Source: Herbidospora daliensis (GTDB lineage Bacteria; Actinomycetota; Actinomycetes; Streptosporangiales; Streptosporangiaceae). Taken from it: a DNA stretch of 64,000 nt. This document shows positions 1-64,000 of this stretch, piece after piece. Position 1 is the first letter of the stretch. Every line of letters begins with the position of its first letter. Where the stretch lies: assembly GCF_001570585.1 (NCBI RefSeq), contig NZ_BBXF01000001.1:1171691-1235690 (forward strand), given 5' to 3'. The translations under genes were made by a program, and so were the position numbers. Below the pieces are notes generated by a model. That model was not told the DNA's origin, searched no databases, and worked only from the letters and a program-made list of their open reading frames with translations.

Positions 1-2
1 CG

Positions 3-1064
3 TACGAGGCGAACCTGGCGGACACTCCCCCGCTGCTGGGCGCCGGCCTGCGGCGGTGGCGCGACTACTACGAGGCCAACGGCCTGTTCGAGCAGATCGC
101 GTTCGAGGTCAGGCACACGATGGAACGATACGTTCCCGGCGAGACGATCCTGGTGGGGCGGCACACCACGGCCATCTCCACGCTGTTCGCGGCCGAGGCG
201 CTCGACGCCCCGGCCGCCTGGGTCGCGGTGACGCCGATCCAGTACATGTCCGAGCGCGGCGTCGCGCACACCTACGCCCGGACCATGGCCGACCGCCTCG
301 ACGCGGTCCGCGAGGCCGTCGGGCTGCCGCCCGTCCGCGACTGGGCGGCGTGGTTCGCCTCGGCCACCCTCGACGTCGCGCTGTGGCCCTCGTGGTTCGA
401 CCAGGCGGGCACCCCCGCCCCCAAGCGGGTGCGGCTGACCGGCGCGCCGCTCGGCGACGCGGGCGGCGGCCACGACCTCCCGCCCGAAGCCGAGGAGCTG
501 CTCGACCAGGACGCCGTGCTGGTCACCGGCGGGACCGGGCGGATGCTGCACCAGCGGTTCTACCAGGTCGCCGTCGAAGCCTGCCGGGCGGTCGGGCGGC
601 CGGCGCTGCTGGCCGTACGGCACCGCGACCTGGTGCCCGAGACGCTGCCCGACGGCATGCGCTGGTTCCCCGGCCTGCCGTTCGACCGGGTCGTCCCGCG
701 AGTCGGGGCGATCCTGCACCACGGCGGGATCGGCACCCTGATCAGGGCGGCCGCCTCCGGCACCCCGCAGGTCGTGCTGGCCCACGGGTTCGACCGGGCC
801 GAGAACGGGGCCCGGGTCGCCGCCGCCGGGCTCGGGTCGTGGTTGCCCGAGCAGCGGTGGTCGCCCGAGGAGGCGGCGGCGCTGCTGAAGACCGCGCTGA
901 CCGGGCCGCGTGCCCGGGTGCCCGCCGACGGCGGGCTCGGCGCGGCGGCCGAGGCGATCGAAGGGCTGGCCGGAAGCTCGGCCCCCTACTCGGCCAGACA
1001 TCTACTCACCCGGGACGAGCGCCTGACGCTCGCCCGCCGACTGCGTTCAGGAGAGACGGCATGA
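3..1064 (+). CDS. YjiC/MGT-type glycosyltransferase, 5' end outside window
   Basis: The reading frame is open from base 3, so the N-terminus lies upstream and only the last 353 residues are visible. The C-terminal half has the nucleotide-sugar binding region of GT1 macrolide/UDP-glycosyltransferases, with a VTGGTG-like strand and the HHGGIGT motif around fragment residues 238-244. These enzymes transfer a hexose from NDP-sugar to a small-molecule acceptor in the cytoplasm. The stop overlaps the NRPS start (ATGA at 1061-1064), so the two are translationally coupled and probably act on one natural product. Acceptor and sugar cannot be told from the sequence. Confidence 0.88.
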   Translation, partial: YEANLADTPPLLGAGLRRWRDYYEANGLFEQIAFEVRHTMERYVPGETILVGRHTTAISTLFAAEALDAPAAWVAVTPIQYMSERGVAHTYARTMADRLDAVREAVGLPPVRDWAAWFASATLDVALWPSWFDQAGTPAPKRVRLTGAPLGDAGGGHDLPPEAEELLDQDAVLVTGGTGRMLHQRFYQVAVEACRAVGRPALLAVRHRDLVPETLPDGMRWFPGLPFDRVVPRVGAILHHGGIGTLIRAAASGTPQVVLAHGFDRAENGARVAAAGLGSWLPEQRWSPEEAAALLKTALTGPRARVPADGGLGAAAEAIEGLAGSSAPYSARHLLTRDERLTLARRLRSGETA

Positions 1065-4000
1065 CCCCGGCTCAGTTACGCGCCTGGTTCCTCCAGCAGT
1101 TCGACCCCGAGGACGCCGCCTTCAACCTGCACCGGGTCCGGCTGCTGACCGGGCCCCTCGACCCCGCCGCGCTCGAGAAGGCGCTGACGTCGCTGGCCCG
1201 GCGGCACGAGACGCTCCGCACCCGCTTCCCCGCCGTCGACGGGCGGCCGGTGCTGGTCGTCGAACCGGCCGCGCCGATCGAGGTCGAGTGGTTGCGGGCC
1301 GCCTCCGCCGAGGAGGCCGAGGCGCTCGTCGCCGCCCGCACCAACCGGCCGTTCGACCTGGTCGGCGACCTGCCGTTCCGGGTCTCCGTGGTCGGGCTCG
1401 GGCCCGAGAGCCACGTGCTGGTGGTGGTCGTCCACCACATCATCTGCGACGGCTGGTCGCTGGACGTCCTCATGGACGACCTGGCGGTCTTCTACGGCGG
1501 CGGCGAACCCGCGCCGCTGGAGATCACCGCCCGGGAGCACGCCGAGCAGACGCCGGAGATCGACCCGAAGGAGCTGGCGTACTGGCGGGAGCGCCTGGCG
1601 AACCCGCCGACGCTGGAGCTGCCCGCCGACCGGCCCCGCCCGGCCGAGCGGATCGGGCACGGCGACGAGATGGCGTTCCGGATCCCGGCGGAGCTGGTCA
1701 CCCGGTTGTCTGAGGTGGCCCGCGCCTCGCGCTGCACGCTGTTCGCGCTGCTGCTGGCCGCCTACCAGGTGCTGCTGTCGCGGCACTCCGGCCAGGACGA
1801 CGTGACCGTCGGCGTGCCCGACGGCGGGCGCGACACCGAGGAGACCCACGCCCTGGTGGCGGGCCTGTCGGGCATGCTGGTGCTGCGCGGCGACCTGTCG
1901 GGCGACCCGCCGTTCCAGAAGTTCCTGCGCGGCACGATGGCCGCCCTGCTCGGGGCGCTGTCGCGGCGGCGGGTGCCGTTCGAGCGGCTGGTCGAGGAGC
2001 TCGACATCGGCCGCGACCTCAGCGTCACGCCGTTCTACCAGACCACGCTCACCCTCCACCCGGGCGAGCTGGAGCGCGAGCAGCACTTCTCCGGGCTGAC
2101 GGCGACCCCCTTCCCGCACGGCTGGAAGTGGGTGCGCTGCGACGTCGCGGTCGACGTGTTCCGGGCCGGCGACGACAGCGGCGACCTGGTGACGGTGGTC
2201 CGCTACGACACCGACCTGTTCAACGAGCCGACCATGACGGCCCTGTTCGAGCGCTTCCGCGTGCTGCTGCGCGGCATCGCCGACGACCCGTCCCTGCCGC
2301 TGTCGCGGCTGCCCCTGATGACGGCCGACGAGCGCGACCGGCTCGTCTCGGCCTGGAACGCCACCGGCCGGCCGATCCCGGCGCCGCTGCCCCGGCTGTT
2401 CGCCGAGCAGGTGGCCCGCACCCCCGACGCGATCGCCTTCTCCGACGGCGAGCACGTGCTGACCTACGCCGAGCTCGACCGGGCCGCGAGCCGGATCGCC
2501 GGGCGGCTCGGCGACCGGCGGGGCTCGGTCGTGGCGGTGTGCGTCGACCGGTCGGTGCGGGTGCTGCCCGCGCTGCTGGGCGTGATGCGGTCGGGGGCGG
2601 CCTACCTGCCGATCGACCCCGACAACCCGCCGGCCCGCATCCAGTACATGCTGGAGGACTCGGGCGCGGTGCTGGTGCTGGCCGACGAGGGGCCCGCGGA
2701 GCGCCTCCCGGCCGAGGTCGAGGTCGTCACGGTCAGCGAGGCGCTGGCGGCCGACCCGTCCGACGGCTTCCCGCCGGGGCCCGACGACCACGCGTACACC
2801 CTCTACACCTCGGGCTCCACCGGGCGGCCCAAGGGCGTGGTGATCCGGCACTCGGCGCTGGCGAACTTCCTGGCCGGCATGGCCGACCTGCTCGGGTCGG
2901 ACCCCGGGCAGGTGTGGCTGGTGCTCTCGTCGGTGTCGTTCGACATCTCGGCGCTGGAGCTCTACCTGCCGCTGGTCGGCGGGGGCCGGGCCGTCATCGC
3001 CGGGCGCGACGTCGCGGTCGACGGCGCGGCGCAGATCAAGCTGATCGAGGACGCCGGCGTCACCCACATCCAGTCGACGCCGTCGGGCTGGCGGGTGCTG
3101 ATCGAGGCCGGGTTCTCCGCCCCGGAGATCACCGGGCTGGTCGGCGGCGAGGCGCTGCCCGAGGAGCTGTCGCGCGAGCTGCGGCCGAGGCTCGGCCGCC
3201 TGGTCAACGTGTACGGCCCCACCGAGACCACCATCTGGTCGACGACCTGGGAGGTGCCGCCCGGCGGCGGGGAGCCCCGGATCGGGCGGCCGATCGCCAA
3301 CACCACCTGCTACGTCGCCGACCGGGCGGGCGGCGTCGCGCCGACGTTCGTCGCCGGCGAGCTGCTGATCGGCGGGGCCGGGGTGGCCGACGGCTACCAC
3401 GGCCGCCCGGAGCTGACCGCCGAGCGGTTCGTCGAGTTCGCGGGCGAGCGGGTCTACCGGACCGGCGACCGGGCCCGGTGGAACTTCGACGGGAACCTGG
3501 AGTTCCTCGGCCGCATGGACAACCAGGTCAAGGTGCGCGGGTTCCGCGTGGAGCCGGGCGAGGTCGAGGCGGCGATCCTCACCTGCCCGGGGGTCGACCA
3601 GGCGGCGGTGACGGCGCGGGGCGACATCCTCGTCGGCTACATCGTCGGCGACGCCGACCTCGGCGACCTGCGCGACCACCTGGAGAAGATCCTTCCGGCG
3701 TACATGATGCCGGCGCTCTGGACCCGCCTCGGATCCATGCCGATGACCATCAGCGGCAAGGTCGACCGCAAGGCGCTGCCCGATCCGGTCGCCGAGAGCG
3801 GCGCGGAGTTCGTCGAGCCGCGCACCGACGCCGAACGCCTGGTGGCCGACATCTGGCAGGAGGTCCTCGGCCTCGACCGGATCGGGGCGCTCGACGACTT
3901 CTTCGCCGTCGGCGGGCACTCCCTGATCGCGGTGCGGGTGGCCGCCCGGATCCGCGCGATCATCGACCTCGACGTGCCGATCAGGTATCTGTTCCTGCGC

Positions 4001-4096
4001 CGGACGGTCGAGGAGCTGGCCAGGACCATCGAGGACCTGCTGGCCGAGGAGCTCGACGAGCTGACCGACGAGGAGGCGGCCCGGCTGGTGGATTGA
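1061..4096 (+). CDS. Single-module non-ribosomal peptide synthetase (C-A-T)
   Basis: A protein of 1011 residues. The condensation domain (about 1-425) has an intact HHxxxDG motif (HHIICDG, near residue 125). The adenylation domain (about 445-860) has TSGSTGRPKG (about 582), YGPTE (about 718) and RTGDRAR (about 800). The C-terminal thiolation domain has the phosphopantetheine serine in GGHS (about 951). There is no thioesterase or epimerase. By eye the specificity residues read D-I-L-Q-V-G-V-I-W, closest to the glycine code I remember (DILQLGLIW); this is an alignment made without tools. It is coupled to the upstream glycosyltransferase, and the rest of the cluster should lie left of base 1. 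The ATG at 1061 was chosen because of the 4-base overlap. Confidence 0.9.
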   Translation: MTPAQLRAWFLQQFDPEDAAFNLHRVRLLTGPLDPAALEKALTSLARRHETLRTRFPAVDGRPVLVVEPAAPIEVEWLRAASAEEAEALVAARTNRPFDLVGDLPFRVSVVGLGPESHVLVVVVHHIICDGWSLDVLMDDLAVFYGGGEPAPLEITAREHAEQTPEIDPKELAYWRERLANPPTLELPADRPRPAERIGHGDEMAFRIPAELVTRLSEVARASRCTLFALLLAAYQVLLSRHSGQDDVTVGVPDGGRDTEETHALVAGLSGMLVLRGDLSGDPPFQKFLRGTMAALLGALSRRRVPFERLVEELDIGRDLSVTPFYQTTLTLHPGELEREQHFSGLTATPFPHGWKWVRCDVAVDVFRAGDDSGDLVTVVRYDTDLFNEPTMTALFERFRVLLRGIADDPSLPLSRLPLMTADERDRLVSAWNATGRPIPAPLPRLFAEQVARTPDAIAFSDGEHVLTYAELDRAASRIAGRLGDRRGSVVAVCVDRSVRVLPALLGVMRSGAAYLPIDPDNPPARIQYMLEDSGAVLVLADEGPAERLPAEVEVVTVSEALAADPSDGFPPGPDDHAYTLYTSGSTGRPKGVVIRHSALANFLAGMADLLGSDPGQVWLVLSSVSFDISALELYLPLVGGGRAVIAGRDVAVDGAAQIKLIEDAGVTHIQSTPSGWRVLIEAGFSAPEITGLVGGEALPEELSRELRPRLGRLVNVYGPTETTIWSTTWEVPPGGGEPRIGRPIANTTCYVADRAGGVAPTFVAGELLIGGAGVADGYHGRPELTAERFVEFAGERVYRTGDRARWNFDGNLEFLGRMDNQVKVRGFRVEPGEVEAAILTCPGVDQAAVTARGDILVGYIVGDADLGDLRDHLEKILPAYMMPALWTRLGSMPMTISGKVDRKALPDPVAESGAEFVEPRTDAERLVADIWQEVLGLDRIGALDDFFAVGGHSLIAVRVAARIRAIIDLDVPIRYLFLRRTVEELARTIEDLLAEELDELTDEEAARLVD

Positions 4097-4137
4097 CAGG
4101 GCCGGTCCCGGATCCCTTCAATGGAGAGCGCTCTCCA
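4093..4137 (+). promoter_or_regulatory. Promoter with LacI-type operator before the GH3 gene
   Basis: TTGACA (4093-4098, overlapping the NRPS stop), an 18-base spacer and TTCAAT (4117-4122) form a plausible promoter. A perfect 16-bp palindrome, TGGAGAGCGCTCTCCA (4122-4137), overlaps the -10 and start region. The central CG and arm lengths are typical of LacI-family operators; the related CebR/CelR site is TGGGAGCGCTCCCA. The same 16-mer recurs at 7492-7507. Confidence 0.75.
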
Positions 4138-4162
4138 AACCCACTCAGACGCGGGGGGATCT

Positions 4163-6433
4163 GTGGACTTCGTCCGGCTGTTGTCCGGGTCGTCGGTATG
4201 GCGGACCGCTTCGGAGCCTCTTCTGGGGCTGCCCGAACTCGTCATGTCCGACGGCCCGGTCGGGGTGCGCGGCCCCGGCTGGGACGAGCGGCGCACCTCG
4301 CTCGTCCTGCCCTCCCCGACCGCGCTGGCGGCGACCTGGGACCTCGATCTCGTGCGCGAGCTCGGCGCCCTCCTCGGCGCCGAGGCCCGCCGCAAGGGGG
4401 TCGACGTGCTGCTGGCCCCCAACCTCAACCTGCACCGCTCCCCGCTCGGGGGCCGCCACTTCGAGTGCTTCTCCGAAGACCCGCTGCTGACCGGGCTGGC
4501 CGGGGCCGCCTACATCAGCGGGGTCCAGTCGCGCGGCGTCGCGGCGACGGCCAAGCACTACGTGGGCAACGAGGCCGAGACCGAGCGCATGACCTACGAC
4601 TCGCTCATCGCCGCCCGCGTGCTGCGGGAGGTCTACCTCGCGCCGTTCGAGGCGGCGGTGGCGGCGGGGGTGTGGGTGGTGATGTCGGCGTACAACCAGG
4701 TCAACGGGGTTCCGATGGCCGAGAGCCCGCTGCTGCGCGAGCCGCTGAAGGACGAGTGGGGCTTCGACGGGGTGGTGGTCTCCGACTGGGGCGGCGTCCG
4801 GTCGACGGTCGCCTCCGCCCTGTCGGGCCAGGACCTGGCGATGCCGGGGCCGAACGACTTCTGGGGCGACCCCTTACGCGCGGCCGTCGACGACGGAACG
4901 GTTCCCGAGGAGGTCGTGCGCGACAAGGTCGCCCGCCTGCGGCGGCTGGCCGGCCGGGTCCGCGACCGGCCCTCGACGGTGTCGCCGTCCGACCCCGCCG
5001 AGCTGGCGCTGCTCCGGCGGGCGGTCGCCGACTCGTGCGTGCTGCTGAAGAACGACGGCGAGGTGCTGCCGCTGTCCACGCCGAAGATCGCGGTCATCGG
5101 CGCGCACGCGGCGCGGACCCGGATCCAGGGCGGCGGGAGCGGGGGCGTCTACCCCTCCTCGGTGGTGTCGATCCTCGACGGGCTGCGGGAGGTCGCGCCC
5201 GGCCTGGTGCACGTGCCCGGGGTCGACCTCCAGGCCGGGCCGTCGCCGGTCGACCGGGTGTGGGTCCGCATGCTCGGCGACGACGGCGAGGAGCTCTTCA
5301 CCGAAGACCGGCGGACGGGGTGGCTCCCCGAGCCGTCGGTGGTCGAGGGCACCCGGACCGTCGAGGTCAGCTCCTTCCTGCGGCCGGAGGTCTCCGGGCA
5401 CTGGCGGCTCTCCATGGCCGGGTGGGGGCGGCTGACCCTGAGCGTCGACGGGCGGCGGGTGCTCGACACGCACGTCCCGTGCGACAGCGACGACCCCGCC
5501 ACGGTCCACCTGAAACCGCCGTTCCGGCACGCCGTCGTCTGGCTGGAGGAGGGCGTCGAGGTGCTCGTCCAGGGCACCCGCGCGATCGAGCCGCACACCG
5601 GCCGGGCGTGCGTGCTGGCCGCCGACCCGCCCGCCCTCGACGACGACGCGGCCATCCGGCAGGCCGTCGAGGCCGCCGCCGAGGCCGACGTCGCGATCGT
5701 CGTCGTCGGCACCACCGAGGAGATCGAGAGCGAGGCGCACGACCGGACCGGCCTCGGCCTCCCCGGCCGCCAGGACGACCTCGTCAAGGCCGTCGCCGCC
5801 GCCGCGACGACCGTCGTCGTGGTCAACTCGGGCGGGCCGGTCGCGATGCCGTGGCGCGACGAGGTCGACGCGCTGCTGCTCTGCTGGTTCCCCGGCCAGC
5901 AGGGCGGGCACGGCGTCGCCGACGTGCTGTCGGGCCGCCGCGAGCCGGGCGGCCGGCTGCCGACGACCTGGAGCGACGTGCCGCTGGTGGAGGCCGCGCC
6001 GGTGCACGGGCAGGTGATCTACGCCGAGGGGCTGAACGCCGGCCATCGCGGCTGGCTGACCGCCGACCGCTCGCCGGGCTACTGGTTCGGCCACGGCCTC
6101 GGCTACACGACGTGGTCCTACGAGGACCTCACGCCGACCGGCGACGGGGTCAGGGTCAGGGTGCGGAACACCGGCGAGCGGGCCGGCCGGGAGGTCGTGC
6201 AGGTCTACCTGTCGAGACCGGGGTCGGGCCGGCCGCCGCGCTGGCTGGCCGGGTTCGCCGTCGTACGGGCCGAGCCCGGCGAGGCGGTCGAGGCGACCGT
6301 GGCGCTGCCCCGCCGGGCCTTCCAGCACTGGGAGGCGGGCGGGTGGCGTACCGACGAAGGGGAGTTCGTCGTGCACGCCGGGCGCTCGGTGGTCGACCTG
6401 CGGCTGAAATGCGTTGCGTCGCCGTCGCCGTGA
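4163..6433 (+). CDS. Glycoside hydrolase family 3 beta-glucosidase with PA14 insert
   Basis: 756 residues from GTG 4163, preceded by a GGGGGG Shine-Dalgarno. The in-frame ATG at 4121 lies inside the operator and would put the ribosome site in promoter DNA, so I prefer the GTG. The GH3 N-terminal barrel carries KH in AKHYVGNE (about 131) and the nucleophile Asp in VSDWGG (about 208). A PA14-like beta domain follows mid-protein (about 390-480), then the alpha/beta sandwich and a C-terminal fibronectin III-like domain. No signal peptide is seen, so it probably hydrolyses imported beta-glucosides or glycosylated metabolites in the cytoplasm. The LacI-type palindrome suggests sugar-induced derepression. 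It could also process a glycoside made by the adjacent glycosyltransferase. Confidence 0.9.
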   Translation: MDFVRLLSGSSVWRTASEPLLGLPELVMSDGPVGVRGPGWDERRTSLVLPSPTALAATWDLDLVRELGALLGAEARRKGVDVLLAPNLNLHRSPLGGRHFECFSEDPLLTGLAGAAYISGVQSRGVAATAKHYVGNEAETERMTYDSLIAARVLREVYLAPFEAAVAAGVWVVMSAYNQVNGVPMAESPLLREPLKDEWGFDGVVVSDWGGVRSTVASALSGQDLAMPGPNDFWGDPLRAAVDDGTVPEEVVRDKVARLRRLAGRVRDRPSTVSPSDPAELALLRRAVADSCVLLKNDGEVLPLSTPKIAVIGAHAARTRIQGGGSGGVYPSSVVSILDGLREVAPGLVHVPGVDLQAGPSPVDRVWVRMLGDDGEELFTEDRRTGWLPEPSVVEGTRTVEVSSFLRPEVSGHWRLSMAGWGRLTLSVDGRRVLDTHVPCDSDDPATVHLKPPFRHAVVWLEEGVEVLVQGTRAIEPHTGRACVLAADPPALDDDAAIRQAVEAAAEADVAIVVVGTTEEIESEAHDRTGLGLPGRQDDLVKAVAAAATTVVVVNSGGPVAMPWRDEVDALLLCWFPGQQGGHGVADVLSGRREPGGRLPTTWSDVPLVEAAPVHGQVIYAEGLNAGHRGWLTADRSPGYWFGHGLGYTTWSYEDLTPTGDGVRVRVRNTGERAGREVVQVYLSRPGSGRPPRWLAGFAVVRAEPGEAVEATVALPRRAFQHWEAGGWRTDEGEFVVHAGRSVVDLRLKCVASPSP

Positions 6434-6471
6434 CCGCTATCAATGGAGGCCGGAAGAAAGGAGGAATCGCC

Positions 6472-6519
6472 ATGTACGCCAACATCACGCCCGGTTCCTC
6501 CCGTCAGGGCGAGGAGTGA
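6472..6519 (+). CDS. 15-residue ORF with very strong ribosome binding site
   Basis: A short ORF encoding MYANITPGSSRQGEE is preceded at good spacing by AAAGGAGGAA, much the strongest Shine-Dalgarno in this region. It sits between the GH3 and GNAT genes in the same direction, 38 bases after the GH3 stop and 28 before the GNAT ATG. I do not recognise it. It could be a translated leader that couples or attenuates GNAT expression, a peptide product or substrate, or a chance ORF. Whether it is conserved in relatives would decide. Confidence 0.35.
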   Translation: MYANITPGSSRQGEE

Positions 6520-6547
6520 CCCGGGCGACCTTTCCCCAAGGAAGCCC

Positions 6548-7435
6548 ATGCTGGAAGTCCGGCCCCTGAAAGGCCGTCACGAACTCGACCTGTTCCGCCG
6601 TTTCCCCTCGTCGCTCAACGCCGAGCTGGAATCCGACCTCGACACCGGCCGCCGCCGTCTCGACTGGTTGTGGCTGGCCCTCGACGACGGCGAGCCCGTC
6701 GCCCGCGCCGCCTGGTGGCGTCGCGACCCCGGCGAGCGACCGGCCGTCATGGACGTCTTCGACCTCGCCACCCCGGACGCCGGACGGGCGCTGCTCGACG
6801 CCGCCCTGCGCGAGGTGGTGACCGGCGCCCCGCCGCCGTTCCTGCGGTTCGTCCCGCCCGACTGGCGCGACCACGACACGACCTGGCTCGACGTGCTGCG
6901 GGAGGCGGGCGCGACCCCGCTGGTGGAGCGCCTGCGCCTCGAATGGCGGCCCGGCACGCCCATCGCCGCCACCGGCGCGCGGTTCCGCGAACCGGCCGGC
7001 CGGGAGGAACTGGTCGGCCTGATGGAACGGGTCGTCGAGGGCAGCCTCGACGTCCACACGAAAGCGGAACTGACCCGGATGAGCCCCCGGGAACAGGCCG
7101 AGGCCCAGTACGAGCACGAACTGGACCTCTACGACTCGCCCCGCGAATGGTGGCGGGTCGTGGTGGTCGGCGGCGCGCCCGCCGGTTTCGTCATCCCGGC
7201 CCGCAACCCCTACAACCCGATCATCGCCTACATCGGCGTCGTCCCGGAGCACCGGGGGAAGGGGCTGGTCGGCGAGCTGCTCGCCGAGGGCACCCGGATC
7301 CTGGCGGGAAACGGCGTTCCCAGGATCCGCGCCAGCACCGACGTCACCAACGTGCCGATGGCCCGCGCGTTCGCCCGCGCGGGCTACGTCACCATCGAGC
7401 ACCAGGTCGACATGGTCTGGGAGCAGCCTGTGTGA
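6548..7435 (+). CDS. GNAT family N-acetyltransferase
   Basis: 295 residues from ATG 6548, preceded by AAGGAAG. The C-terminal third has the GNAT acetyl-CoA binding core: strand IAYIGVVPEHRGKGLVGELL with the RxxGxG/A-like pyrophosphate loop, then the ASTDVTNVPMARAFARAGY helix typical of motif B. The N-terminal half is less conserved and may be a degenerate second GNAT fold, as in tandem GNAT proteins. It would transfer an acyl group from acyl-CoA to an unknown amine. It lies downstream of the LacI-controlled GH3 gene and may share its transcript. An in-frame ATG at 6443 would swallow the 15-residue ORF and is less likely. Confidence 0.8.
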   Translation: MLEVRPLKGRHELDLFRRFPSSLNAELESDLDTGRRRLDWLWLALDDGEPVARAAWWRRDPGERPAVMDVFDLATPDAGRALLDAALREVVTGAPPPFLRFVPPDWRDHDTTWLDVLREAGATPLVERLRLEWRPGTPIAATGARFREPAGREELVGLMERVVEGSLDVHTKAELTRMSPREQAEAQYEHELDLYDSPREWWRVVVVGGAPAGFVIPARNPYNPIIAYIGVVPEHRGKGLVGELLAEGTRILAGNGVPRIRASTDVTNVPMARAFARAGYVTIEHQVDMVWEQPV

Positions 7436-7457
7436 ACTGCGTGTTTCCGTCACGGTA

Positions 7458-7507
7458 TTGACAAGGTGAGATGACACGGCCCACTCTCCTTTGGAGAGCG
7501 CTCTCCA
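7458..7507 (+). promoter_or_regulatory. Promoter with second copy of the LacI-type operator
   Basis: TTGACA at 7458-7463 has only a weak -10 at the expected distance. The perfect palindrome TGGAGAGCGCTCTCCA lies at 7492-7507, 29 bases before the GTG of the secreted DUF1996 protein. It is identical over 16 bp to the site at 4122-4137, so both genes are probably controlled by one LacI-family repressor encoded elsewhere. Confidence 0.7.
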
Positions 7508-7535
7508 TCACCCCCCTTCTTGCCGAGGAGACGCC

Positions 7536-8873
7536 GTGCATCCACGAATACGCCTGAGCCTGATCGTCGCCACCATCGTGGCGACGATCACGGCCGGGCT
7601 GGCCGTCATCGCGCCCGCGATGGCCGCCGACGCCCTCATCTCCCAGAACCGGCCGGCCACCGCCTCGTCGAACGAGGGCGACGGCTACGCCGCCGGCGCC
7701 GCGTTCGACGGCAACACCGGCACCCGCTGGGCCAGCGCCTTCAGCGACCCCCAGTGGATCCAGGTCGACCTGGGCGGCAACGCCACGATCTCCCAGGTGG
7801 TCCTCCAGTGGGAGGGCGCCTACGGGAAGACGTTCAAGATCCAGACCTCCGCCAACGCGGGCGGGCCGTACACGGACGTCTACTCCACCACGACCGGCGC
7901 GGGCGGCACGCAGACGCTGAACGTCACCGGCTCGGGGCGCTACGTCCGCCTCTACGGCACCCAGCGCGGCACCGGCTACGGCTACTCGCTCTGGGAGTTC
8001 AAGGTCTACGGCACCGGCGGCTCCGGCCAGCAGCCGGTCCCGAGCCCGACGTTCACCGACCCGGTCACCCACCGCGAGTTCCAGGCCAACTGCTCGCTCA
8101 CCCAGCACCGCCCCGACGACCCCATCGTCTACCCGAACCTGCCGGGCGCCTCCCACATGCACACGTTCGTCGGCAACACCACGACGAACGCGGCCAGCAC
8201 GTCGGCGTCGCTGCTCAACGGCTCGACCTCGTGCACCAACCCGCACGACAAGTCGGCCTACTGGTTCCCGAGCTTCTACAAGGGCGACCAGCTGATCGCC
8301 CCGACCGGCCACCAGGTCATCTACTACAAGTCCGGCATCCACGAGTACTGGCGCGTGGTGCCCTTCCCGCAGGGCCTGCGCTTCGTCGTCGGCAGCCCGA
8401 CCGCCACGCTCGCCGAGTTCCGCGACTCCCCCGGCCGGGTCGAGGGCTTCGAGTGCGGCAACCTGTCCTTCCAGTGGGACATCCCGGCCAACTGCCCGGC
8501 GGGCAGCCAGGTCAACGTGCGTTACCAGGCCCCGAGCTGCTGGGACGGGGTGAACCTCGACAGCGCCAACCACAAGAGCCACATGGCCTACCCGGTCGGC
8601 GGCTACTGCCCGTCGTCCCACCCGGTGGCGGTGCCGATGCTCGAATTCAAGATCGCCTTCCCGGCGAGCGGAGACCTGTCGAACGCCAGGTTGTCGAGTG
8701 GCCGCGGCTACTCGTGGCACTACGACTTCTTCAACGCCTGGGACAACCCGGCGATCCTGGCCGCGCTGGTCCGCCACTGCATCAACGGCGGCCTCCAGTG
8801 CAACCCGCGCGGCTACGACCTCTACAAACCCCATCGAGGGGCGGCGCTGACGGAGAACTTCGAACTCCCGTGA
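7536..8873 (+). CDS. Secreted F5/8 type C (CBM32-like) and DUF1996 protein
   Basis: 445 residues from GTG 7536 with GAGGAG upstream; an earlier in-frame ATG falls inside the operator. Residues 1-31 are a Sec-type signal peptide ending near PAMAA. A discoidin/F5-8 type C domain follows (about 32-165: NRPATASS, TRWASA, WIQVDLG), the fold used by CBM32 carbohydrate binders. The rest is a DUF1996 domain (about 185-430; SHMHTFVGN, CTNPHDKSAYWFPSFY). DUF1996 is common in fungal and actinobacterial secreted proteins and has no settled activity. The LacI-type operator and linked GH3 gene suggest induction on plant or fungal carbohydrate. Confidence 0.88.
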   Translation: MHPRIRLSLIVATIVATITAGLAVIAPAMAADALISQNRPATASSNEGDGYAAGAAFDGNTGTRWASAFSDPQWIQVDLGGNATISQVVLQWEGAYGKTFKIQTSANAGGPYTDVYSTTTGAGGTQTLNVTGSGRYVRLYGTQRGTGYGYSLWEFKVYGTGGSGQQPVPSPTFTDPVTHREFQANCSLTQHRPDDPIVYPNLPGASHMHTFVGNTTTNAASTSASLLNGSTSCTNPHDKSAYWFPSFYKGDQLIAPTGHQVIYYKSGIHEYWRVVPFPQGLRFVVGSPTATLAEFRDSPGRVEGFECGNLSFQWDIPANCPAGSQVNVRYQAPSCWDGVNLDSANHKSHMAYPVGGYCPSSHPVAVPMLEFKIAFPASGDLSNARLSSGRGYSWHYDFFNAWDNPAILAALVRHCINGGLQCNPRGYDLYKPHRGAALTENFELP

Positions 8874-8887
8874 CGCGCCGCTGACCA

Positions 8888-8913
8888 GCTCCCGGCCCGG
8901 CGCGGCCGGGAGC
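8888..8913 (+). terminator. Hairpin terminator after the DUF1996 gene
   Basis: A perfect 10-bp GC-rich stem (GCTCCCGGCC / GGCCGGGAGC) with a six-base loop lies 14 bases past the stop codon. There is no long T run, as is usual in actinobacteria. Confidence 0.7.
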
Positions 8914-9003
8914 CCGTGAAAGATTCAAAAGCCAAGAGCCTCTTTTCTGTACGGCTGCCGCCAACCTTGGGCGAAGTCGGCGCAGGCGCGTTGAATAGCC
9001 GGA

Positions 9004-11442
9004 ATGCAGGAGGTTTTCGTCGGCCGCGAATGCGAGCTGACCTGGCTCGCCACCACCCGGGCGCATGTGGTGGGGATCGACGGCGAACCGGGCATCGGCA
9101 AGACGGCGCTGGCCCGCCGTTTCACCGCGAGCCAGGACCGCCCGGTCTTCTGGGCCGCCGCCGACGAACACGAACCGGAACTGGCCTGGGAGGGCCCCGA
9201 ACCGGTGTTCCGCGACTGCGTCGTGGTGCTCGACGACGCCCACTGGGCCGACCGCGACCAGCTCGGCGCGCTGCGCCTGGCCGTCCGGCGGCGGCCCGAC
9301 GTGTTCGTCGTGGTCGTCGGTGACCTCGAAGCCCTGGGCGACGGCTGGCGCCGCCTGATGACCGAACGGGTCACCCTATCCGGCCTGCCCGCCGCCGACC
9401 TGATCCGGCTGGCCGCCCTGTGCGGGCACCCGGAGCTGTCGGCCGCCGGGGCGGCCCGCCTGCACGAGCACACCGGCGGCCACCCCCTGCACGCCCGCCA
9501 CCTGCTCGACGAGCTCGACCCGCACACCCTGGCCTACGGCGCCGGGCCGCTGCCCGCGCCCCGCTCGGTCGTCACGGCCGTGCGCGACCGCCTGCGGAGA
9601 TGCGCGCCCGAGGTCAGGGCCCTGCTGGAGGCCGGTTCCGTGGAGGGGCGGCGCTGGCCCGCCGACTCCGACGCGGCGGTGGCGACCGGCCTGGTCAGGC
9701 GGACCGGCAAGGGGCTGGAGTTCACCAGCGCGCTGGTCCGCAGCGTGCTCTACCACGACATCCCCGAACCCCGCCGCCGGACCCTGCACGCCCGGCACGA
9801 CTCGCTCCGGCACCGCATCGCCGCCGCCGGCGGCACGCCCGACGAGGCGCTGGCCGCTGACATCGCCCGAGAGGCGACGCGGTTGCAGCGCGACTCCCGC
9901 ACCCAGGAGGCGGCGGTCCTGCTGGCCCAGTCGCTCCCGCTGACCGGCGACCGCGACCTGCGGCTGGCCGCGCTGGAGGCCATGCTGGTGGCCGGCGACC
10001 TGGCCCGCACCCTGCCCTTCCGCGGCTGGCTGGCCGCCGACCGGGGCAGGCGGGGCCGCTACGTGCACGGCTACCAGACGCTGCTGATGGGCCAGGTCGC
10101 CGAGGCGCGGTCGCTGCTGCTGCGGGCGCTCGACCTGCCGCCGGAGGAGGGCCCGGCCGACCTCGACGCCCGGATCGCCAGCCAGCTGGCCGTCATCGGC
10201 GTCGTCACCGTCTCCGACCACGACATGATCACCTACGGGGCGCGGGCGGTCGCGGGCGCGCGCGAACCGTGGGTGGCCGCGTTCGCCTGGTTCGCCCGCG
10301 CGCTCGGCCTGGCCGTCGCCGGACGCGCTGGCGAGGCGCTGGAGCTGCTCACCTCCGCCGACACCCCCGGCGCGCCCGCCGGACTCGACGGCCTGGTGGC
10401 CCGCGGCATGATCCGCCTGTGGCGCGGCGACCTCGACGGCTCGTGCGCCGACCTGCGGCTGGCCGTGCACCGCGCCGCCGAGGGCGAGCCGCTGCGGGTC
10501 GGGCAGGCGCTCGGCTTCCTCGGCGAGGCGCTCTACCGGCGCGGCGAACTGGCCGAGGCGGTGCTGCACACCGAACTCGCCGTCGCCGACGCCCAGGACA
10601 ACGAGCGCGTCTGGGACTACGCCATGCTGCACGCCCAGGCCGCCTACCCGCTGGCCGCGATGGGCGAGTGGGCCCGCGCGGGCGCGCACGCCGAGGAGTC
10701 GGCCCGCTGGGCCCGCGCCACCGGCATCCCCGCCGCCCGCGTCTACGCCGCCGCCGCGGCCATCGCCATCGCGCGGGCCCGCGACGACCCGTCGTGGGCG
10801 CTGGCCGCGTCGACCGACCTGGCCGGGATCTATCCGGCCGGCGAACCGGGCACCCACCTGCTCGGCGCGGTCCGGGAGGAGGCCCTCGCGCAACTGGGCC
10901 GGGCGGGCGATCTGGGCGACGTCCCCGATTTCCCGGACGGCCTGGGCGCCTCCCGGGCCCGCGGGCTGATCGCGACGGCACGCGGCGAACACGAGCGGGC
11001 CCTGGCCTGTTTCGCCGAGGCCCGCGCCCACGCCGCGCCGTTCCCGCTGGAGCGCGCGTTCGTCGACCTCCTCACGGCCCGCTGCCACCTGCTCCGGGGC
11101 CGGGCGAAGGCGGGCGAGCGGGCGCTGCGGGCGGCGTACCGGGAGTTCGAGCGCATCGGCGCCCGCGCCTACCAGGACCTGACCCGCGCCGCCGCCCGCG
11201 AGGCGGGCCTCGTCGTCGACGGCCCCGCGCGCCCCTTCGACGACCTCACCCCGGCGGAACGCGCCGTCGCCGGGCTGGCCTGCGACGGCCTGACCAACCG
11301 GGAGATCGCCGACCGGCTCGTGGTCAGCGTGAAGACGGTCGAGTTCCACCTCGGGCACGTCTTCCGGCGGCTCGACATCTCCTCGCGGCGGGAACTGCGC
11401 GAGCTGGGGTCGACGGCCGGAATTCCCGGGGTCGCACCCTGA
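9004..11442 (+). CDS. LAL-type LuxR transcriptional regulator with STAND ATPase domain
   Basis: 812 residues. The Walker A motif is at residues 27-34 (GEPGIGKT) and a Walker B-like VVLDDAHWAD near 75. A long helical, TPR-like middle follows (about 300-700), and a LuxR/GerE helix-turn-helix closes the protein (about 745-805; LTPAERAVAGLACDGLTNRE). This is the layout of MalT and of the large ATP-binding LuxR regulators often linked to actinomycete metabolite clusters or sugar genes. No Shine-Dalgarno precedes ATG 9004; TTGAAT seven bases upstream would fit a leaderless transcript. The target is unknown. Neighbours are two secreted-protein genes. Confidence 0.85.
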   Translation: MQEVFVGRECELTWLATTRAHVVGIDGEPGIGKTALARRFTASQDRPVFWAAADEHEPELAWEGPEPVFRDCVVVLDDAHWADRDQLGALRLAVRRRPDVFVVVVGDLEALGDGWRRLMTERVTLSGLPAADLIRLAALCGHPELSAAGAARLHEHTGGHPLHARHLLDELDPHTLAYGAGPLPAPRSVVTAVRDRLRRCAPEVRALLEAGSVEGRRWPADSDAAVATGLVRRTGKGLEFTSALVRSVLYHDIPEPRRRTLHARHDSLRHRIAAAGGTPDEALAADIAREATRLQRDSRTQEAAVLLAQSLPLTGDRDLRLAALEAMLVAGDLARTLPFRGWLAADRGRRGRYVHGYQTLLMGQVAEARSLLLRALDLPPEEGPADLDARIASQLAVIGVVTVSDHDMITYGARAVAGAREPWVAAFAWFARALGLAVAGRAGEALELLTSADTPGAPAGLDGLVARGMIRLWRGDLDGSCADLRLAVHRAAEGEPLRVGQALGFLGEALYRRGELAEAVLHTELAVADAQDNERVWDYAMLHAQAAYPLAAMGEWARAGAHAEESARWARATGIPAARVYAAAAAIAIARARDDPSWALAASTDLAGIYPAGEPGTHLLGAVREEALAQLGRAGDLGDVPDFPDGLGASRARGLIATARGEHERALACFAEARAHAAPFPLERAFVDLLTARCHLLRGRAKAGERALRAAYREFERIGARAYQDLTRAAAREAGLVVDGPARPFDDLTPAERAVAGLACDGLTNREIADRLVVSVKTVEFHLGHVFRRLDISSRRELRELGSTAGIPGVAP

Positions 11443-11477
11443 AGCGCGCGGCCCGCGCCCCCGCCTACCCTCGCGCC

Positions 11478-12500
11478 ATGCCGCTGCGCAAAGCGCTCAT
11501 CCTGACACTGACGACGGCGCTGGTCCTGACCCCGTCGACGGCCGGCGCCCACCCGAAACCCACCAACGGCTTCGCGCCGTGGGGCCCGTGGAACCAGAAG
11601 CTCCCCCGCAACGTGCCGCTGGCCCCGAACTCGCAGGCCATCGTCGACAACATCAAACTCGACAAGGAACAGAACTACGGCAGCTGGGCGATCAACACCG
11701 ACGAGTACTCCGCGCCCATCTACTCCGTCGGCCGGCACACCCCCCGCAAACAGTGGCGTTTCTCCGACTGCCTCGGCCTCCCCCACCTGGCCCCGGTCAT
11801 CGCCGACTCGCTGCGCTCGGTCCCCACGCCGGCCGACCTGATCGTCTCGAAGGGCACCGACGCCTCCGTGGCGATCTACCAGCCCTCCACCGACACGTAC
11901 TGGGACTTCTGGCGCGCCGAGAAGGACGCCCTGGGGAACTGGTCGGCCTGCTGGGGCGGCAAGATCGACAACTATTCGCGGAACCCCGGCATCTTCGACA
12001 ACCCCCTCGGCGCGACCGCGACGGGCCTCCCGTTCGGCGCGTTCACGATCCGCATCGAGGAACTCAAGCGGGGCCGCATCGACCACGCGCTGAACATCGT
12101 GACGGTCCGGACGAGGGCGAACTGCAACAGCTGGCCCGCCACCCGCAACGACGGCTTCGTCGAAGGCGCCGACATCCCCTGCGAGGGCCAGCGCTTCCGC
12201 CTCGACCCCGCCTTCGACGTCTCGACCCTGACCTCCCCCGCCGCCCGCACCATCGCGCGGGCGATGCAGGAATACGGCCTGATCATGACCGACAAGGGCG
12301 GCGCACTGGTGACGTACGCCGAAGACCCCCGGCCGTACATGGCCCGCAACGGCGGCGTCGACCCGTACTTCGAGCTCTTCGACCCCGACCACCTGGTGGA
12401 ACCGGACGGCCCGGAGAAGTACTTCGTCCTGTCGGAGATCCCGGTCGAACGCCTCCAGGCGCTGCCGATGGACTACGGCAAGGGCCGCAGCCGGTGGTAG
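11478..12500 (+). CDS. Secreted protein of unknown family
   Basis: 340 residues with a clear signal peptide (basic MPLRK, hydrophobic core, cleavage near AGA-HP at about residue 24). The mature part is rich in aromatic residues and prolines, with four cysteines and motifs such as YWDFWRAEKD and CWGGKIDNYS that suggest a compact beta-rich extracellular domain, perhaps carbohydrate-active. I do not recognise the family. It is separated from the LAL gene by about 35 bases and may be co-transcribed with it. Its 3' end overlaps the convergent lasso B gene by 28 bases. Confidence 0.75.
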   Translation: MPLRKALILTLTTALVLTPSTAGAHPKPTNGFAPWGPWNQKLPRNVPLAPNSQAIVDNIKLDKEQNYGSWAINTDEYSAPIYSVGRHTPRKQWRFSDCLGLPHLAPVIADSLRSVPTPADLIVSKGTDASVAIYQPSTDTYWDFWRAEKDALGNWSACWGGKIDNYSRNPGIFDNPLGATATGLPFGAFTIRIEELKRGRIDHALNIVTVRTRANCNSWPATRNDGFVEGADIPCEGQRFRLDPAFDVSTLTSPAARTIARAMQEYGLIMTDKGGALVTYAEDPRPYMARNGGVDPYFELFDPDHLVEPDGPEKYFVLSEIPVERLQALPMDYGKGRSRW

Positions 12501-13180
12501 GACGGTTCGTCGCCGGTGGTGATGGCTTCTCCGTCGGCCTCGATCCAGGCGTGGAAGGTGTACGGGTCGGGCAGCACGCCGAAGCACCAGTCGGCCCGGC
12601 GTCCTCGCGACCCCGCCCACAACACCGTCGCCAACGAGATCTGCAGGCAGGCCGCCCGGCCGGGGAACCACCCGGCGGCGCGGGAGACGTCGGCGGCCAT
12701 CCGGCGGGCGGTCGCCGGATCGAGGGCCGGCCGGTTGCGCCCCGCCCGTAGGGCGAGCCGGTGGGCGACCTTGAACGGGAAGACCAGCAACACCGCCGCC
12801 AACATGAGGAAGACGGCCGCCCGGGCTCCCGGGCGGCCCGGGGGCCCGGCCGCCATCGGCACGTCGACCGCCTGCGCCCGTCCCGGCCCGGCCGGGACGT
12901 CGCCGGGGGCGGTGACGATCTCGTCCAGCGGGCTCAGGCCGCCCGGCACCAGGCCGACCTGGTGGAGGTCGTCGAGCAGGGCGTCGACGTCGGCGCGCAG
13001 CCGCTCGCCCGGGACGGCCGGATAGCGGGAGGCCAGGGCGCTGACCGCGTCGTCGCGGGTGCCGCCCGAGCTGAGCACGCTCCAGGTCACCATGCCGGGC
13101 GGGTTCAGCACATGGCACTCGCCCGTGCGGACGTCGACCAGGACGAGACCCCGCTCATCGTCGGCCAGTTGGTAGATCAT
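12473..13180 (-). CDS. Lasso peptide leader-binding and protease protein, fused B1-B2
   Basis: 235 residues. The N-terminal part (about 1-85) is a PqqD-like RiPP recognition element, beginning MIYQLADDERGLVLVDVRTG. The C-terminal part (about 110-235) is the transglutaminase-like lasso leader peptidase, with the catalytic Cys in AACLQIS (about 177) and His in FHAWIE (about 209). In many actinobacteria these are two genes (B1 and B2); here they are one polypeptide, as in McjB. It would bind the precursor leader and cut before the core. The start overlaps the cyclase stop by four bases (ATGA), so it is the last gene of the precursor-cyclase-protease operon. Its 3' end runs into the convergent secreted-protein gene. 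Confidence 0.9.
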   Translation of the reverse strand: MIYQLADDERGLVLVDVRTGECHVLNPPGMVTWSVLSSGGTRDDAVSALASRYPAVPGERLRADVDALLDDLHQVGLVPGGLSPLDEIVTAPGDVPAGPGRAQAVDVPMAAGPPGRPGARAAVFLMLAAVLLVFPFKVAHRLALRAGRNRPALDPATARRMAADVSRAAGWFPGRAACLQISLATVLWAGSRGRRADWCFGVLPDPYTFHAWIEADGEAITTGDEPSYHRLRPLP

Positions 13181-15132
13181 CTCCGCAGCCACACCTCCAG
13201 GGCGACCAGCCGCCCGAGCGCGCTCAGGGGGACCGGCGCCCCGGCGTTCAACCGGGTCAGGGTGGTTCTGACGGCGTCCGGGTCGACCACCCCGAGGTCG
13301 GCCAGCCGGGAGTCGTCCAGCAGAGCGGTGATCTGACGGCGGGCCGCGCGGGCGCCCGCGTACTCCTCGGCCTGGTAGGCGCCCTTGGTCCGCCGCCCCA
13401 GAACGCTCTCGGGCACCAGCCCGGCAAGGGCGTCGGCCAGCAGCGGCTTGGCCCTGGACGGGTCGGGAACGGGTTCGGGCCCGTCGAGCACGGCGGCGAT
13501 AACCGCGTCGTCCAGGTAGGGGGCGTGCACCGCCACCCCGAGGCGGTCGCCGAGCGTGCGGAGAAAACGCTGCGCGTCGGCCGCCGACCGCAACGACGCG
13601 AGCGTCGCATGCCGAGCCGGGGTCACCCCAGCCGGGAGCTTCCGAGCCGTCGACGGGTCGGCGGCCACATCGGCCAGCTCGCGCCTGATCCGCGGCGTCA
13701 GCCATCCGGCGGCCTCACCCGCCACACTCCACCAGCCGATGGCATCGGCAGGAGCCGTCCCCGGGCCGGAGGGCCGAACCAGAGACCGGGCCAGCGCACG
13801 GAGCGCCCGGCCATGAGAGGTGGCGGCCAGCCGAGCCGCCCGCACCGCCAGCTCGACCGCCGACGCCTGCCGCAACCGGCTCAACCTGGCACTATGGCTC
13901 ACCCATCTCCGCAGGTCCCCCTGCCTGAACAGAGTGGCGAGATAGGAGGGCGACGGCTGGAACAGCGCGTCGGCGCCTTCCCCGGTGAGATGAACCCTCG
14001 ACCCGCTCCGACGAGCCCAGTCGAGCCGCAACGCCGCCCGCCGATACGCCAGCATGCCTGGCGCCGGCCAGTCGAGCCGAGGCATCGCCAGCCCGAGAAC
14101 CAGGCCACCCCGCTGATGCTCCATCGCGCTCACCCCGGCCGACCCACTCGAACCGGGCCACTCAAGTCCCATCGCCCTCCCGGCCAGGCCACCCGGAGCA
14201 GGCCAAGCGGTTCCCAAAGCACTCAAGTCGCCCGCGCCACCCGAAACGGACTTCGCGCTTCCCAACGCATTCGCCTCAGCCGGGTCATTCGAAGCGTGCC
14301 CCGTGAATTCCAAAGCGCTCGCCCCAGCGAGACCACCCGCATCCCGGCCGGTTCCCGTCGCCGGCAGCGCATGCCCCCGCAGGCCAAGACCAGGCAGGTC
14401 GAACCGGTAAGGGAGGGTGTCCCGGTCTCCGGTGACCACGTTCAGGCGGATGCGGTCGTTCAGGCCCGCCGCCAGCTGGGCCGCGGCCAGGTCGGCCGCT
14501 GGGAGCTCCTCGTGGTGGTAGACGACCGCGTCGACCGGGCCCCCGGCGGCGGCGAGGAAGGCCAGGGAGGTCGAGTCGATGCCGCCGCTGAAGTCGGCGG
14601 TCACTCCCGGGCCGCGCCGGGCGACCGCTTCCGTCAGCGCTTCGCGCAGCGGGCGCACGGGGCCGTGATGGGCATTTTCGTATCGCCCGACATCGGTGTA
14701 GAAGGAACGGCCCATTGTCAGCGGGAGCACATTCGGGCACACGATCTGAATCGCCGCCGAGAGCGGGTCGGGGGTGCGGGAATGGAGTGCGGCCAGGAGG
14801 GTGGCGTGATGGGCGATGAGAGTCTCGTGGCCGCGTACGGAGATATGGAAAGGGAATTGACCCGCGCGGTCGGTGTGCAGCTCGACCCCGGCGGCGGTGG
14901 CGATCACGCAGGAATAGGCGCCGGGCAGCTCGCGGATCGGGGCGGTCCGCAGTTCCCGCTCGGTGGCCGTCAGGTGGCCGAGGAAGACGGCCAGGGCGCC
15001 GTCGCGGTCGACGGCTCTGACCAGGGACGGCGGGGGTGATCCGTAGAGTCTCACCGCCTCGGCGCCGGGGCGGACCGGCTGCCCGGGGAGCCCGGAGCCG
15101 CCGTCTGGGCGGCCGTCGACCAGTCTGATCAG
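13177..15132 (-). CDS. Lasso peptide macrolactam synthetase (asparagine synthetase-like C protein)
   Basis: About 651 residues. It contains the ATP-pyrophosphatase loop in ADFSGGIDSTS (about 180), then TGEGADALF and HAPYLDD, as in asparagine synthetase B and lasso cyclases, which adenylate the ring Asp/Glu and close the macrolactam. The start is unclear: the family-like first strand (GILIRL) directly follows the precursor stop, but the only nearby start is CTG 15132, with GGTGA ten bases upstream. GTG 15054 and ATG 15243 (inside the precursor gene) are alternatives. Residues about 255-358, between the RFDLPGLGLRG strand and MLAYRRAALR, form a Gly/Ala/Ser-rich insertion that I do not expect in this family. 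Confidence 0.88.
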   Translation of the reverse strand: MIRLVDGRPDGGSGLPGQPVRPGAEAVRLYGSPPPSLVRAVDRDGALAVFLGHLTATERELRTAPIRELPGAYSCVIATAAGVELHTDRAGQFPFHISVRGHETLIAHHATLLAALHSRTPDPLSAAIQIVCPNVLPLTMGRSFYTDVGRYENAHHGPVRPLREALTEAVARRGPGVTADFSGGIDSTSLAFLAAAGGPVDAVVYHHEELPAADLAAAQLAAGLNDRIRLNVVTGDRDTLPYRFDLPGLGLRGHALPATGTGRDAGGLAGASALEFTGHASNDPAEANALGSAKSVSGGAGDLSALGTAWPAPGGLAGRAMGLEWPGSSGSAGVSAMEHQRGGLVLGLAMPRLDWPAPGMLAYRRAALRLDWARRSGSRVHLTGEGADALFQPSPSYLATLFRQGDLRRWVSHSARLSRLRQASAVELAVRAARLAATSHGRALRALARSLVRPSGPGTAPADAIGWWSVAGEAAGWLTPRIRRELADVAADPSTARKLPAGVTPARHATLASLRSAADAQRFLRTLGDRLGVAVHAPYLDDAVIAAVLDGPEPVPDPSRAKPLLADALAGLVPESVLGRRTKGAYQAEEYAGARAARRQITALLDDSRLADLGVVDPDAVRTTLTRLNAGAPVPLSALGRLVALEVWLRR

Positions 15133-15142
15133 AATTCCGAAA

Positions 15143-15286
15143 TCACCAGTAATAGTCGGAATTCGCGTCGGCGTTTCCGCTGCTGGAGTTCCCGCCGAAT
15201 AGATCGGTGACCCGGCCGAGGCGGATGAGGGTGGGCGGTTCATAGTCGGGCTCCGGCGAAGGCAGTTCGGGCCCCTCTGCTGACAT
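15143..15286 (-). CDS. Lasso peptide precursor (47 residues)
   Basis: A small gene with AGGTGG six bases before its ATG, immediately before the cyclase gene. The leader contains YEPPTLIRLG, the YxxPxLxxLG motif read by lasso B1 domains. The C-terminal segment GGNSSSGNADANSDYYW looks like a core: Gly start, Asp acceptor, and bulky YYW tail residues able to hold a thread. If the core begins at the second Gly, Asp is at position 9 and gives a nine-residue ring; from the first Gly it would be at 10, outside the usual range. The usual Thr two residues before the cut is absent (Phe or Leu instead), so the exact cut is uncertain. Confidence 0.82.
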   Translation of the reverse strand: MSAEGPELPSPEPDYEPPTLIRLGRVTDLFGGNSSSGNADANSDYYW

Positions 15287-15332
15287 GAATGACCACCTGT
15301 GCCTGTGAAGTGGGATACGGAAGAGACCAGAG

Positions 15333-15350
15333 TGACTCTACCGAGAGTCA
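15333..15350 (-). terminator. Small hairpin between the ROK gene and the lasso precursor
   Basis: A 7-bp stem (TGACTCT / AGAGTCA) with a four-base loop overlaps the ROK stop codon. It may partly separate the regulator transcript from the lasso operon. It is short and lacks a T tract. Confidence 0.35.
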
Positions 15351-16481
15351 GCGGAGATGGCCGATGAGCCCGAGAATCAGCGCCCCGTGGGCGGCGGCGT
15401 CCGGTTGGGCGAACCGGAGTTCCATGTGGCGGGTCCACGCCGAGCGGCGGAGCTCCTGTTCGCACTCCGACGCGACCAGCCGCAGGCCGGGGGCGAGCGG
15501 GCCGCCGAGCACGACCGCCTGGGTCTCCAGGGTGACGGCGCTCTCGCGCAGGGCGCGGGCCAGCCGTTTCGCGGCGGCGGTGAGGGCCCAGCGGCAGTCG
15601 GGGTCGCCCGCGCGGGCACGGGCGACGAGGGCGTCGATCGACGTGGGCGGGTCCTCCCCTCGGGCCCGGAGGCTCACGTACACCCCCTCCAACACCGCCG
15701 GCACGCTGATGTAACGTTCCAAACATCCCCTTTTGCCACACCAGCAGTCGAGGCCGCCGGGCTCGGCCGCGTGGTGGCCCACGCTTCCGGCGCGGCCGAG
15801 CGCGCCGCGCACCATGCGCGGGCCGACGACCAGCCCGCCGAGCACGTGTTCGGCGATCTCGACGTAGAGCAGCGTCTCGTACGGATGGTGGTAGGTCTGC
15901 TCGTTCAGCGCGCCGAGCCGCGCGTCGGCGTCCACGACGACCTTGACCTCGCCGAACCGGGCCGCGAGCCGCCGGTGCAGGTCGGGCGCGGCGAACCAGG
16001 GCGACGGGGGCGAGGGCGACAGGTCGCGCGGGTCGACCGGCCACGGCACGGCCAGCCCGACCGTCGCCAGGTCGGCCGGGCCGCGCCCGATCGAGGCGGC
16101 GAGCCCGGCCACGGCGTCGGCCGTCGCGTCGATCCAGGCGTCGCCGTCGCGCAGGCCCCGTCCGAGCGTGACGAGCCGCACCTGCTCACGCGGCCAGTGG
16201 GGCAGCCGGGCGGCCACGGTGACGTGGCGGGCGCCGACCTGGACGCCGACGGCGACCCCGGTCACCGGCCGCAGCGCGACGGCCTCCTTCTTGCCGCCCT
16301 GGGCGATGCCGTCGTCGAGCAGCCGCTGCACCGCCGTGCTGACCGACGCGATCGACAGGCCGGTGCGCCTGGCGAGCTCGGTGCGCATGCCGGAACGGCA
16401 CATCAGCGCCCTGATGACCTGGAGCACGCTGTCGCTCCTGGCCTCCGGGTCGAGTAGGTCACGTGTCTCGTGCACGGGCAC
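15348..16481 (-). CDS. ROK family transcriptional regulator (NagC/XylR type)
   Basis: 377 residues. The N-terminal winged helix (about 25-80; RTELARRTGLSIASVSTAVQ) is followed by a ROK sugar-kinase-like fold. This keeps the zinc-binding CWCGKRGCLE motif (about 250), which marks the ROK family. Such proteins repress sugar genes and release DNA on binding a sugar or sugar phosphate. It lies 61 bases upstream of the lasso precursor on the same strand and divergently from the 824-residue membrane protein gene, so it could control either. No clear operator palindrome was found by eye in 16482-16705. Confidence 0.88.
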   Translation of the reverse strand: MPVHETRDLLDPEARSDSVLQVIRALMCRSGMRTELARRTGLSIASVSTAVQRLLDDGIAQGGKKEAVALRPVTGVAVGVQVGARHVTVAARLPHWPREQVRLVTLGRGLRDGDAWIDATADAVAGLAASIGRGPADLATVGLAVPWPVDPRDLSPSPPSPWFAAPDLHRRLAARFGEVKVVVDADARLGALNEQTYHHPYETLLYVEIAEHVLGGLVVGPRMVRGALGRAGSVGHHAAEPGGLDCWCGKRGCLERYISVPAVLEGVYVSLRARGEDPPTSIDALVARARAGDPDCRWALTAAAKRLARALRESAVTLETQAVVLGGPLAPGLRLVASECEQELRRSAWTRHMELRFAQPDAAAHGALILGLIGHLR

Positions 16482-16705
16482 CCCGCCGCCGAATTCGAAT
16501 TACGAGTCGTGCCGCCTCGATCGTGACACAGCGAGTTCAGCCCGAAAAGCGATCACACGGTGACATGTCGCCACATCACGGCCTACTTGAGGAGACGCTC
16601 GTGGTGACCACTGAAATTTGAAATTCCGTGATATCGATGGCCGATCCCCTGCGACGCACAGTAGGTTCCCGGTTACATTGCGCGTGCGACTAGGTGGGGA
16701 ATGTC

Positions 16706-19180
16706 GTGCAGAATCCCTTTTGGGCGCCGGAAAACGGGCCGCTTCCGCGCGGCGTTCATCTCCTGGCCATGCAGCTCGACGCGGTCATCGCCACCCGGCC
16801 GCGCCGGTCGATGCCGCCCGCGCTGCTGCTCGGCGGTCCGGCCGCCGGGGCGATCGTAGCCGGTTACCGCGAGCGGCTGGTCGACCGGCGGCTCGGGCGG
16901 CGGAACGTCAGCCTGGTCCCCCACGCGCTGCTCACCGACGAGGTGGCCGGCGCGCCGGAGCCGCACGTGCGGATCGTGCTCGACCTGGCCGACCGTTTGC
17001 ACGAGACGATGCCGCAGGGCAGCGGCGCCCTGCGGCTGCCGTTGTTGCGGACCTGCGAGGCCGTGCTGGGCGCGCCCGCGACCGGCGGCGACCCGGCGGC
17101 CCGGCGCAGGGCGCTGCGCGACCGGCTCTACGAGGAGCTGACCCTCCGGCGTCCGTGGCTCGGTCACGCGCAGCGGGCCGCTTCGCACACCGGGCAGGGC
17201 GTCTCGCTCGCCGCCGTCGCGCAGGCCGTGCTGCAGGTGTTCGTCGTGGTGTTCCCCCGCTGGGTGTACGGCCTCTGGTTGTCGCGGCGGTCGATGCACT
17301 GGGCCGGGGAACTCCTGGAGGCCCCCGACCGCCGGTTCCCGCACGCCGCGCTGGAGCTCACCGAGGGCGGCGGGCTGCGCGGCAACACGGCGCTGGTCCA
17401 GGAGCTGCTGGTGACCGCGCTGCTGCGGGACCTCGACCAGGCCGCGCGGCCGTCGCGGTTCTGGGTCCACCGGGCGCGGCGGCGCTGGTCGTTCGTGGTG
17501 CTGCTCGGCACGGTCGGGGGCGCCGACTCGCCGTGCAAGGTGCTGCTCGACACCTTCGAGCGGGCCGCGTCCAAGGGAGCGCAGGCGCCGCTCCTGGTGC
17601 TGGGCGCGCTCACCGCCGAACCGCCGTCGGTCGCGGCCGCGCTCACGGCGGCCGACGTCGCCGAGCTCTACCACCGTCCCGGCCGGCGCGTGTACGCCCT
17701 CCCGCTGCCCGAAGAGGAGGACGACGGCGCCGCCCGGCAGTGGTTCGAGACCAACCTCCGGGTCCACCCCCGGCCCGCCGCCCGAGCCGACTACGTGCGC
17801 GCGACCGCCCCGGTGGCCGCGCTGCTGCTGGTGGCGGCCGCGGTGCCGGTCTACGTGTGGGGTCCCGGCGGGTGCCGGGCCGTCGAGGGCGGGGAGGTCG
17901 TCGGCGTCACCGACGGCGCCGAGTGCAGCCTCGCCCCGCCCGGCCCCGAAGGCGACCAACTGCGGGAGCTGGAGCGGCTGGCGGCGGCCCACAACGCGGC
18001 GGTCGACCTGAGCGAGCCCCACCGGACCACGGTCTTCTTCGCCCCCGTCACGGTCCGGGACGGTTCGGGCAACACCACGCTGAACGGCGTCCAGAGCCTG
18101 CGCGGGGTGCTGGTCGCGCTGGCCGAGGTCAACGCGAGCCCCGGCGTGAACCACATGCGCCAGCGCATTCTCATCGCCAACCCGGGCGACGCGTTCGCCC
18201 ACGGGACCGAGGTCGCCCGGATGATCCTCGAACGGGCGGCCCGCGACCGAATCTCCGCCGTGGTGGGCGTCACGCAGAGCCGCCCGGCCGCGCTCGAAGC
18301 CGTGGCGACGCTCAGCGACGGCAAGATCCCGGTGATCGGGAGCTCCGTCACGGGCAGCGCGATGGTGGAGGGCCCGGGCGCGCCGACCCGCTACGTCCAG
18401 GTGTCGCCGTCGAACGGCCAGGTCTCCGCGATCACGGCGGAGTTCGTCCGGTCCCGGAAGGCCACCACGCTGATCCTCGTCGCCCACCCCGACGACGAGG
18501 TGTTCAGCGTCGACCTGGCCGACAAGGTGGCGGCCCGCTTCACGGCCGCCCGCACGGTCCGCGTCGACTACTCCGAGTTCGGCCAGGACCACACCGCCGA
18601 CGACGCGGCCCGGCGCATCTGCGCGCGGGCCGTCCAAGCCGGCGCCTTCGTCGTGTACGCGGGCCGTTCGGCCCGGTTGATGGAGCTGCTGAACGCCATG
18701 CGCGGCCGGTCGGGCTGCACCCGCGCCGACGGCGGCCGCTTCGGCTTCCTGGCCGAGGCCATGCCGAGCGAGTACCTCGACGACCCGGCCCGGCTCACCA
18801 CCGGCTACCCGTTCGCGGAGTTCTCCCGCATCTCGTTCTCGCCCGACGTGGACCGGCCGAGGCCGCACCACTTCGTCCGGAGCTTCCCTGCCTACTTCGC
18901 CTCCCGTGGCCTGCCCGCCCACGTCCCGAACAGCGACGCCGCGGGCGCCTACGACGCGGTGATGGTCGCCGCCAAGGCCACCGACGGCGCGTTCGCCGAC
19001 GAGGCGCCCGACGAGGACTTCCCCGCCAACGCCGTCTACACCTGGCTGATGGAACCGGGTGTACGGGACCTGAACGGCGCGACCGGCGGCATCACGCTGA
19101 ACCGCGAGAACCGCTACCCCGCCCACCGGACCCTGTACGTCCTGGGCCCGCATCCCTTCGAGTACGACGTCCACCCCTGA
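16706..19180 (+). CDS. Membrane protein: cytoplasmic domain, one TM helix, periplasmic-binding-like domain
   Basis: 824 residues from GTG 16706, chosen because AGGTGGGGA lies five bases upstream; GTG 16694 is also in frame. The N-terminal 365 residues are Arg/Leu-rich and helical, and I see no P-loop. One hydrophobic segment (about 369-386) precedes an extracellular part of about 430 residues. That part resembles type 1 periplasmic-binding (LIV-type) proteins: TTVFFAPVT near its start, alternating strands such as ISAVVGVTQS and TLILVAHPDD, and GAYDAVMVAAKA near the end. It may be a one-helix receptor that couples an outside ligand to the cytoplasmic domain. No transporter genes are adjacent, so a plain ABC uptake role is unlikely. 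Confidence 0.75.
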   Translation: MQNPFWAPENGPLPRGVHLLAMQLDAVIATRPRRSMPPALLLGGPAAGAIVAGYRERLVDRRLGRRNVSLVPHALLTDEVAGAPEPHVRIVLDLADRLHETMPQGSGALRLPLLRTCEAVLGAPATGGDPAARRRALRDRLYEELTLRRPWLGHAQRAASHTGQGVSLAAVAQAVLQVFVVVFPRWVYGLWLSRRSMHWAGELLEAPDRRFPHAALELTEGGGLRGNTALVQELLVTALLRDLDQAARPSRFWVHRARRRWSFVVLLGTVGGADSPCKVLLDTFERAASKGAQAPLLVLGALTAEPPSVAAALTAADVAELYHRPGRRVYALPLPEEEDDGAARQWFETNLRVHPRPAARADYVRATAPVAALLLVAAAVPVYVWGPGGCRAVEGGEVVGVTDGAECSLAPPGPEGDQLRELERLAAAHNAAVDLSEPHRTTVFFAPVTVRDGSGNTTLNGVQSLRGVLVALAEVNASPGVNHMRQRILIANPGDAFAHGTEVARMILERAARDRISAVVGVTQSRPAALEAVATLSDGKIPVIGSSVTGSAMVEGPGAPTRYVQVSPSNGQVSAITAEFVRSRKATTLILVAHPDDEVFSVDLADKVAARFTAARTVRVDYSEFGQDHTADDAARRICARAVQAGAFVVYAGRSARLMELLNAMRGRSGCTRADGGRFGFLAEAMPSEYLDDPARLTTGYPFAEFSRISFSPDVDRPRPHHFVRSFPAYFASRGLPAHVPNSDAAGAYDAVMVAAKATDGAFADEAPDEDFPANAVYTWLMEPGVRDLNGATGGITLNRENRYPAHRTLYVLGPHPFEYDVHP

Positions 19181-19189
19181 GGCGTTTGC

Positions 19190-19276
19190 TTGGTTTCGTA
19201 TTGGTTTCAGCTCTTGACCGTCCAGGTAAAACGGGTGTAATCACAGATAAAACAACACACCCAAGGACGAAACCAA
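19190..19276 (+). promoter_or_regulatory. Promoter and DeoR-type operators of the PTS operon
   Basis: TTGGTTTCG (19190-19198) is followed 11 bases later by TTGGTTTC (19201-19208), and the inverted form CGAAACCAA lies at 19268-19276 just before the ATG. Between them are TTGACC (19214-19219) and TGTAAT (19236-19241), 16 bases apart. Repeats flanking the promoter fit autorepression by the DeoR protein, possibly by looping. Confidence 0.65.
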
Positions 19277-19280
19277 CATC

Positions 19281-20042
19281 ATGTACGCCGAGGAGCGACA
19301 GCAGGAGATCCTGCGCCGGGCCCGCGCCGCCGGTCGGGTCGACGTGGTGACCCTGGCCGAGGAGTTCGCCGTCACCACCGAGACCGTGCGCCGTGACCTG
19401 ACCGTCCTCGAGAAGGCCGGGGTGCTGCGGCGGGTGCACGGCGGGGCCATCCCCGTCGAGCGGCTCGGGTTCGAGCCCGCGCTGGCGGCGCGTGACGAGG
19501 TCATGACGTCCGAAAAGGAACGCATCGCCAAGGCCGCCATCGCCGAGCTGCCGCAGGACGGCGCGATCATCATCGACGCCGGGTCGACGACCCGGCGGCT
19601 GGCCCAGGAACTGCCCGCCGACCGCGAGCTGACGGTCATCGTGAACTCGCCGCCGCTGGCCACCATCCTGGCCGCGCGGGCCAGCCTGAACGTGATCATG
19701 CTCGGCGGCCGGGTACGCGGCCGCACCCTCGCCACCGTCGATGACTGGGCGCTGCGGCCGCTGGCCGACATCCACGTCGACGTGGCGTTCATGGGCACCA
19801 ACGGCATCTCCGTGGCCAAGGGCCTGACCACGCCCGACCCGGCCGAGGCCGCGATCAAGCGCGCGATGATCGCCTCCGCGCAGCGCAGCGTGCTGCTGGC
19901 CGACCACACCAAGTTCAGCGACACCTTCCTGGCCCGCTTCGCGACCCTGGCCGAGATCGACGTCGTGATCACCGACACCGTCCTGGACGCCCAGGTGGCC
20001 GCCGACCTGGCGCTGCACGGCCCGGAGGTGGTCCGCGCATGA
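19281..20042 (+). CDS. DeoR family transcriptional repressor of the PTS operon
   Basis: 253 residues. The N-terminal DeoR helix-turn-helix (about 1-57; VVTLAEEFAVTTETVRRDL, VLRRVHGGA) is followed by the DeoR C-terminal sensor domain (IIIDAGSTTRRLAQ, VAFMGTNGIS, DHTKF), which usually binds a phosphorylated sugar. It is the first gene of the operon and overlaps the kinase gene by four bases. GTTTC-type repeats flank its promoter, so it is probably an autorepressor relieved by the phosphorylated sugar made by the PTS. Confidence 0.92.
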   Translation: MYAEERQQEILRRARAAGRVDVVTLAEEFAVTTETVRRDLTVLEKAGVLRRVHGGAIPVERLGFEPALAARDEVMTSEKERIAKAAIAELPQDGAIIIDAGSTTRRLAQELPADRELTVIVNSPPLATILAARASLNVIMLGGRVRGRTLATVDDWALRPLADIHVDVAFMGTNGISVAKGLTTPDPAEAAIKRAMIASAQRSVLLADHTKFSDTFLARFATLAEIDVVITDTVLDAQVAADLALHGPEVVRA

Positions 20043-20977
20043 TCCTGACGCTGACCCTGAACCCCAGCCTCGACCGCACCGTCGACATACCGTCGCTGGC
20101 GCGCGGCGAGGTCATCCGGGCCGCCGCCGCCCACCTCGACCCCGGCGGCAAGGGCGTCAACGTCTCCCGCGCCCTGCTCGCCAACCACGTGCGCTCGTGC
20201 GCCGTGGTGCCCTACGGCGGCGAGGAGGGCCGGCGGCTCATCGAGCTGCTCGACCTCGAGGGCATCGACATGATCATGGTCCCGGTCGCCGGGACCACCC
20301 GTTCCAACATCACCCTCGCCGAACCCGACGGCACCGTCACGAAGGTCAACGAGCCCGGCGCCACGCTCACCGCGCGTGAGCTGGAGGAGATCGCCACCGC
20401 CGTCCTGGGCGCCGCGCACAGCGCGGACTGGGTGGTCGCCTCGGGCAGCCTGCCGCCCGAGGTCCCATCCGATGTGTACGCCACCCTCTGCCGCCGCTTC
20501 CGGCAGGCGGGCATCAACGTGGCCGTCGACACGAGTGGCCCGGCCCTGCTGGCCGCCGTGCAGGCCGGGCCCCGGCTGGTCAAGCCCAACCGCGAGGAGC
20601 TCGCCGAGGCCACCGGCTCCCCCATCGACACGGTCGGCGACGCCCTGGAGGCCGCCGCGAAACTGCGCGCGATGGGCGCGGAGACCGTACTGGCGAGCCT
20701 CGGACGTGACGGCGCCCTGCTGGTCGACGACGGAACCGTGTGGCACGGCGAGTGCGCGGCGGAGGAGCCGCGCAGCTCCGTCGGGGCCGGCGACGCATTA
20801 CTGGCCGGGTTCCTCGCCGCCGGCGCCCGTGGGAAGGCGGCCCTCGTCGAGGGGCTGGCCTGGGCGACCGCGGCGGTGCAGCTGCCGGGCAGCCGCATGC
20901 CGGGGCCCGGCGACATCAGACGTGATCGGGTGACCGTCAGCGAACCCGATCCCACGCGGCCGCTTTCGGGGGGCTGA
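20039..20977 (+). CDS. PfkB family 1-phosphofructokinase / hexose-phosphate kinase
   Basis: 312 residues with the PfkB signatures: LDPGGKGVNVSRAL near the N-terminus and SSVGAGDALLAGF near 245, including the catalytic Asp and anion-hole glycines. The start LTLTLNPSLDRT is typical of the FruK/LacC branch, which makes fructose-1,6- or tagatose-1,6-bisphosphate from the monophosphate. The neighbours (hexitol-type IIC and a polyol-type MDR) suggest a ketose 6-phosphate formed by the dehydrogenase as substrate rather than PTS-derived fructose 1-phosphate. The substrate cannot be decided from sequence. Confidence 0.88.
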   Translation: MILTLTLNPSLDRTVDIPSLARGEVIRAAAAHLDPGGKGVNVSRALLANHVRSCAVVPYGGEEGRRLIELLDLEGIDMIMVPVAGTTRSNITLAEPDGTVTKVNEPGATLTARELEEIATAVLGAAHSADWVVASGSLPPEVPSDVYATLCRRFRQAGINVAVDTSGPALLAAVQAGPRLVKPNREELAEATGSPIDTVGDALEAAAKLRAMGAETVLASLGRDGALLVDDGTVWHGECAAEEPRSSVGAGDALLAGFLAAGARGKAALVEGLAWATAAVQLPGSRMPGPGDIRRDRVTVSEPDPTRPLSGG

Positions 20978-21034
20978 TCGCGGCCTGAAGACTCCCCCCT
21001 TTCCACCCCCCGAGCTCCCCGGAAAGGAGCACAC

Positions 21035-22138
21035 ATGACCACCGACTACACCCCGCCCGTCCAGGGCACCGGGATAAAGGCCACGATCCAGAGGTTCGGC
21101 GGCTATCTGGCCGGGATGATCATGCCGAACATCGGCGCGTTCATCGCGTGGGGCCTGATCACGGCCCTGTTCATCCCGACCGGCTGGATCCCGAACGAGA
21201 TGTTCGCCGGCCTGGTCGGACCGATGATCACGGTGCTGCTGCCGGTCCTGATCGGCTACACCGGCGGCCGCATGGTCCACGGCCAGCGCGGCGCCGTGGT
21301 CGGCGCGGTCGCCACGATGGGCGTCGTGGTCGGCGCCGACGTGCCGATGTTCCTCGGCGCGATGATCGTCGGACCGCTGGCCGCGTTCCTGCTGAAGCTG
21401 TTCGACAACGCGGTCAAGGACCGCATCAAAGCCGGCTTCGAGATGCTCGTCGACAACTTCTCGGCGGGCATCATCGGCGGCGCGGTCGCGCTGCTGGGCG
21501 TGTGGGGCATCGGCCCGATCATCGAGGCCGTCACCAAGGTCGCCGGCGACGCCGCCAACTGGCTCGTCACCGCCAAGGTGCTCCCGCTGGCCTCGATCGT
21601 CATCGAGCCCGCCAAGGTGCTGTTCCTGAACAACGCCATCAACCACGGCGTGCTCACCCCGCTCGGCGCCGCCGACGTCGCCGAGGCCGGCAAGTCGATC
21701 CTGTTCATGCTGGAGACCAACCCGGGGCCGGGTCTGGGCCTGCTGCTGGCGTACTTCTTCTTCGGCCCGCGCGCCCTGCGGCCGAGCGCCCCGGCGGCCA
21801 TCATCATCCACTTCTTCGGCGGCATCCACGAGATCTACTTCCCGTACGTGCTGATGAAGCCCCGCCTGATCCTCGCCATGATCGCCGGTGGCGCCTCCGG
21901 CATCCTGGTCTTCATCGCGACGGGTTCGGGCCTGGTGGCCTCCCCCGCGCCGGGAAGCATCTTCGCCTATCTGGCCGTTACCCCGGCGGGCGGCTACTTC
22001 GGCGTGCTCGCGGGCATCCTCGTCGCCACCGGCGTCACCTTCGTGGTCGCCTCGGCGCTCCTCGGCTTCGGCCGGGGCGAGAAGGAGGCCCCGGCGGAGG
22101 AGACCGAGCAGCCCACCACCACTCCCCAGGAGGCGTGA
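21035..22138 (+). CDS. PTS mannitol/hexitol-type EIIC permease
   Basis: 367 residues, mostly hydrophobic with about eight membrane segments. The N-terminus (KATIQRFGGYLAGMIMPNIGAFIAWG) and the conserved IIHFFGGIHEIYFPYVLMKP segment are typical of the mannitol (MtlA) EIIC family. It moves and phosphorylates the substrate using the IIB protein. A strong AAGGAG precedes ATG 21035. The IIB and IIA domains, fused to IIC in many MtlA proteins, are separate downstream genes here. The specific hexitol is not established. Confidence 0.9.
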   Translation: MTTDYTPPVQGTGIKATIQRFGGYLAGMIMPNIGAFIAWGLITALFIPTGWIPNEMFAGLVGPMITVLLPVLIGYTGGRMVHGQRGAVVGAVATMGVVVGADVPMFLGAMIVGPLAAFLLKLFDNAVKDRIKAGFEMLVDNFSAGIIGGAVALLGVWGIGPIIEAVTKVAGDAANWLVTAKVLPLASIVIEPAKVLFLNNAINHGVLTPLGAADVAEAGKSILFMLETNPGPGLGLLLAYFFFGPRALRPSAPAAIIIHFFGGIHEIYFPYVLMKPRLILAMIAGGASGILVFIATGSGLVASPAPGSIFAYLAVTPAGGYFGVLAGILVATGVTFVVASALLGFGRGEKEAPAEETEQPTTTPQEA

Positions 22139-22143
22139 TCCCT

Positions 22144-22455
22144 ATGGCCGGCATCGACAGCGCGGCAGTCAAGAAGATCGTCATCGCCTGCGACGCGGGG
22201 ATGGGCAGCAGCGTGATGCTGGCCTCCACGCTCCGCAAGCAGCTCAAGGGCAACGGCGTCGAGGTCGTCCACGCACCGGTCGACCAGATCCCGGCCGACG
22301 CGAACGTCGTCGTCACCCACGCGGGCCTGGCCGCCCGCGCCCGCAAGTCGACGCCCGAAGGGGCGGTGCTGATCCCGTTCCAGGTGTTCATCGGCGACCC
22401 GGCGGTGACGAAGCTGGTGAACGCCATCAAGAGCGGCGGCGTGGTCGGTGGCTGA
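22144..22455 (+). CDS. PTS mannitol/hexitol-type EIIB subunit
   Basis: 103 residues. Cys16 in IVIACDAGMGSS is the phosphocysteine loop typical of the mannitol IIB family. It accepts phosphate from the IIA protein and gives it to the substrate bound to IIC. The ATG is preceded by AGGAGGCG at the end of the IIC gene, and the 3' end overlaps the IIA start by eight bases. Confidence 0.92.
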   Translation: MAGIDSAAVKKIVIACDAGMGSSVMLASTLRKQLKGNGVEVVHAPVDQIPADANVVVTHAGLAARARKSTPEGAVLIPFQVFIGDPAVTKLVNAIKSGGVVGG

Positions 22456-22885
22456 CATCCCGCTCGACCCGAGCGCCATCAGGCTCGACTGCGTCGCGAC
22501 GGATCGCGACGACGCGATCCGCCAGTGCGGCGAGACGCTCGTGGCGGTCGGGGCGGCGGCGGAGCCGTACATCGCGGCGATGCTGGAGCGCGAGCGCACG
22601 CTCTCCACCTACGTGGGGGAGGGCGTCGCGATCCCGCACGGCACGGTGAAGGCCAAGGAGGTCGTGCACCGCGACGCGGTGTGCGTGCTGCGCTTCCCCG
22701 CCGGCGTCGACTGGGACGGCGAACAGGTCAACCTGTGCGTCGGCATCGCCGCCAAGGGCGACGGCCACGTCCGCCTGCTGGCCGAACTGGCCGAAATACT
22801 CATGGACCCCGACGCCGCCGAGGCTCTGCGCCAGACGGCCGACGAGGCGGAGGTCCTCCGACTCCTCATGGAGGGAACAGAATGA
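22448..22885 (+). CDS. PTS mannitol/fructose-type EIIA subunit
   Basis: 145 residues from GTG 22448, overlapping the IIB stop. His64 in GVAIPHGT is the phosphorylation site of the mannitol/fructose IIA family, which takes phosphate from HPr. The C-terminal LLAELAEILMDPDAAEAL helix is also conserved. The stop overlaps the dehydrogenase start (ATGA at 22882-22885). Confidence 0.92.
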   Translation: MADIPLDPSAIRLDCVATDRDDAIRQCGETLVAVGAAAEPYIAAMLERERTLSTYVGEGVAIPHGTVKAKEVVHRDAVCVLRFPAGVDWDGEQVNLCVGIAAKGDGHVRLLAELAEILMDPDAAEALRQTADEAEVLRLLMEGTE

Positions 22886-23907
22886 AGGTCGCGCGCTTCC
22901 ACGCGCCCGGCGACATCCGGGTCGAGGACGCCCCGGAGCCGGTGGCGGGTCCGGGCGAACTGCTGATCCGGGTGCGCAACTGCTCCACCTGCGGCACCGA
23001 CGCCAAGATCCTGAAGTTCGGCCACCACCACATCCGGCCCCCGCGCGTCATGGGCCACGAGATCGCCGGTGAGGTCGTGACCGGGACCGGCGCGTTCGAG
23101 CCCGGCGACCGGGTCCAGGTGATCGCGGCGATCCCGTGCGGGACGTGCGGCGAGTGCACCCGCGGCCGGATGACGGTCTGCCCGAACCAGGAGTCGATGG
23201 GCTACCACTACGACGGCGGCTTCGCCGAGTACATGGTGGTGCCCGCGAAGGTCCTCGCCGTCGACGGCGTCAACCGGATCCCGGCCGGGGTCGGCTTCGC
23301 CGAGGCGTCGGTCGCCGAGCCCCTGGCCTGCGTGCTGAACGGCCAGGAACTCGCCCGCGTCGGCCCCGGCGACGACGTGGTCGTGATCGGCTCGGGCCCG
23401 ATCGGCTGCCTGCACGTCCGCCTGGCCCGCGCCCGGGGAGCCCGGCGGGTCATCCTCGCCGACCTGAACCCCGACCGCCTGGAGATGGCGGCCGTCCTGG
23501 TCAACCCCGACGCCGCCCTGCACGGCGACGACGTCACCGAGGCGGTGCTGAAGCTCACCGAAGGCCGCGGCGCCGACGTGGTCATCACCGCGGCGGCCTC
23601 GGGCGTGGCGCAGGAACAGGCCCTCGGCATGGTCGCCCGCCAGGGCCGCATCAGCTTCTTCGGCGGCCTGCCGAAGGACAACCCGATCATCAGGCTCGAC
23701 TCGAACCTCGTCCACTACCGCGAGCTGACCATCGTCGGCGCCAACGGTTCGAGCCCCGCCCACAACAAGCAGGCCCTCGAACTCATCGCGTCGGGCGCGG
23801 TGCCGGTGGCCGACCTGATCACCCACCGCCTGCCGCTGACCGACGTCCTGGAGGGCATCGACATCGTCATGCGCGGCGAGGCCATCAAAGTCACCGTGGA
23901 GCCGTGA
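22882..23907 (+). CDS. Zinc-dependent MDR dehydrogenase (polyol / polyol-phosphate type)
   Basis: 341 residues. The catalytic zinc site uses Cys37 (CSTCGTD) and His in MGHEIAGEV. A structural zinc lobe (CGTCGECTRGRMTVC) and a Rossmann motif (VVIGSGPIGCLHV) follow. This is the sorbitol, galactitol-1-phosphate and threonine dehydrogenase branch of the MDR superfamily. In this operon it occupies the place of the unrelated MtlD mannitol-1-phosphate dehydrogenase and probably oxidises the hexitol phosphate delivered by the PTS to a ketose phosphate for the PfkB kinase. It overlaps genes on both sides. Confidence 0.88.
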   Translation: MKVARFHAPGDIRVEDAPEPVAGPGELLIRVRNCSTCGTDAKILKFGHHHIRPPRVMGHEIAGEVVTGTGAFEPGDRVQVIAAIPCGTCGECTRGRMTVCPNQESMGYHYDGGFAEYMVVPAKVLAVDGVNRIPAGVGFAEASVAEPLACVLNGQELARVGPGDDVVVIGSGPIGCLHVRLARARGARRVILADLNPDRLEMAAVLVNPDAALHGDDVTEAVLKLTEGRGADVVITAAASGVAQEQALGMVARQGRISFFGGLPKDNPIIRLDSNLVHYRELTIVGANGSSPAHNKQALELIASGAVPVADLITHRLPLTDVLEGIDIVMRGEAIKVTVEP

Positions 23908-24176
23908 TGCCAGAGAGAACAGTGACCGTGGCCTCCTCGACGGGCCTGCACGCCCGCCCGGCCAAACTCTTCGTCCAGGCCGCGGCCGGAACGGGCGTAC
24001 CGGTGAAGATCCGCATCGGCGAGGGCAAGTCGGTCAGGGCCGACAGCATGCTCGCCGTCCTGTCCCTCGGCGCGACCCACGGAACCGAGGTGACCCTGTC
24101 GGCGGAGGGAGACGGCGCCGACGCGGCCCTGGAGACGCTGGCGGAACTGCTGGCACGGGACCTCGACGCGGAGTAG
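23907..24176 (+). CDS. ptsH: HPr phosphocarrier protein
   Basis: 89 residues. His15 in TGLHARPA is the phosphorylation site by Enzyme I, and DSMLAVLSLGA matches the region around Ser46 of HPr. It starts within the dehydrogenase stop (TGATG) and ends the operon. No Enzyme I gene is in the window, so ptsI must be elsewhere. An HPr inside a substrate-specific operon suggests dedicated phosphate supply. Confidence 0.93.
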   Translation: MPERTVTVASSTGLHARPAKLFVQAAAGTGVPVKIRIGEGKSVRADSMLAVLSLGATHGTEVTLSAEGDGADAALETLAELLARDLDAE

Positions 24177-24186
24177 CACGACGCGG

Positions 24187-24223
24187 GACGGCCGGGCACC
24201 CATTCGGGGGGCGCCCGGCCGTC
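24187..24223 (+). terminator. Terminator of the PTS operon
   Basis: An 11-bp perfect stem (GACGGCCGGGC / GCCCGGCCGTC) with a 15-base loop, starting 10 bases after the HPr stop. Confidence 0.85.
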
Positions 24224-24303
24224 TTCGCATTGTCCGCTAATCAGTCGGTGTTCCAGGCTTGACTCAGTCGGCCAGAAATAGAAGTTTTCCTTATATTGGC
24301 TGG

Positions 24304-24674
24304 ATGACCTGGAATCAATGTCCACGACGAGGTGAACCGGTGGTACCTGGACATCTGTGAGAAAGATCCCGAGACGGCCGACAAGATCGAAGAGGCCCTG
24401 GACGAACTCGCTCTGCGAGGGCCCAGCCTTGGTCGGCCCCTCGTCGATCGCATTTACCACTCACGGGTACACAACCTAAGAACTGCGGCCACGCGCGCCC
24501 GGCGACGCGGAGATCCGTATGCTCTTCGTTTTCGACCCCAGTCGGGAGGCGATAGTCCTCGTCGCCGGCGACAAGTCGGGAGAATGGAACAGGTGGTACC
24601 GCACCGCGATCCCCCTCGCAGAGCAGCGCTACCTGCGGTATCAGGAGACCAGGGCGCACGAGGAGGAGTCATGA
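24304..24674 (+). pseudogene. HigB/RelE-like toxin, reading frame broken twice
   Basis: Read across frames, the segment gives a RelE-superfamily toxin: NVHDEVNRWYLDI, then DELALRGPSLGRPLVDRIYH, then LRPRAPGDAEIRMLFVFDP, then VLVAGDKSGEW. The frame shifts near 24313-24320, between MTWN and the next NVHDE, and again near 24475-24483, where a Lys-Glu pair expected in HNLKELRP is reduced; each looks like loss of two bases. From ATG 24304 only a few residues would be correct. The final frame ends in a stop overlapping the antitoxin ATG, as in intact higBA pairs. Sequencing error is possible but two separate errors are less likely. Confidence 0.75.
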
Positions 24675-25003
24675 GCGAGTTCGTGAAGTGGTCTGAGACG
24701 AAGGCCAGACGTCGCGAGATCGACCCCGACTACGACTCTCCCGAGCGCGTCGAGGCCCGCGAAGCCGGCCGCGAGCAGATGCGGGCCGAGTTGCGTGGCG
24801 TGCAACTCGCGGACATGCGCAAACGCCTGGGCGTCTCCCAGCGGGTACTCGCCGAACGGATGGGAATCACCCAGGCGCGCGTCTCCCAGATCGAACACGG
24901 TCAAATCGGCGGCCTCGACGTCGTCCGGAGCTACGTCACCGCGCTCGGAGGAACACTCGAGGTGGTCGCCGACTTCGGCGACCACACCGTCAAGGTCGCC
25001 TGA
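24671..25003 (+). CDS. XRE family antitoxin (HigA-like)
   Basis: 110 residues with a Cro/C1-type helix-turn-helix (about 56-100; MRKRLGVSQRVLAERMGITQARVSQIEHG), preceded by an acidic/basic N-terminal helix rich in Arg and Glu. This is the antitoxin and autorepressor of higBA-type modules and is intact although the toxin frame upstream is broken. AGGAGG lies a few bases before the ATG. A relieved toxin with a retained antitoxin may still silence related loci. Confidence 0.9.
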   Translation: MSEFVKWSETKARRREIDPDYDSPERVEAREAGREQMRAELRGVQLADMRKRLGVSQRVLAERMGITQARVSQIEHGQIGGLDVVRSYVTALGGTLEVVADFGDHTVKVA

Positions 25004-25319
25004 ACGACGCCGGCCGGTCTGTCGCCTCCCTGAACAGGCGCCAAGCTCAAGAAGGATCAGCCGAAGGCCCGGTGGCTGATCCCCGAACAGCCCGTGGCGT
25101 GTCCGCAGCACCGTCCGTGGCGGATCTGCCGCGGTGGATCCGCTGCACCATTCGCGATGGATCCGCCTCGTGGTGAATCCAACCCTTCTTGCGGATGTGC
25201 CGGGCAAGCACTGCGAGCGACGGGCCGCCTTGGTCGTGTCGGAGTCGTCGAGGCTCGGTGATCGCCCTGCTGACGGTGCCGCGGGAGCCGGTTGAGCACC
25301 TGGCTGTGATCAGGCGTGC
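25004..25319. other. Gene-free stretch with a terminator hairpin
   Basis: Past the antitoxin is a 9-bp hairpin (GGATCAGCC at 25054-25062, GGCTGATCC at 25074-25082), a likely terminator. The rest has short GGATCCGC-like repeats and no convincing gene; ORFs crossing it do not resemble protein families. Confidence 0.5.
25054..25082 (+). terminator. Terminator after the antitoxin gene
   Basis: A perfect 9-bp stem with an 11-base loop, 50 bases past the antitoxin stop. Confidence 0.6.
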
Positions 25320-25994
25320 TCAGGTCGTGGCGCGTTGGGCCGTGAGCTGGTCGAGGTTCCAGATGGTGATCTCGTACTGGTCGACCGCGCCCTCCCACAT
25401 CGCGACGACCGCCTCGTTCAGCGCCTGCGGGCAATAAGCCAGGTCGTCGGACGTCGTATCGGAGAACGCCTCCAGGTGCGCCAGCACCGCCCGCTCGTCG
25501 GGCTCCTCCGACGGCGGGATCAGGCTCTGCGGTGAGTCGCCGACGGCGGTCGCGGCCCTGAGCGCGCCCAGGAGGGTGCCGTCGGAGGCGATGCGGGCCT
25601 GCCACAACTGCCAGCCGGGCTCACCGGGATGTCCGTCGAGCAGCATGGCGAGGTCGCGGCCCCGCACGATCCCCGGCTTGGCGAAGACCGACACCGACGC
25701 CACGAGGCCGTCGGCGAACTCGGCCGGGTCGACCTCGAACAGCGACTCGCTTGCGTCGAAGACCAGGTCGGCGTAGCCGTCGAGCAGGATCAGGACCTCG
25801 GGATGGCGCACCGTCTCCTGTCCCGAGAGCGCCTCGCGGCGCACCCAGCCGGGGTGGCGGTCGAGGCCGGTCTCGTAGAGCCAGTTGCCGCCGTAGAACG
25901 CCCCGTAGGTCGCGGTGGGGTCGTGGTCGGCGAGCGGGCGGCCGAGCAGCTGCCCGAAGGCGTGCGTCAGCGCGGATTCCCAAGCGGAGGACAC
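25320..25994 (-). CDS. Hypothetical cytoplasmic protein, 224 residues
   Basis: A well-formed reading frame from GTG 25994 with codon use like its neighbours. There is no signal peptide or membrane segment. It is acidic, with several Trp residues (PGWQLWQARI, WEGAVDQYEITIWNLDQL) and a long helical C-terminus. I do not recognise a family; a SUKH-like or immunity-type role would be a guess. It lies between the toxin-antitoxin remnant and a MmcQ/YjbR gene and is transcribed away from the former. Confidence 0.6.
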   Translation of the reverse strand: MSSAWESALTHAFGQLLGRPLADHDPTATYGAFYGGNWLYETGLDRHPGWVRREALSGQETVRHPEVLILLDGYADLVFDASESLFEVDPAEFADGLVASVSVFAKPGIVRGRDLAMLLDGHPGEPGWQLWQARIASDGTLLGALRAATAVGDSPQSLIPPSEEPDERAVLAHLEAFSDTTSDDLAYCPQALNEAVVAMWEGAVDQYEITIWNLDQLTAQRATT

Positions 25995-26120
25995 GGTTTG
26001 CGGTTCCTGTTCGTCGTCGCGGAGGCGGTCGTCAATGGGTGAGAAGCAGATGCCGTGGACAGGCCGACCACTTACGGCCGGCCCGCCGTCGCCGCCCCAG
26101 GTGCACTGCCGTGCGCCCTT

Positions 26121-26489
26121 TCAGGTCGAGGGGTAGAGCTGCGGCCACAACACGATCTCATGACTCTCGACCAGGGTCTTCGGGGCCGTCATGCACCACG
26201 CCTCGGTCACCAGTTCGAACAGCTCGTCGGCCTCGATGCGGTCGAGGTGGACCACCACCCAGCCCGTCGACTCGGTCGTGAACTGCACCTCGAAGACGTC
26301 GGGGCGCTCCGCCACCAGGGCCCGCTGTTCTTCGATGGTCGACTTGAGGCCGACCGTCTGAGTGCGTTCCCACAGGTAGCCGAAGCCCTTGCCGCGCACC
26401 TTCAGCGCCACCCAGTCGCCGCCGAAGCCCTGTTTCACCTCGGGCAGATGGTCAAGCATCTTGAGGAACTCGTCCACGCTCACCGCCAT
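26121..26489 (-). CDS. MmcQ/YjbR family protein
   Basis: 122 residues with the MmcQ/YjbR fold pattern: an N-terminal helix with LDHLPEVKQG, strands with WVALKVRGKGFGYLWE, then GWVVVHLDRIEADELFELVTEAW near the end. Family members have a CyaY-like or DNA-binding fold and no agreed function. The ATG is preceded by a G-rich stretch. The gene stands alone between two other minus-strand genes. Confidence 0.85.
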   Translation of the reverse strand: MAVSVDEFLKMLDHLPEVKQGFGGDWVALKVRGKGFGYLWERTQTVGLKSTIEEQRALVAERPDVFEVQFTTESTGWVVVHLDRIEADELFELVTEAWCMTAPKTLVESHEIVLWPQLYPST

Positions 26490-26522
26490 GCCCCCTAGGG
26501 CTACCAGACCCCACCGACATTT

Positions 26523-26933
26523 TCAGCCGTCGAGCAGGCCCAGCAGGTCGGACAACTGCCGGCGCTGTTCGTCCGAAAGTACCGAGAAGACCTCCGCCGC
26601 GGCCTCGCGCCGGGCCACGCGGGCCCGTTCGTGGACGGCCAGCCCGGCGGGGGTGACCGAGACGAGGGTGGAGCGGCGGTTGGTGGGGTCGACGGTGCGG
26701 GCGACGTAGCCCGACGACTCCAGGGCGTCCACGACCGAGGTCAGGGAGCGGGGGACGATGCCGAGCAGTTCGGCGAGGCGGGCCATGCGCAGGGGCTCGC
26801 CCGCGGAGACCAGAGCGCGCAGGGCGCGCGACTGGCCCGGGTTGACGCCCAGAGGTTCGAGGCGTTCCCGGTATCCGCGCCGGATGCGGTGGTCGACCCG
26901 GTGGACCAGCTCGAACAGTTCTCCGTCGGACAA
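26523..26933 (-). CDS. MarR family transcriptional regulator
   Basis: About 136 residues from TTG 26933. Longer in-frame starts would overlap the divergent ABC gene and its start, so the TTG is preferred. The winged helix (RMARLAELLGIVPRSLTSVVDALESSGYVAR) with the RRSTLVSVT wing is typical of MarR. It is divergent from the ABC exporter with about 50 bases between, the usual layout for a repressor of a multidrug exporter released by the drug. Confidence 0.88.
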   Translation of the reverse strand: MSDGELFELVHRVDHRIRRGYRERLEPLGVNPGQSRALRALVSAGEPLRMARLAELLGIVPRSLTSVVDALESSGYVARTVDPTNRRSTLVSVTPAGLAVHERARVARREAAAEVFSVLSDEQRRQLSDLLGLLDG

Positions 26934-26985
26934 AGCACTCGCCTCATGGAATGAATGTGAGCTAACCTCCGTTTGAGTGTACATC

Positions 26986-28734
26986 ATGGACAATGAACCC
27001 CGAGCGCCCTTGAGGCGCGTCATCCGCCTTTTCACGCCCTACCGCCGCAAGCTGGGCGCGGTCGGGCTGCTGATCGTGTTGTCGTCGGTGGTGTCGCTGG
27101 CCTCGCCGTTCCTGTTGCGGGAGATCCTCGACGTCGCCCTGCCTGAGCGCGACGCCCGGCTGCTGTCGATGCTGGCTCTCGGCATGATCGCCATCGCCGT
27201 GACGACCAGCGTGCTCGACGTGCTGCAGACGTTCATCTCGACGACGGTCGGCCAGCGGGTCATGCACGACCTGCGCAAGTCCGTCTACAACCACCTCCAG
27301 CGCATGTCGCTGGCCTTCTTCACCCGGACCAAGACCGGTGAGGTGCAGTCGCGGATCGCCAACGACATCGGGGCCATGCAGGCCGTCGTGACGACCACCG
27401 CGACCTCGTTCATCTCCTACCTGACCTCGGTGATCGCGACGATCGCGGCCATGGTGGCGCTCGACTGGCGGCTCACGCTGATCTCCCTCGGGCTGCTGCC
27501 GGTGTTCGTGTGGATCAGCCGGAAGGTCGGCAAGGAGCGGCGGCGGATCACCACGCAGCGCCAGGTCACGATGGCGTCGATGGCCTCGATGGTGCAGGAG
27601 TCGTTGTCGATCAGCGGGATCCTGCTGGGGCGCACGATGGGGCGTACCGGAACCCTCACCGAACGGTTCGCGGCCTCCTCCGACGACCTCGCCGATCTGG
27701 AGGTCCGGTCGTCGATGGCGGGGCGGTGGCGGCAGTCGTCGATCCAGATCGTGATGGCGGCCATGCCGGCGGTGATCTACTGGGCCGTCGGGTGGACGGG
27801 CGCGGTGTCGGTCGGCACGCTGGTGGCGTTCACCACCCTGCAGACCTCGATGTTCCGGCCGTCGGTGCAGCTGCTGCACCTCGGGGTCGAGGTGCAGAGC
27901 TCGATGTCGCTGTTCGGGCGGATCTTCGAGTACCTCGACCTGAAGGTCGACATCCACCCCGGCGACCGGGTGCTCGACCGGGTCAAGGGCGACGTGCGGT
28001 TCGAGGACGTCGACTTCTCCTACGGCTCGGCCCCCACCCTCACCGGCATCGACGTCGCCGTGCCGCCCGGCAGCCGCCTGGCGATCGTGGGCGAGACCGG
28101 ATCGGGCAAGACCACCCTCAGCTACCTGCTCCCCCGCCTCTACGACGTCACCGGCGGCCGGGTCACCATCGACGGCGTCGACGTGCGGGATCTGACGTTC
28201 GAGTCGCTGGCCGAGACGGTCGGCGTGGTCTCCCAGGAGACCTACCTCTTCCACGCCTCGGTGGCCGACAACCTGCGCTTCGCCAAGCCCGGCGCCACCG
28301 ACGAGGAACTGCACGCCGCGGCCCGCGCGGCCCGCATCCACGACCACCTGATGTCGCTGCCCGAGGGTTACGACACCCTGGTCGGCGAGCGCGGCTACCG
28401 CTTCTCCGGCGGCGAGAAGCAGCGCCTGGCCATCGCCCGCACCCTGCTGCGCAACCCCCCGGTGCTGATCCTCGACGAGGCCACCAGCTCCCTCGACACC
28501 CAGACCGAGAGGGCCGTCCAGGAGGCCCTGGACGAACTGGCCGCAGGCCGCACCACCCTGACGATCGCCCACCGGTTGTCCACGGTCCGCGACGCCGACC
28601 AGATCATCGTCCTGGACGCCGGCCGCATCGTCGAGCGCGGCACCCACGACGAGCTGCTCGTCCTGGGCGGCCACTACGCGGCGCTGGTCGACCGCGACGA
28701 GCTCAGACTGACAACGACTGAAGCGGCAGGCTGA
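26986..28734 (+). CDS. ABC multidrug/lipid exporter, fused permease and ATPase
   Basis: 582 residues from ATG 26986 (GTG 26977 is in frame). Six membrane helices lie in the first 310 residues. The nucleotide-binding domain has Walker A GETGSGKTT, signature FSGGEKQRLAIARTLL and Walker B VLILDEATSSLD. It is a half-transporter of the MsbA/LmrA type that would act as a homodimer in the membrane. The paired MarR gene suggests drug-inducible efflux. Its 3' end overlaps the convergent DUF6518 gene by 32 bases. Confidence 0.92.
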   Translation: MDNEPRAPLRRVIRLFTPYRRKLGAVGLLIVLSSVVSLASPFLLREILDVALPERDARLLSMLALGMIAIAVTTSVLDVLQTFISTTVGQRVMHDLRKSVYNHLQRMSLAFFTRTKTGEVQSRIANDIGAMQAVVTTTATSFISYLTSVIATIAAMVALDWRLTLISLGLLPVFVWISRKVGKERRRITTQRQVTMASMASMVQESLSISGILLGRTMGRTGTLTERFAASSDDLADLEVRSSMAGRWRQSSIQIVMAAMPAVIYWAVGWTGAVSVGTLVAFTTLQTSMFRPSVQLLHLGVEVQSSMSLFGRIFEYLDLKVDIHPGDRVLDRVKGDVRFEDVDFSYGSAPTLTGIDVAVPPGSRLAIVGETGSGKTTLSYLLPRLYDVTGGRVTIDGVDVRDLTFESLAETVGVVSQETYLFHASVADNLRFAKPGATDEELHAAARAARIHDHLMSLPEGYDTLVGERGYRFSGGEKQRLAIARTLLRNPPVLILDEATSSLDTQTERAVQEALDELAAGRTTLTIAHRLSTVRDADQIIVLDAGRIVERGTHDELLVLGGHYAALVDRDELRLTTTEAAG

Positions 28735-29305
28735 TCACCAGATAGGCGAGCCCGGCCAGCGGCGCCGCCGCGAGCAGCGTCAGCCCCCTCTCCCGCAGCG
28801 TGCGGGCCAGCAGCGGCACGAGCAGGAACACCGCCAGGCAGGCCCAGGCCTGCGGGAAGTACTCCAGGACGAACGCGTAGTAGACGCCCTCCATCCCGAA
28901 GACCCCTGCCAGCGCGGCGAGCCCGGCGACCCGCCGCCACCGCGCCGTCCCGCGCCGCCACCACAGCCCCGCGACCCCGAACACCGGCCCGGCGACGCAC
29001 GCGACGACCACCCAGACCAGCGCCCAGGAGAAGTCCCCCATGACGTCGCGGACGAACGTGGCATAGGCGTAGTACCCGACGACGAGCCCCAGCTCGGCGG
29101 CGAGCCCCGCGAGGACCGCCCGCAGCAGGGCGGAGCGGCCGGGCGGCGCCAGTGCGCCCGCCACGAACGCCGCCACCGACCACACCGCGCCCGAGTTGGC
29201 GATCTGGTTCCAGGCCCCCGGGAGCCGGCCCTGCGCCAGGTTGGTCAGCACCCCGAGGGCGAGCCCGGCCCCCAGGGCGATCGCCGTCGACTTCCAGTTC
29301 TTCAT
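28703..29305 (-). CDS. DUF6518-like integral membrane protein
   Basis: 200 residues, strongly hydrophobic, with about six membrane segments and short loops. It begins MKNWKSTAIALGAGLALGVLT and includes NQIANSGAVWSVAAFVAG, a pattern I associate with small DUF6518 membrane proteins of actinobacteria. Function is unknown. ATG 29305 fits a normal membrane start. Confidence 0.75.
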   Translation of the reverse strand: MKNWKSTAIALGAGLALGVLTNLAQGRLPGAWNQIANSGAVWSVAAFVAGALAPPGRSALLRAVLAGLAAELGLVVGYYAYATFVRDVMGDFSWALVWVVVACVAGPVFGVAGLWWRRGTARWRRVAGLAALAGVFGMEGVYYAFVLEYFPQAWACLAVFLLVPLLARTLRERGLTLLAAAPLAGLAYLVISLPLQSLSV

Positions 29306-29357
29306 TAGGCCCCCCTTGCCAGGCCGGAACTGTAGCGAAAGCGCCCGGACATCTGCT

Positions 29358-29389
29358 CATTTGAGTCTGCAAATGGGATAATTCGGCTG
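29358..29389 (+). promoter_or_regulatory. Leaderless promoter with inverted repeat
   Basis: CATTTG (29358-29363), six bases, CAAATG (29370-29375) is a perfect dyad just upstream of GATAAT (29377-29382). The -10 is seven bases from the GTG start at 29390, so the transcript probably begins at the start codon. The dyad may be an operator. Confidence 0.55.
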
Positions 29390-30049
29390 GTGAAGTTACG
29401 ACACGCGCTAGTCGTCCGAGGCGGCTGGGAGGGCCATGAGCCCGTCGCCGCCACCGATCTCTTCCTCCCCCACCTCACCCAAGAGGGCTTCTCCCTCACG
29501 GTCGAGGACTCCCCCGCCCCCTACGCCGACCCCGATTTCATGGCGGGGGTCGATCTGGTCGTCCAGTGCTTCACGATGGGCACGATCACCCGCGAGCAGA
29601 GCACCGGACTGTCGCAAGCGGTCGCGGCGGGCACCGGGTTCGCGGGGTGGCACGGCGGCGTCGTAGACGCCTTCCGCGCCGAGCCCGACTACCTCCACCT
29701 GACCGGCGGGCAGTTCGCCTGCCACCCCGAGGCGGGCGGCGAGACCTTCGTGCCCCACCGGATCGAGATCACCGACCCCGGCCACCCGATCACCAAGGGG
29801 ATCGCCGACTTCGACCTGGTCACCGAGCAGTACTGGGTGCTGACCGACCCGTACAGCACCGTGCTCGCCACCACCACCCACGCCGCGCAGGGGCCGTGGA
29901 GGCGGCCGGTCACGGTGCCGGCCGTGTGGACCCGCGAGTGGGGCGAGGGCCGCGTCTTCGTCGCCACGCCGGGCCACGACGTGGCCACCCTCGAGAACCC
30001 GAGCGTGCGGACGATCGTCGAAAGGGGTCTCGCATGGGCGAGCCGGTGA
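29390..30049 (+). CDS. ThuA-like domain protein
   Basis: 219 residues with the class I glutamine-amidotransferase-like ThuA fold: VVRGGWEGHEP at the N-terminus, then GTGFAGWHGGVVDAF and GEGRVFVATPGHDV. ThuA proteins act in trehalose and other sugar catabolism with oxidoreductases. It overlaps the start of the adjoining Gfo/Idh/MocA gene by 16 bases, a common pairing. No classical catalytic Cys is visible at the nucleophile elbow, so a non-amidotransferase role is likely. Confidence 0.88.
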   Translation: MKLRHALVVRGGWEGHEPVAATDLFLPHLTQEGFSLTVEDSPAPYADPDFMAGVDLVVQCFTMGTITREQSTGLSQAVAAGTGFAGWHGGVVDAFRAEPDYLHLTGGQFACHPEAGGETFVPHRIEITDPGHPITKGIADFDLVTEQYWVLTDPYSTVLATTTHAAQGPWRRPVTVPAVWTREWGEGRVFVATPGHDVATLENPSVRTIVERGLAWASR

Positions 30050-31095
30050 AGGTCGGGATCGTCGGCTGCGGCAAGATCTCCGAGCAGTACACCGAGACCC
30101 TCACGAAGCTGCCGGGTCTGGTCCTGTACGCCGTCGCGGACCTCGACCCCGCCCGCGCCCTGGCCACCGCCACCGAAACGGGCGCGACGTCGATGGGCGT
30201 CGACGACCTGGTCGACGCCTGCGACCTGGTCGTCAACCTGACCATCCCGGCCGCGCACACCGAGATCGCGCTGCGGGCCATCGCGGGCGGCAAGGACGTC
30301 TACGGCGAGAAGCCCCTCGCCGCGACCCTCGACGAGGCCAAGACGATCATGGCCAAGGGCGCCGGGGTGAAGGTCGGCTGCGCCCCCGACACCGTCCTCG
30401 GCACCGGCTTCCAGACCGCCCGCCACCACCTCGACGCCGGGCTCGTCGGCCGCCCGGCGGCGGCCGTGGCGACCATGGTCACCGGGGGCCCCGAGCCGTG
30501 GCACCCCGACCCCGACTTCTACTACCGGCCGGGCGGCGGCCCGCTGCTCGACATGGGCCCCTACTACGTGACGGCCCTGGTGACGCTGCTCGGCCCGGTC
30601 GTGTCGGCGATCGGCTCGGCCAGCCGCATCCGGGACGAACGGGTCATCGGCAGCGGCTACCGGCAGGGGGAACGGCTGCCGGTCAGCACCGACACGCACG
30701 TCACCGGGGTGCTCACGCACGCCTCCGGCGCCCTGTCGACGCTGATCATGTCGTTCGACGGGGTGACCTCCCGCGCGCCCAACATCGAGGTGCACGGCGA
30801 GCTCGGCACGATGATCGTCCCGGACCCCAACCGGTTCGACGGCGAGGTGCTGATCCACCGGCCCGCCGGGGCGTGGGAGACGCTCCCGGTCGCCGCCGGC
30901 TACCGGGACGCCGGCCGCGGCGTCGGCGTGTACGACATGGTCACCGCCCCCCGCCCGCGCGCCTCCGGAGAGGTGGCCCTGCACGTGCTCGACGTGATGG
31001 AGTCGCTGCTCCGGTCGGCCGTCACCGGACGGGCGGAGACGGTCGAGAGCACCTGCGAGCGGCCCGATCCGGTGCCGCTTCAGTCTCTCGTGTGA
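30034..31095 (+). CDS. Gfo/Idh/MocA family oxidoreductase
   Basis: 353 residues. The N-terminal Rossmann motif GIVGCGKISEQY and the EKPLA motif around 90 are diagnostic of this NAD(P)-dependent family, whose members oxidise or reduce cyclic sugars and inositols. The C-terminal beta-sheet domain supplies the substrate site (GGGPLLDMGPYYV). It is coupled to the ThuA gene and ends in a 16-base convergent overlap with the response regulator gene. The sugar is unknown. Confidence 0.9.
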   Translation: MGEPVKVGIVGCGKISEQYTETLTKLPGLVLYAVADLDPARALATATETGATSMGVDDLVDACDLVVNLTIPAAHTEIALRAIAGGKDVYGEKPLAATLDEAKTIMAKGAGVKVGCAPDTVLGTGFQTARHHLDAGLVGRPAAAVATMVTGGPEPWHPDPDFYYRPGGGPLLDMGPYYVTALVTLLGPVVSAIGSASRIRDERVIGSGYRQGERLPVSTDTHVTGVLTHASGALSTLIMSFDGVTSRAPNIEVHGELGTMIVPDPNRFDGEVLIHRPAGAWETLPVAAGYRDAGRGVGVYDMVTAPRPRASGEVALHVLDVMESLLRSAVTGRAETVESTCERPDPVPLQSLV

Positions 31096-31766
31096 TGGTC
31101 GGCGGCGAGTGACTGGTATTCGATGATGTCGTCGGCCGTGATCAGGCCGTCTTGGATGGCGCGGGCCAGCAGGGTCGTCTTGGTCGGGGCGGCCCTGCCG
31201 GTGCTGGCGTACTTCACCCGGGCGCGTTCGATGTACTGTTTCACGGTCGCCTCGGAGATGCCCATGCGGAGCGCGACCGACTGCTTGTTCATGCCCTGGA
31301 ACCACAGCAGCAGCGCCTCGCGCTCCCGCGCCGACAACATCGGCCGGGACGTCTGCCCGTCGGCCGCCACCAGCGCCCCGGCCATCACCGGCGGGACGTA
31401 GGGCCGGTCGCGGGCGACGGCCACGATCGTGTCGACGCAGTGCTCCTTGGTCTCGTTCTTGGCGATGAACGTCGAGGCGCCCGCCTGGAGCACGGCCATC
31501 ACGGTCGCGTCGTCCTCGTGCACCGAGTAGACGACCACCCGCCGCCCGGCCGCGACCAGCTCGGGGATGCGCGGCAGCGAGTTGACGCCGTTGTCGAGCT
31601 CCAGGTCGAGCAGCAGCACGTCGGCGTGCGCGCCCGCGCCGTCGAGGACGGAGTCGACCGTGTTGCCGCTGGCCACGATCTCGACCCGTCTCCCGGGGTC
31701 GGCGGCCACCCACGACCGGATGCCCTCCAGCACGACCGGGGTGTCCTCCACCACGGCGAGGGTCAC
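31080..31766 (-). CDS. NarL/LuxR family response regulator
   Basis: 228 residues from GTG 31766, overlapping the stop of the kinase-like gene by four bases; GTG 31793 is also in frame. The receiver domain has acidic residues in AVVEDTPVV and the phosphoacceptor in LLLDLELDN. The C-terminal helix-turn-helix is LuxR-type (LSAREREALLLWFQGMNKQS). It is the output of the three-gene system with the two membrane sensors upstream. No target is evident. Confidence 0.88.
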   Translation of the reverse strand: MTLAVVEDTPVVLEGIRSWVAADPGRRVEIVASGNTVDSVLDGAGAHADVLLLDLELDNGVNSLPRIPELVAAGRRVVVYSVHEDDATVMAVLQAGASTFIAKNETKEHCVDTIVAVARDRPYVPPVMAGALVAADGQTSRPMLSAREREALLLWFQGMNKQSVALRMGISEATVKQYIERARVKYASTGRAAPTKTTLLARAIQDGLITADDIIEYQSLAADHHTRD

Positions 31767-32878
31767 GGGGCGGTCCAGCGGCTCTCTATCCACAGTTGGC
31801 TTCCTCCGTTCTCGGCTTCGACGCGGGTGGCGACGTTGGCGGCGCGCGACCCGTCGGCCGAGGGCAGCGACGGGGCGTCGGTCAGCACGCTGACGATGAC
31901 CTCGCGCGGGGTCGCGACGAGGGTGACCCTGGCCTGGCGGCGGGCCCGCGCCATGCCCTCGATGGGGGCCTCGACGAGCGCGCGGCGCACCTCCAGCGGC
32001 AGCGGCGGCACCGTGCCTGCGGTCAGGAAGAGCACCACGACGCCGCGCCGTTCGACGTCGAACGCGCAGGCCCGCAGGGTGTGCAGGAGCGGGTCGGGGG
32101 CGTCGTCGGTCTCGGCGATCAGGCGGCGTAATCGGGCCGCGCCGACGGCGCTCTCGTGCCGGACGTCGGGGTCGGCCGGGTCGGCTCCCCCGGCGAGCAG
32201 GTTCAGCACCGGCGCGACGGCCGAGCGCACCTCGGCGTAGCGGGCCAGCCGGTCGGCGTGGACCTGGTCGGCGGCCTTCCTGGCGGCCTCGGCCCCGGCG
32301 GTCCGGTTGGAGTTCTCCACCGCCCACCGGGCGGCCAGGTCGAGGGCGTGGCCCCCGGCGCTCGCGCCCGCCTGGAGGGTGATCGCGCCGACGCTGACGA
32401 CGAGGAACTTGCTCAGCGACCGGGGGTCGAGGGTGCCGGCCAGCGCCAGCCCGGCGAGCGTGACGACCACGTTGGCCAGCAGGAACAGGCTCAGGTCGCG
32501 CAACCAGGTCGGCCGGTCCCAGAACAGGACCATGGCCAGCCAGCCGACCGAGCCCCACCCCCAGTCGGCGGCGTTGACGACGTCGCCCGGCTCGCAGGCG
32601 GCCATCACCATCGCCGAGACCGCCAGCGCGCCGGCCGCGTAGGGCCAGACGGTGAAGCGGAGCGGCAGCTCGCGCAGCAGGGCGACGGCGGCGACCACGG
32701 CGATGGCGGCGTAGAGCACCCAGGCGAGCCCGGCCAGCCACGGGAACCGGTAGTCCTCCCACGTGCCGACGGTGCCGACGAGGTCGAAGCCGAGATGCCA
32801 GGCGGCCACGATCGAGACGGCGGCCCGGCGCGCCCCCAGGCTGTAGTTGCGGCGGACGCTCGTCTCCGAGGCGGTCAC
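31763..32878 (-). CDS. Membrane protein with degenerate histidine-kinase-like cytoplasmic part
   Basis: 371 residues from GTG 32878 (GTGA overlap with the gene before). About six membrane segments (residues 20-190) are followed by a helical region resembling a dimerisation module. The C-terminal domain has strands like a GHKL ATPase (LEVRRALVEAPIEGMARARR, VIVSVLTD) but lacks a recognisable N-box Asn and the glycine-rich G boxes. It is probably a catalytically dead partner that forms heteromers with, or titrates, the intact kinase encoded just upstream. Confidence 0.7.
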   Translation of the reverse strand: MTASETSVRRNYSLGARRAAVSIVAAWHLGFDLVGTVGTWEDYRFPWLAGLAWVLYAAIAVVAAVALLRELPLRFTVWPYAAGALAVSAMVMAACEPGDVVNAADWGWGSVGWLAMVLFWDRPTWLRDLSLFLLANVVVTLAGLALAGTLDPRSLSKFLVVSVGAITLQAGASAGGHALDLAARWAVENSNRTAGAEAARKAADQVHADRLARYAEVRSAVAPVLNLLAGGADPADPDVRHESAVGAARLRRLIAETDDAPDPLLHTLRACAFDVERRGVVVLFLTAGTVPPLPLEVRRALVEAPIEGMARARRQARVTLVATPREVIVSVLTDAPSLPSADGSRAANVATRVEAENGGSQLWIESRWTAP

Positions 32879-34011
32879 GGCGTCCACCTGAGAGTGATCT
32901 TGGTGCCCTGGGGGCCCGACTCGACCACGCCCCGGCCGCCGACCATCTCGATGCGGGCCAGGATCGACACCCGCAGGCCGTAGCGGTGGTCGGGCACGCG
33001 GGCCACGTCGAAGCCCAGGCCCCGGTCGCGCACCTCGACGACGACCGCGCCGTCGTCGGCCACGGTCAGCACCACGGCGGCGACGGTGACGTTGGCGTGC
33101 CGCACCACGTTCGCGAGCGCCTCGGCGACCGCTTCGAGGAACGCCTCGGCGACCTCCCACGGCACCGACACCGGCGTCAGCCGGGTGTGGATGGTCAGCC
33201 CCGACCGGGCCGCCCCGGCGGCCAGCCGCTCGTGCAGCGGCACGTGGTCGGGCCCGGTGCCGCCGCCCTGCGACATGCGGTCGAGGTCGGCCAGGTGGCG
33301 GGCGGCGGTCTCGCGCAGCATGGGCGAGGTCGCGCCGATGCCGCCCGCGCCGATCATCATGAGGGTGGCGAGCACGCTGCCGTGCATGCGGCTGTTCTGG
33401 GCGCGTTCGTCGCGGCGGCGTTCGCGTTCGACGGTGGCCTTCTCCTCGGCCTCGCGGGCCGCCGCGAGCTCGCCGTCGGCGTTCGCCGCGCCCCTGCGGA
33501 GCAGGCTCATCAGCACGGCCGTCGCGCCGACCTGGAGCACGTGGATGCCGGCCACCGCGAACGAGCCCGAGCCGTAGAGGTGGGCGACGACCACCACGAG
33601 CCCGGCCGGGACCGCCGGACCGGCCCGCCAGGCCAGGTTGACCGCCACGATCGTCATGGTCACCAGCCCGCCGACCCAGCTGGCGCTGTCGCCGATGAGG
33701 GTGCGCGCGACGAGTTCGCGCTGGAAGACGCACAGGGCCGAGGTGATGAGCACCTCGACGGTGATCACCCAGGGCAGCAGCCCGTAGGCCCAGCCCGCCC
33801 AGGTGAAGAAGACGCTCCAGCACAACAGCCCGGCCACGACCGGGACCAGCACGGTGGGGTCGACCGGCGGGGCGAGCCCGAGGAGTGCGGCGGTGGCCGC
33901 GACGACCCCCGCGACGCCCCGCATGACGGCTCCGCAGCGGGCGGTCACCCGGTCGAGCGCGGCGGTCGCGGGCATGCGCCCACCCGCGTCGAGCCGTACA
34001 CCCAATGCCAT
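32875..34011 (-). CDS. Sensor histidine kinase (NarX-like HATPase_c)
   Basis: 378 residues from ATG 34011; GTG 34023 is an alternative. About six membrane segments are followed by a coiled linker (AREAEEKATVERERRRDERA). The GHKL ATPase has the N-box AVAEALANVVRHAN, the DRGLGFD motif and GLRVSILARIEMVGG. The usual phosphoacceptor region is atypical (RRDERAQNSRMHGSVLATL: the His of MHGSV takes that place). With the neighbouring pseudokinase and the LuxR-type regulator it makes a three-component system. Confidence 0.8.
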   Translation of the reverse strand: MALGVRLDAGGRMPATAALDRVTARCGAVMRGVAGVVAATAALLGLAPPVDPTVLVPVVAGLLCWSVFFTWAGWAYGLLPWVITVEVLITSALCVFQRELVARTLIGDSASWVGGLVTMTIVAVNLAWRAGPAVPAGLVVVVAHLYGSGSFAVAGIHVLQVGATAVLMSLLRRGAANADGELAAAREAEEKATVERERRRDERAQNSRMHGSVLATLMMIGAGGIGATSPMLRETAARHLADLDRMSQGGGTGPDHVPLHERLAAGAARSGLTIHTRLTPVSVPWEVAEAFLEAVAEALANVVRHANVTVAAVVLTVADDGAVVVEVRDRGLGFDVARVPDHRYGLRVSILARIEMVGGRGVVESGPQGTKITLRWTP

Positions 34012-34161
34012 CAGACGCCTCACTCGGAAGGCCGGATCATGACCGCGCCCTGAGAGTGTAGAGCCGTTTGTATGGTTGTCGGCCGAACGGCCGTCATAGG
34101 TACGCGTCTGTAACCCGGTCTAATTGAGACGATATTCGTCACGGGTGGAGGGCCGGGCAAC

Positions 34162-34377
34162 ATGCAGTACGCGACGGAGAGCGAGATCCGCTCGACGATC
34201 ACCTCGGCACGGGTCACGGATCCGGGGATCGCGATCCAGTTCGACGACCGGGTGAGCCGCGGCGACCTGACCGCCCTGGTCAGCCTGATCGCCAGCATCG
34301 TCCGGCTGTTCCTGGGCCTGGCCAAGAAGATCGACGACGAGACCGCTTCACGGGTGGCGCGCTCCTACCTGGCCTGA
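34162..34377 (+). CDS. Small hypothetical protein, 71 residues
   Basis: ATG 34162 has GGAGGG at good spacing. The protein is half polar, half hydrophobic: DLTALVSLIASIVRLFLGLAKKIDD could be an amphipathic or membrane-associated helix. It lies between the two-component genes and the HSL-type hydrolase, with 13 bases to the latter. No family recognised. Confidence 0.6.
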   Translation: MQYATESEIRSTITSARVTDPGIAIQFDDRVSRGDLTALVSLIASIVRLFLGLAKKIDDETASRVARSYLA

Positions 34378-34390
34378 TACGCATGGGTTC

Positions 34391-35320
34391 ATGACGCTTC
34401 ACCCGAATCTGGATCCCGATCTGCGGGCCGAACTCGCGGCGGATGACGCTCCCCCTTACGACCTGGACACGGCCGACCTCGGCCAGATCCGCCGCGACCG
34501 CGCCTCCGTCTGCCTCCCGCCCGGCGAGGGGATCACGGTGAAGGACGTCGACGCCGACGGCCTGCGGCTGCGCGTCTACCGCCCGGCGGACGCCGGGGAC
34601 GAGCCGCTCCCCTGCCTCTACTGGATCCACGGCGGCGGCATGGTCTTCGGCCTGCCGGAGATGGACGACGCCCGGGTGTCGCGCTGGATCGACGCGCTCG
34701 GCTGCGCCGTGGTCTCGGTCGACTACCGGCTGGCCCCCGAACACCCCTTCCCGATCCCCCTGGACGACTGCTACCGGGGACTGGTGTGGACGGCCGACAA
34801 CGCCGCCTCCCTGGGGGTGAACGCCGGCCGCCTGGCGATCGGCGGCAACTCGGCGGGCGGGGGCCTGGCGGCCGGCTGCGCGCTGATGGCCAGAGACCGC
34901 GGCGGCCCGGCGCTGCGCCTGCAGATGCTGCTGTGCCCGATGCTCGACGACCGCGACGACACCCCCTCGACCGAGCAGTTCGCCGACTCGATGTGGTCGC
35001 GGACCAACAACCGCTGGGCCTGGCGGGCCTACCTGGGCGACCTGACCGAGACGCCGGTCTACGCCGCCCCGGCCCGCGCGACCGACCTGTCGGGCCTGCC
35101 GCCCGCCTACGTGGACGTCGGCGAACTGGAGATCTTCCGCGACGAGGACGCCCGGTACGCCCTGCGGCTGGCGGCGGCCGGGGTGCCGGTCGAGTTCCAC
35201 CTGTGGCCCGGGGCCGTGCACGGCTTCGCCGGGGCCTTCTGGCACACCCCCATCGGGCGGCGCTCGACGGCCGAGCAGATCGAGGCGCTGCGGCGCGGTT
35301 TTGTCGGTGGGGGTATCTAG
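34391..35320 (+). CDS. Alpha/beta hydrolase of the HSL family
   Basis: 309 residues. The oxyanion-hole motif WIHGGGMVFG and the nucleophile motif GGNSAGGG (GDSAGG-like, with Asn in place of Asp) are typical of hormone-sensitive-lipase carboxylesterases. The catalytic His is in PGAVHGFAG, and the acid is probably in VDVGELEIFRDED. It would hydrolyse short-chain esters in the cytoplasm. Its end is 10 bases from the WYL regulator gene. Confidence 0.88.
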   Translation: MTLHPNLDPDLRAELAADDAPPYDLDTADLGQIRRDRASVCLPPGEGITVKDVDADGLRLRVYRPADAGDEPLPCLYWIHGGGMVFGLPEMDDARVSRWIDALGCAVVSVDYRLAPEHPFPIPLDDCYRGLVWTADNAASLGVNAGRLAIGGNSAGGGLAAGCALMARDRGGPALRLQMLLCPMLDDRDDTPSTEQFADSMWSRTNNRWAWRAYLGDLTETPVYAAPARATDLSGLPPAYVDVGELEIFRDEDARYALRLAAAGVPVEFHLWPGAVHGFAGAFWHTPIGRRSTAEQIEALRRGFVGGGI

Positions 35321-35330
35321 GCTGCCGCGT

Positions 35331-36026
35331 GTGAACCGTACGGATCGGCTATACGCCCTCGTCGAGGAACTGCGGGCCGTCTCGCCCCGGCCCCGGTCGG
35401 CCCGCGAGCTGGCCGAGAGGTTCGAAGTGAGCGTGCGCACCATCGAGCGCGACGTGGCCGCGCTCCAGGAGGCGCGTGTCCCCATCTACGCCGAGTTCGG
35501 CCGCCGCGGCGGCTACGTGCTCGACCGGCGCATGTCGCTGCCGCCCCTCAACTTCACCCCCGAGGAGGCGGTGGCCATCGCCGTCGCCCTCAGCCACGAG
35601 GAGCTCCCCTTCGCCGAACAGGCCAGGAGCGCCCTGCGCAAGGTCATGGACGCCATGCCCGACGGCGAGGGCGAACGCGCCCGCGCCCTGGCCGAGCGGG
35701 TCCAGCTGGTCCGCGACGACGACCGCCCCGCCGACCCGATCGCCACCGTCATCGACCAGGCGGTCCTCAGCGGCGGCGTGCTCCGCATCGGCTACGCCGA
35801 CGCCAAGGGCGTGCCGACCGAACGCGAGGTCGAACCGGGCGTCTTCGTCGGCAACCGGAGGGGCGAGTGGTATCTGGTCGGCTGGTGCCGCTTACGCGAG
35901 GCGGTCCGCGTCTTCCGCCTCGACCGCATCGCGGGCGCGGAGGCCACCGGCGAACGCGCCCCGGCGCGCCCGGCGGCCACCTTCGCCTCCGAAGCCGGCC
36001 TCCTCCGCCAGCCCGCCCTGAGCTGA
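35331..36026 (+). CDS. WYL-domain transcriptional regulator (YafY type)
   Basis: 231 residues from GTG 35331. The N-terminal helix-turn-helix (ARELAERFEVSVRTIERDVAAL) is followed by the YVLDRRMSLPPLNFTPEEA linker and a WYL-like domain (REVEPGVFVGNRRGEWYLVGWCR). WYL regulators sense nucleotides or small ligands and often control stress, DNA-repair or detoxification genes. It may control the adjacent hydrolase, which it follows closely. Confidence 0.87.
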   Translation: MNRTDRLYALVEELRAVSPRPRSARELAERFEVSVRTIERDVAALQEARVPIYAEFGRRGGYVLDRRMSLPPLNFTPEEAVAIAVALSHEELPFAEQARSALRKVMDAMPDGEGERARALAERVQLVRDDDRPADPIATVIDQAVLSGGVLRIGYADAKGVPTEREVEPGVFVGNRRGEWYLVGWCRLREAVRVFRLDRIAGAEATGERAPARPAATFASEAGLLRQPALS

Positions 36027-36048
36027 CTGCCCATGCGAGAGCCGGTCG

Positions 36049-37167
36049 TCAGACCGCGGCGTTCTGCGCGAGCAGCGGCAGCCTGACCGTCACGATCAGC
36101 CCGCCGCCCTCCCGAGGCCGGGCCTCCGCCGTGCCCCCGTGGGCCCGCGCGATGGCGCGCACGATCGAGAGGCCCAGCCCGGCCCCGCCCGCCGAGCCGG
36201 TCCGGTCGGGGTCGAGGCGGATGAAGGGGTCGAACAGCCGGGCGGCCTGGGCGGGGGCGATCTCGCGGCCGGTGTTCTCCACGGTCACGTAGGAGTGGCC
36301 GGCGCCGTTGCCGGTGCGGACCGTCACCTCGGCGCGGTCGTCGTTGTAGGTCACCGCGTTGTCGACCAGGTTGCGGATCATGCGTTCCAGCAGCACCCCG
36401 TCGCCGACCACCGGGGCCGGGAACTGGCGCGCCACCGTGAGGCCGTGGGCGAGCAGCGACGGGCGGGCCAGGTCGGCCAGGTCGCCGTCCTCCCGCCCCG
36501 ACAGGTCGCGTTCGCTCAGCGCCAGGGTGAGCAGGCCCTCGATGAGGCGTTCCTGCCGGGAGTTCGAGTCCAGCAGTTCGTCGCGCACCGGCCGCAGCGC
36601 CGCCGGGATCAGGCCGTCGGACATGGAGACCTGGAGCAGCGCCCGGTTGATGGCCAGCGGGGTGCGCAGTTCGTGGGAGGCGTTGGCGACGAAGCGCCGC
36701 TGGCCGTCGAAGGCGTTGTCGAGGCGTTCGAGCATCGAGTCGAACGTGTCGGCCAGGTCCTTGATCTCGTCGTGCGGGCCGGTCATCGAGATGCGCCGGT
36801 GCAGGGTGTCGGTCGACAGGCGGCGGGCGGTGTCGGTGACGTGCTGGAGGGGGTCGAGGGCACGTTTGGCGACGTACCAGCCGACGGCGAGGCCGACCAG
36901 GCCGACGAGCACGGCGGCGAGCAGCGACCACCAGACCAGGGCCCCGAGGACCGTCTCGTGGTAGTCCTCGACCTGCTTGTTGAAGAAGAACAGCTGCTTG
37001 TCGCCGGTGAGCGGCGGCAGCTGGTCGAGCGGCAGGCGGATCGTGACGCGCCGCGTGAGCTGCCTGCTGACGACGATGTAGTTGATCATCACGAGGACCA
37101 GCGCCGCCGCGAAGAACAGGCTCCCGTAGACGAGGGTGAGCCGGGCCCTGATCGGCATGCGGTTCAC
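36049..37167 (-). CDS. Sensor histidine kinase of the export-linked two-component system
   Basis: 372 residues from GTG 37167 (GTGA overlap with the regulator). Two membrane helices flank a short extracellular loop (about 12-90). HAMP follows, then HisKA with NASHELRTPL (phospho-His), the N-box MIRNLVDNAVTYN and GAGLGLSIVRAIA. It should autophosphorylate and pass phosphate to the OmpR-type regulator. It is the last gene of a six-gene minus-strand operon with an MacAB-like exporter, suggesting it senses an envelope-acting compound that the exporter removes. Confidence 0.92.
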   Translation of the reverse strand: MNRMPIRARLTLVYGSLFFAAALVLVMINYIVVSRQLTRRVTIRLPLDQLPPLTGDKQLFFFNKQVEDYHETVLGALVWWSLLAAVLVGLVGLAVGWYVAKRALDPLQHVTDTARRLSTDTLHRRISMTGPHDEIKDLADTFDSMLERLDNAFDGQRRFVANASHELRTPLAINRALLQVSMSDGLIPAALRPVRDELLDSNSRQERLIEGLLTLALSERDLSGREDGDLADLARPSLLAHGLTVARQFPAPVVGDGVLLERMIRNLVDNAVTYNDDRAEVTVRTGNGAGHSYVTVENTGREIAPAQAARLFDPFIRLDPDRTGSAGGAGLGLSIVRAIARAHGGTAEARPREGGGLIVTVRLPLLAQNAAV

Positions 37168-37826
37168 AGGCGGTATCCGGCGCCGGTGACGGTCTCGATG
37201 ACGGGCGGGTCGCCGAGCTTCTTGCGCAGGGTCATGACGGTGACCCGCACCGAGTTGGTGAAGTAGCTGATGTTCTCGTCCCACGCCTTCTCCAGCAGGT
37301 CCTCCGCGCTGACCACGGCGCCGTCGGCGCGCAGCAGGATCTCCAGCACCGCGAACTCCTTGGGGCTGAGGGCGACGTACCGGCCGTCGCGGAACACCTC
37401 CCGGCGGGCCGGGTCGAGCCGCACCCCGGCCCGCGCCAGCACCGGCGGGTGCGCGAGAGGCACCCGCCGGGCCAGCGCCCGGAGCCGGGCGACCAGTTCG
37501 GGGAAGTCGAACGGCTTGGCGAGGTAGTCGTCGGCGCCGATCGACAGGCCCTCGACCTTGGAGCGCAGGTCGCCGGCGGCGGTCAGCATGATGATGCGGG
37601 CCGGGATCCGCCGGGCGACCAGCTGGCGGCACACGTCGTCGCCGTGCACCGCCGGCAGGTCGCGGTCGAGCACGATGACGTCGTAGTCGTTGGTCAGCGC
37701 GCGTTCCAGGGCGGCGTCGCCGTCGTGCACGACGTCCACCGCCATCGTCTCCCGGCGCAGCCCGGCCGCCACGACCCGGGCCAGCACCTGCTCGTCTTCG
37801 GCCACCAGCACCCGCATGGTCCGCAT
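37164..37826 (-). CDS. OmpR family response regulator
   Basis: 220 residues; ATG 37826 or 37817. The receiver has EDEQVL, the phosphoacceptor Asp in VIVLDRDLPA and the invariant Lys in AKPFDF. The winged-helix output (LSPKEFAVLEILLRADGAV, VTVMTLRKKLGDPP) is OmpR/PhoB-type. The motif TAAACAC-N3-TTAAGCG (37843-37859) lies directly upstream and recurs before the lipoprotein gene, so it may be the protein's own binding site. Confidence 0.92.
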   Translation of the reverse strand: MRTMRVLVAEDEQVLARVVAAGLRRETMAVDVVHDGDAALERALTNDYDVIVLDRDLPAVHGDDVCRQLVARRIPARIIMLTAAGDLRSKVEGLSIGADDYLAKPFDFPELVARLRALARRVPLAHPPVLARAGVRLDPARREVFRDGRYVALSPKEFAVLEILLRADGAVVSAEDLLEKAWDENISYFTNSVRVTVMTLRKKLGDPPVIETVTGAGYRL

Positions 37827-37842
37827 CCTGCCGGTCCGGGGG

Positions 37843-37859
37843 TAAACACGGCTTAAGCG
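37843..37859. promoter_or_regulatory. Shared motif TAAACAC-N3-TTAAGCG before the response regulator
   Basis: Within a larger dyad (GTAAACA at 37842-37848 and TGTTTAC at 37863-37869) in the 39-base gap between permease and regulator genes. The same 7+3+7 pattern occurs at 41252-41268. A response-regulator box and internal promoter are plausible. Confidence 0.55.
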
Positions 37860-37865
37860 CCCTGT

Positions 37866-39045
37866 TTACGCACTCAGGGCGAGAGTCGGCGACATGCGGG
37901 CGGCCCGCATCGCCGGGTAGAGCCCGGCGACCGTCCCGACGAGCAGGGTCGCCGTCAGCGCCCCGGCCGGCGCCCAGGCCGGCACCGTCGGGGGCAGGCC
38001 CGTCCAGGTCGCGTACGCCACCGTGACCGCCCCGCCCAGCAGCGCCCCGGCCACCCCGCCGAGCCCCGATAGCAGCAGCGACTCGGCGAGGAACTGGCCG
38101 CGCACCTGGCCCCGGGTCGCCCCGAGCGACCGCCGCAGGCCGATCTCCCTGCGCCGTTCGAGCACCGAGATGACCATCGTGTTGGCCACCCCCACCCCGC
38201 CGACGAGCAGCGCGACCGCCCCGATGCCGAGCAGCAGGCCGGTGAACGCCGAGTCGGCGGCGGCCCGCGCCGCCAGCGCGTCCGACGGGCGGCTGACCTC
38301 CACCTCCTCCGGGTTCTGCGGCGAGGCGGTGGCCGGCAGGACCGCCCGCACGGCGTCGACCTGCGCCGGCTCGGTCCGGGTGTAGATCGTGGTCGGGTGG
38401 CCGTCGAAGTTCAGGTACGTCCCGGCCGCCCCGAACCCGACCAGCGCCGACCGGTCGACCTCCGGCGCGAGCGGCGAGGCGGCGAGGATGCCGACGACGG
38501 TCCACCACCGGCCGCCGATCCACAACTGCTCCCCCACGTCGCGCACCCCGAGCCGGTCGGCCGCCACCGTGCCGAGCACGACCGCGCGCAGCGACGCGGT
38601 GCCCTCGTTCAGCCAGACGCCCTCGGCGACCGGGGTCTGCAGCGCCCGCAGCAGTTCCGGCGAGGCGGCCCGGGTGGTCAGCCCGCGGGTCGACTGCGGG
38701 TCGATCCGGTCGGTGCGGTAGACGGGCGTGCCGGTGTCGCCGGTCGCGCCCGCCACCTCGACCGGGCCGACCGCGCCGACCATCGCGAGCGCGGTCTCCG
38801 GCAGCGAGGTCGGCTGGCCGAACAGGCTCTGGCCGGGCGTGACCCGCAGCAGGTTGGTGCCGAGCCGGTCGAGCTCGGCCAGCAGCTGGGCCTTGGACGA
38901 CGACGAGATCCCGACGACGGCGACCATGGTCGCGATGCCGATGGCGATGCCGAGGGCCGACAACACCGCCCGCGCGGGCCGCACCCGCAACCCGGCCGCG
39001 CCGACCCTGACCAGGTCGCCCCAGGTGAGCCGGGCCGGACGCAAC

Positions 39046-39053
<8 letters not shown>
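37866..39053 (-). CDS. MacB/FtsX-type ABC transporter permease
   Basis: 395 residues. An N-terminal membrane helix ([20 protein letters not shown]) leads into a large extracellular MacB-core domain (about 60-270), then three C-terminal membrane helices ([41 protein letters not shown] and a last one). This is the MacB/FtsX type 4 exporter fold. It overlaps the ATPase gene by eight bases, and the adaptor is upstream. Such systems export peptides, antibiotics or lipids by a mechanotransmission cycle without moving the substrate through the membrane. Confidence 0.92.
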
Positions 39054-39710
<657 letters not shown>

Positions 39711-39714
<4 letters not shown>

Positions 39715-40724
39715 TCGGCCGGCACCTCGACCTTCATGCCCTCGGCCAGCCCGGCGCCCTCGATCTCGACGCGCCCGGCCGCGAACAGCCCGGTCGTCAC
39801 CTTCGTGACCGCGCCGGCGATCCGCACGCCGTAGCCGCCCTCGCGCAGCGCCAGCAGCGCCTCGACCGGCACCGACAACACGCCCTTCCGGGTCTCGCCG
39901 GTCAGCCCGACGTCGACGGGGGCCTGGTCGAACCGGCCGAGCCGGCCGTCGGCGGTGATCTCGACGTCGATGGTGGCCTCGCCGCCCTCCTGGGCGGGCG
40001 GCCGGGCGACCGTGCCGATCGAGGTGATGCGCCCCTTGCCGGTCCGCCCGTCGGGGGTCTCCAGCGTCACCGCCGCGCCGAGCCGGGCCAGTTCCTGGTC
40101 GGAGGCGTTGAGGTCGACGTGCACGACCCGCTTGGTGCCGGTCGTGGCGATGACCGACCGCCCGGCGGGCATGCCCGGCTCGGCCGTCACCTGGGCGACC
40201 CGCACCGCGCCGGCGGCGACCACCACCTCCTCGGGCCCGACCGTGCCGGTCTCGTCGAGGTTCAGGTCCTCCTGCCAGTCCTGTACGGCCTCCCGCGTCG
40301 ACCAGGTGAACTCGTCGTCGACCGTGCCGGGGTCGTAGCCGAGCGCCTTCAGGTTGCGCTCCAGCTGCCGGACGTCGCGCCCCGACGTGGCGGTGCCGAG
40401 GCGGCGGTACATGGGCGTGGCGCCGTACAGGAGGACGACGGGTTTGCCCGAGACGGCGTAGAGCCGTTTGCCGCGCCGGACGACGGCGCCCTCCTCGGGC
40501 GTCCAGGTGACGGTGCCGCGGGCGGCGTTGGGCAGGTCGCGGCGGTTCTCGTAGCCGAGGGTGCCGCCGACGGTCTCGGCGTCGGCCAGGTCGCCGCGGG
40601 TGATCTCAGCGGTCGCCACCGCGACCGGCGGGGGCGGCGGGGGCTCGTCGAGCGTGGCCGCCGCGACGCCGCCCCCGGCCAGCGCGGCGACCGCCACCCC
40701 GCCGGCGAGCAGCCCCTTCCTCAC
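39711..40724 (-). CDS. Efflux adaptor with peptidoglycan-binding domain (MacA/HlyD-like)
   Basis: 337 residues from GTG 40724, overlapping the lipoprotein stop (GTGA). An N-terminal membrane anchor ([20 protein letters not shown]) is followed by a lipoyl-like barrel ([19 protein letters not shown]). A peptidoglycan-binding repeat lies inside it ([15 protein letters not shown] ... TREAVQDWQ, about 135-175), then beta-barrel domains. This layout is known in actinobacterial MacA-like adaptors, where no outer membrane exists. It would hold the exporter near the cell wall. Confidence 0.88.
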
Positions 40725-41227
40725 TTCGGGCCCCCGCCGGGCAGGTGCTTCTCGCAGATCGCCTGCGCCTTCTCCGCCTCGGCGGAGCCCATGACCCCCT
40801 TGGGCGCCCGGATGAGCATGCGCCCGCCCTCGACCTGCGGGTCGGGCATGTCGACGCCGTTCTCGCGCATGCAGTCGGTGTATTTCTGGACGGCGTCGGC
40901 GAATTGCGCGTCGCCCATTCCGGGCCCGCCGCCGATCGGCCGGTACTGCTCGCACGCCTCGTTGGCCTTCTCGACGGTCGCCGGGTCGACCCCCTCCTTG
41001 ATCCGCACCCTGACGGCGTTGCCGCCGGGCTCCGGATCGGGCACGTCGATGCCGTGCTCACGCATGCACTGGGCGAATTTGACGGCGTCTCCGGACGCCG
41101 CCGGGCTGGGCGCGGGGGCGGAGGCGGTCACGCCCCCGGCGGTCGCGACGCCGCTCTGCTGGGCGGTTCCGCACGCGGCCAGGAACAGCGGCACCGCCGC
41201 GATCAAAGCCATTCTGATTCGGGTCAT
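40721..41227 (-). CDS. Lipoprotein with duplicated CMREHG motif
   Basis: 168 residues from ATG 41227. The signal peptide ends in a lipobox (LAAC, Cys19). The mature protein has a Pro/Ala/Ser-rich stretch, then two copies of a motif: CMREHGIDVPDP and CMRENGVDMPDP, each followed by a region ending in a further Cys (ACEQY, AICEKH). The repeats suggest a tandem domain with two disulfide-linked or metal-binding units. It is first in the exporter/two-component operon and may be a ligand-binding lipoprotein. Confidence 0.85.
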   Translation of the reverse strand: MTRIRMALIAAVPLFLAACGTAQQSGVATAGGVTASAPAPSPAASGDAVKFAQCMREHGIDVPDPEPGGNAVRVRIKEGVDPATVEKANEACEQYRPIGGGPGMGDAQFADAVQKYTDCMRENGVDMPDPQVEGGRMLIRAPKGVMGSAEAEKAQAICEKHLPGGGPK

Positions 41228-41251
41228 GCGCAATTTCTAGCGAGACCCCGT

Positions 41252-41268
41252 TAAACACCCATTAAGCG
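41252..41268. promoter_or_regulatory. Shared motif TAAACAC-N3-TTAAGCG before the lipoprotein operon
   Basis: Identical in both 7-base halves to 37843-37859. On the minus strand it reads CGCTTAA-N3-GTGTTTA, about 25 bases before the lipoprotein start. A further GTGTTTA half-site lies at 41283-41289. Candidate binding site of the OmpR-type regulator of the same operon. Confidence 0.55.
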
Positions 41269-41295
41269 AATTCGTTTATCTCGTGTTTAGGTGAC

Positions 41296-41328
41296 GGAAA
41301 AGGCCCGCGGAGAAGACGGGCCTTTTCC
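41296..41328 (-). terminator. Terminator after the trypsin-like protease gene
   Basis: A 12-bp stem (GGAAAAGGCCCG / CGGGCCTTTTCC) with a nine-base loop, six bases past the protease stop; the A/T parts can act in either direction. Confidence 0.88.
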
Positions 41329-41334
41329 CGGAGG

Positions 41335-43083
41335 TTACTGCGGCGGCCGGTTGCCGAGCTGGCGGCGGAGCTGCTCCAGCTCACGCTCCAGGTCGGCCAC
41401 GTTCCGGTCCTGCGGCTGCTGGGGCTGGGCCTGCGGCTGGTGGCCGTAGGGCTGGTGCTGCGGAACCGGCCCGCCCCCGTGCTGTCCGTACTGGCCGGCC
41501 GGCTGCTGACCGTGCTGGCCGCCGTGGGCCTGCTGGTAGGCCTGGTAGGGCTGCGACGGGGGCCGGTAGCGGGTGGTGCTCTCGGCCGGGGGCAGCGAGT
41601 GGGCCTGCGGCGGCTGGTAGGCCGGGATCTGCTGGGCCTGCGCCTGGTAGGGCGGGGCGCCGTTGTAGACCGGGATCTGGGCGCGCTTGTTCCGCTTGGC
41701 CCGCTTGACCAGCAGGCGGAGCAGCACCAGGCCGAGCAGGATCGCGACGATCACCCCGGCGCCGATGAGCAGCCAGAAGCCCGACGACTGCGGCGACTCG
41801 TCCTTGCCGGCCGTGATGGCCTGCTGCGAGTTGGTGATGTACTCGGCGACCCATGGGTGGGTGGGGTGCAGCGCCTGGACCTCGCGGAAGACGGGCAGCG
41901 CCTCGGAGTAGTGCTTGAGGAAGAAGGCGTCCAGGGCCGTGTTCCAGCGGGTCGTGGTGGCCGAGGCGGTCGGCTTGATGCCCTTCTCGTTGAGCTTCTC
42001 CTTGATCACCGAGATCGGGAGCACGAACGACTCGTTCTCCGACGCCTCCCCGCCCTCGGAGACCGTGCCCGCGATCAGCATGCCGATCACGTCGCCGTCC
42101 TTGGAGAACACCGGCCCGCCGGAGTTGCCGTGGTAGGAGGGCGCCTGCGTCTGGATGTACGGGACGCCCTTGTCGGTCGTCCGCAGCGCGTTGTACGGCC
42201 CCTCGGTCAGCGCCGGGTCGAGCTTCGACTCCAGGCTGAAGAACGGGGTGTTGGTGACCAGCCCGGGGAACCCGCTGATGTAGAGCGTCGACCCGACCTG
42301 GACGTCGGCGTCGTCGCCGAGCGGCACGGTCGGCAGGTTCTGCTGCCCGTTGACCTTGAGCAGCGCGTAGTCCTTGCCGGGGTAGCTCTCGCCGACGTCC
42401 ACGAGCTCGGCCACGATCGGCTTGGCGGTCTTGTCGACGCCGCCGCCCGGGTGGGCCTGCAGCACCGCGATCTCCTTCTTGAGACCGTCGATCCGCATGT
42501 TGGCCGCGTTGAAGTTGATGAAGAGGTTCTCGGCGAGCTTGATCATCTCTTCGTCGGGCGAGAGGTCCTTGACCATCTCCAGGATCCCCTGCGCGTCCTC
42601 CTCGTAGAACTTGGAGAGCGCCTGCTGGGCGAAGACGTCGTTGAGCTGCTTGTCGCCCATCTCGACGCAGTGCGCGCCGGTGACCATGTACCCGTCGGGG
42701 GTGACCCACCAGCCGGTGCACATGCCGCCGACCTCGGCGTCCACGACCCGGTTCGGGCTGCCCGGCACCAGGTAGGCGCCGACGTTCGCGTTCATCTGCT
42801 CGAACATGTACTTGGCGATGGTGCGCTGGTCGGAGGCGACCTTGCCGGCCACGACGTCGGCGGTGATCTTGTCGACGAGCGCGTAGAGGTTGGCCTCGTT
42901 GACGGCCGGGGTGGGCACGCTGACCTGGCCCGTGTAGGTGAGGCTGGTGAGCTGGACGGCGGGGTGGGTCTGCGCGGCGAGCCGGGTCCCGATCGGGACG
43001 TCAGGCGTCTCATCCGCGTACGCGGGAGATGCGGCGAGCACCGACACCGCCGCGGTGGCGACGATGATTCTTCTGAGGTTCAC
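41335..43083 (-). CDS. Membrane-anchored trypsin-like serine protease with Q/P-rich tail
   Basis: 582 residues from GTG 43083. Signal peptide 1-23 (ASPAYA). The extracellular S1-like domain has the triad His in TGAHCVE (about 138), Asp in KDYALLKV (about 238) and Ser in HGNSGGPV (about 319). A helical insert sits between His and Asp. One membrane helix (about 430-452: GFWLLIGAGVIVAILLGLVL) is followed by a cytoplasmic tail of about 110 residues rich in Gln, Pro, Tyr and Gly, ending in a coiled coil (RNVADLERELEQLRRQLG). The tail may bind a cytoplasmic scaffold. It stands divergent to the papain-like fusion gene. Confidence 0.9.
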   Translation of the reverse strand: MNLRRIIVATAAVSVLAASPAYADETPDVPIGTRLAAQTHPAVQLTSLTYTGQVSVPTPAVNEANLYALVDKITADVVAGKVASDQRTIAKYMFEQMNANVGAYLVPGSPNRVVDAEVGGMCTGWWVTPDGYMVTGAHCVEMGDKQLNDVFAQQALSKFYEEDAQGILEMVKDLSPDEEMIKLAENLFINFNAANMRIDGLKKEIAVLQAHPGGGVDKTAKPIVAELVDVGESYPGKDYALLKVNGQQNLPTVPLGDDADVQVGSTLYISGFPGLVTNTPFFSLESKLDPALTEGPYNALRTTDKGVPYIQTQAPSYHGNSGGPVFSKDGDVIGMLIAGTVSEGGEASENESFVLPISVIKEKLNEKGIKPTASATTTRWNTALDAFFLKHYSEALPVFREVQALHPTHPWVAEYITNSQQAITAGKDESPQSSGFWLLIGAGVIVAILLGLVLLRLLVKRAKRNKRAQIPVYNGAPPYQAQAQQIPAYQPPQAHSLPPAESTTRYRPPSQPYQAYQQAHGGQHGQQPAGQYGQHGGGPVPQHQPYGHQPQAQPQQPQDRNVADLERELEQLRRQLGNRPPQ

Positions 43084-43209
43084 GGCACTGATCGTCGGCC
43101 AGCCGCCTTGTCCACCACTTGTGAGTGACTTGGGGTTTCCATTACCCGAGGGAAAACCCCAGGGCAGACCCGGTGGTGGACGGTTTGGCCCGTTCCTACC
43201 GTTGCGGAC
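43084..43209. promoter_or_regulatory. Divergent intergenic region with dyads
   Basis: This 126-base gap between two divergent hydrolase genes contains GGGGTTT (about 43138) mirrored by AAACCCC (about 43155), and CCACCAC mirrored by GGTGGTGG. These nested dyads could be an operator or a hairpin. No clear -35/-10 pair. Confidence 0.35.
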
Positions 43210-45054
43210 ATGGCCAGAGCCGTCCCGCCCGGGACCGTCACGATCGCCGGCCGCCCCTTCGTCGCGGCGGTGCTCCCCGACGTGTACGACGCCCGCGACC
43301 TCCCCTACCGCCCCCTCCTGCGGCCGCTGCCCGACGTGGTCGACAACCGCGCCGGACGGCGGGTCCTCACCCAGGAGGGGGCCTCGTGCACCGGCCACGC
43401 CCTGGCGGCCGTCATCGCCTCGGCGCGCGACGGCCTGGCGGTGAGCCCGTACATGCTCTACCGCCTCGGCCGCCGCTACGACGAGTTCGCCGGGGAGGAG
43501 GACGTCGGCTCCTCGCTCCGGGGCGTCCTGAAGGGCTGGTACCACCACGGCGTGCTGCCCGAGGACGCCTGGACCGACCCCGAGCCCGACCTCAACGACC
43601 CGCTGGTCGCGGCGGAGGCGGCCCGCATCCCGATGGGCGCCTACTACCGGGTGACGCCCGGCAACCTCGACGACGTGCAGTCGGCCATCGCCGAGGCGGG
43701 CGCGGTGTGCGTGTCGGCGCTCGTGCACGAGGGCTGGCGGGAGCCGTGCCCGGAGAACGGCGCCCACGTCATCCGCCGTCTCGGCGGCCACGTGCCGCTG
43801 GGCGGCCACGCCTTCGCCTTGGTCGGCTACGACGAGACGGGTTTCCTGGTGCAGAACTCGTGGGGCCCGTCGTGGGCCGGCGGCGGCTTCGCCACCCTCC
43901 CGTACGACGAGTGGCTCGCCACCGCCTACGACGCCTTCGCGGTCCGCCCCGGCGTGCGGGGCACCCCGCTGAGCACCCGCTCGCGCCCGGCCCCGGAGGT
44001 CGCCGCCGCGGCCGCGGGCGTGGACCTGGCCCCCTACGTGGTGAACCTGGGCAACGACGGCCGCCTGGCCCGGATCGGGACCTTCGAGAGCTCCCCCCGC
44101 CAGATCGAGGCCGCTCTCACCCAGATGGACGCCGCCCACGACAAGTGGGGCGGCGAGGAACGCCACGTGGTCCTCTACGCCCACGGCGGCCTGACCAGCG
44201 GCGGCCGGGGCCAGGACATCGCCCGGCGGGACCTCGGCTGGTGGCTGGCCAACCGGATCTACCCGGTCACCTTCGCCTGGCAGACGGGCGCGATCGAGAC
44301 CCTCGTCGACCAGCTGGCCGACCTGACCCGCCGCTTCCTGCCCGCAGGCGGCCCGGCGGAGTGGCTGACCGAGCAGGCCGACCGCGCGGTCGAGGTGGTG
44401 GCGCGCGGCAGCCTCGCGTGGGCCTGGGACCAGATGAAGCAGAACGCCCGCGCGGCCTCGGAACCGGTGGCGGACGAGGTCGACTGGACCGCCACCCGCT
44501 CGCGGCACCCGGGCGCCACCCTGACCGCGCTGGCGCTCGCGAACCACCTGCACCCGGGCACCCGCGTCCACCTGGTGGGCCACAGCGCCGGCTCGATCTT
44601 CCTGGCCGCCCTGGCCGGACGGCTGGTGGAGGCGGGCGTGCCGATCGCGTCCACGACGTTCCTGGCCCCCGCCATCACCGTGGCCGACTTCCGGCGTACC
44701 CTCGGCCCGCTGCTCCCCCGGCTCGGCCGGTTCACCACGTTCGCCCTGACCGACGACCTGGAGCTCGGTGACGTGTGCGGCGCCGTCTACCGCAAGTCGA
44801 TCCTCTACCTGGTCTCCCGCGCCTTCGAACGGCCCGCCGAGGCGGGCGGCGAGGTGCCGATCCTCGGCATGGCCAAGCATCTGGCGGGCCTCGACGTCCC
44901 GGTCGTGCTGGCCGGCACGATGACCCCGATCACCGACCACTGCGCCGCCCGGGGCCACTCCGACTTCGACACCGACACGGCGACCATGACCTCGGCGCTG
45001 CTGCGCATCCTGGGCCGCCGGGCCCTCGACGCGACCCTCACTCCCTACCGCTGA
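43210..45054 (+). CDS. Fusion of papain-like (C1) peptidase and alpha/beta hydrolase
   Basis: 614 residues. The N-terminal half (about 25-245) is a C1-type cysteine peptidase: Cys60 in EGASCTGHAL, His200 in GGHAFALVGYD, Asn in VQNSWGPSW. The usual Gln before the Cys is not obvious. The second half (about 275-610) is an alpha/beta hydrolase, with VVLYAHGGLTSGG, then the nucleophile elbow VHLVGHSAGS (about 458) and a possible His in GHSDFDTD. There is no signal peptide, so it acts in the cytoplasm or is exported by another route. Two hydrolase activities in one chain, beside a membrane protease, resemble toxin or effector architecture, but there is no direct evidence. Confidence 0.82.
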   Translation: MARAVPPGTVTIAGRPFVAAVLPDVYDARDLPYRPLLRPLPDVVDNRAGRRVLTQEGASCTGHALAAVIASARDGLAVSPYMLYRLGRRYDEFAGEEDVGSSLRGVLKGWYHHGVLPEDAWTDPEPDLNDPLVAAEAARIPMGAYYRVTPGNLDDVQSAIAEAGAVCVSALVHEGWREPCPENGAHVIRRLGGHVPLGGHAFALVGYDETGFLVQNSWGPSWAGGGFATLPYDEWLATAYDAFAVRPGVRGTPLSTRSRPAPEVAAAAAGVDLAPYVVNLGNDGRLARIGTFESSPRQIEAALTQMDAAHDKWGGEERHVVLYAHGGLTSGGRGQDIARRDLGWWLANRIYPVTFAWQTGAIETLVDQLADLTRRFLPAGGPAEWLTEQADRAVEVVARGSLAWAWDQMKQNARAASEPVADEVDWTATRSRHPGATLTALALANHLHPGTRVHLVGHSAGSIFLAALAGRLVEAGVPIASTTFLAPAITVADFRRTLGPLLPRLGRFTTFALTDDLELGDVCGAVYRKSILYLVSRAFERPAEAGGEVPILGMAKHLAGLDVPVVLAGTMTPITDHCAARGHSDFDTDTATMTSALLRILGRRALDATLTPYR

Positions 45055-45059
45055 GACGG

Positions 45060-45090
45060 GAAAGGCCCCCGAGAGACTCGGGGGCCTTTC
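45060..45090. terminator. Bidirectional terminator between convergent genes
   Basis: A 14-bp perfect stem (GAAAGGCCCCCGAG / CTCGGGGGCCTTTC) with a three-base loop serves both the papain-like gene and the convergent aceE. Confidence 0.93.
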
Positions 45091-45106
45091 AGCGAGACGC
45101 CTGGGC

Positions 45107-47854
45107 TCAGACGCCCATCGCCTCGGTGTCGTTCGACTCGGCGGTGGTGCCGATCTCGGTGACGCCGTTCTTGAGGTGGTAGCGGGCGATCGCGTCCTTC
45201 AGCGTCTCCGGCTTCACCTCGCCGCGCTTGGCGAGCTGGGTGAGCACCGCCAGGGTGATCGAGGCCGCGTCGACGTGGAAGTGCCGCCGCAGCGCCGAAC
45301 GGGTGTCGGACAGGCCGAAGCCGTCGGTCCCGAGCGAGGTCCAGTCGCCCGGCACCCACTGCGCGATCTGGTCCTGTACGGCCCGCATGTAGTCGCTGAC
45401 GCCCACGAAGGGCCCGGGTACATTCGACAGCTTGGTCGTGACGTAGGGGACCTTCTGCTCGGCCTCAGGGTTGAGCAGGTTGTGCTCGTCGCACGCCAGG
45501 GCGTCGCGGCGCAGCTCCGACCACGAGGTGGCCGACCACACCGAGGCGGCCACGCCCCACTCGTCGGCCAGCATGCGCTGCGCCTCCAGGGCCCACGGCC
45601 CGGCGACGCCCGACACCAGGATGTTGGCCTTGGGGCCGTCACCCTGGGCGGGGGCGAACAGGTAGAGACCCTTGAGCAGGCCCTCGACGTCGAGGCCGGC
45701 CGGCTCGGCGGGCTGCTGGTAGGGCTCGTTGTAGACGGTCAGGTAGTAGAAGACGTCTTCGGCGTTCTCGCCGTACATCCTCCGCAGGCCGTCGCGCACG
45801 ATGTGGGCCACCTCGTAGGCCCACGACGGGTCGTAGGACACCGCGGCGGGGTTGGTCGAGGCGATGAGCGGCGTGTGGCCGTCTTCGTGCTGCAGGCCCT
45901 CGCCGTTCAGGGTGGTCCGGCCGGCGGTGGCGCCGAGCAGGAAGCCGCGGCCCATCTGGTCGGCCAGCTGCCACATCTGGTCGGCCGTGCGCTGCCACCC
46001 GAACATCGAGTAGAAGATGTAGATCGGGATCATGTGCTCGCCGTGCGTGGCGTACGCCGAGCCGACCGCGATCGTGGAGGCCATCGAGCCCGACTCGGTG
46101 ATGCCCTCGTGCAGGATCTGACCCTCGGTCGACTCCTTGTAGGACAGCAGCAGGTCCCGGTCGACCGCCTCGTAGGTCTGCCCGTAGGGCGAGTAGATCT
46201 TGGCGGTCGGGAACATCGCGTCGATGCCGAAGGTGCGGGCCTCGTCGGGGATGATCGGCACGAAGCGCTTGCCGATCTCCTTGTCGCGCATGAGGTCTTT
46301 CAGCAGGCGGACGAACGCCATGGTGGTGGCGACGTTCTGCTTGCCCGACCCCTTCGACATCTGCTTGTAGGCGTCGTCGCCCGGCAGCTTGAGGGTCTTG
46401 GCGCGCACGACCCGCTTGGGCAGGAAGCCGCCCAGCGCGTGGCGGCGCTCCTTCATGTAGGCGATCTCGTCGCTGTCGGGACCCGGGTGGTAGTAGGGCG
46501 GCAGGTCGCCCTCGAGGTCCTTGTCGGGGATCGGAAGGTAGAGCCGGTCGCGGAACTCCTTGAGCTCCGCCTTGCTCAGCTTCTTCATCTGGTGGGTGGC
46601 GTTGCGGGCCTCGAAGTCCTTGCCCAGCGTCCAGCCCTTGATGGTCTGCGCCAGGATGACCGTCGGCTGGCCGACGTGGTCGCGGGCCGACTTGAAGGCC
46701 GCGTAGACCTTGCGGTAGTCGTGACCGCCGCGCGAGAGCTTGCGGATCTCGTCGTCGGACAGGTGCTCGACCATCTTGCGCAGGCGAGGGTCGCCGCCGA
46801 AGAAGTGGTCGCGGATGTAGCCGCCGTTCTCGACCGAGTAGGTCTGGAACTGGCCGTCGGGCGTGGTGTTCATCTGGTTGACCAGCACGCCGTCGACGTC
46901 GGCCGCCAGCAGCGGATCCCAGTCACGGCCCCAGACGACCTTGATGACGTTCCACCCGGCGCCCCGGAAGTACGACTCGAGCTCCTGGATGATCTTGCCG
47001 TTGCCCCGGACCGGGCCGTCGAGCCGCTGCAGGTTGCAGTTGATGACGAAGGTCAGGTTGTCGAGCTCCTCGCGGGCCGCGAGACCGATGGCGCCGAGCG
47101 ACTCGGGCTCGTCCATCTCGCCGTCGCCGAGGAAGGCCCACACGTGGCTGCGCGAGGTGTCCTTGATCTTGCGGTCGTGCAGGTAGCGGTTGAACCGCGC
47201 CTGGTAGATCGCGCCGATCGGGCCCAGCCCCATGGAGACCGTGGGGAACTCCCAGAAGTCGGGCATGAGGCGCGGGTGGGGGTAGGACGGCAGCCCCTTG
47301 AACCCGTGGGACAGCTCCTGCCGGAAGGCGTCGAGCTGGGTCTCGGTGAGGCGGCCCTCGAGGAAGGCGCGCGCGTAGATCCCCGGGGCCGCGTGGCCCT
47401 GGAAGAACACCTGGTCGCCCGACTCGCCGTGGTCCTTGCCGCGGAAGAAGTGGTTGAAGCCCACTTCGTAGAGGGACGCGGCGGAGGCGTAGGTGGCGAT
47501 GTGGCCGCCCACGTTGGTGCGGGCGTTGGCCCTGGTCACCATGATCGCGGCGTTCCACCTGCTGTAGGCGCGGATCCGCCGCTCGACGTATTCGTCGCCG
47601 GGGAACCACGGCTCGCGCTCGGGGGCGATCGTGTTGATGTAGTCGGTGCTGCGCAGACCCGGGACGCCGACCTGATGCTCACGCGCCCGTTCGAGCAGGC
47701 GGAGCATCAGATAGCGCGCTCGGGTTCGCCCCTCCGTCCTGACGACGTTGTCGAGCGACTCAAGCCACTCCTGGGTCTCGCTTGGATCGACATCAGGGAA
47801 CTGGCTGGGTAGGCCGTCACTGATGATCGAGAAACGCTGGCGTCCGGAAGCCAC
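45107..47854 (-). CDS. aceE: Pyruvate dehydrogenase E1 component (homodimeric AceE)
   Basis: 915 residues, the expected length for the single-chain E1 of actinobacteria and proteobacteria. Thiamine-diphosphate site: [10 protein letters not shown] with the NC following (FVINCN). The active-site region includes [10 protein letters not shown] and GHAAPG near the N-terminus. It decarboxylates pyruvate and passes the acetyl group to the lipoyl E2, which is not in this window. GTG 47854 has AAGGCGAG upstream; in-frame codons continue further but look non-coding. It stands alone and is preceded by a 268-base region that must hold its promoter. Confidence 0.96.
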
Positions 47855-48122
47855 TGGGTCTCGCCTTCCGAGAATGGACTTTTGTCGGTCTAGGGTTCGG
47901 GTTCCATCCTGGCTGCTCCCTGCGGAAGATGCATCTCTACCGCGGGGTAACCGGGTGGTCTTTGGCCTAGACCACCGATGGTAGGACGATTTTCGCCCAA
48001 GCTTGCACATCCCGCCACCACCGGGTGTGCTCACTTCGTCAGCGTAACGTTTTGACCTAGGTTGTCCCTCACCTGGTCGCACGGCCCCGATTTGCGGGCA
48101 GGCCGCACCTTAGTATCCCGAT
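47855..48122. promoter_or_regulatory. Divergent promoter region of aceE and the YjbQ gene
   Basis: 268 bases with no gene. It is AT-richer than its surroundings, as expected of promoters (for example AACGTTTTGACCTAGG near 48045-48060). I did not find a clear riboswitch or operator. Confidence 0.4.
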
Positions 48123-48533
48123 GTGAGATCTCAGGTCATCGAGGTGCGGACGGGCTCCCGGGAACGGGTGCACGACATCACCGCGGAATGCGCGAGGTTC
48201 GTCGGAGACGCCGGAGGCGACGGTCTTCTCAACGTCTTCGTCCCTCACGCGACGGCGGGCGTGGCGCTGATCGAACTGGGCGCCGGCAGCGACGACGACC
48301 TGCTGGCGGCCCTGGGCGACCTGCTCCCGGCCGACGACCGCTGGCGGCACGCCCACGGCTCCCGGGGCCACGGGCGGTCTCACGTGATGCCGGCCCTGAT
48401 TCCGCCCTATGCGACGGTGCCCGTCATCGGGGGGCGGCTGGCTCTGGGCACCTGGCAGTCGATCGCCGTCGTGGATCTCAACGTGGACAACATGGAACGT
48501 CGTGTTCGTTTGTCCTATTTGTCCGAATCGTAG
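48123..48533 (+). CDS. YjbQ family (UPF0047) protein
   Basis: 136 residues from GTG 48123. Conserved features include LLNVFVPHATAGVALIE, HAHGSRGHGRSHVMPALIPP and LALGTWQSIAVVDLN. The family is a small beta-rich trimer, linked in E. coli to weak thiamine-phosphate synthase activity; its real role is not settled. It is divergent from aceE and transcribed alone. Confidence 0.9.
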   Translation: MRSQVIEVRTGSRERVHDITAECARFVGDAGGDGLLNVFVPHATAGVALIELGAGSDDDLLAALGDLLPADDRWRHAHGSRGHGRSHVMPALIPPYATVPVIGGRLALGTWQSIAVVDLNVDNMERRVRLSYLSES

Positions 48534-48655
48534 ATAACGGTGCGGGTCACTGACCGTGGCGACCGTTGACGACGATGGGTCACAGCGTGTGGACTGTGCC
48601 GAACGATACCCGCAGCGGTTTTCCAGCGGGGTCGATCCGAGCAGGAGGGATGAGA

Positions 48656-49081
48656 GTGAGCGCGACCGCGGGTCAGGCGCAGGGCGAGCGCGGCCTGGCC
48701 GAACGACTCGGCCTCAAGCCGGGTCAGGTGGTGCAGGAGGTCGGCTGGGACGAGGACAGCGACGAGGCGCTTCGTCAGTCCATCGAGGAGCTGACCGGCA
48801 ACGAGATGGTCGACGAGGACTATGAAGAGGTCGTCGACGTGGTGCTCCTGTGGTACCGCGACGGGGATGACGATCTGTTCGACATCCTGAGCGGTGTGAC
48901 CACGGCGCTGGCGGACGGCGGCCAGATCTGGCTGCTGACCCCCAAGGCGGGCCGTGACGGCCACGTCGAGCCGAGCGACATCGGTGAGGATGCCACGACC
49001 GCCGGCCTCGCGCAGACCAGCAGCATCAGCGCGGCCAGAGACTGGTCGGGCACGAGACTCGTCTTCAAGGGCCGCCGCTAG
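48656..49081 (+). CDS. DUF3052 family protein
   Basis: 141 residues from GTG 48656; GGAGGG lies six bases before it, while ATG 48650 would be too close to that site. The sequence AERLGLKPGQVVQEVGWDED, DEDYEEVVDVVLLWYRDGD and QIWLLTPKAGRDGHV are conserved in DUF3052, a small actinobacterial family of unknown function found near peroxiredoxin and aceE genes, as here. It is acidic and cytoplasmic. Confidence 0.88.
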   Translation: MSATAGQAQGERGLAERLGLKPGQVVQEVGWDEDSDEALRQSIEELTGNEMVDEDYEEVVDVVLLWYRDGDDDLFDILSGVTTALADGGQIWLLTPKAGRDGHVEPSDIGEDATTAGLAQTSSISAARDWSGTRLVFKGRR

Positions 49082-49097
49082 CCGACCAGGGCCCCGT

Positions 49098-49127
49098 CCT
49101 GCCGTACGGCCGCCGCCGTACGGCAGG
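49098..49127 (+). terminator. Terminator after the DUF3052 gene
   Basis: A 12-bp perfect stem (CCTGCCGTACGG / CCGTACGGCAGG) with a six-base loop, 16 bases past the stop. Confidence 0.75.
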
Positions 49128-49148
49128 CTCACTACGGGCGGAGTGATC

Positions 49149-49589
49149 ATGGACATGCCGGCCGCCGGGTCTCCCGCGCCCGACTTCGAGCTGACCGACC
49201 AGCACGGCACGCCGGTCCGGCTGTCGGGCCTGCGCGGCCGGAAGGTGCTGCTGGTCTTCTTCCCGTTCGCCTTCACCGGCGTCTGCCAGGGCGAACTCCA
49301 GGATCTTCACGGGTTCGACGACGCGGTCGTGCTGGCCGTCTCCGTCGACTCGATGTTCGCGCAGCGGGCCTGGGCCGACCGCGAGGGCTGGGACGTCACC
49401 CTGCTCTCGGATTTCTGGCCCCACGGTCAGGTCGCGCGTCTTTATGGTGTTTTCGATGAGGTGAAGGGGGTCGCCTCCCGGGGGACCTTCGTCATCGACG
49501 CCGAGGGCGTGGTGCGCTGGACGGTCGCGACCGCGATGGGGCAGCCGCGCGACGTCGCCGAATACCGGAAAGTCCTCAGCGAGCTGTAG
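49149..49589 (+). CDS. Peroxiredoxin (AhpE-like, AhpC/TSA family)
   Basis: 146 residues. The peroxidatic Cys46 is in FAFTGVCQGEL, with the thioredoxin-like strands LLVFFPF before it. No resolving Cys is seen, in line with one-Cys AhpE types of actinobacteria that use mycothiol or mycoredoxin. The C-terminal GTFVIDAEGVVRWTV is typical. It reduces peroxides in the cytoplasm. It is 11 bases from the zinc-ribbon gene. Confidence 0.9.
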   Translation: MDMPAAGSPAPDFELTDQHGTPVRLSGLRGRKVLLVFFPFAFTGVCQGELQDLHGFDDAVVLAVSVDSMFAQRAWADREGWDVTLLSDFWPHGQVARLYGVFDEVKGVASRGTFVIDAEGVVRWTVATAMGQPRDVAEYRKVLSEL

Positions 49590-49600
49590 GGGAGGCCGAC

Positions 49601-49909
49601 ATGCCCTGCTACCGATGCGGGGCCCGGCAGACCGACCCGGTTCGTGGCGCGAGCCCGTGGAGGCGCGGGGTCCGCTCTGACGCCCAGGTCCTGATCTGCC
49701 CGGAGTGCCAGCGAGCCCACGATCTCGAACTCGACGCCTGCTCCTCGTGCGGCTCGACCACCCTCGTCTGCCGCCTGGGCGAGGTCGAGTGCCGCGCCTG
49801 CGGCCACGTCCGCAGCGCCGGCGAGAGCGGCCCCGAACGGCCTCCCGTGCCGGCCGACCTGGCGGCGGAGGTGGAGGCGGCCCTGTCTCGCGTACTCGGG
49901 CGGTCGTGA
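49601..49909 (+). CDS. Small zinc-ribbon protein
   Basis: 102 residues with four CxxC-type pairs: CYRC, CPEC, CSSC and CRAC, two zinc ribbons in series. The middle is charged and the C-terminus is a helix (ADLAAEVEAALSRVLG). Such proteins often modulate a partner such as a nuclease or transcription factor. It follows the peroxiredoxin gene by 11 bases. No family name. Confidence 0.75.
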   Translation: MPCYRCGARQTDPVRGASPWRRGVRSDAQVLICPECQRAHDLELDACSSCGSTTLVCRLGEVECRACGHVRSAGESGPERPPVPADLAAEVEAALSRVLGRS

Positions 49910-49923
49910 GATTAGATGTCCGG

Positions 49924-50838
49924 ATGAGTTACGTGGTCGCCCTGGATGTGGGCGGGACATCGATGAAGGGCGGCCTCGTCGGCGAATCGGGCGAGGTGAC
50001 CGGTTTTCCGGGTCGCCCGACCGGGCGTGAGGACGGTCCCGAGGCCGTGGTCGCCAACATCCGGGCCTACGTGGCCGAACTCGCCGCGTCCGGCGACGGG
50101 CCGCCGAGCGGCGTGGGCCTGGCGGTGCCCGGGATCGTCGACGGCGACACCGCCCTGTTCTCCGCCAACATCGGCTGGCGCGACGTTCCCGCGAGCGCGT
50201 TCGTGCCCGAGGGCCTGCCGGTGAGCCTGGGCCACGACGTGCAGACGGCGGGTCTGGCCGAGAGCGTCTTCGGGGCCGGGCGCGACGTGACCGACTTCCT
50301 GTTCCTGCCCATCGGTACGGGGATCGCCGGCGCCCTGATCATCAAGGGCGAGCCCTACGGGGGCGTCAACGGCTGGGGCGGCGAGATCGGCCACACGCCC
50401 GTGTGGCCCGACGGCGAGCGCTGCGCCTGCGGCCAGACCGGCTGCCTGGAGACCTACGCCTCGGCGGCCTCCCTGGGCCGCCGCTACACCGAGCGCACCG
50501 GGAAGCCGGCCACCGCGGTCGACGTCATGGCGAACGCGGCGACCGATCCTCATGCCTACGCCGTGCTGGCCGAGGCCGTCGAGGCCCTGGCGATCTCGCT
50601 GGCGTCGTACACGCTGCTCATGGACCCGGCGATGATCGTCATAGGCGGCGGCCTCGGCGAGGCCGGCGAGGCCCTGCTGATGCCGCTGCGCGACCGCATG
50701 ACCGAGCGTCTGAGCTTCCGCAAACCCCCGCCGCTGCGCCAGACGGCGCTCGGCGTGCGCGCGGGGATGCTGGGTGCGGGCATCCTGGGCTGGCGCGCGG
50801 CGGGGGTCCGTAACTGGGCCCCTCAGCTCGACCTGTAG
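49924..50838 (+). CDS. ROK family sugar kinase (glucokinase type)
   Basis: 304 residues. The phosphate-binding DVGGTSMKGGL, the zinc motif CACGQTGCLETY and the catalytic Asp in LGHDVQTAG are diagnostic of ROK kinases. It has no helix-turn-helix, so it is an enzyme and not a regulator. It phosphorylates a hexose with ATP in the cytoplasm; glucose is likely but N-acetylmannosamine-type substrates are possible. TTAGAT just before the ATG may be a leaderless promoter -10. Confidence 0.88.
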   Translation: MSYVVALDVGGTSMKGGLVGESGEVTGFPGRPTGREDGPEAVVANIRAYVAELAASGDGPPSGVGLAVPGIVDGDTALFSANIGWRDVPASAFVPEGLPVSLGHDVQTAGLAESVFGAGRDVTDFLFLPIGTGIAGALIIKGEPYGGVNGWGGEIGHTPVWPDGERCACGQTGCLETYASAASLGRRYTERTGKPATAVDVMANAATDPHAYAVLAEAVEALAISLASYTLLMDPAMIVIGGGLGEAGEALLMPLRDRMTERLSFRKPPPLRQTALGVRAGMLGAGILGWRAAGVRNWAPQLDL

Positions 50839-50891
50839 TCCGTGCATATGCACAGCGGGGTTGTCGAGCAGGGGTGTCTCGGTCCGGCGGC

Positions 50892-52283
50892 TCAACTCGA
50901 CCGGTAGTCGGTGTACATGTAGGGGTTGTCGAGGATCTTGGTCTCCGGGATGTCGGGGTTCATTCCGGAGAGCCAGGCGTCGCCCAGTTCGCTCATGAGG
51001 TGGTCGACCGTCTTGGCGACCGCGGCGCGGGCGGCCTCGACGCCGCCGACCCTGCCGTCGCGCTTGACCACCTGGCCGTTGACCAGGACCGTGTGGACGT
51101 CGCCGCGCTGGGCCTGGAAGGCGATGTGGCCGTAGGGGTTGAGGATCGGGAACATGACCGGCGAGGCGTCGTTCTTGATCAGGACGATGTCGGCCTTCTT
51201 GCCGGGCTCCAGGCTGCCGATCTTGTCCGACAGGCCCAGGGCCGCCGCGCCGCCCCGGGTGGCCCACTCGACGACCTGCTCGGCCCGCAGGTGGCAGTGG
51301 GTCACGGTCTCCGACTTGACGTGGGCCTCCAGGTGCTCGCGGGACCGGTCGGCGCCGAGGGTGGCCCGCATGGCGGAGAACAGGTCGCCGCTCCACCACA
51401 CGCTGGTGTCCATCGACAACGAGACCGGGATGCCGTGGTGCCGGAGCTGCCACGTGGGCGGGTAGCCCTGCCCGGCGCTCTGCTCGCTCTCGGTCGAGAC
51501 CGACACCGAGCCGCCGGTGGCGGCGATGCGGTGGTAGGAGTCGGGGCTGAGCGTGGCGGCGTGCACGTAGGTGGTCTCGGGCGTCATGAAGCCGTTCTCG
51601 TACATGAGCCGGATGCCCTCGTCGTTGGTCGCGCCCCACACGCCCGCGTGGGTGGTCACGGGGAGCCCGAGGTCGCGGGCGGCCTCGAAGGCGGCCTTCT
51701 CGGGGAAGGCGGGGTCGCCGGTGACGTCGAAGGCAAGCTGGAGCCCCAGCATGTCGCCCCAGGACCGCCGGCCGATGAAGTCGCGCAGGTCGGCGGAGGG
51801 CGCCCAGTCCCAGGGGGCCTGCTGGATGTTGCCGTACGCGAGCACGAACCGCCCCGGCACCGCCTCCAGCGCGTCGACGGCCGCCTCGGCGTGGTCGACG
51901 GTCTGCAAACCGTGCGACCAGTCGACGGTCGTGGTCACCCCGGCGTCGAGTGCCTCGACGCCGCCGAGCAGGTTGCCCGCGTAGACGTCCTGGGGGCGGA
52001 ACTTCTTGCCCCATTCGAGGTAGTACCAGACGAAGTACTGGGTGAGGGTCCAGTCGGCGCCGTAGCCGCGCATCGCGGTCTGCCACAGGTGACGGTGGGT
52101 GTCGATCATGCCGGGCATCACGATGCCGCCGGACGCGTCGATCTCCTCGGTGCCCTCGGGCACCTCCAGATCGGGCCCCACGGCGACGATGACCTCCCCG
52201 TCGGCCAGCACGTCGCCGCGCGCCAGCACGGTTCGCCGGTCGTCCATGGTCAGCACGAGTCCGTTGCGGAGGACGATGGGCAT
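50892..52283 (-). CDS. Metal-dependent amidohydrolase / aminohydrolase (TRZ/ATZ type)
   Basis: 463 residues from ATG 52283, with GGGAGG eight bases upstream. The HxH metal motif in DTHRHLW, a His in VTTHAGVWG and the Asp in SLSMDTSVWW are the usual ligands of the ATZ/TRZ amidohydrolases. The trailing LGLSDKIGSLEPGKKADIVL is the conserved C-terminal strand. It may deaminate or dechlorinate a heterocycle, or open a ring. It is divergent from IclR and carries the same palindrome in its promoter, so it probably belongs to the catabolic regulon. Confidence 0.88.
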   Translation of the reverse strand: MPIVLRNGLVLTMDDRRTVLARGDVLADGEVIVAVGPDLEVPEGTEEIDASGGIVMPGMIDTHRHLWQTAMRGYGADWTLTQYFVWYYLEWGKKFRPQDVYAGNLLGGVEALDAGVTTTVDWSHGLQTVDHAEAAVDALEAVPGRFVLAYGNIQQAPWDWAPSADLRDFIGRRSWGDMLGLQLAFDVTGDPAFPEKAAFEAARDLGLPVTTHAGVWGATNDEGIRLMYENGFMTPETTYVHAATLSPDSYHRIAATGGSVSVSTESEQSAGQGYPPTWQLRHHGIPVSLSMDTSVWWSGDLFSAMRATLGADRSREHLEAHVKSETVTHCHLRAEQVVEWATRGGAAALGLSDKIGSLEPGKKADIVLIKNDASPVMFPILNPYGHIAFQAQRGDVHTVLVNGQVVKRDGRVGGVEAARAAVAKTVDHLMSELGDAWLSGMNPDIPETKILDNPYMYTDYRSS

Positions 52284-52302
52284 AGAGCTGCCTCCCAGAG
52301 TC

Positions 52303-52318
52303 GCGGACCAACGTCCGC
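52303..52318. promoter_or_regulatory. Operator GCGGAC-N4-GTCCGC of the amidohydrolase gene
   Basis: A perfect 6+6 dyad between the amidohydrolase start (52283) and a likely minus-strand promoter (TTGACA on the minus strand near 52369-52374). It is just downstream of the predicted transcription start, so a bound protein would block elongation. The same dyad is at 53245-53260. Confidence 0.7.
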
Positions 52319-52401
52319 CTGGCGGTCGCAGAAACGTGAATGCAACAATGCGAGCCCCCTCCGCCGATGTCAAGACACGCAGGGCCGTCTAAAGTCGACC
52401 C

Positions 52402-53211
52402 ATGCCACGCAAGGACACCGGACCCGACTTCATCGAGGCGCTCGCCAGGGGGCTCGACGTGATCAAGGCGTTCGGCCCGCGCCAGCGGGTGATGACCCTC
52501 ACCGAGGTCGCCACGGCGGCCGGGCTGGCCCGGCCGACCGCCCGCCGCATCCTGCTGACCCTGGAGGAGCTCGGCTACGTCCGGGCCGCCGAGGGCGGGT
52601 TCGCGCTCACGCCCCGGGTGCTGGAGCTGGGGGTGGCCTACGTCCACTCGATGGGCCTGTGGGAGATCGCCCGGCCGCACCTGGAGCAGCTGTCGGCGCT
52701 GACGCGCGAGTCGTGCTCGATCGCGCAGCTCGACGGCTCCGACATCGTGTACGTCGCCCGCGTGGCCGTGCCCAAGATCGTCACCCTGTCGGTCAGCATA
52801 GGGACCCGGTTCCCGGCGCTGCAGACCTCGCTGGGCAAGGTCCTGCTGGCCGCCCTGCCCGCCGCCGAGGCCGACGCCGTGCTCCAGACGCCGAGCCAGT
52901 CGGGCATCACGCCGCGCTGGCGGCCGTCGGCCGAGGAGCGCCACGCGGCGCTGCGGGCGGTGCGGGCCAGCGGCTGGGCGGTGACCGACGAGCAGCTCGC
53001 GCCGGGCATCCGCTCGGTGGCCGCGCCGCTGCGCGACGGCCACGGGAAGGTGATCGCGGCCATCAACGTGAACGCCCACTCGGCCGAGACCTCCATGGAG
53101 CGGCTGACCGAGGAGTTCCTGCCCGCCCTGCTCCGCACGGCCGGCGCGATCGGCGCCGACGTCGCCCTCCACGAGTCGATCCCCCAGTCGACCACCCAGG
53201 TGCCCGCTTGA
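52402..53211 (+). CDS. IclR family transcriptional regulator
   Basis: 269 residues. The N-terminal winged helix (VATAAGLARPTARRILLTL) and the IclR effector domain (SCSIAQLDGSDIVYVARV, LQTSLGKVLLA, RSVAAPLRDGHGKVIAAINVN) resemble the PcaR/PobR group, which responds to aromatic acids. Both flanking promoters carry the GCGGAC-N4-GTCCGC dyad, a likely binding site. TAAAGT just before the ATG may give a leaderless transcript. Confidence 0.9.
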   Translation: MPRKDTGPDFIEALARGLDVIKAFGPRQRVMTLTEVATAAGLARPTARRILLTLEELGYVRAAEGGFALTPRVLELGVAYVHSMGLWEIARPHLEQLSALTRESCSIAQLDGSDIVYVARVAVPKIVTLSVSIGTRFPALQTSLGKVLLAALPAAEADAVLQTPSQSGITPRWRPSAEERHAALRAVRASGWAVTDEQLAPGIRSVAAPLRDGHGKVIAAINVNAHSAETSMERLTEEFLPALLRTAGAIGADVALHESIPQSTTQVPA

Positions 53212-53260
53212 CATCACCTTCGCCGCCCGACCAGACTCGGAATCGCGGACGATTGTCCGC
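53208..53260 (+). promoter_or_regulatory. Promoter and operator of the catabolic operon
   Basis: TTGACA (53208-53213) overlaps the IclR stop; a weak CAGACT lies 18 bases on. The dyad GCGGAC-GATT-GTCCGC (53245-53260) sits at the predicted start of transcription, 20 bases before the CoA-transferase ATG. It matches the amidohydrolase operator. Confidence 0.7.
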
Positions 53261-53280
53261 GTGACGGACGAAGGGAACTC

Positions 53281-54387
53281 ATGGGCGCACTCGACGGCAT
53301 CCTCGTGGCCGACTTCTCCCGGGTTCTCGCCGGGCCCTACGCCACGATGCTGCTGGCCGACATGGGCGCCGAGGTCATCAAGGTCGAGTCGCCCGGCGGC
53401 GACGACACCCGCAACTGGCTGCCCCCGGAGCGCGACGGCGTCTCGACGTACTACCTGGGCGTCAACCGGGGGAAACGTTCGGTCGCCCTCGACCTGAAGG
53501 ACCCCGCCGACCAGGCCCTCGCCCACGAGCTGTCCGGCCGCGCCGACGTCTTCATCGAGAACTTCAAGCCCGGCGGCCTGGCCGCCTACGGGCTCGACTA
53601 TCCGGCGGTCCGGGAGCGCAACCCCAAGGTGGTGTACGCCTCCATCACCGGCTTCGGTGCGGAGGGCGGCGCCCATCTGCCCGGGTATGACCTCATCGTG
53701 CAGGCGGTTTCCGGGCTGATGAGCCTCACGGGTTCGGCCGACGGTCCGCCCTACCGGGCGGGCATGTCGGTCTTCGACGTGATCACCGGCCTGCACGCGG
53801 TGTCGGGCATCCTCGCCGCGCTCTACGCCGGCGGCGGCCAGCGCGTCGAGGTCAACCTGATGTCGTCGGCCCTGTCGGCGCTGGTCAACCATTCGAGCGC
53901 CGTGGTCGCCGGGGAGGTCACCCCCCACCGGATGGGCAACGCCCACCCGTCGCTGTTCCCTTATGAGCCGCTGGAGTGCGCCGACGGCGAGCTGGTCGTC
54001 GCGGCGGGCAACGACGGGCAGTTCCGGAAACTGTGCGAGGTGCTCGGGGTGCCCACGCTGGCCGACGACGCGCGCTTCGCGCGTACACGGGATCGCACCG
54101 CGAACCGGGCCGAGCTGAAGCCGCTGCTGGTCGCGGAGCTGAAGAAGCGCACGCGAGCCGACCTGTTCGCCGCGCTCAGCGCGGCGGGGGTGGCCTGCGG
54201 ACCGATCAACACGGTGGCCGAGGGGGTCGCGCTGGCGGAGGACCTGGGCCTCGCGCCGGTGGTGGAGCCGGGCGGCGTGCCGTCGGTCCGCCACCCCATC
54301 CGCTTCTCCGGCACGCCCGCGGGCTACCGGCTGCCGCCGCCCTCCTTGGACGAACACGGGGACGAGATCAGGAAGTGGCTGCGATGA
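53281..54387 (+). CDS. CaiB/BaiF family CoA transferase
   Basis: 368 residues. The class III CoA-transferase pattern is clear: LVADFSRVLAGPYATMLLADMGAEVIK at the N-terminus, GVNRGKRSVALDLK and ENFKPGGL. The likely catalytic Asp is in MSVFDVITG (about 166). It exchanges CoA between acyl-CoA and a free carboxylic acid. It is first in an operon with a citryl-CoA-lyase-like gene and two dioxygenase subunit genes, so it may activate a carboxylic acid formed after ring cleavage. The next gene overlaps by four bases. Confidence 0.92.
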   Translation: MGALDGILVADFSRVLAGPYATMLLADMGAEVIKVESPGGDDTRNWLPPERDGVSTYYLGVNRGKRSVALDLKDPADQALAHELSGRADVFIENFKPGGLAAYGLDYPAVRERNPKVVYASITGFGAEGGAHLPGYDLIVQAVSGLMSLTGSADGPPYRAGMSVFDVITGLHAVSGILAALYAGGGQRVEVNLMSSALSALVNHSSAVVAGEVTPHRMGNAHPSLFPYEPLECADGELVVAAGNDGQFRKLCEVLGVPTLADDARFARTRDRTANRAELKPLLVAELKKRTRADLFAALSAAGVACGPINTVAEGVALAEDLGLAPVVEPGGVPSVRHPIRFSGTPAGYRLPPPSLDEHGDEIRKWLR

Positions 54388-55142
54388 ACTTTCCCACCGG
54401 CATCGGCACGTCCGACGCCGACTCCATCAGCCTGCTCGGACAGGACCTGGCCCACGACCTGATGGGCAAGGTCGGCTTCGGCGAGCTGGCGTTCTGGCTG
54501 GTCGCGGGCCGCCGCCCGACTCCGGGCGAGACCCGGGTGTTCGAGGCGGTGCTGGTCGCCCTGGCCGACCACGGCTTCACCCCGACGGCCATCGCCGCCC
54601 GGCTGACGCTGCTGAGCGCGCCCGAGAGCGTCCAGGGGGCGCTGGCGGCCGGCCTGCTCGGCGGCGGATCCCGGTTCCTGGGCGTCACCGAGGACGCCGG
54701 CCGGTTCCTGCACGACCTGGTGGAGTTCGCGAACGGCGACGACTGCTACGACTCCGTGGCCCTGGAGGCCGTGCGGGAGGCGCGGGCCGAGAAGCGGCTG
54801 ATCCCCGGCCTGGGACACCCCGTCCACAAGGTCGAGGACCCCCGCACCCCGGTGCTGTTCGCCATCGCCCGGGAGGAGGGCGTCTTCGGCCCTCATATGG
54901 CGCTGTTCGAGGCGATCGGACGGGTCCACCCCGAGGTGCTGGGCCGCAGGTTGCCGCTCAACGGCGCCGGGGTCTGCGGCGCGGCCCTGGCCGACCTGGG
55001 GCTCCCGGTCGACCTGCTGCGCGGCTTCGCCCTGCTGGCCCGCGCCGCCGGCCTGCTCGGCCACCTCGCCGAGGAACGCCGCCGCCCCATCGGCATGGAT
55101 GTCTACCTGACCGTCGACCGGAACGCGACGTACGAACCGTAG
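54384..55142 (+). CDS. Citryl-CoA lyase-like protein (citrate synthase fold)
   Basis: 252 residues, starting in the CoA-transferase stop. It is a short citrate-synthase-fold protein: GLGHPVHKVEDPRTPVL carries the catalytic His, and RRPIGMDVYLT near the end contains the catalytic Asp. This short form matches the citryl-CoA lyase part of ATP-citrate lyases and stand-alone citryl-CoA lyases, which split a tertiary hydroxyacyl-CoA in a retro-Claisen reaction. In the operon it probably acts on the CoA ester produced by the transferase. Confidence 0.85.
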   Translation: MNFPTGIGTSDADSISLLGQDLAHDLMGKVGFGELAFWLVAGRRPTPGETRVFEAVLVALADHGFTPTAIAARLTLLSAPESVQGALAAGLLGGGSRFLGVTEDAGRFLHDLVEFANGDDCYDSVALEAVREARAEKRLIPGLGHPVHKVEDPRTPVLFAIAREEGVFGPHMALFEAIGRVHPEVLGRRLPLNGAGVCGAALADLGLPVDLLRGFALLARAAGLLGHLAEERRRPIGMDVYLTVDRNATYEP

Positions 55143-55154
55143 AGAAGGTGCCCC

Positions 55155-56018
55155 ATGGCAACACTGGCCGCGGTGATCGCGTCCACGCACCACCCGTTCT
55201 ACTACAAGGCCAGCACCGCGCCCCCGGAGGAACGCCCGCCGTTCGCCGACGAGTGGGTCGCCAAGATCACGGCCTTCCGCGAGACCCTCACCCGGGCCCG
55301 CGCCGACGTGCTGGTCATGGTCGGCTCCGACCACTTCCACCAGCTGTGGCTCGACAACATGCCGCAGTTCCTGGTGGGCAAGGCGCCCTTCTACGACGCC
55401 AACTGGTACAACGAGGAACGCGAGTTCGGCCTGCCCCGCATGCTGCTGCGCGGCCACGAGGAGCTGTCGTCCCACATCCTGCGCGGCGGCCTCGACGAGG
55501 GCTTCGACCTGGCCTTCTCCAACGAGCTGCGGATCGACCACAGCATCACGTGCCCGATCATCACGCTGCGCCCCGAGGCCGACCTGCCGATCGTGCCGAT
55601 CTACACCAACATCTTCGCCCCGCCGCTTCCCCGGCCGGGGCGATTCGTCGAGCTGGGCCACGCGATCAGGCGCCTGATCGACACCTGGCCCTCCGACCTG
55701 CGCGTCGCCGTGATCGGCACCGGCCACCTGTCACTCGAACTGGGCGGCCCGCGGCAGTTCGGCCCGCACGGCCCCGACCCCGAGTTCGACCGCAAGGCGG
55801 TCGAGTGGATCGCCTCCGGCGACATCGAACGCGCCCTCGCCGAGGTCACCCTCGACTCGTTGTGGACGCCCGGCAACGCCACCCACGGCTTCATGGACTT
55901 CATGCTCATGATGGGCGTGGCCGGAGAGGGCGCCAAGGCCGACTACGCCGACACCCTCGACCTGTTCCACACGATGGAGGCCTACTTCACCTGGTATCCG
56001 AACGGGGTCCCGGCATGA
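55155..56018 (+). CDS. Extradiol ring-cleavage dioxygenase, LigB-type catalytic subunit
   Basis: 287 residues. Typical type II extradiol (LigB) features: His12/His13 in ASTHHPFYY, His60 in VGSDHFHQLW, and the catalytic acid/base His in IGTGHLSLELGG (about 197). They bind Fe(II) or support oxygen insertion next to catechol hydroxyls, as in protocatechuate 4,5-dioxygenase. It starts 12 bases after the lyase gene and overlaps the LigA-type gene by four. The substrate (protocatechuate, gallate or another catechol acid) is not clear. Confidence 0.9.
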   Translation: MATLAAVIASTHHPFYYKASTAPPEERPPFADEWVAKITAFRETLTRARADVLVMVGSDHFHQLWLDNMPQFLVGKAPFYDANWYNEEREFGLPRMLLRGHEELSSHILRGGLDEGFDLAFSNELRIDHSITCPIITLRPEADLPIVPIYTNIFAPPLPRPGRFVELGHAIRRLIDTWPSDLRVAVIGTGHLSLELGGPRQFGPHGPDPEFDRKAVEWIASGDIERALAEVTLDSLWTPGNATHGFMDFMLMMGVAGEGAKADYADTLDLFHTMEAYFTWYPNGVPA

Positions 56019-56377
56019 GCAAGTACCTGCTGAACAAGTTCCTGTTCACCGTCGACCGCGACCCCGACCTGGTCGAACGCTACCGCGCCGCCCCCCACGA
56101 GACGGTGGCGTGGTGGGAGTCGACCATCGCCAACGAGATCCTCAACTGCCACGGCGGCGAGGCGAGCACCTGGCTGGCCTTCGACGACGTCGAACGGGAA
56201 GCGCTGACCGGCCACGACTACGTCAAACTGTTCGAACTGGGCGCTCACCCGTTTCTGACGCTGACCCTGTTCATCGCCATGTTCGAGCGCGACTACGACG
56301 AACCGCTGGCCTTCCAGAAGGAGTACGGCGCAAGGTTGTCGCACTTCAGCCTCCCCTACCCCGACATCGCCACATGA
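56015..56377 (+). CDS. LigA-type small subunit of the extradiol dioxygenase
   Basis: 120 residues, helical, with KYLLNKFLFTVDRDPDLVERY, then LTGHDYVKLFELGAHPFL, as in the protocatechuate 4,5-dioxygenase alpha chain. It forms part of the active-site wall of the beta chain encoded just upstream; the overlap ATGA suggests tight coupling and 1:1 synthesis. Confidence 0.9.
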   Translation: MSKYLLNKFLFTVDRDPDLVERYRAAPHETVAWWESTIANEILNCHGGEASTWLAFDDVEREALTGHDYVKLFELGAHPFLTLTLFIAMFERDYDEPLAFQKEYGARLSHFSLPYPDIAT

Positions 56378-57321
56378 GCTCACCGATGCGCGCGGCCCTG
56401 GTCGAATGCTGCGGCCGACCACCGGTGATCGGGAACGTCCCCCGGCCTCTTGCGGGGGCCGGGGACGTTCTCGTATCCGTCACCTGCGCACCGATCACCC
56501 CTCTCGACCTGCTGTGCGCGACGGGCGAATCGTATTTCGGCGAACCGGCCCTGCCGTATGTGCCCGGTGTGCAGGGCGTCGGAGTCACCCCTTCCGGGGA
56601 GCGGGTGTGGTTCCCCACGTCGGCCGGGATGGCTCCCGGGAACGGGAGCATGGCCGAGTTCTGCGTCGCGCCCTCTTCCGATCTTGTACGCCTGCCTGAC
56701 GGCTGCGACGACGTCGCGGCGGCCTCGTTGGGGCTGTCGGCGGTGGCGGCGTGGCTTTCGCTGACGTGGCGGGCCCGTCTGGCGCGCGGCGAGAAGGTCG
56801 TCGTCCTCGGGGCCGGCGGGACCGTGGGCCAGGTGGCTTTGCAGGCCGCGCGGCTGCTGGGGGCGGGTGACCTGGTGGGGGTGTCGCGCGCGCCTCGGGA
56901 GGGGTGCATTCCGCTGGAGCCGGTGTCGACGCTCGCGGCGCGGCTTCGCGAGGCCATCGGGGCGGCCGACGTGGTGATCGATCCCGTGTTCGGGGAGCCG
57001 GCCGAGGCGGCGTTGCAGGTGCTGGCGCCTTTTGGGCGACTCGTCAACCTGGGCGGGTCGGCGTCCGACGCGGCGGTGTTCTCGTCGGCCGCGTTGCGGA
57101 GCCGGGCCGTCTCGGTTCTCGGGTACTCGAACAACATGGTCAGCGGGGAGCAGCGGGCGGCGGCGCTGGCGGAGATCTTCGAGCATGCGGCTCGGGGAGA
57201 GCTGGCGGTTGATCACCATGTGGTGGGGCTTGACGAGGTCGGGGCGGCTTGGGCGGATACGCGGGGAGGGCGCGCGGTGGTGCGGGTTACCGAGGTGCCT
57301 TCGGCCGTGGGAGTGCCGTAA
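56374..57321 (+). CDS. MDR superfamily zinc-independent dehydrogenase / quinone reductase
   Basis: 315 residues. The MDR fold is seen in PLAGAGDVLVSVTCAPITPLDLL and the Rossmann motif VVLGAGGTVGQVAL (about 145). No catalytic or structural zinc cysteines are present, so it groups with quinone oxidoreductase-like MDRs. It is the last gene of the overlapping operon (ATGA with LigA) and could reduce or oxidise a ring-cleavage intermediate. The tRNA gene follows 16 bases later. Confidence 0.85.
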   Translation: MSSPMRAALVECCGRPPVIGNVPRPLAGAGDVLVSVTCAPITPLDLLCATGESYFGEPALPYVPGVQGVGVTPSGERVWFPTSAGMAPGNGSMAEFCVAPSSDLVRLPDGCDDVAAASLGLSAVAAWLSLTWRARLARGEKVVVLGAGGTVGQVALQAARLLGAGDLVGVSRAPREGCIPLEPVSTLAARLREAIGAADVVIDPVFGEPAEAALQVLAPFGRLVNLGGSASDAAVFSSAALRSRAVSVLGYSNNMVSGEQRAAALAEIFEHAARGELAVDHHVVGLDEVGAAWADTRGGRAVVRVTEVPSAVGVP

Positions 57322-57337
57322 GGTGTAAGCGGTCCGG

Positions 57338-57409
57338 GGGCGGTTAGCTCAGCGGTAGAGCACTCGCCTTACAAGCGAGGGGTCACTGGTTCGAACCCAG
57401 TACCGCCCA
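57338..57409 (+). tRNA. tRNA-Val (anticodon TAC)
   Basis: 72 bases with a complete cloverleaf. The acceptor stem is GGGCGGT/ACCGCCC, the anticodon stem CTCGC/GCGAG encloses CTTACAA with anticodon TAC (GUA codons), and the T arm is ACTGG TTCGAAC CCAGT. The discriminator is A and CCA is not encoded. The 3' half is repeated at 59016-59058, marking an integration site. Confidence 0.95.
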
Positions 57410-57413
57410 CGTC
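57371..57413 (+). repeat. Left copy of the tRNA-Val 3' direct repeat (att-like)
   Basis: 43 bases from the anticodon loop through the tRNA 3' end to GTC, identical to 59016-59058. The similarity continues with a few differences into the terminator hairpin that follows. Confidence 0.85.
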
Positions 57414-57414
57414 T

Positions 57415-57446
57415 AGCCTCTCACCTGCAGAAACAGGTGGGAGGCT
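57415..57446 (+). terminator. Terminator of the tRNA-Val gene
   Basis: 13-bp stem with one G-T pair (AGCCTCTCACCTG / CAGGTGGGAGGCT) followed by TTCGTTT. A diverged copy follows the second repeat at about 59060-59090. Confidence 0.85.
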
Positions 57447-57629
57447 TTCGTTTGTCACCACCCCACATAGCTCAGTGGGCCCTCGCCTTTGACCCTTTCC
57501 TGAGCTGGTTCGGGTTCCATAAGGCCTGACAGCGCCTTGACTGAACGCCCGCGCTGGAGGCCGAAGACTGGGCTTGATCCGGTTTGATGGACACCTGAGA
57601 TCAGGGGTTCGTCCCTGGAAGGGTGCCCA

Positions 57630-57779
57630 TGATGGAGACCATGGGCAAAGAGCGGCGTCCACGCCGGTCGTTCACCCCGGAGTTCAAAGCCGAGATCGTC
57701 GAATTGTGCCGGCGCGGTGAACGACCCCTACTTATAGCAAGGCCAACTGGGGCCGCAATGAGGCAGCGGGGGCCATAAT
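57630..57779 (+). pseudogene. IS3 family transposase OrfA remnant
   Basis: ATG-initiated frame whose first 29 or so residues match IS3 OrfA proteins (KERRPRRSFTPEFKAEIVEL). The match stops at about 57726 and random sequence follows to a stop. The upstream bases around 57590 (TGGACACCTGAGATCAG) look like an IS end. The rest of the element is gone, so this is a relic of an insertion inside the tRNA-linked island. Confidence 0.8.
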
Positions 57780-57977
57780 CGGCGACTTCAGGCCCGCCGT
57801 ATCGGGCCGCGGAACACCAATACCCACGAGCGGCATCTGCAGCAAGAAAGAGACATGCCCGTGCTGTTGCTGTCGGCGCTGCGCTTGGTGGTGATGGTGT
57901 ACTACCTGATCTCCAGCCGTCGAGCCGAGGAAGGGTGGCGTGAAAGTACTGGGAGATCACACCAAACCCGGTTGAAA

Positions 57978-58286
57978 TTAAACCCCGATCAGTCGCCATA
58001 GTCCCAGCGCCAGGAACAGCCCTGGGATCATCCACGACTTCTTGGATTTCCACCTGCATATCACCGCACAGAGCATGAGGGTCATGCCGAAACCAACCAG
58101 TAGTCGCACAAAAGCCACCGCGTCCGGATCAATCTCCGGAGAGTCGGTCGACGGGTAGCGTTCGACCCCGAGGAGCCAGCCCAGCCCTATCGACAGACTT
58201 CCGCTGACCACAAGGGACCAGTAGATCAGCCGCACCAGGAGCCCTTTCGCCTGCGCGTCCGTTGTTTCAGCATACTCGCCACTCAT
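57978..58286 (-). CDS. Small membrane protein next to a lysozyme-like gene
   Basis: 102 residues with three hydrophobic segments (IYWSLVVSGSLSIGLGWLLG, FVRLLVGFGMTLMLCAVIC, MIPGLFLALGLWRLIG). ATG 58286 overlaps the stop of the lysozyme-fold gene (ATGA), so the two are made together. It could be an immunity or anchor protein for its neighbour; no family was recognised. Its base composition is lower in GC than the flanks. Confidence 0.65.
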   Translation of the reverse strand: MSGEYAETTDAQAKGLLVRLIYWSLVVSGSLSIGLGWLLGVERYPSTDSPEIDPDAVAFVRLLVGFGMTLMLCAVICRWKSKKSWMIPGLFLALGLWRLIGV

Positions 58287-58726
58287 TTTAGGAGACCTTC
58301 CAGCATGCTTCGGTTTTTCATCACCCGGCGCCCATAGCTGCTCGGGCCATTCCCTCCATTATCATAACCTGATGCCGCATTGAGTGCGGTTGAATTCGAC
58401 CAGTTGCCGGTATTTGGCGTCAGCTTACGCAGATATGCCGCAGCCATGAAAGCTCCCTGGACGGGATCCTCCAGCGATGCCAGAAGCTGGCCCCCCAAGA
58501 GGTTCGATAACGTATCCTTATCCTCGTCGCGCCCCTTGCTCTTGTCATATCCGAGCACCCAGGCAGCGGTTCCGAGGTTCATGGACACGTCACCGAAAGA
58601 CGTGTCGTAGCCCCCATTCGCAATATATCCGGCGTCGTCGTAAATCCGAGGATCTCCACCTACTTCTTCGTACACCACACCTGCGAGCACCCAGGCGGGA
58701 ATTGACCTTCTCGCGCACCCGGGCAC
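58283..58726 (-). CDS. Lysozyme/transglycosylase-fold protein, probably 5'-truncated
   Basis: 147 residues from ATG 58726. The order of motifs fits a lysozyme-like fold: IPAWVLAGVVYEEVGGDP with a Glu at the catalytic position, TSFGDVSMNLGTAAWVLGYD at the substrate loop, MAAAYLRKL, and NGGNGPSSYGRRVMK resembling the NGG...YG motif. No signal peptide is present and the ORF starts directly at the domain, so an N-terminal region was probably lost. It lies inside the tRNA-bounded island and overlaps a small membrane protein gene. Confidence 0.6.
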   Translation of the reverse strand: MPGCARRSIPAWVLAGVVYEEVGGDPRIYDDAGYIANGGYDTSFGDVSMNLGTAAWVLGYDKSKGRDEDKDTLSNLLGGQLLASLEDPVQGAFMAAAYLRKLTPNTGNWSNSTALNAASGYDNGGNGPSSYGRRVMKNRSMLEGLLK

Positions 58727-59015
58727 CGTAATTGGCGATAGGTCTCGTCTGACCTATCGCCTATCGCCAACAGGTAGCCTCCATCGGCGGACATTTGCCC
58801 GTCTTCCGGCGGCCAGCGCGGGCATAGGACCGCACGCGAAGAGGCGGCACGCCTTGCAGGTCGAACCACTGGACGCGAGAGCGGCCATGAATCTGACAGA
58901 ACCGTCAAGCGAAGTCAGAGCACGTTCGTGATCGCGCGTCACGCGAGATCGTTTTATGACCTCTCGCCTTTGAGTCTTCCGCTCTCTGCCCAGTTCCGAA
59001 GTGCCAGCCCACTAC
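58727..59015. other. Non-coding part of the island
   Basis: 289 bases between the lysozyme-like gene and the second tRNA repeat. No supported gene; a short dyad (CGATAGGTC / GACCTATCG) lies near 58735-58770 and may be a terminator or promoter element. Confidence 0.4.
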
Positions 59016-59058
59016 ACAAGCGAGGGGTCACTGGTTCGAACCCAGTACCGCCCACGTC
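59016..59058 (+). repeat. Right copy of the tRNA-Val 3' direct repeat (att-like)
   Basis: Identical to 57371-57413. It lacks the 5' half of the tRNA, so it is not a gene; it marks the far edge of a segment inserted at the tRNA. Confidence 0.85.
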
Positions 59059-59112
59059 GAGCCTCTCACCTGCGAAACAGGCGAGAGGCTTTCTTCGTCG
59101 CCGAGCCGGTTC

Positions 59113-59709
59113 TCAGTGGACCACGCGGGTCCGCCCGCGGCGCGGGTCGAAGTGGAGCCGTATCAGGGCGGGCAGGTGTTCCAGCCCCAACGCACTCCGC
59201 AGGTCGGGGAGCGCCTCGTCGTGGAGCCGGGTGATCAGGGCGTCCGGGTGTGCCGGATCTCGTGAGGTCACCCGCAGGTCGAGGGCGGGTGCGTCCGGCT
59301 TTCCGCGCAGCGAGGCCCGCGCGCGCCGCACGCCCTGGTAGGCGCTCACCTGATCGGCGAGGGTTTCGCCGGCCTGTTTCGCGCCGATCTCGGTGATCCC
59401 GGACGGGCCCGACTCCAGCCGTACACGATTCAGCCGGTCGAGCCGGAACTGGGCGAGCAGCCAGCCCAGCCCGATGGCGCCCAGCACGAAGCCCCCGGCG
59501 GCGACGGCCGGCCAGAACCAGGACGTGGAGCCGGCGAAGGCGGAGACGATGCCGGGCAGCAGGGACGCGCGGGCCGCGTTCGCGCCGAAGACGCCCAGGC
59601 CGAGCGCCAGGGCGACGGCGCCCGCCGCGAGAAGGATCAGGCCGAGCAGCGCCAGGCCGGTCCGGTTGCCCCACGCGATGCCCCGGCCGAAGGCCCTACC
59701 TCGTGTCAT
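59113..59709 (-). CDS. AmaP-like membrane protein of the Asp23 operon
   Basis: 198 residues with two membrane segments (LALLGLILLAAGAVALALGL and FWPAVAAGGFVLGAIGLGWLL), then a cytoplasmic alpha/beta part resembling the Asp23 membrane anchor AmaP. It is the last gene of a six-gene operon with Asp23/Gls24 proteins and overlaps the gene before it by four bases. AmaP anchors Asp23 to the membrane in firmicutes; here a similar role in envelope stress is likely. Confidence 0.75.
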   Translation of the reverse strand: MTRGRAFGRGIAWGNRTGLALLGLILLAAGAVALALGLGVFGANAARASLLPGIVSAFAGSTSWFWPAVAAGGFVLGAIGLGWLLAQFRLDRLNRVRLESGPSGITEIGAKQAGETLADQVSAYQGVRRARASLRGKPDAPALDLRVTSRDPAHPDALITRLHDEALPDLRSALGLEHLPALIRLHFDPRRGRTRVVH

Positions 59710-60320
59710 GGTGCACCTCTCACCTTGGTCTTGACCGTGTAGCGGCCGACCGGCGCGAGCCTGGCCAGCTCGCCTTCCACGGCGTCTCGCACGCGCTCGC
59801 GCACTGCGGCCGTGTCGCGCAGGTCGGTGCCCGCGTGTACGGTCACCTGCCGGCCGCGAATCCGCGCCCGCGCCTGGCGTACACCGTCCACCTGGGCGGC
59901 GACCGTGCCGAGCACCCTGGCCAGCATGCGCCGCGACGTGCCGATGATCATGTCGGGTTCGCCGCTGCGCAGCGCCACCAGCCGGGTTCGCCCGGGGATC
60001 GCCGCGATCAGGATCAGCAACGCCCCCACGATCCCGATGACCGCGGCAGCCGCCATGACCACGTCGTCCTGCCAGGTCGAGGCGCGGGCCCAGTCGACCA
60101 CGCGGTCGTACGGCACGATGCGCACCGGGTGGCCGAACAGCGCCGAGATCGTTCCGACCGCGATCAGCAGCCCGACGACGAACAGGACGAACGCGGCGAT
60201 CGCCGCGGGCACCTTCCGCCTGGGACGCAGGAAGCGCCTCGCGCCCTTCCCCCGCGCGGACGCGCGGGAGGCCGGTTCGGGGGTGTCCGGGAGGTCAGCT
60301 CCCGTGTGGAGAGTCGTCAT
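59706..60320 (-). CDS. DUF6286-like membrane protein
   Basis: 204 residues with a basic N-terminal tail, two membrane segments (AAIAAFVLFVVGLLIAVGTI, VVMAAAAVIGIVGALLILIA) and a cytoplasmic domain of about 90 residues similar in pattern to Asp23 folds. It is part of the Asp23 operon and overlaps both neighbours. Confidence 0.75.
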   Translation of the reverse strand: MTTLHTGADLPDTPEPASRASARGKGARRFLRPRRKVPAAIAAFVLFVVGLLIAVGTISALFGHPVRIVPYDRVVDWARASTWQDDVVMAAAAVIGIVGALLILIAAIPGRTRLVALRSGEPDMIIGTSRRMLARVLGTVAAQVDGVRQARARIRGRQVTVHAGTDLRDTAAVRERVRDAVEGELARLAPVGRYTVKTKVRGAP

Positions 60321-60621
60321 AGCCGCTCCTCCGTGTCGGCACGAGCCGGACCACGTCGACGTCGACGTTCTCGACGGCGATGCCGGTCAGGTCGCGCACC
60401 CGGCTCATGAGCCGCTCGCGCGCCTCCGCCGCGACCTGGCGCACCGGCGCCGGGTAGCGGACGGCGATGCCGAGACGCACGGCGGCGACGGCTCCGCTGA
60501 CGGACGCCGCCACGTGCGGCTTCTCCACGAGCCGGTCGTCGTCGGCGGCCACCTCCGTGGCGATCTTCACGAACGCACGCTCCGAGACCGTCGTGGCGCC
60601 GTGCCCGGCCGTGGCGGTCAC
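60295..60621 (-). CDS. Asp23/Gls24 family protein, third copy
   Basis: 108 residues from GTG 60621, overlapping the small membrane gene by four bases. Pattern of Asp23 proteins: VSERAFVKIATEVAADDD, then VAAVRLGIAVRYPAPVRQVAAEARERLMSRV, and VENVDVDVVRL near the end. It lacks the longer tail of the first copy. Confidence 0.82.
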   Translation of the reverse strand: MTATAGHGATTVSERAFVKIATEVAADDDRLVEKPHVAASVSGAVAAVRLGIAVRYPAPVRQVAAEARERLMSRVRDLTGIAVENVDVDVVRLVPTRRSGYDDSPHGS

Positions 60622-60803
60622 TGCCGCCTTACCCGAAGCTTGGGCATCTGGACGCCGCCTTCGAGGACGAGCCCGACGAAGAAGCCGACGACTCCCAGGA
60701 CGAGCACGATGAGGAAGGCGTTGAGGCCGCCGAAAGCGCCCACGATTCCGAGGATCGTGCCGAACGTGAGCCCGACGATGGTCCAAACTGGGAACTGGTT
60801 CAT
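60618..60803 (-). CDS. Small membrane protein (DUF2273-like)
   Basis: 61 residues with two hydrophobic helices and a basic end (MPKLRVRRQ). Such small proteins sit within Asp23 operons (DUF2273 in firmicutes). It is joined by overlaps to the genes on both sides. Confidence 0.8.
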   Translation of the reverse strand: MNQFPVWTIVGLTFGTILGIVGAFGGLNAFLIVLVLGVVGFFVGLVLEGGVQMPKLRVRRQ

Positions 60804-61156
60804 GATCGTCCTACCTTCCTGGCTTCTTCGGTGTCGACGACGTCTTCGACCGTCACGTCCACACGCCTGTCGCCGGACAGCGGGCCCACGGCTTCGCGAA
60901 CCCTGGTCACGATCTCGGGTATGGGCCTGCCGTACCGGACGGCCAGGTGGATCTCGACCGCCTCATCGCGCAGGCGGACCCCCGGCACGGATCCGCCGGG
61001 AAGGTACGTGGCGGCCGTCCCGAACGGACCGCTGGTGAGCGAGGCCACGCCGGCACACGAGGCCGTCTTCTCGGCGATCCGCCTCACGTCCGGAGCGGTC
61101 CGGAGCGCGGCCCCCGGCTTCGGCGGAGCCGCCGTACGGCCCCTGCGCCTGGTCAT
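60800..61156 (-). CDS. Asp23/Gls24 family protein, second copy
   Basis: 118 residues from ATG 61156 (ATGA overlap). A basic N-terminal extension (TRRRGRTAAPPKP) is followed by an Asp23-like domain: IAEKTASCAGVASLTSG, VEIHLAVRYGRPIPEIVTRVREAV, VDVTVEDVV. The three Asp23 genes in one operon differ and may form hetero-oligomers. Confidence 0.8.
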   Translation of the reverse strand: MTRRRGRTAAPPKPGAALRTAPDVRRIAEKTASCAGVASLTSGPFGTAATYLPGGSVPGVRLRDEAVEIHLAVRYGRPIPEIVTRVREAVGPLSGDRRVDVTVEDVVDTEEARKVGRS

Positions 61157-61599
61157 TGCACCCGCGCGCCTTCCCTGCCGCCCGAGGACTGGTCCTGGCC
61201 CGGCAGGTAGACGTCGTCCACCGCGACGTTCACCTCGGTCACCTCGAGCCCGCACATCTGCCCGACGGCCGTGATCACGTGGTCCCGGACCGCGTCGGCG
61301 AGGTCCGGAATGGCCACGCCGTAGTCGACGACCAGATCGATGTCGACGGCCGCCTGGCGCTCCCCGACCTCAACGGCGATGCCGCGGGTGACGCCCTCCT
61401 CGGCGCCGAGCCTGCCCTTGAACGCGCCGAACGCGCGGGCCGGGCCGGTGCCGAAGTCGTGGACCCCGGAGATCTCCCGGGCGGCCACGCCGGCGATCTT
61501 CGCGACGACGTCCCCCGCGATGGTGGTGTGGCCGTGGTCGTGGACGCGCTCTCGCGGTACGGGCATGGTTTGGGCCGATGGCGTAGTGGTTTCCGTCAT
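61153..61599 (-). CDS. Asp23/Gls24 family protein, first copy
   Basis: 148 residues, first gene of the six-gene operon. The family core is clear: TTIAGDVVAKIAGVAAREISGV, VDIDLVVDYGVAIPDLADAVRDHV and VTEVNVAVDDVYLP. Asp23 proteins form membrane-associated filaments or complexes in envelope stress. No strong upstream dyad was found; GGGTA on the minus strand near 61660 is a weak stress-sigma-like -10. Confidence 0.88.
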   Translation of the reverse strand: MTETTTPSAQTMPVPRERVHDHGHTTIAGDVVAKIAGVAAREISGVHDFGTGPARAFGAFKGRLGAEEGVTRGIAVEVGERQAAVDIDLVVDYGVAIPDLADAVRDHVITAVGQMCGLEVTEVNVAVDDVYLPGQDQSSGGREGARVQ

Positions 61600-62048
61600 A
61601 CGAATCCCCCGCTTTGACCTTTTTGACAGCCTTATTGGTGTTTGGCTGCCTTCTTCCCTTAGTACCCCTCCTGATGAATGAAGGGATGAAGGTCAGGGTC
61701 AGGTTGCGTCACGGACCTGCCTCAACTTGCCAAAGCGCTTTTCCGGGGTGTCCGCGCCGGGAAGGCGCATCTCTCGCGCTTCACGTGTCCCGTGAGGGGA
61801 ACCGCGCGAACATGTCTTCCTCAGTTCGGCGAGGGAACGACCGCGACCCCGCCTGCGGGCAGTCGCCACAAGAGTTCCCCTTCGGGGACCCGACTTCGAC
61901 GATGACGGTTACTGCCGCTGATCGTCGAGCCCTTTGGGGGACTCACGATCCGCTGATCGGCAAGCATGCCAGGCCTGGCGCTGTCCGCGCCGCCGCTTCC
62001 AAGCACCGGCCCGCGGCCGAGCCAAGGCAGTCCACGCAATCCGATCCC
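61600..62048. other. Gene-free region before the Asp23 operon
   Basis: About 450 bases with no convincing gene; candidate ORFs have poor codon structure. It should contain the promoter for the Asp23 operon (minus strand). Beyond it a 31-bp tandem array starts. Confidence 0.5.
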
Positions 62049-62418
62049 GGGACAGTTCGGCGATTCCGAGTTCAACCCCGAGACAGTTCGGTGTTTCGAG
62101 TCCAATCCCGAGACAGTTCGGTGCTCCCGTGTCCGACTCCGGGACCGTTCAGTGCTCCCGTGTCCGACCCCGAGACCGTTCAATGCTCCCGTGTCCGACC
62201 CCGAGACCGTTCAATGCTCCCGAGTCCGACCCCGAGACCGTTCAATGCTCCCGAGTCCGACCCCGAGACCGTTCAATGCTCCCGAGTCCGACCCCGAGAC
62301 CGTTCAATGCTCCCGAGACCGTTCAATGCTCCCGAGTCCGACCCCGAGACCGTTCAATGCTCCCGAGACCGTTCAATGCTCCCGAGTCCGACCCCGAGAC
62401 CGTTCGGTGCTCCCGAGT
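62049..62418. repeat. 31-bp tandem repeat (13 copies, two lacking 12 bases)
   Basis: Copies begin with GACCGTTCAATGCTCCC in the middle of the array and GACAGTTCGG at its left end. The intervals are 31, 30, then seven of 31, 19, 31, 19 and 31 counting along the array. The two 19-base intervals lack the same 12 bases (GAGTCCGACCCC). 31 is not a multiple of three, and the array crosses no coding frame I can support. Confidence 0.93.
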
Positions 62419-62557
62419 GGGCGGTCGATGGGCCGGCGGTGAGGGCGGCTCGGCCGCCTGATGCTCGCCGCCGACCCGCCCCAGTCGTCACGGAGACGAC
62501 AGGCGATGACACGCCACCCGAGGCGGTCGCTTTACCCCGTCCCGCTACGAGGAACCC

Positions 62558-62593
62558 AGGCGATTCGGCCTCTCCGTAGAGGCCGAATCGCCT
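62558..62593 (-). terminator. Strong terminator of the secreted protein gene
   Basis: 15-bp perfect stem (AGGCGATTCGGCCTC / GAGGCCGAATCGCCT) with a six-base loop, 14 bases past the stop of the minus-strand gene. Confidence 0.92.
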
Positions 62594-62606
62594 CGGCCAG
62601 ACGGCC

Positions 62607-63263
62607 CTACAACCCGTATTTACTCCAAAGAAGCAGTGAGGCGCCGTGAAGTCTCACGTACTGCCACTCGCTTGACGTCAGACCGGCTTTGACGTCTTTC
62701 AGGATCGGTGTGACATTGGCTTTGGTGAGATATCCGGCCACCATCACGTGAACCTGCTTGGCGCATTCCGATTGCGATTTCCCGCTTTTCTTCATCGCGA
62801 GAATCTGCTGACTGATCTTCTTGTAATACGGTTCGAAGTGGCGGGCCAGGACCGCGTTCACCTTCGTCAGCGGAACCCCGGAACCTGAACCGCTCGACAG
62901 CTTCGCCAGGATCAACAGTTGACTTGCGGTGAGACCACCTGAGGTGATGAGCGTGGCGGAGGAGTCCTTGAATGATTTGTTGGCGTAGACGTCTGCCGCC
63001 AGCCTGTCCAGGATTCCGGACAGCTGCTGGTCGGTGAAGAATGTCGTCAGCAGCGACTTGGTCTTATCGATGGCCGTCTGCTTGGGCGTGGCAAGGGTTT
63101 GCGATGCCTGCAGCAGGCCCGCTTCGGCCGAAATCGACGCGTGAATGGCACCCGCCGACGACGATGAAGCCGCGCTTACCGGGGAGACATTCGCAATGCA
63201 GGCCGACACCGCGAGGGCGGCGACCAAAATGGAGGTTCGTGGCACCGGCGTCAGGTTACTCAT
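62607..63263 (-). CDS. Secreted helical protein of unknown family
   Basis: 218 residues from ATG 63263; GTG 63245 is an alternative start. The N-terminal signal peptide (SILVAALAVSACIANVSPVSA) includes a Cys but no clear lipobox. The mature protein is Ala/Ser/Lys-rich and mostly helical: LLTTFFTDQQLSGILDRLAADVY, GLTASQLLILAKLSSGSGSG, YLTKANVTPILKDVKAGL. One Cys remains. I do not recognise it. Low proline and high Lys/Thr/Gln make it differ from its neighbours. Confidence 0.72.
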   Translation of the reverse strand: MSNLTPVPRTSILVAALAVSACIANVSPVSAASSSSAGAIHASISAEAGLLQASQTLATPKQTAIDKTKSLLTTFFTDQQLSGILDRLAADVYANKSFKDSSATLITSGGLTASQLLILAKLSSGSGSGVPLTKVNAVLARHFEPYYKKISQQILAMKKSGKSQSECAKQVHVMVAGYLTKANVTPILKDVKAGLTSSEWQYVRLHGASLLLWSKYGL

Positions 63264-64000
63264 TTCCCCGGTACTCGTCCAAGCGGACGTCACGCCGCAG
63301 GGCTTCGACGTCGGCCGACCTGGTGGATCGGGCGTGCATCCGCAGTGCTCCCGGTGACAGCGGCGGCGCGAACCCGGTGCGACCAGACGCACATGGCACC
63401 TTCCACTCACGTCATCCCCACCGCTGCCGCTCGCTTCTCAGGAAGGTTCTTCGCCCTCCTCTGGCCCGTGGACCTTAGGAAATGGAACCGCGTGGGCCAC
63501 GGCTACCCGCCGGACCGATAAGGTCCCCACGATCATCCGAAGCATTCGACAAGCTGGCTAACCCCATCAAGTCGGCTTCCGGGGGGCGTTCGCCACCCGG
63601 GATTCCCCTGGTCCGACCGATCGTCGTCGACCACCTTGCGAGTGCCACCGCTCCGGTGCCAGCGGGCCCCTCCGGAGAACGGTGCCGTCCACACCTCGCC
63701 GTTCGTGTATCCGGCCTCGTTGATCCACCAGCACGATCGGAGGGTCGCAGAGCACCAGGTAGTCGACGAGGTCAGGACGAGGCACGATCCCGAGACGAGA
63801 CGTGGCACGATCGCGAGACGATGGGATCAGGGCTCGCTATGCCGCAGGTGCCGCCGTGCTCGGCGGGTGCCGGATCGATTGGCCATGCCACCGCCCTGCT
63901 CTCACCGACATCGGCTATATCCATTTCCGCCGAGAATTGGGCGAAAATTCTCCCGGAGGAATCGGACCATAGCTGATCAATCGCAAGCCTCCTAGGCGGT
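63264..64000. other. Region with no supported gene
   Basis: The last 737 bases have several short ORFs in different frames (for example 63533-63808 on the minus strand) with mixed codon use and frame changes. They may be remains of a decayed gene (VDYLVLCDPPIVLVD and WWINEAGYTNGEVW in two frames), but I cannot name one. A gene may start beyond the window. Confidence 0.5.

Follow-up and report, generated by a model that had tools for sequence, protein, structure and literature searches.

The window, a stretch of 64,000 nucleotides from Herbidospora daliensis, carries on its minus strand a lasso peptide locus in which the cyclase gene (C) probably starts at an ATG lying within the precursor gene (A) but in its +1 frame; the DNA of the peptide core would then be used twice, once for a predicted 16-residue product and once for part of the cyclase. 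The genes follow each other in the order ROK-family regulator, A, C and fused B (Table 1). By kind, the assignment to lasso peptide biosynthesis is well supported, whereas the product and its threading are predicted. A preceding sequence-only reading had proposed a lasso locus composed of a 47-residue precursor, a cyclase and a fused leader-binding/protease gene, and family matches together with conservation among congeners bear this out. Its count of three biosynthetic genes holds for A, C and fused B, with the ROK-type regulator as a fourth conserved neighbor. It had also placed the precursor directly before the cyclase: the two are indeed adjacent, but they do not simply succeed one another, as a canonical start for the cyclase is lacking immediately behind the precursor stop and its translation most likely begins within the precursor gene.

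Table 1. Features of the lasso peptide locus (positions in the window)
Feature	Positions	Strand	Description
ROK-family regulator	15348..16481	-	upstream of A; PF00480, 100 bits
Inverted repeat TGACTCT-CGGT-AGAGTCA at the ROK stop	15333..15350	-	arms intact in 6/7 species by eye
Putative ribosome-binding site of A, AGGTGG	15293..15298	-	from sequence context
Precursor gene A	15143..15286	-	47 aa + stop; leader 15194-15286, predicted core GNSSSGNADANSDYYW 15146-15193
Putative ribosome-binding site of C, GGAG	15251..15254	-	7 nt before internal ATG; 7/7 species
Cyclase gene C	13177..15243	-	688 aa from the presumed start at the internal ATG; PF00733, NF033561
Out-of-frame A/C overlap, 101 nt	15143..15243	-	half of A leader and whole A core; C residues 1-33 if C starts at the internal ATG
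Length-variable insert in C (residues 280-389)	14077..14406	-	predicted disordered
Fused B	12473..13180	-	PqqD/RRE residues 12-78, protease residues 127-234; ATG overlaps C stop (ATGA)

The precursor matches the NCBIfam lasso leader model NF033521 at 19.0 bits against a cut-off of 19, and of the two matches to this model in the 8.5 Mb H. daliensis genome it is the only one over the cut-off. All six congeners searched carry A at 89-100% identity and the C-terminal 17 residues are identical in all seven Herbidospora species, so the reading frame is not a chance occurrence. The same search returned five weak matches (E 0.0076-0.087) in the other 93 genomes. Homologous precursors beside homologous cyclases, the lack of which had been named in advance as an argument against the locus, were found in the six congeners and at eight further loci in other actinomycetes.

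In alignments with relatives (10 rows and 8 rows), the precursor residues Gly32 and Asp40 do not vary. In lasso peptides, core residue 1 is joined to an Asp or Glu at positions 7-9, and a core starting at Gly32 offers Gly1 and Asp9. With this start, residues Y15, P18 and L20 of the leader become Tyr(-17), Pro(-14) and Leu(-12); of the YxxPxLxxLG motif claimed for the leader, YxxPxL is thus present at this spacing. The same numbering is given for the BsfA leader in the accessible part of PMC10368454, and because the spacings coincide, the core is most likely GNSSSGNADANSDYYW, which starts at the second Gly and comprises 16 residues with a predicted Gly1-Asp9 ring and the tail ANSDYYW. The calculated [M+H]+ of its lasso form is 1689.641 and the [M+2H]2+ 845.324; the 17-residue form would give 1746.663. 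Relative to the earlier reading the core start moves by one residue: a 17-residue core from the first Gly would disrupt the -17/-14/-12 spacing and require a ring of 10 residues, and was rejected on these grounds. The six core strings searched in PMC papers, a set outside which most subscription papers lie, gave no match (two strings derived from this core, four from relatives).

Position -2 of the leader is Phe rather than Thr in all seven Herbidospora species; the eight subfamily relatives have Thr (five), Ala (two) or Val (one). According to the accessible part of PMC10368454, Thr(-2) occurs in all earlier reported precursors, Ile(-2) has been validated, and predicted Ile, Val and Ala at this position are cited; a word search of the text of that paper found no word beginning with 'Phe'. 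We regard Thr(-2) as usual, with published exceptions, and not as defining; Phe(-2) nevertheless weighs against the present interpretation, as does the borderline NF033521 score.

The cyclase matches PF00733 (Asn-synthetase-like) at 91.8 bits (cut-off 21), and the proteins of the six congeners share 72-84% identity with it. Its structure was modeled with AlphaFold from 11 sequences; in this model of modest quality (mean pLDDT 61.3, pTM 0.60) the fold matches beta-lactam synthetase and AsnB, as is expected of a lasso cyclase. A sequence search of the PDB with the C profile gave no matches. Residues 280-389 form an insert whose length varies across the seven Herbidospora species: 110 residues in H. 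daliensis and 61, 40, 34, 18, 11 and 10 in the others. Degenerate copies of the neighboring DWPAPG segment occur within this insert, for which disorder is predicted, and it probably grew by local duplication.

Both domains proposed for the fused leader-binding/protease gene are found in a single protein: PF05402 (PqqD/RRE) at 49.8 bits against 23.4 and PF13471 (transglutaminase-like protease) at 73.6 against 26. The B2-type cysteine protease model NF033537 is matched at 77.2 bits (cut-off 33), and a phmmer search of the PDB with B gave no matches. The protein is likewise fused in the four Pseudonocardiaceae loci, L097 and L115, and split in L098, L050, L101 and L104, all of which belong to other lasso groups; the B gene of L113 is cut by a contig end, and that of L114 was matched in its C-terminal half only. 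Fusion was dropped as a claim to novelty, since albusnodin has been described with one B gene.

The evidence for the internal start of C comes from the comparison of the seven Herbidospora species. None of them has an ATG, GTG or TTG in the C frame immediately behind the A stop. The sole canonical start common to all seven, in a stretch reaching from 60 codons upstream of it to 110 codons downstream, is the ATG inside the A leader, which is formed by A codons 15-16 (TAT GAA/GAG, the Tyr being that of YEPP) and is preceded by GGAG in every species. An in-frame stop 14 codons upstream of this ATG in H. mongoliensis means that C must start downstream of the stop in that species. Directly after the A stop, a comparison of 16 codons in 21 species pairs gives pN/pS values of 0.30 for the C frame and of 2.52 and 1.17 for the two others; this coding constraint indicates that translation in the C frame begins before that point. 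A start of this kind with a Shine-Dalgarno sequence arises by chance in 1.65% of back-translations using local codon usage, a figure to be read with the relatedness of the seven species in mind. The synonymous rate of A within the overlap (0.180) is below the lowest value (0.228) among 36 partly overlapping 33-codon windows of C. We take this as supporting evidence only, because A codons 1-14, outside the overlap, show a still lower rate of 0.055. C residues 1-33, exactly those coded wholly inside A, have pLDDT below 50 in the model, in which the first strand spans residues 36-42. With a pN/pS of 1.96 in the C frame, this N-terminal tail shows no conservation of its own.

All eight subfamily relatives have a canonical start of C positioned no earlier than the A stop: in L113 the two overlap as GTGA, and in L066, at the other extreme, the start lies 51 nt downstream; L115 has an ATG after the A stop plus an in-frame GTG inside A. 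We infer that the ancestor of Herbidospora lost the old start through a frame change at the A/C junction and that the internal ATG replaced it. A junction hairpin was considered as a conserved control element and rejected: its stem is 9 bp in H. daliensis, where folding is no better than in shuffled sequences (z -0.96), and about 4 bp by eye in H. cretacea. The inverted repeat at the ROK stop may serve as an operator or act as a weak terminator.

Alternatively, the internal ATG might be incidental and C might start by stop-restart coupling beyond the A stop, using CTG at codon 38 or ATT as a non-standard start codon. Codon 38 of C is CTG in all seven species, and L113 has its GTGA stop-start overlap at the same place. 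We nevertheless consider this improbable: the start would be non-standard though an ATG with a Shine-Dalgarno sequence is present in all seven species, CTG38 falls within the first predicted strand of the model, and ATT is missing at the TIT position in H. cretacea and H. mongoliensis. The absence of a C start at the usual place could also be a sign of a decaying cluster that makes no lasso peptide, a view with which the atypical Phe(-2), the large disordered insert of the H. daliensis cyclase and the lack of a transporter among seven proteins in and near the locus that were scanned with Pfam and NCBIfam would agree. Against it, A, C and B are open in all seven species, purifying selection acts on both C (pN 0.124, pS 0.329) and B (pN 0.094, pS 0.281), and no core residue changes across species. 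The SGGIDS motif of C is moreover invariant in the seven Herbidospora rows, and Cys178 and His210 of B are kept in 11 of 11 rows, which makes decay very unlikely. Hardly any credence is due to the idea that C starts in the ancestral frame, at the GTG that shares bases with the A stop (TGGTGA), and that a ribosomal frameshift then leads into the C frame: GTGA occurs in all seven species and is an in-frame start in L113, but the GTG is forced by TGG (Trp), so its conservation is not informative, a base-by-base comparison of three species shows the GTG frame closing after 5-6 codons, and no slippery-type repeat is seen there by eye.

With the start of C inside A, one stretch of DNA would code both for half of the leader plus the entire core and for an N-terminal cyclase tail of 33 residues predicted to be disordered. 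Translation of C would depend on initiation within a gene that is already being translated, which would keep C below A, that is, the enzyme below its substrate, and B would be coupled to C through the ATGA overlap. By analogy with the respective families, the RRE half of B would bind the YxxPxL leader and its protease half would cut before Gly32, whereupon C would activate the side chain of Asp9 with ATP and join it to Gly1 around the tail to give the 16-residue lasso peptide.

The regulator next to A matches PF00480 (100 bits against 22.9) and has an N-terminal winged helix (PF13412, 23 against 21.9). A ROK gene adjoins the cluster in the six Herbidospora loci fetched, in four of four Pseudonocardiaceae loci and in four of four subfamily loci from the genus of genome G174; with H. 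daliensis, where it was identified by Pfam, this amounts to 15 of 15. None was found beside nine other lasso loci with the two ROK queries used. The linkage test covered 23 loci at E <=1e-8, with L052-L058, L099, L100, L105 and L106 lying outside it. The gene points the same way as the cluster in Herbidospora and in the genus of G174, and is divergent from it in Pseudonocardiaceae. A tree built from 12 linked ROKs (including three of the six congeners) and 26 unlinked ROKs of the H. daliensis genome unites the linked proteins in one group with 100/99 support, within which the Herbidospora branch is long (1.56). The unlinked set derives from 27 of the 29 own-genome match loci, one of the 27 being the copy of the locus itself. 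Reciprocal best hits, tried as a test of orthology, did not connect the linked ROKs: for those of L066 and L114, the H. daliensis protein ranks third among the 29 matches in its own genome, which speaks against simple orthology. The protein keeps CxCGxxGCxE, and has GSVGHH and DADARL where the ROK of L097 has GEIGH and DNDANL. Given the functions that we presume for these motifs, the alterations suggest that the H. daliensis ROK may no longer bind sugar.

The wider subfamily was delimited by several searches. A cyclase-alignment scan of named genomes recovered ten loci, six of them in Herbidospora (H. galbida, H. solisilvae, H. sakaeratensis, H. yilanensis, H. mongoliensis and H. cretacea) and four in others; 22 of 394 genomes of the class and six of 295 genomes of the genus of G174 gave a match. 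The cores of the closer relatives are GSSPNGNADANAQYYW (L097), GSSSSGTADANSHYYW (L113), GSSPSGSADANAQYYY (L114) and GSSPSGCADANAQYYY (L115), and the closest members of the subfamily share the core type G[NS]SxxGxADANxxYY[WY]. L116 and L117, the other two matches in the G174 genus, lie outside the subfamily, and a motif search in L117 found no precursor. Looser cores, GNANGSGDESAQRYN, GVNGTTYEDNNKQTYD, GSGSGNSDANGQEYS and GSASGSSDANGQSYH, are found in Actinocrispum, Kibdelosporangium and two Actinophytocola, which we take to be Pseudonocardiaceae. The leader of L068 is atypical, and the start assigned to it is provisional. Another lasso group, consisting of L050, L051, L098, L099, L100 and L101, has cores ending in [AT]AD[MT]N[TV]A[RK]Y[NY]; position -2 of the L050 leader is Ile, and no ROK gene was found in L050, L051, L098 and L101.

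The lasso locus type is already known, as is the A-C-B order with one B gene, which occurs in albusnodin from Streptomyces albus as A-C-B-T in the accessible parts of PMC8498205 and PMC9266682. The likeness extends to the cyclases, which match the albusnodin-named model NF033561 in 19 of 19 rows, but the H. daliensis protein misses its cut-off of 300 with 249 bits. Core residue 10 is Ala here, whereas albusnodin has a conserved, acetylated Lys10 (PMC9266682, accessible part). No acetyltransferase, which the albusnodin family possesses, was found among the seven neighboring proteins scanned, and NF033525 gave no match to A at E up to 1. The ROK gene and the A/C overlap further set the present locus apart. 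With BsfA from Bradymonas sediminis, as described in the accessible part of PMC10368454, it shares the spacing of the YxxPxL leader and a residue other than Thr at -2; the residue there, however, is Ile instead of Phe, and split B1/B2 and a kinase are present in place of a fused B and no kinase. Overprinted bacterial genes, such as the E. coli cases in the partly accessible literature, similarly use a second frame within an existing gene, but here an old enzyme gene would have acquired its N-terminal tail from a gene on the same strand that encodes the very peptide on which the enzyme acts.

Among the literature matches listed, none reports a RiPP precursor core doubly coded as its own modifying enzyme, and no PMC paper combines 'lasso peptide', 'ROK family' and 'transcriptional regulator', most subscription papers lying outside that set. 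As far as these listings reach, the out-of-frame overlap doubly coding a lasso core looks new, and so does a subfamily tied to ROK genes in which the cores hardly vary; two PMC papers mention lasso peptides together with Herbidospora. If the internal start is real, the entire core of a RiPP precursor doubles, in another frame, as coding sequence of the enzyme that modifies it, and the locus is an example of a cyclase outliving the loss of its start codon. It would then also suggest a way to set the ratio of substrate to enzyme, and gene callers may mis-start such cyclases or miss their precursors. A defined biological role is suggested by the link to one ROK clade and by the near-fixed core, which also provide a lead for switching the cluster on. 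More speculatively, and with low probability, the peptide might be a genus-wide signal and not a weapon: the core is frozen, the ROK clade travels with it and might read the peptide or its making, and a doubly coded core would tie any change of the peptide to expression of the enzyme.

The surroundings of the locus are partly conserved as well. A convergent plus-strand gene at 11465-12500 (345 aa from the chosen start), the last 28 nt of which overlap the end of B on the opposite strand, is kept at 71-86% in all six congener loci; with E up to 1, neither Pfam nor NCBIfam gave a match to its protein. The plus-strand gene at 9004-11442, which encodes a LuxR-type regulator with an ATPase-like N-terminus, adjoins the locus in all six congeners at 83-97% identity, in one case cut by a contig end. 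Divergent to the ROK gene, the plus-strand gene at 16694-19180 is found in four of the six congener loci; the C-terminal part of its product resembles periplasmic binding proteins (PF13458, 46.9 bits), and the long N-terminal part gave no match.
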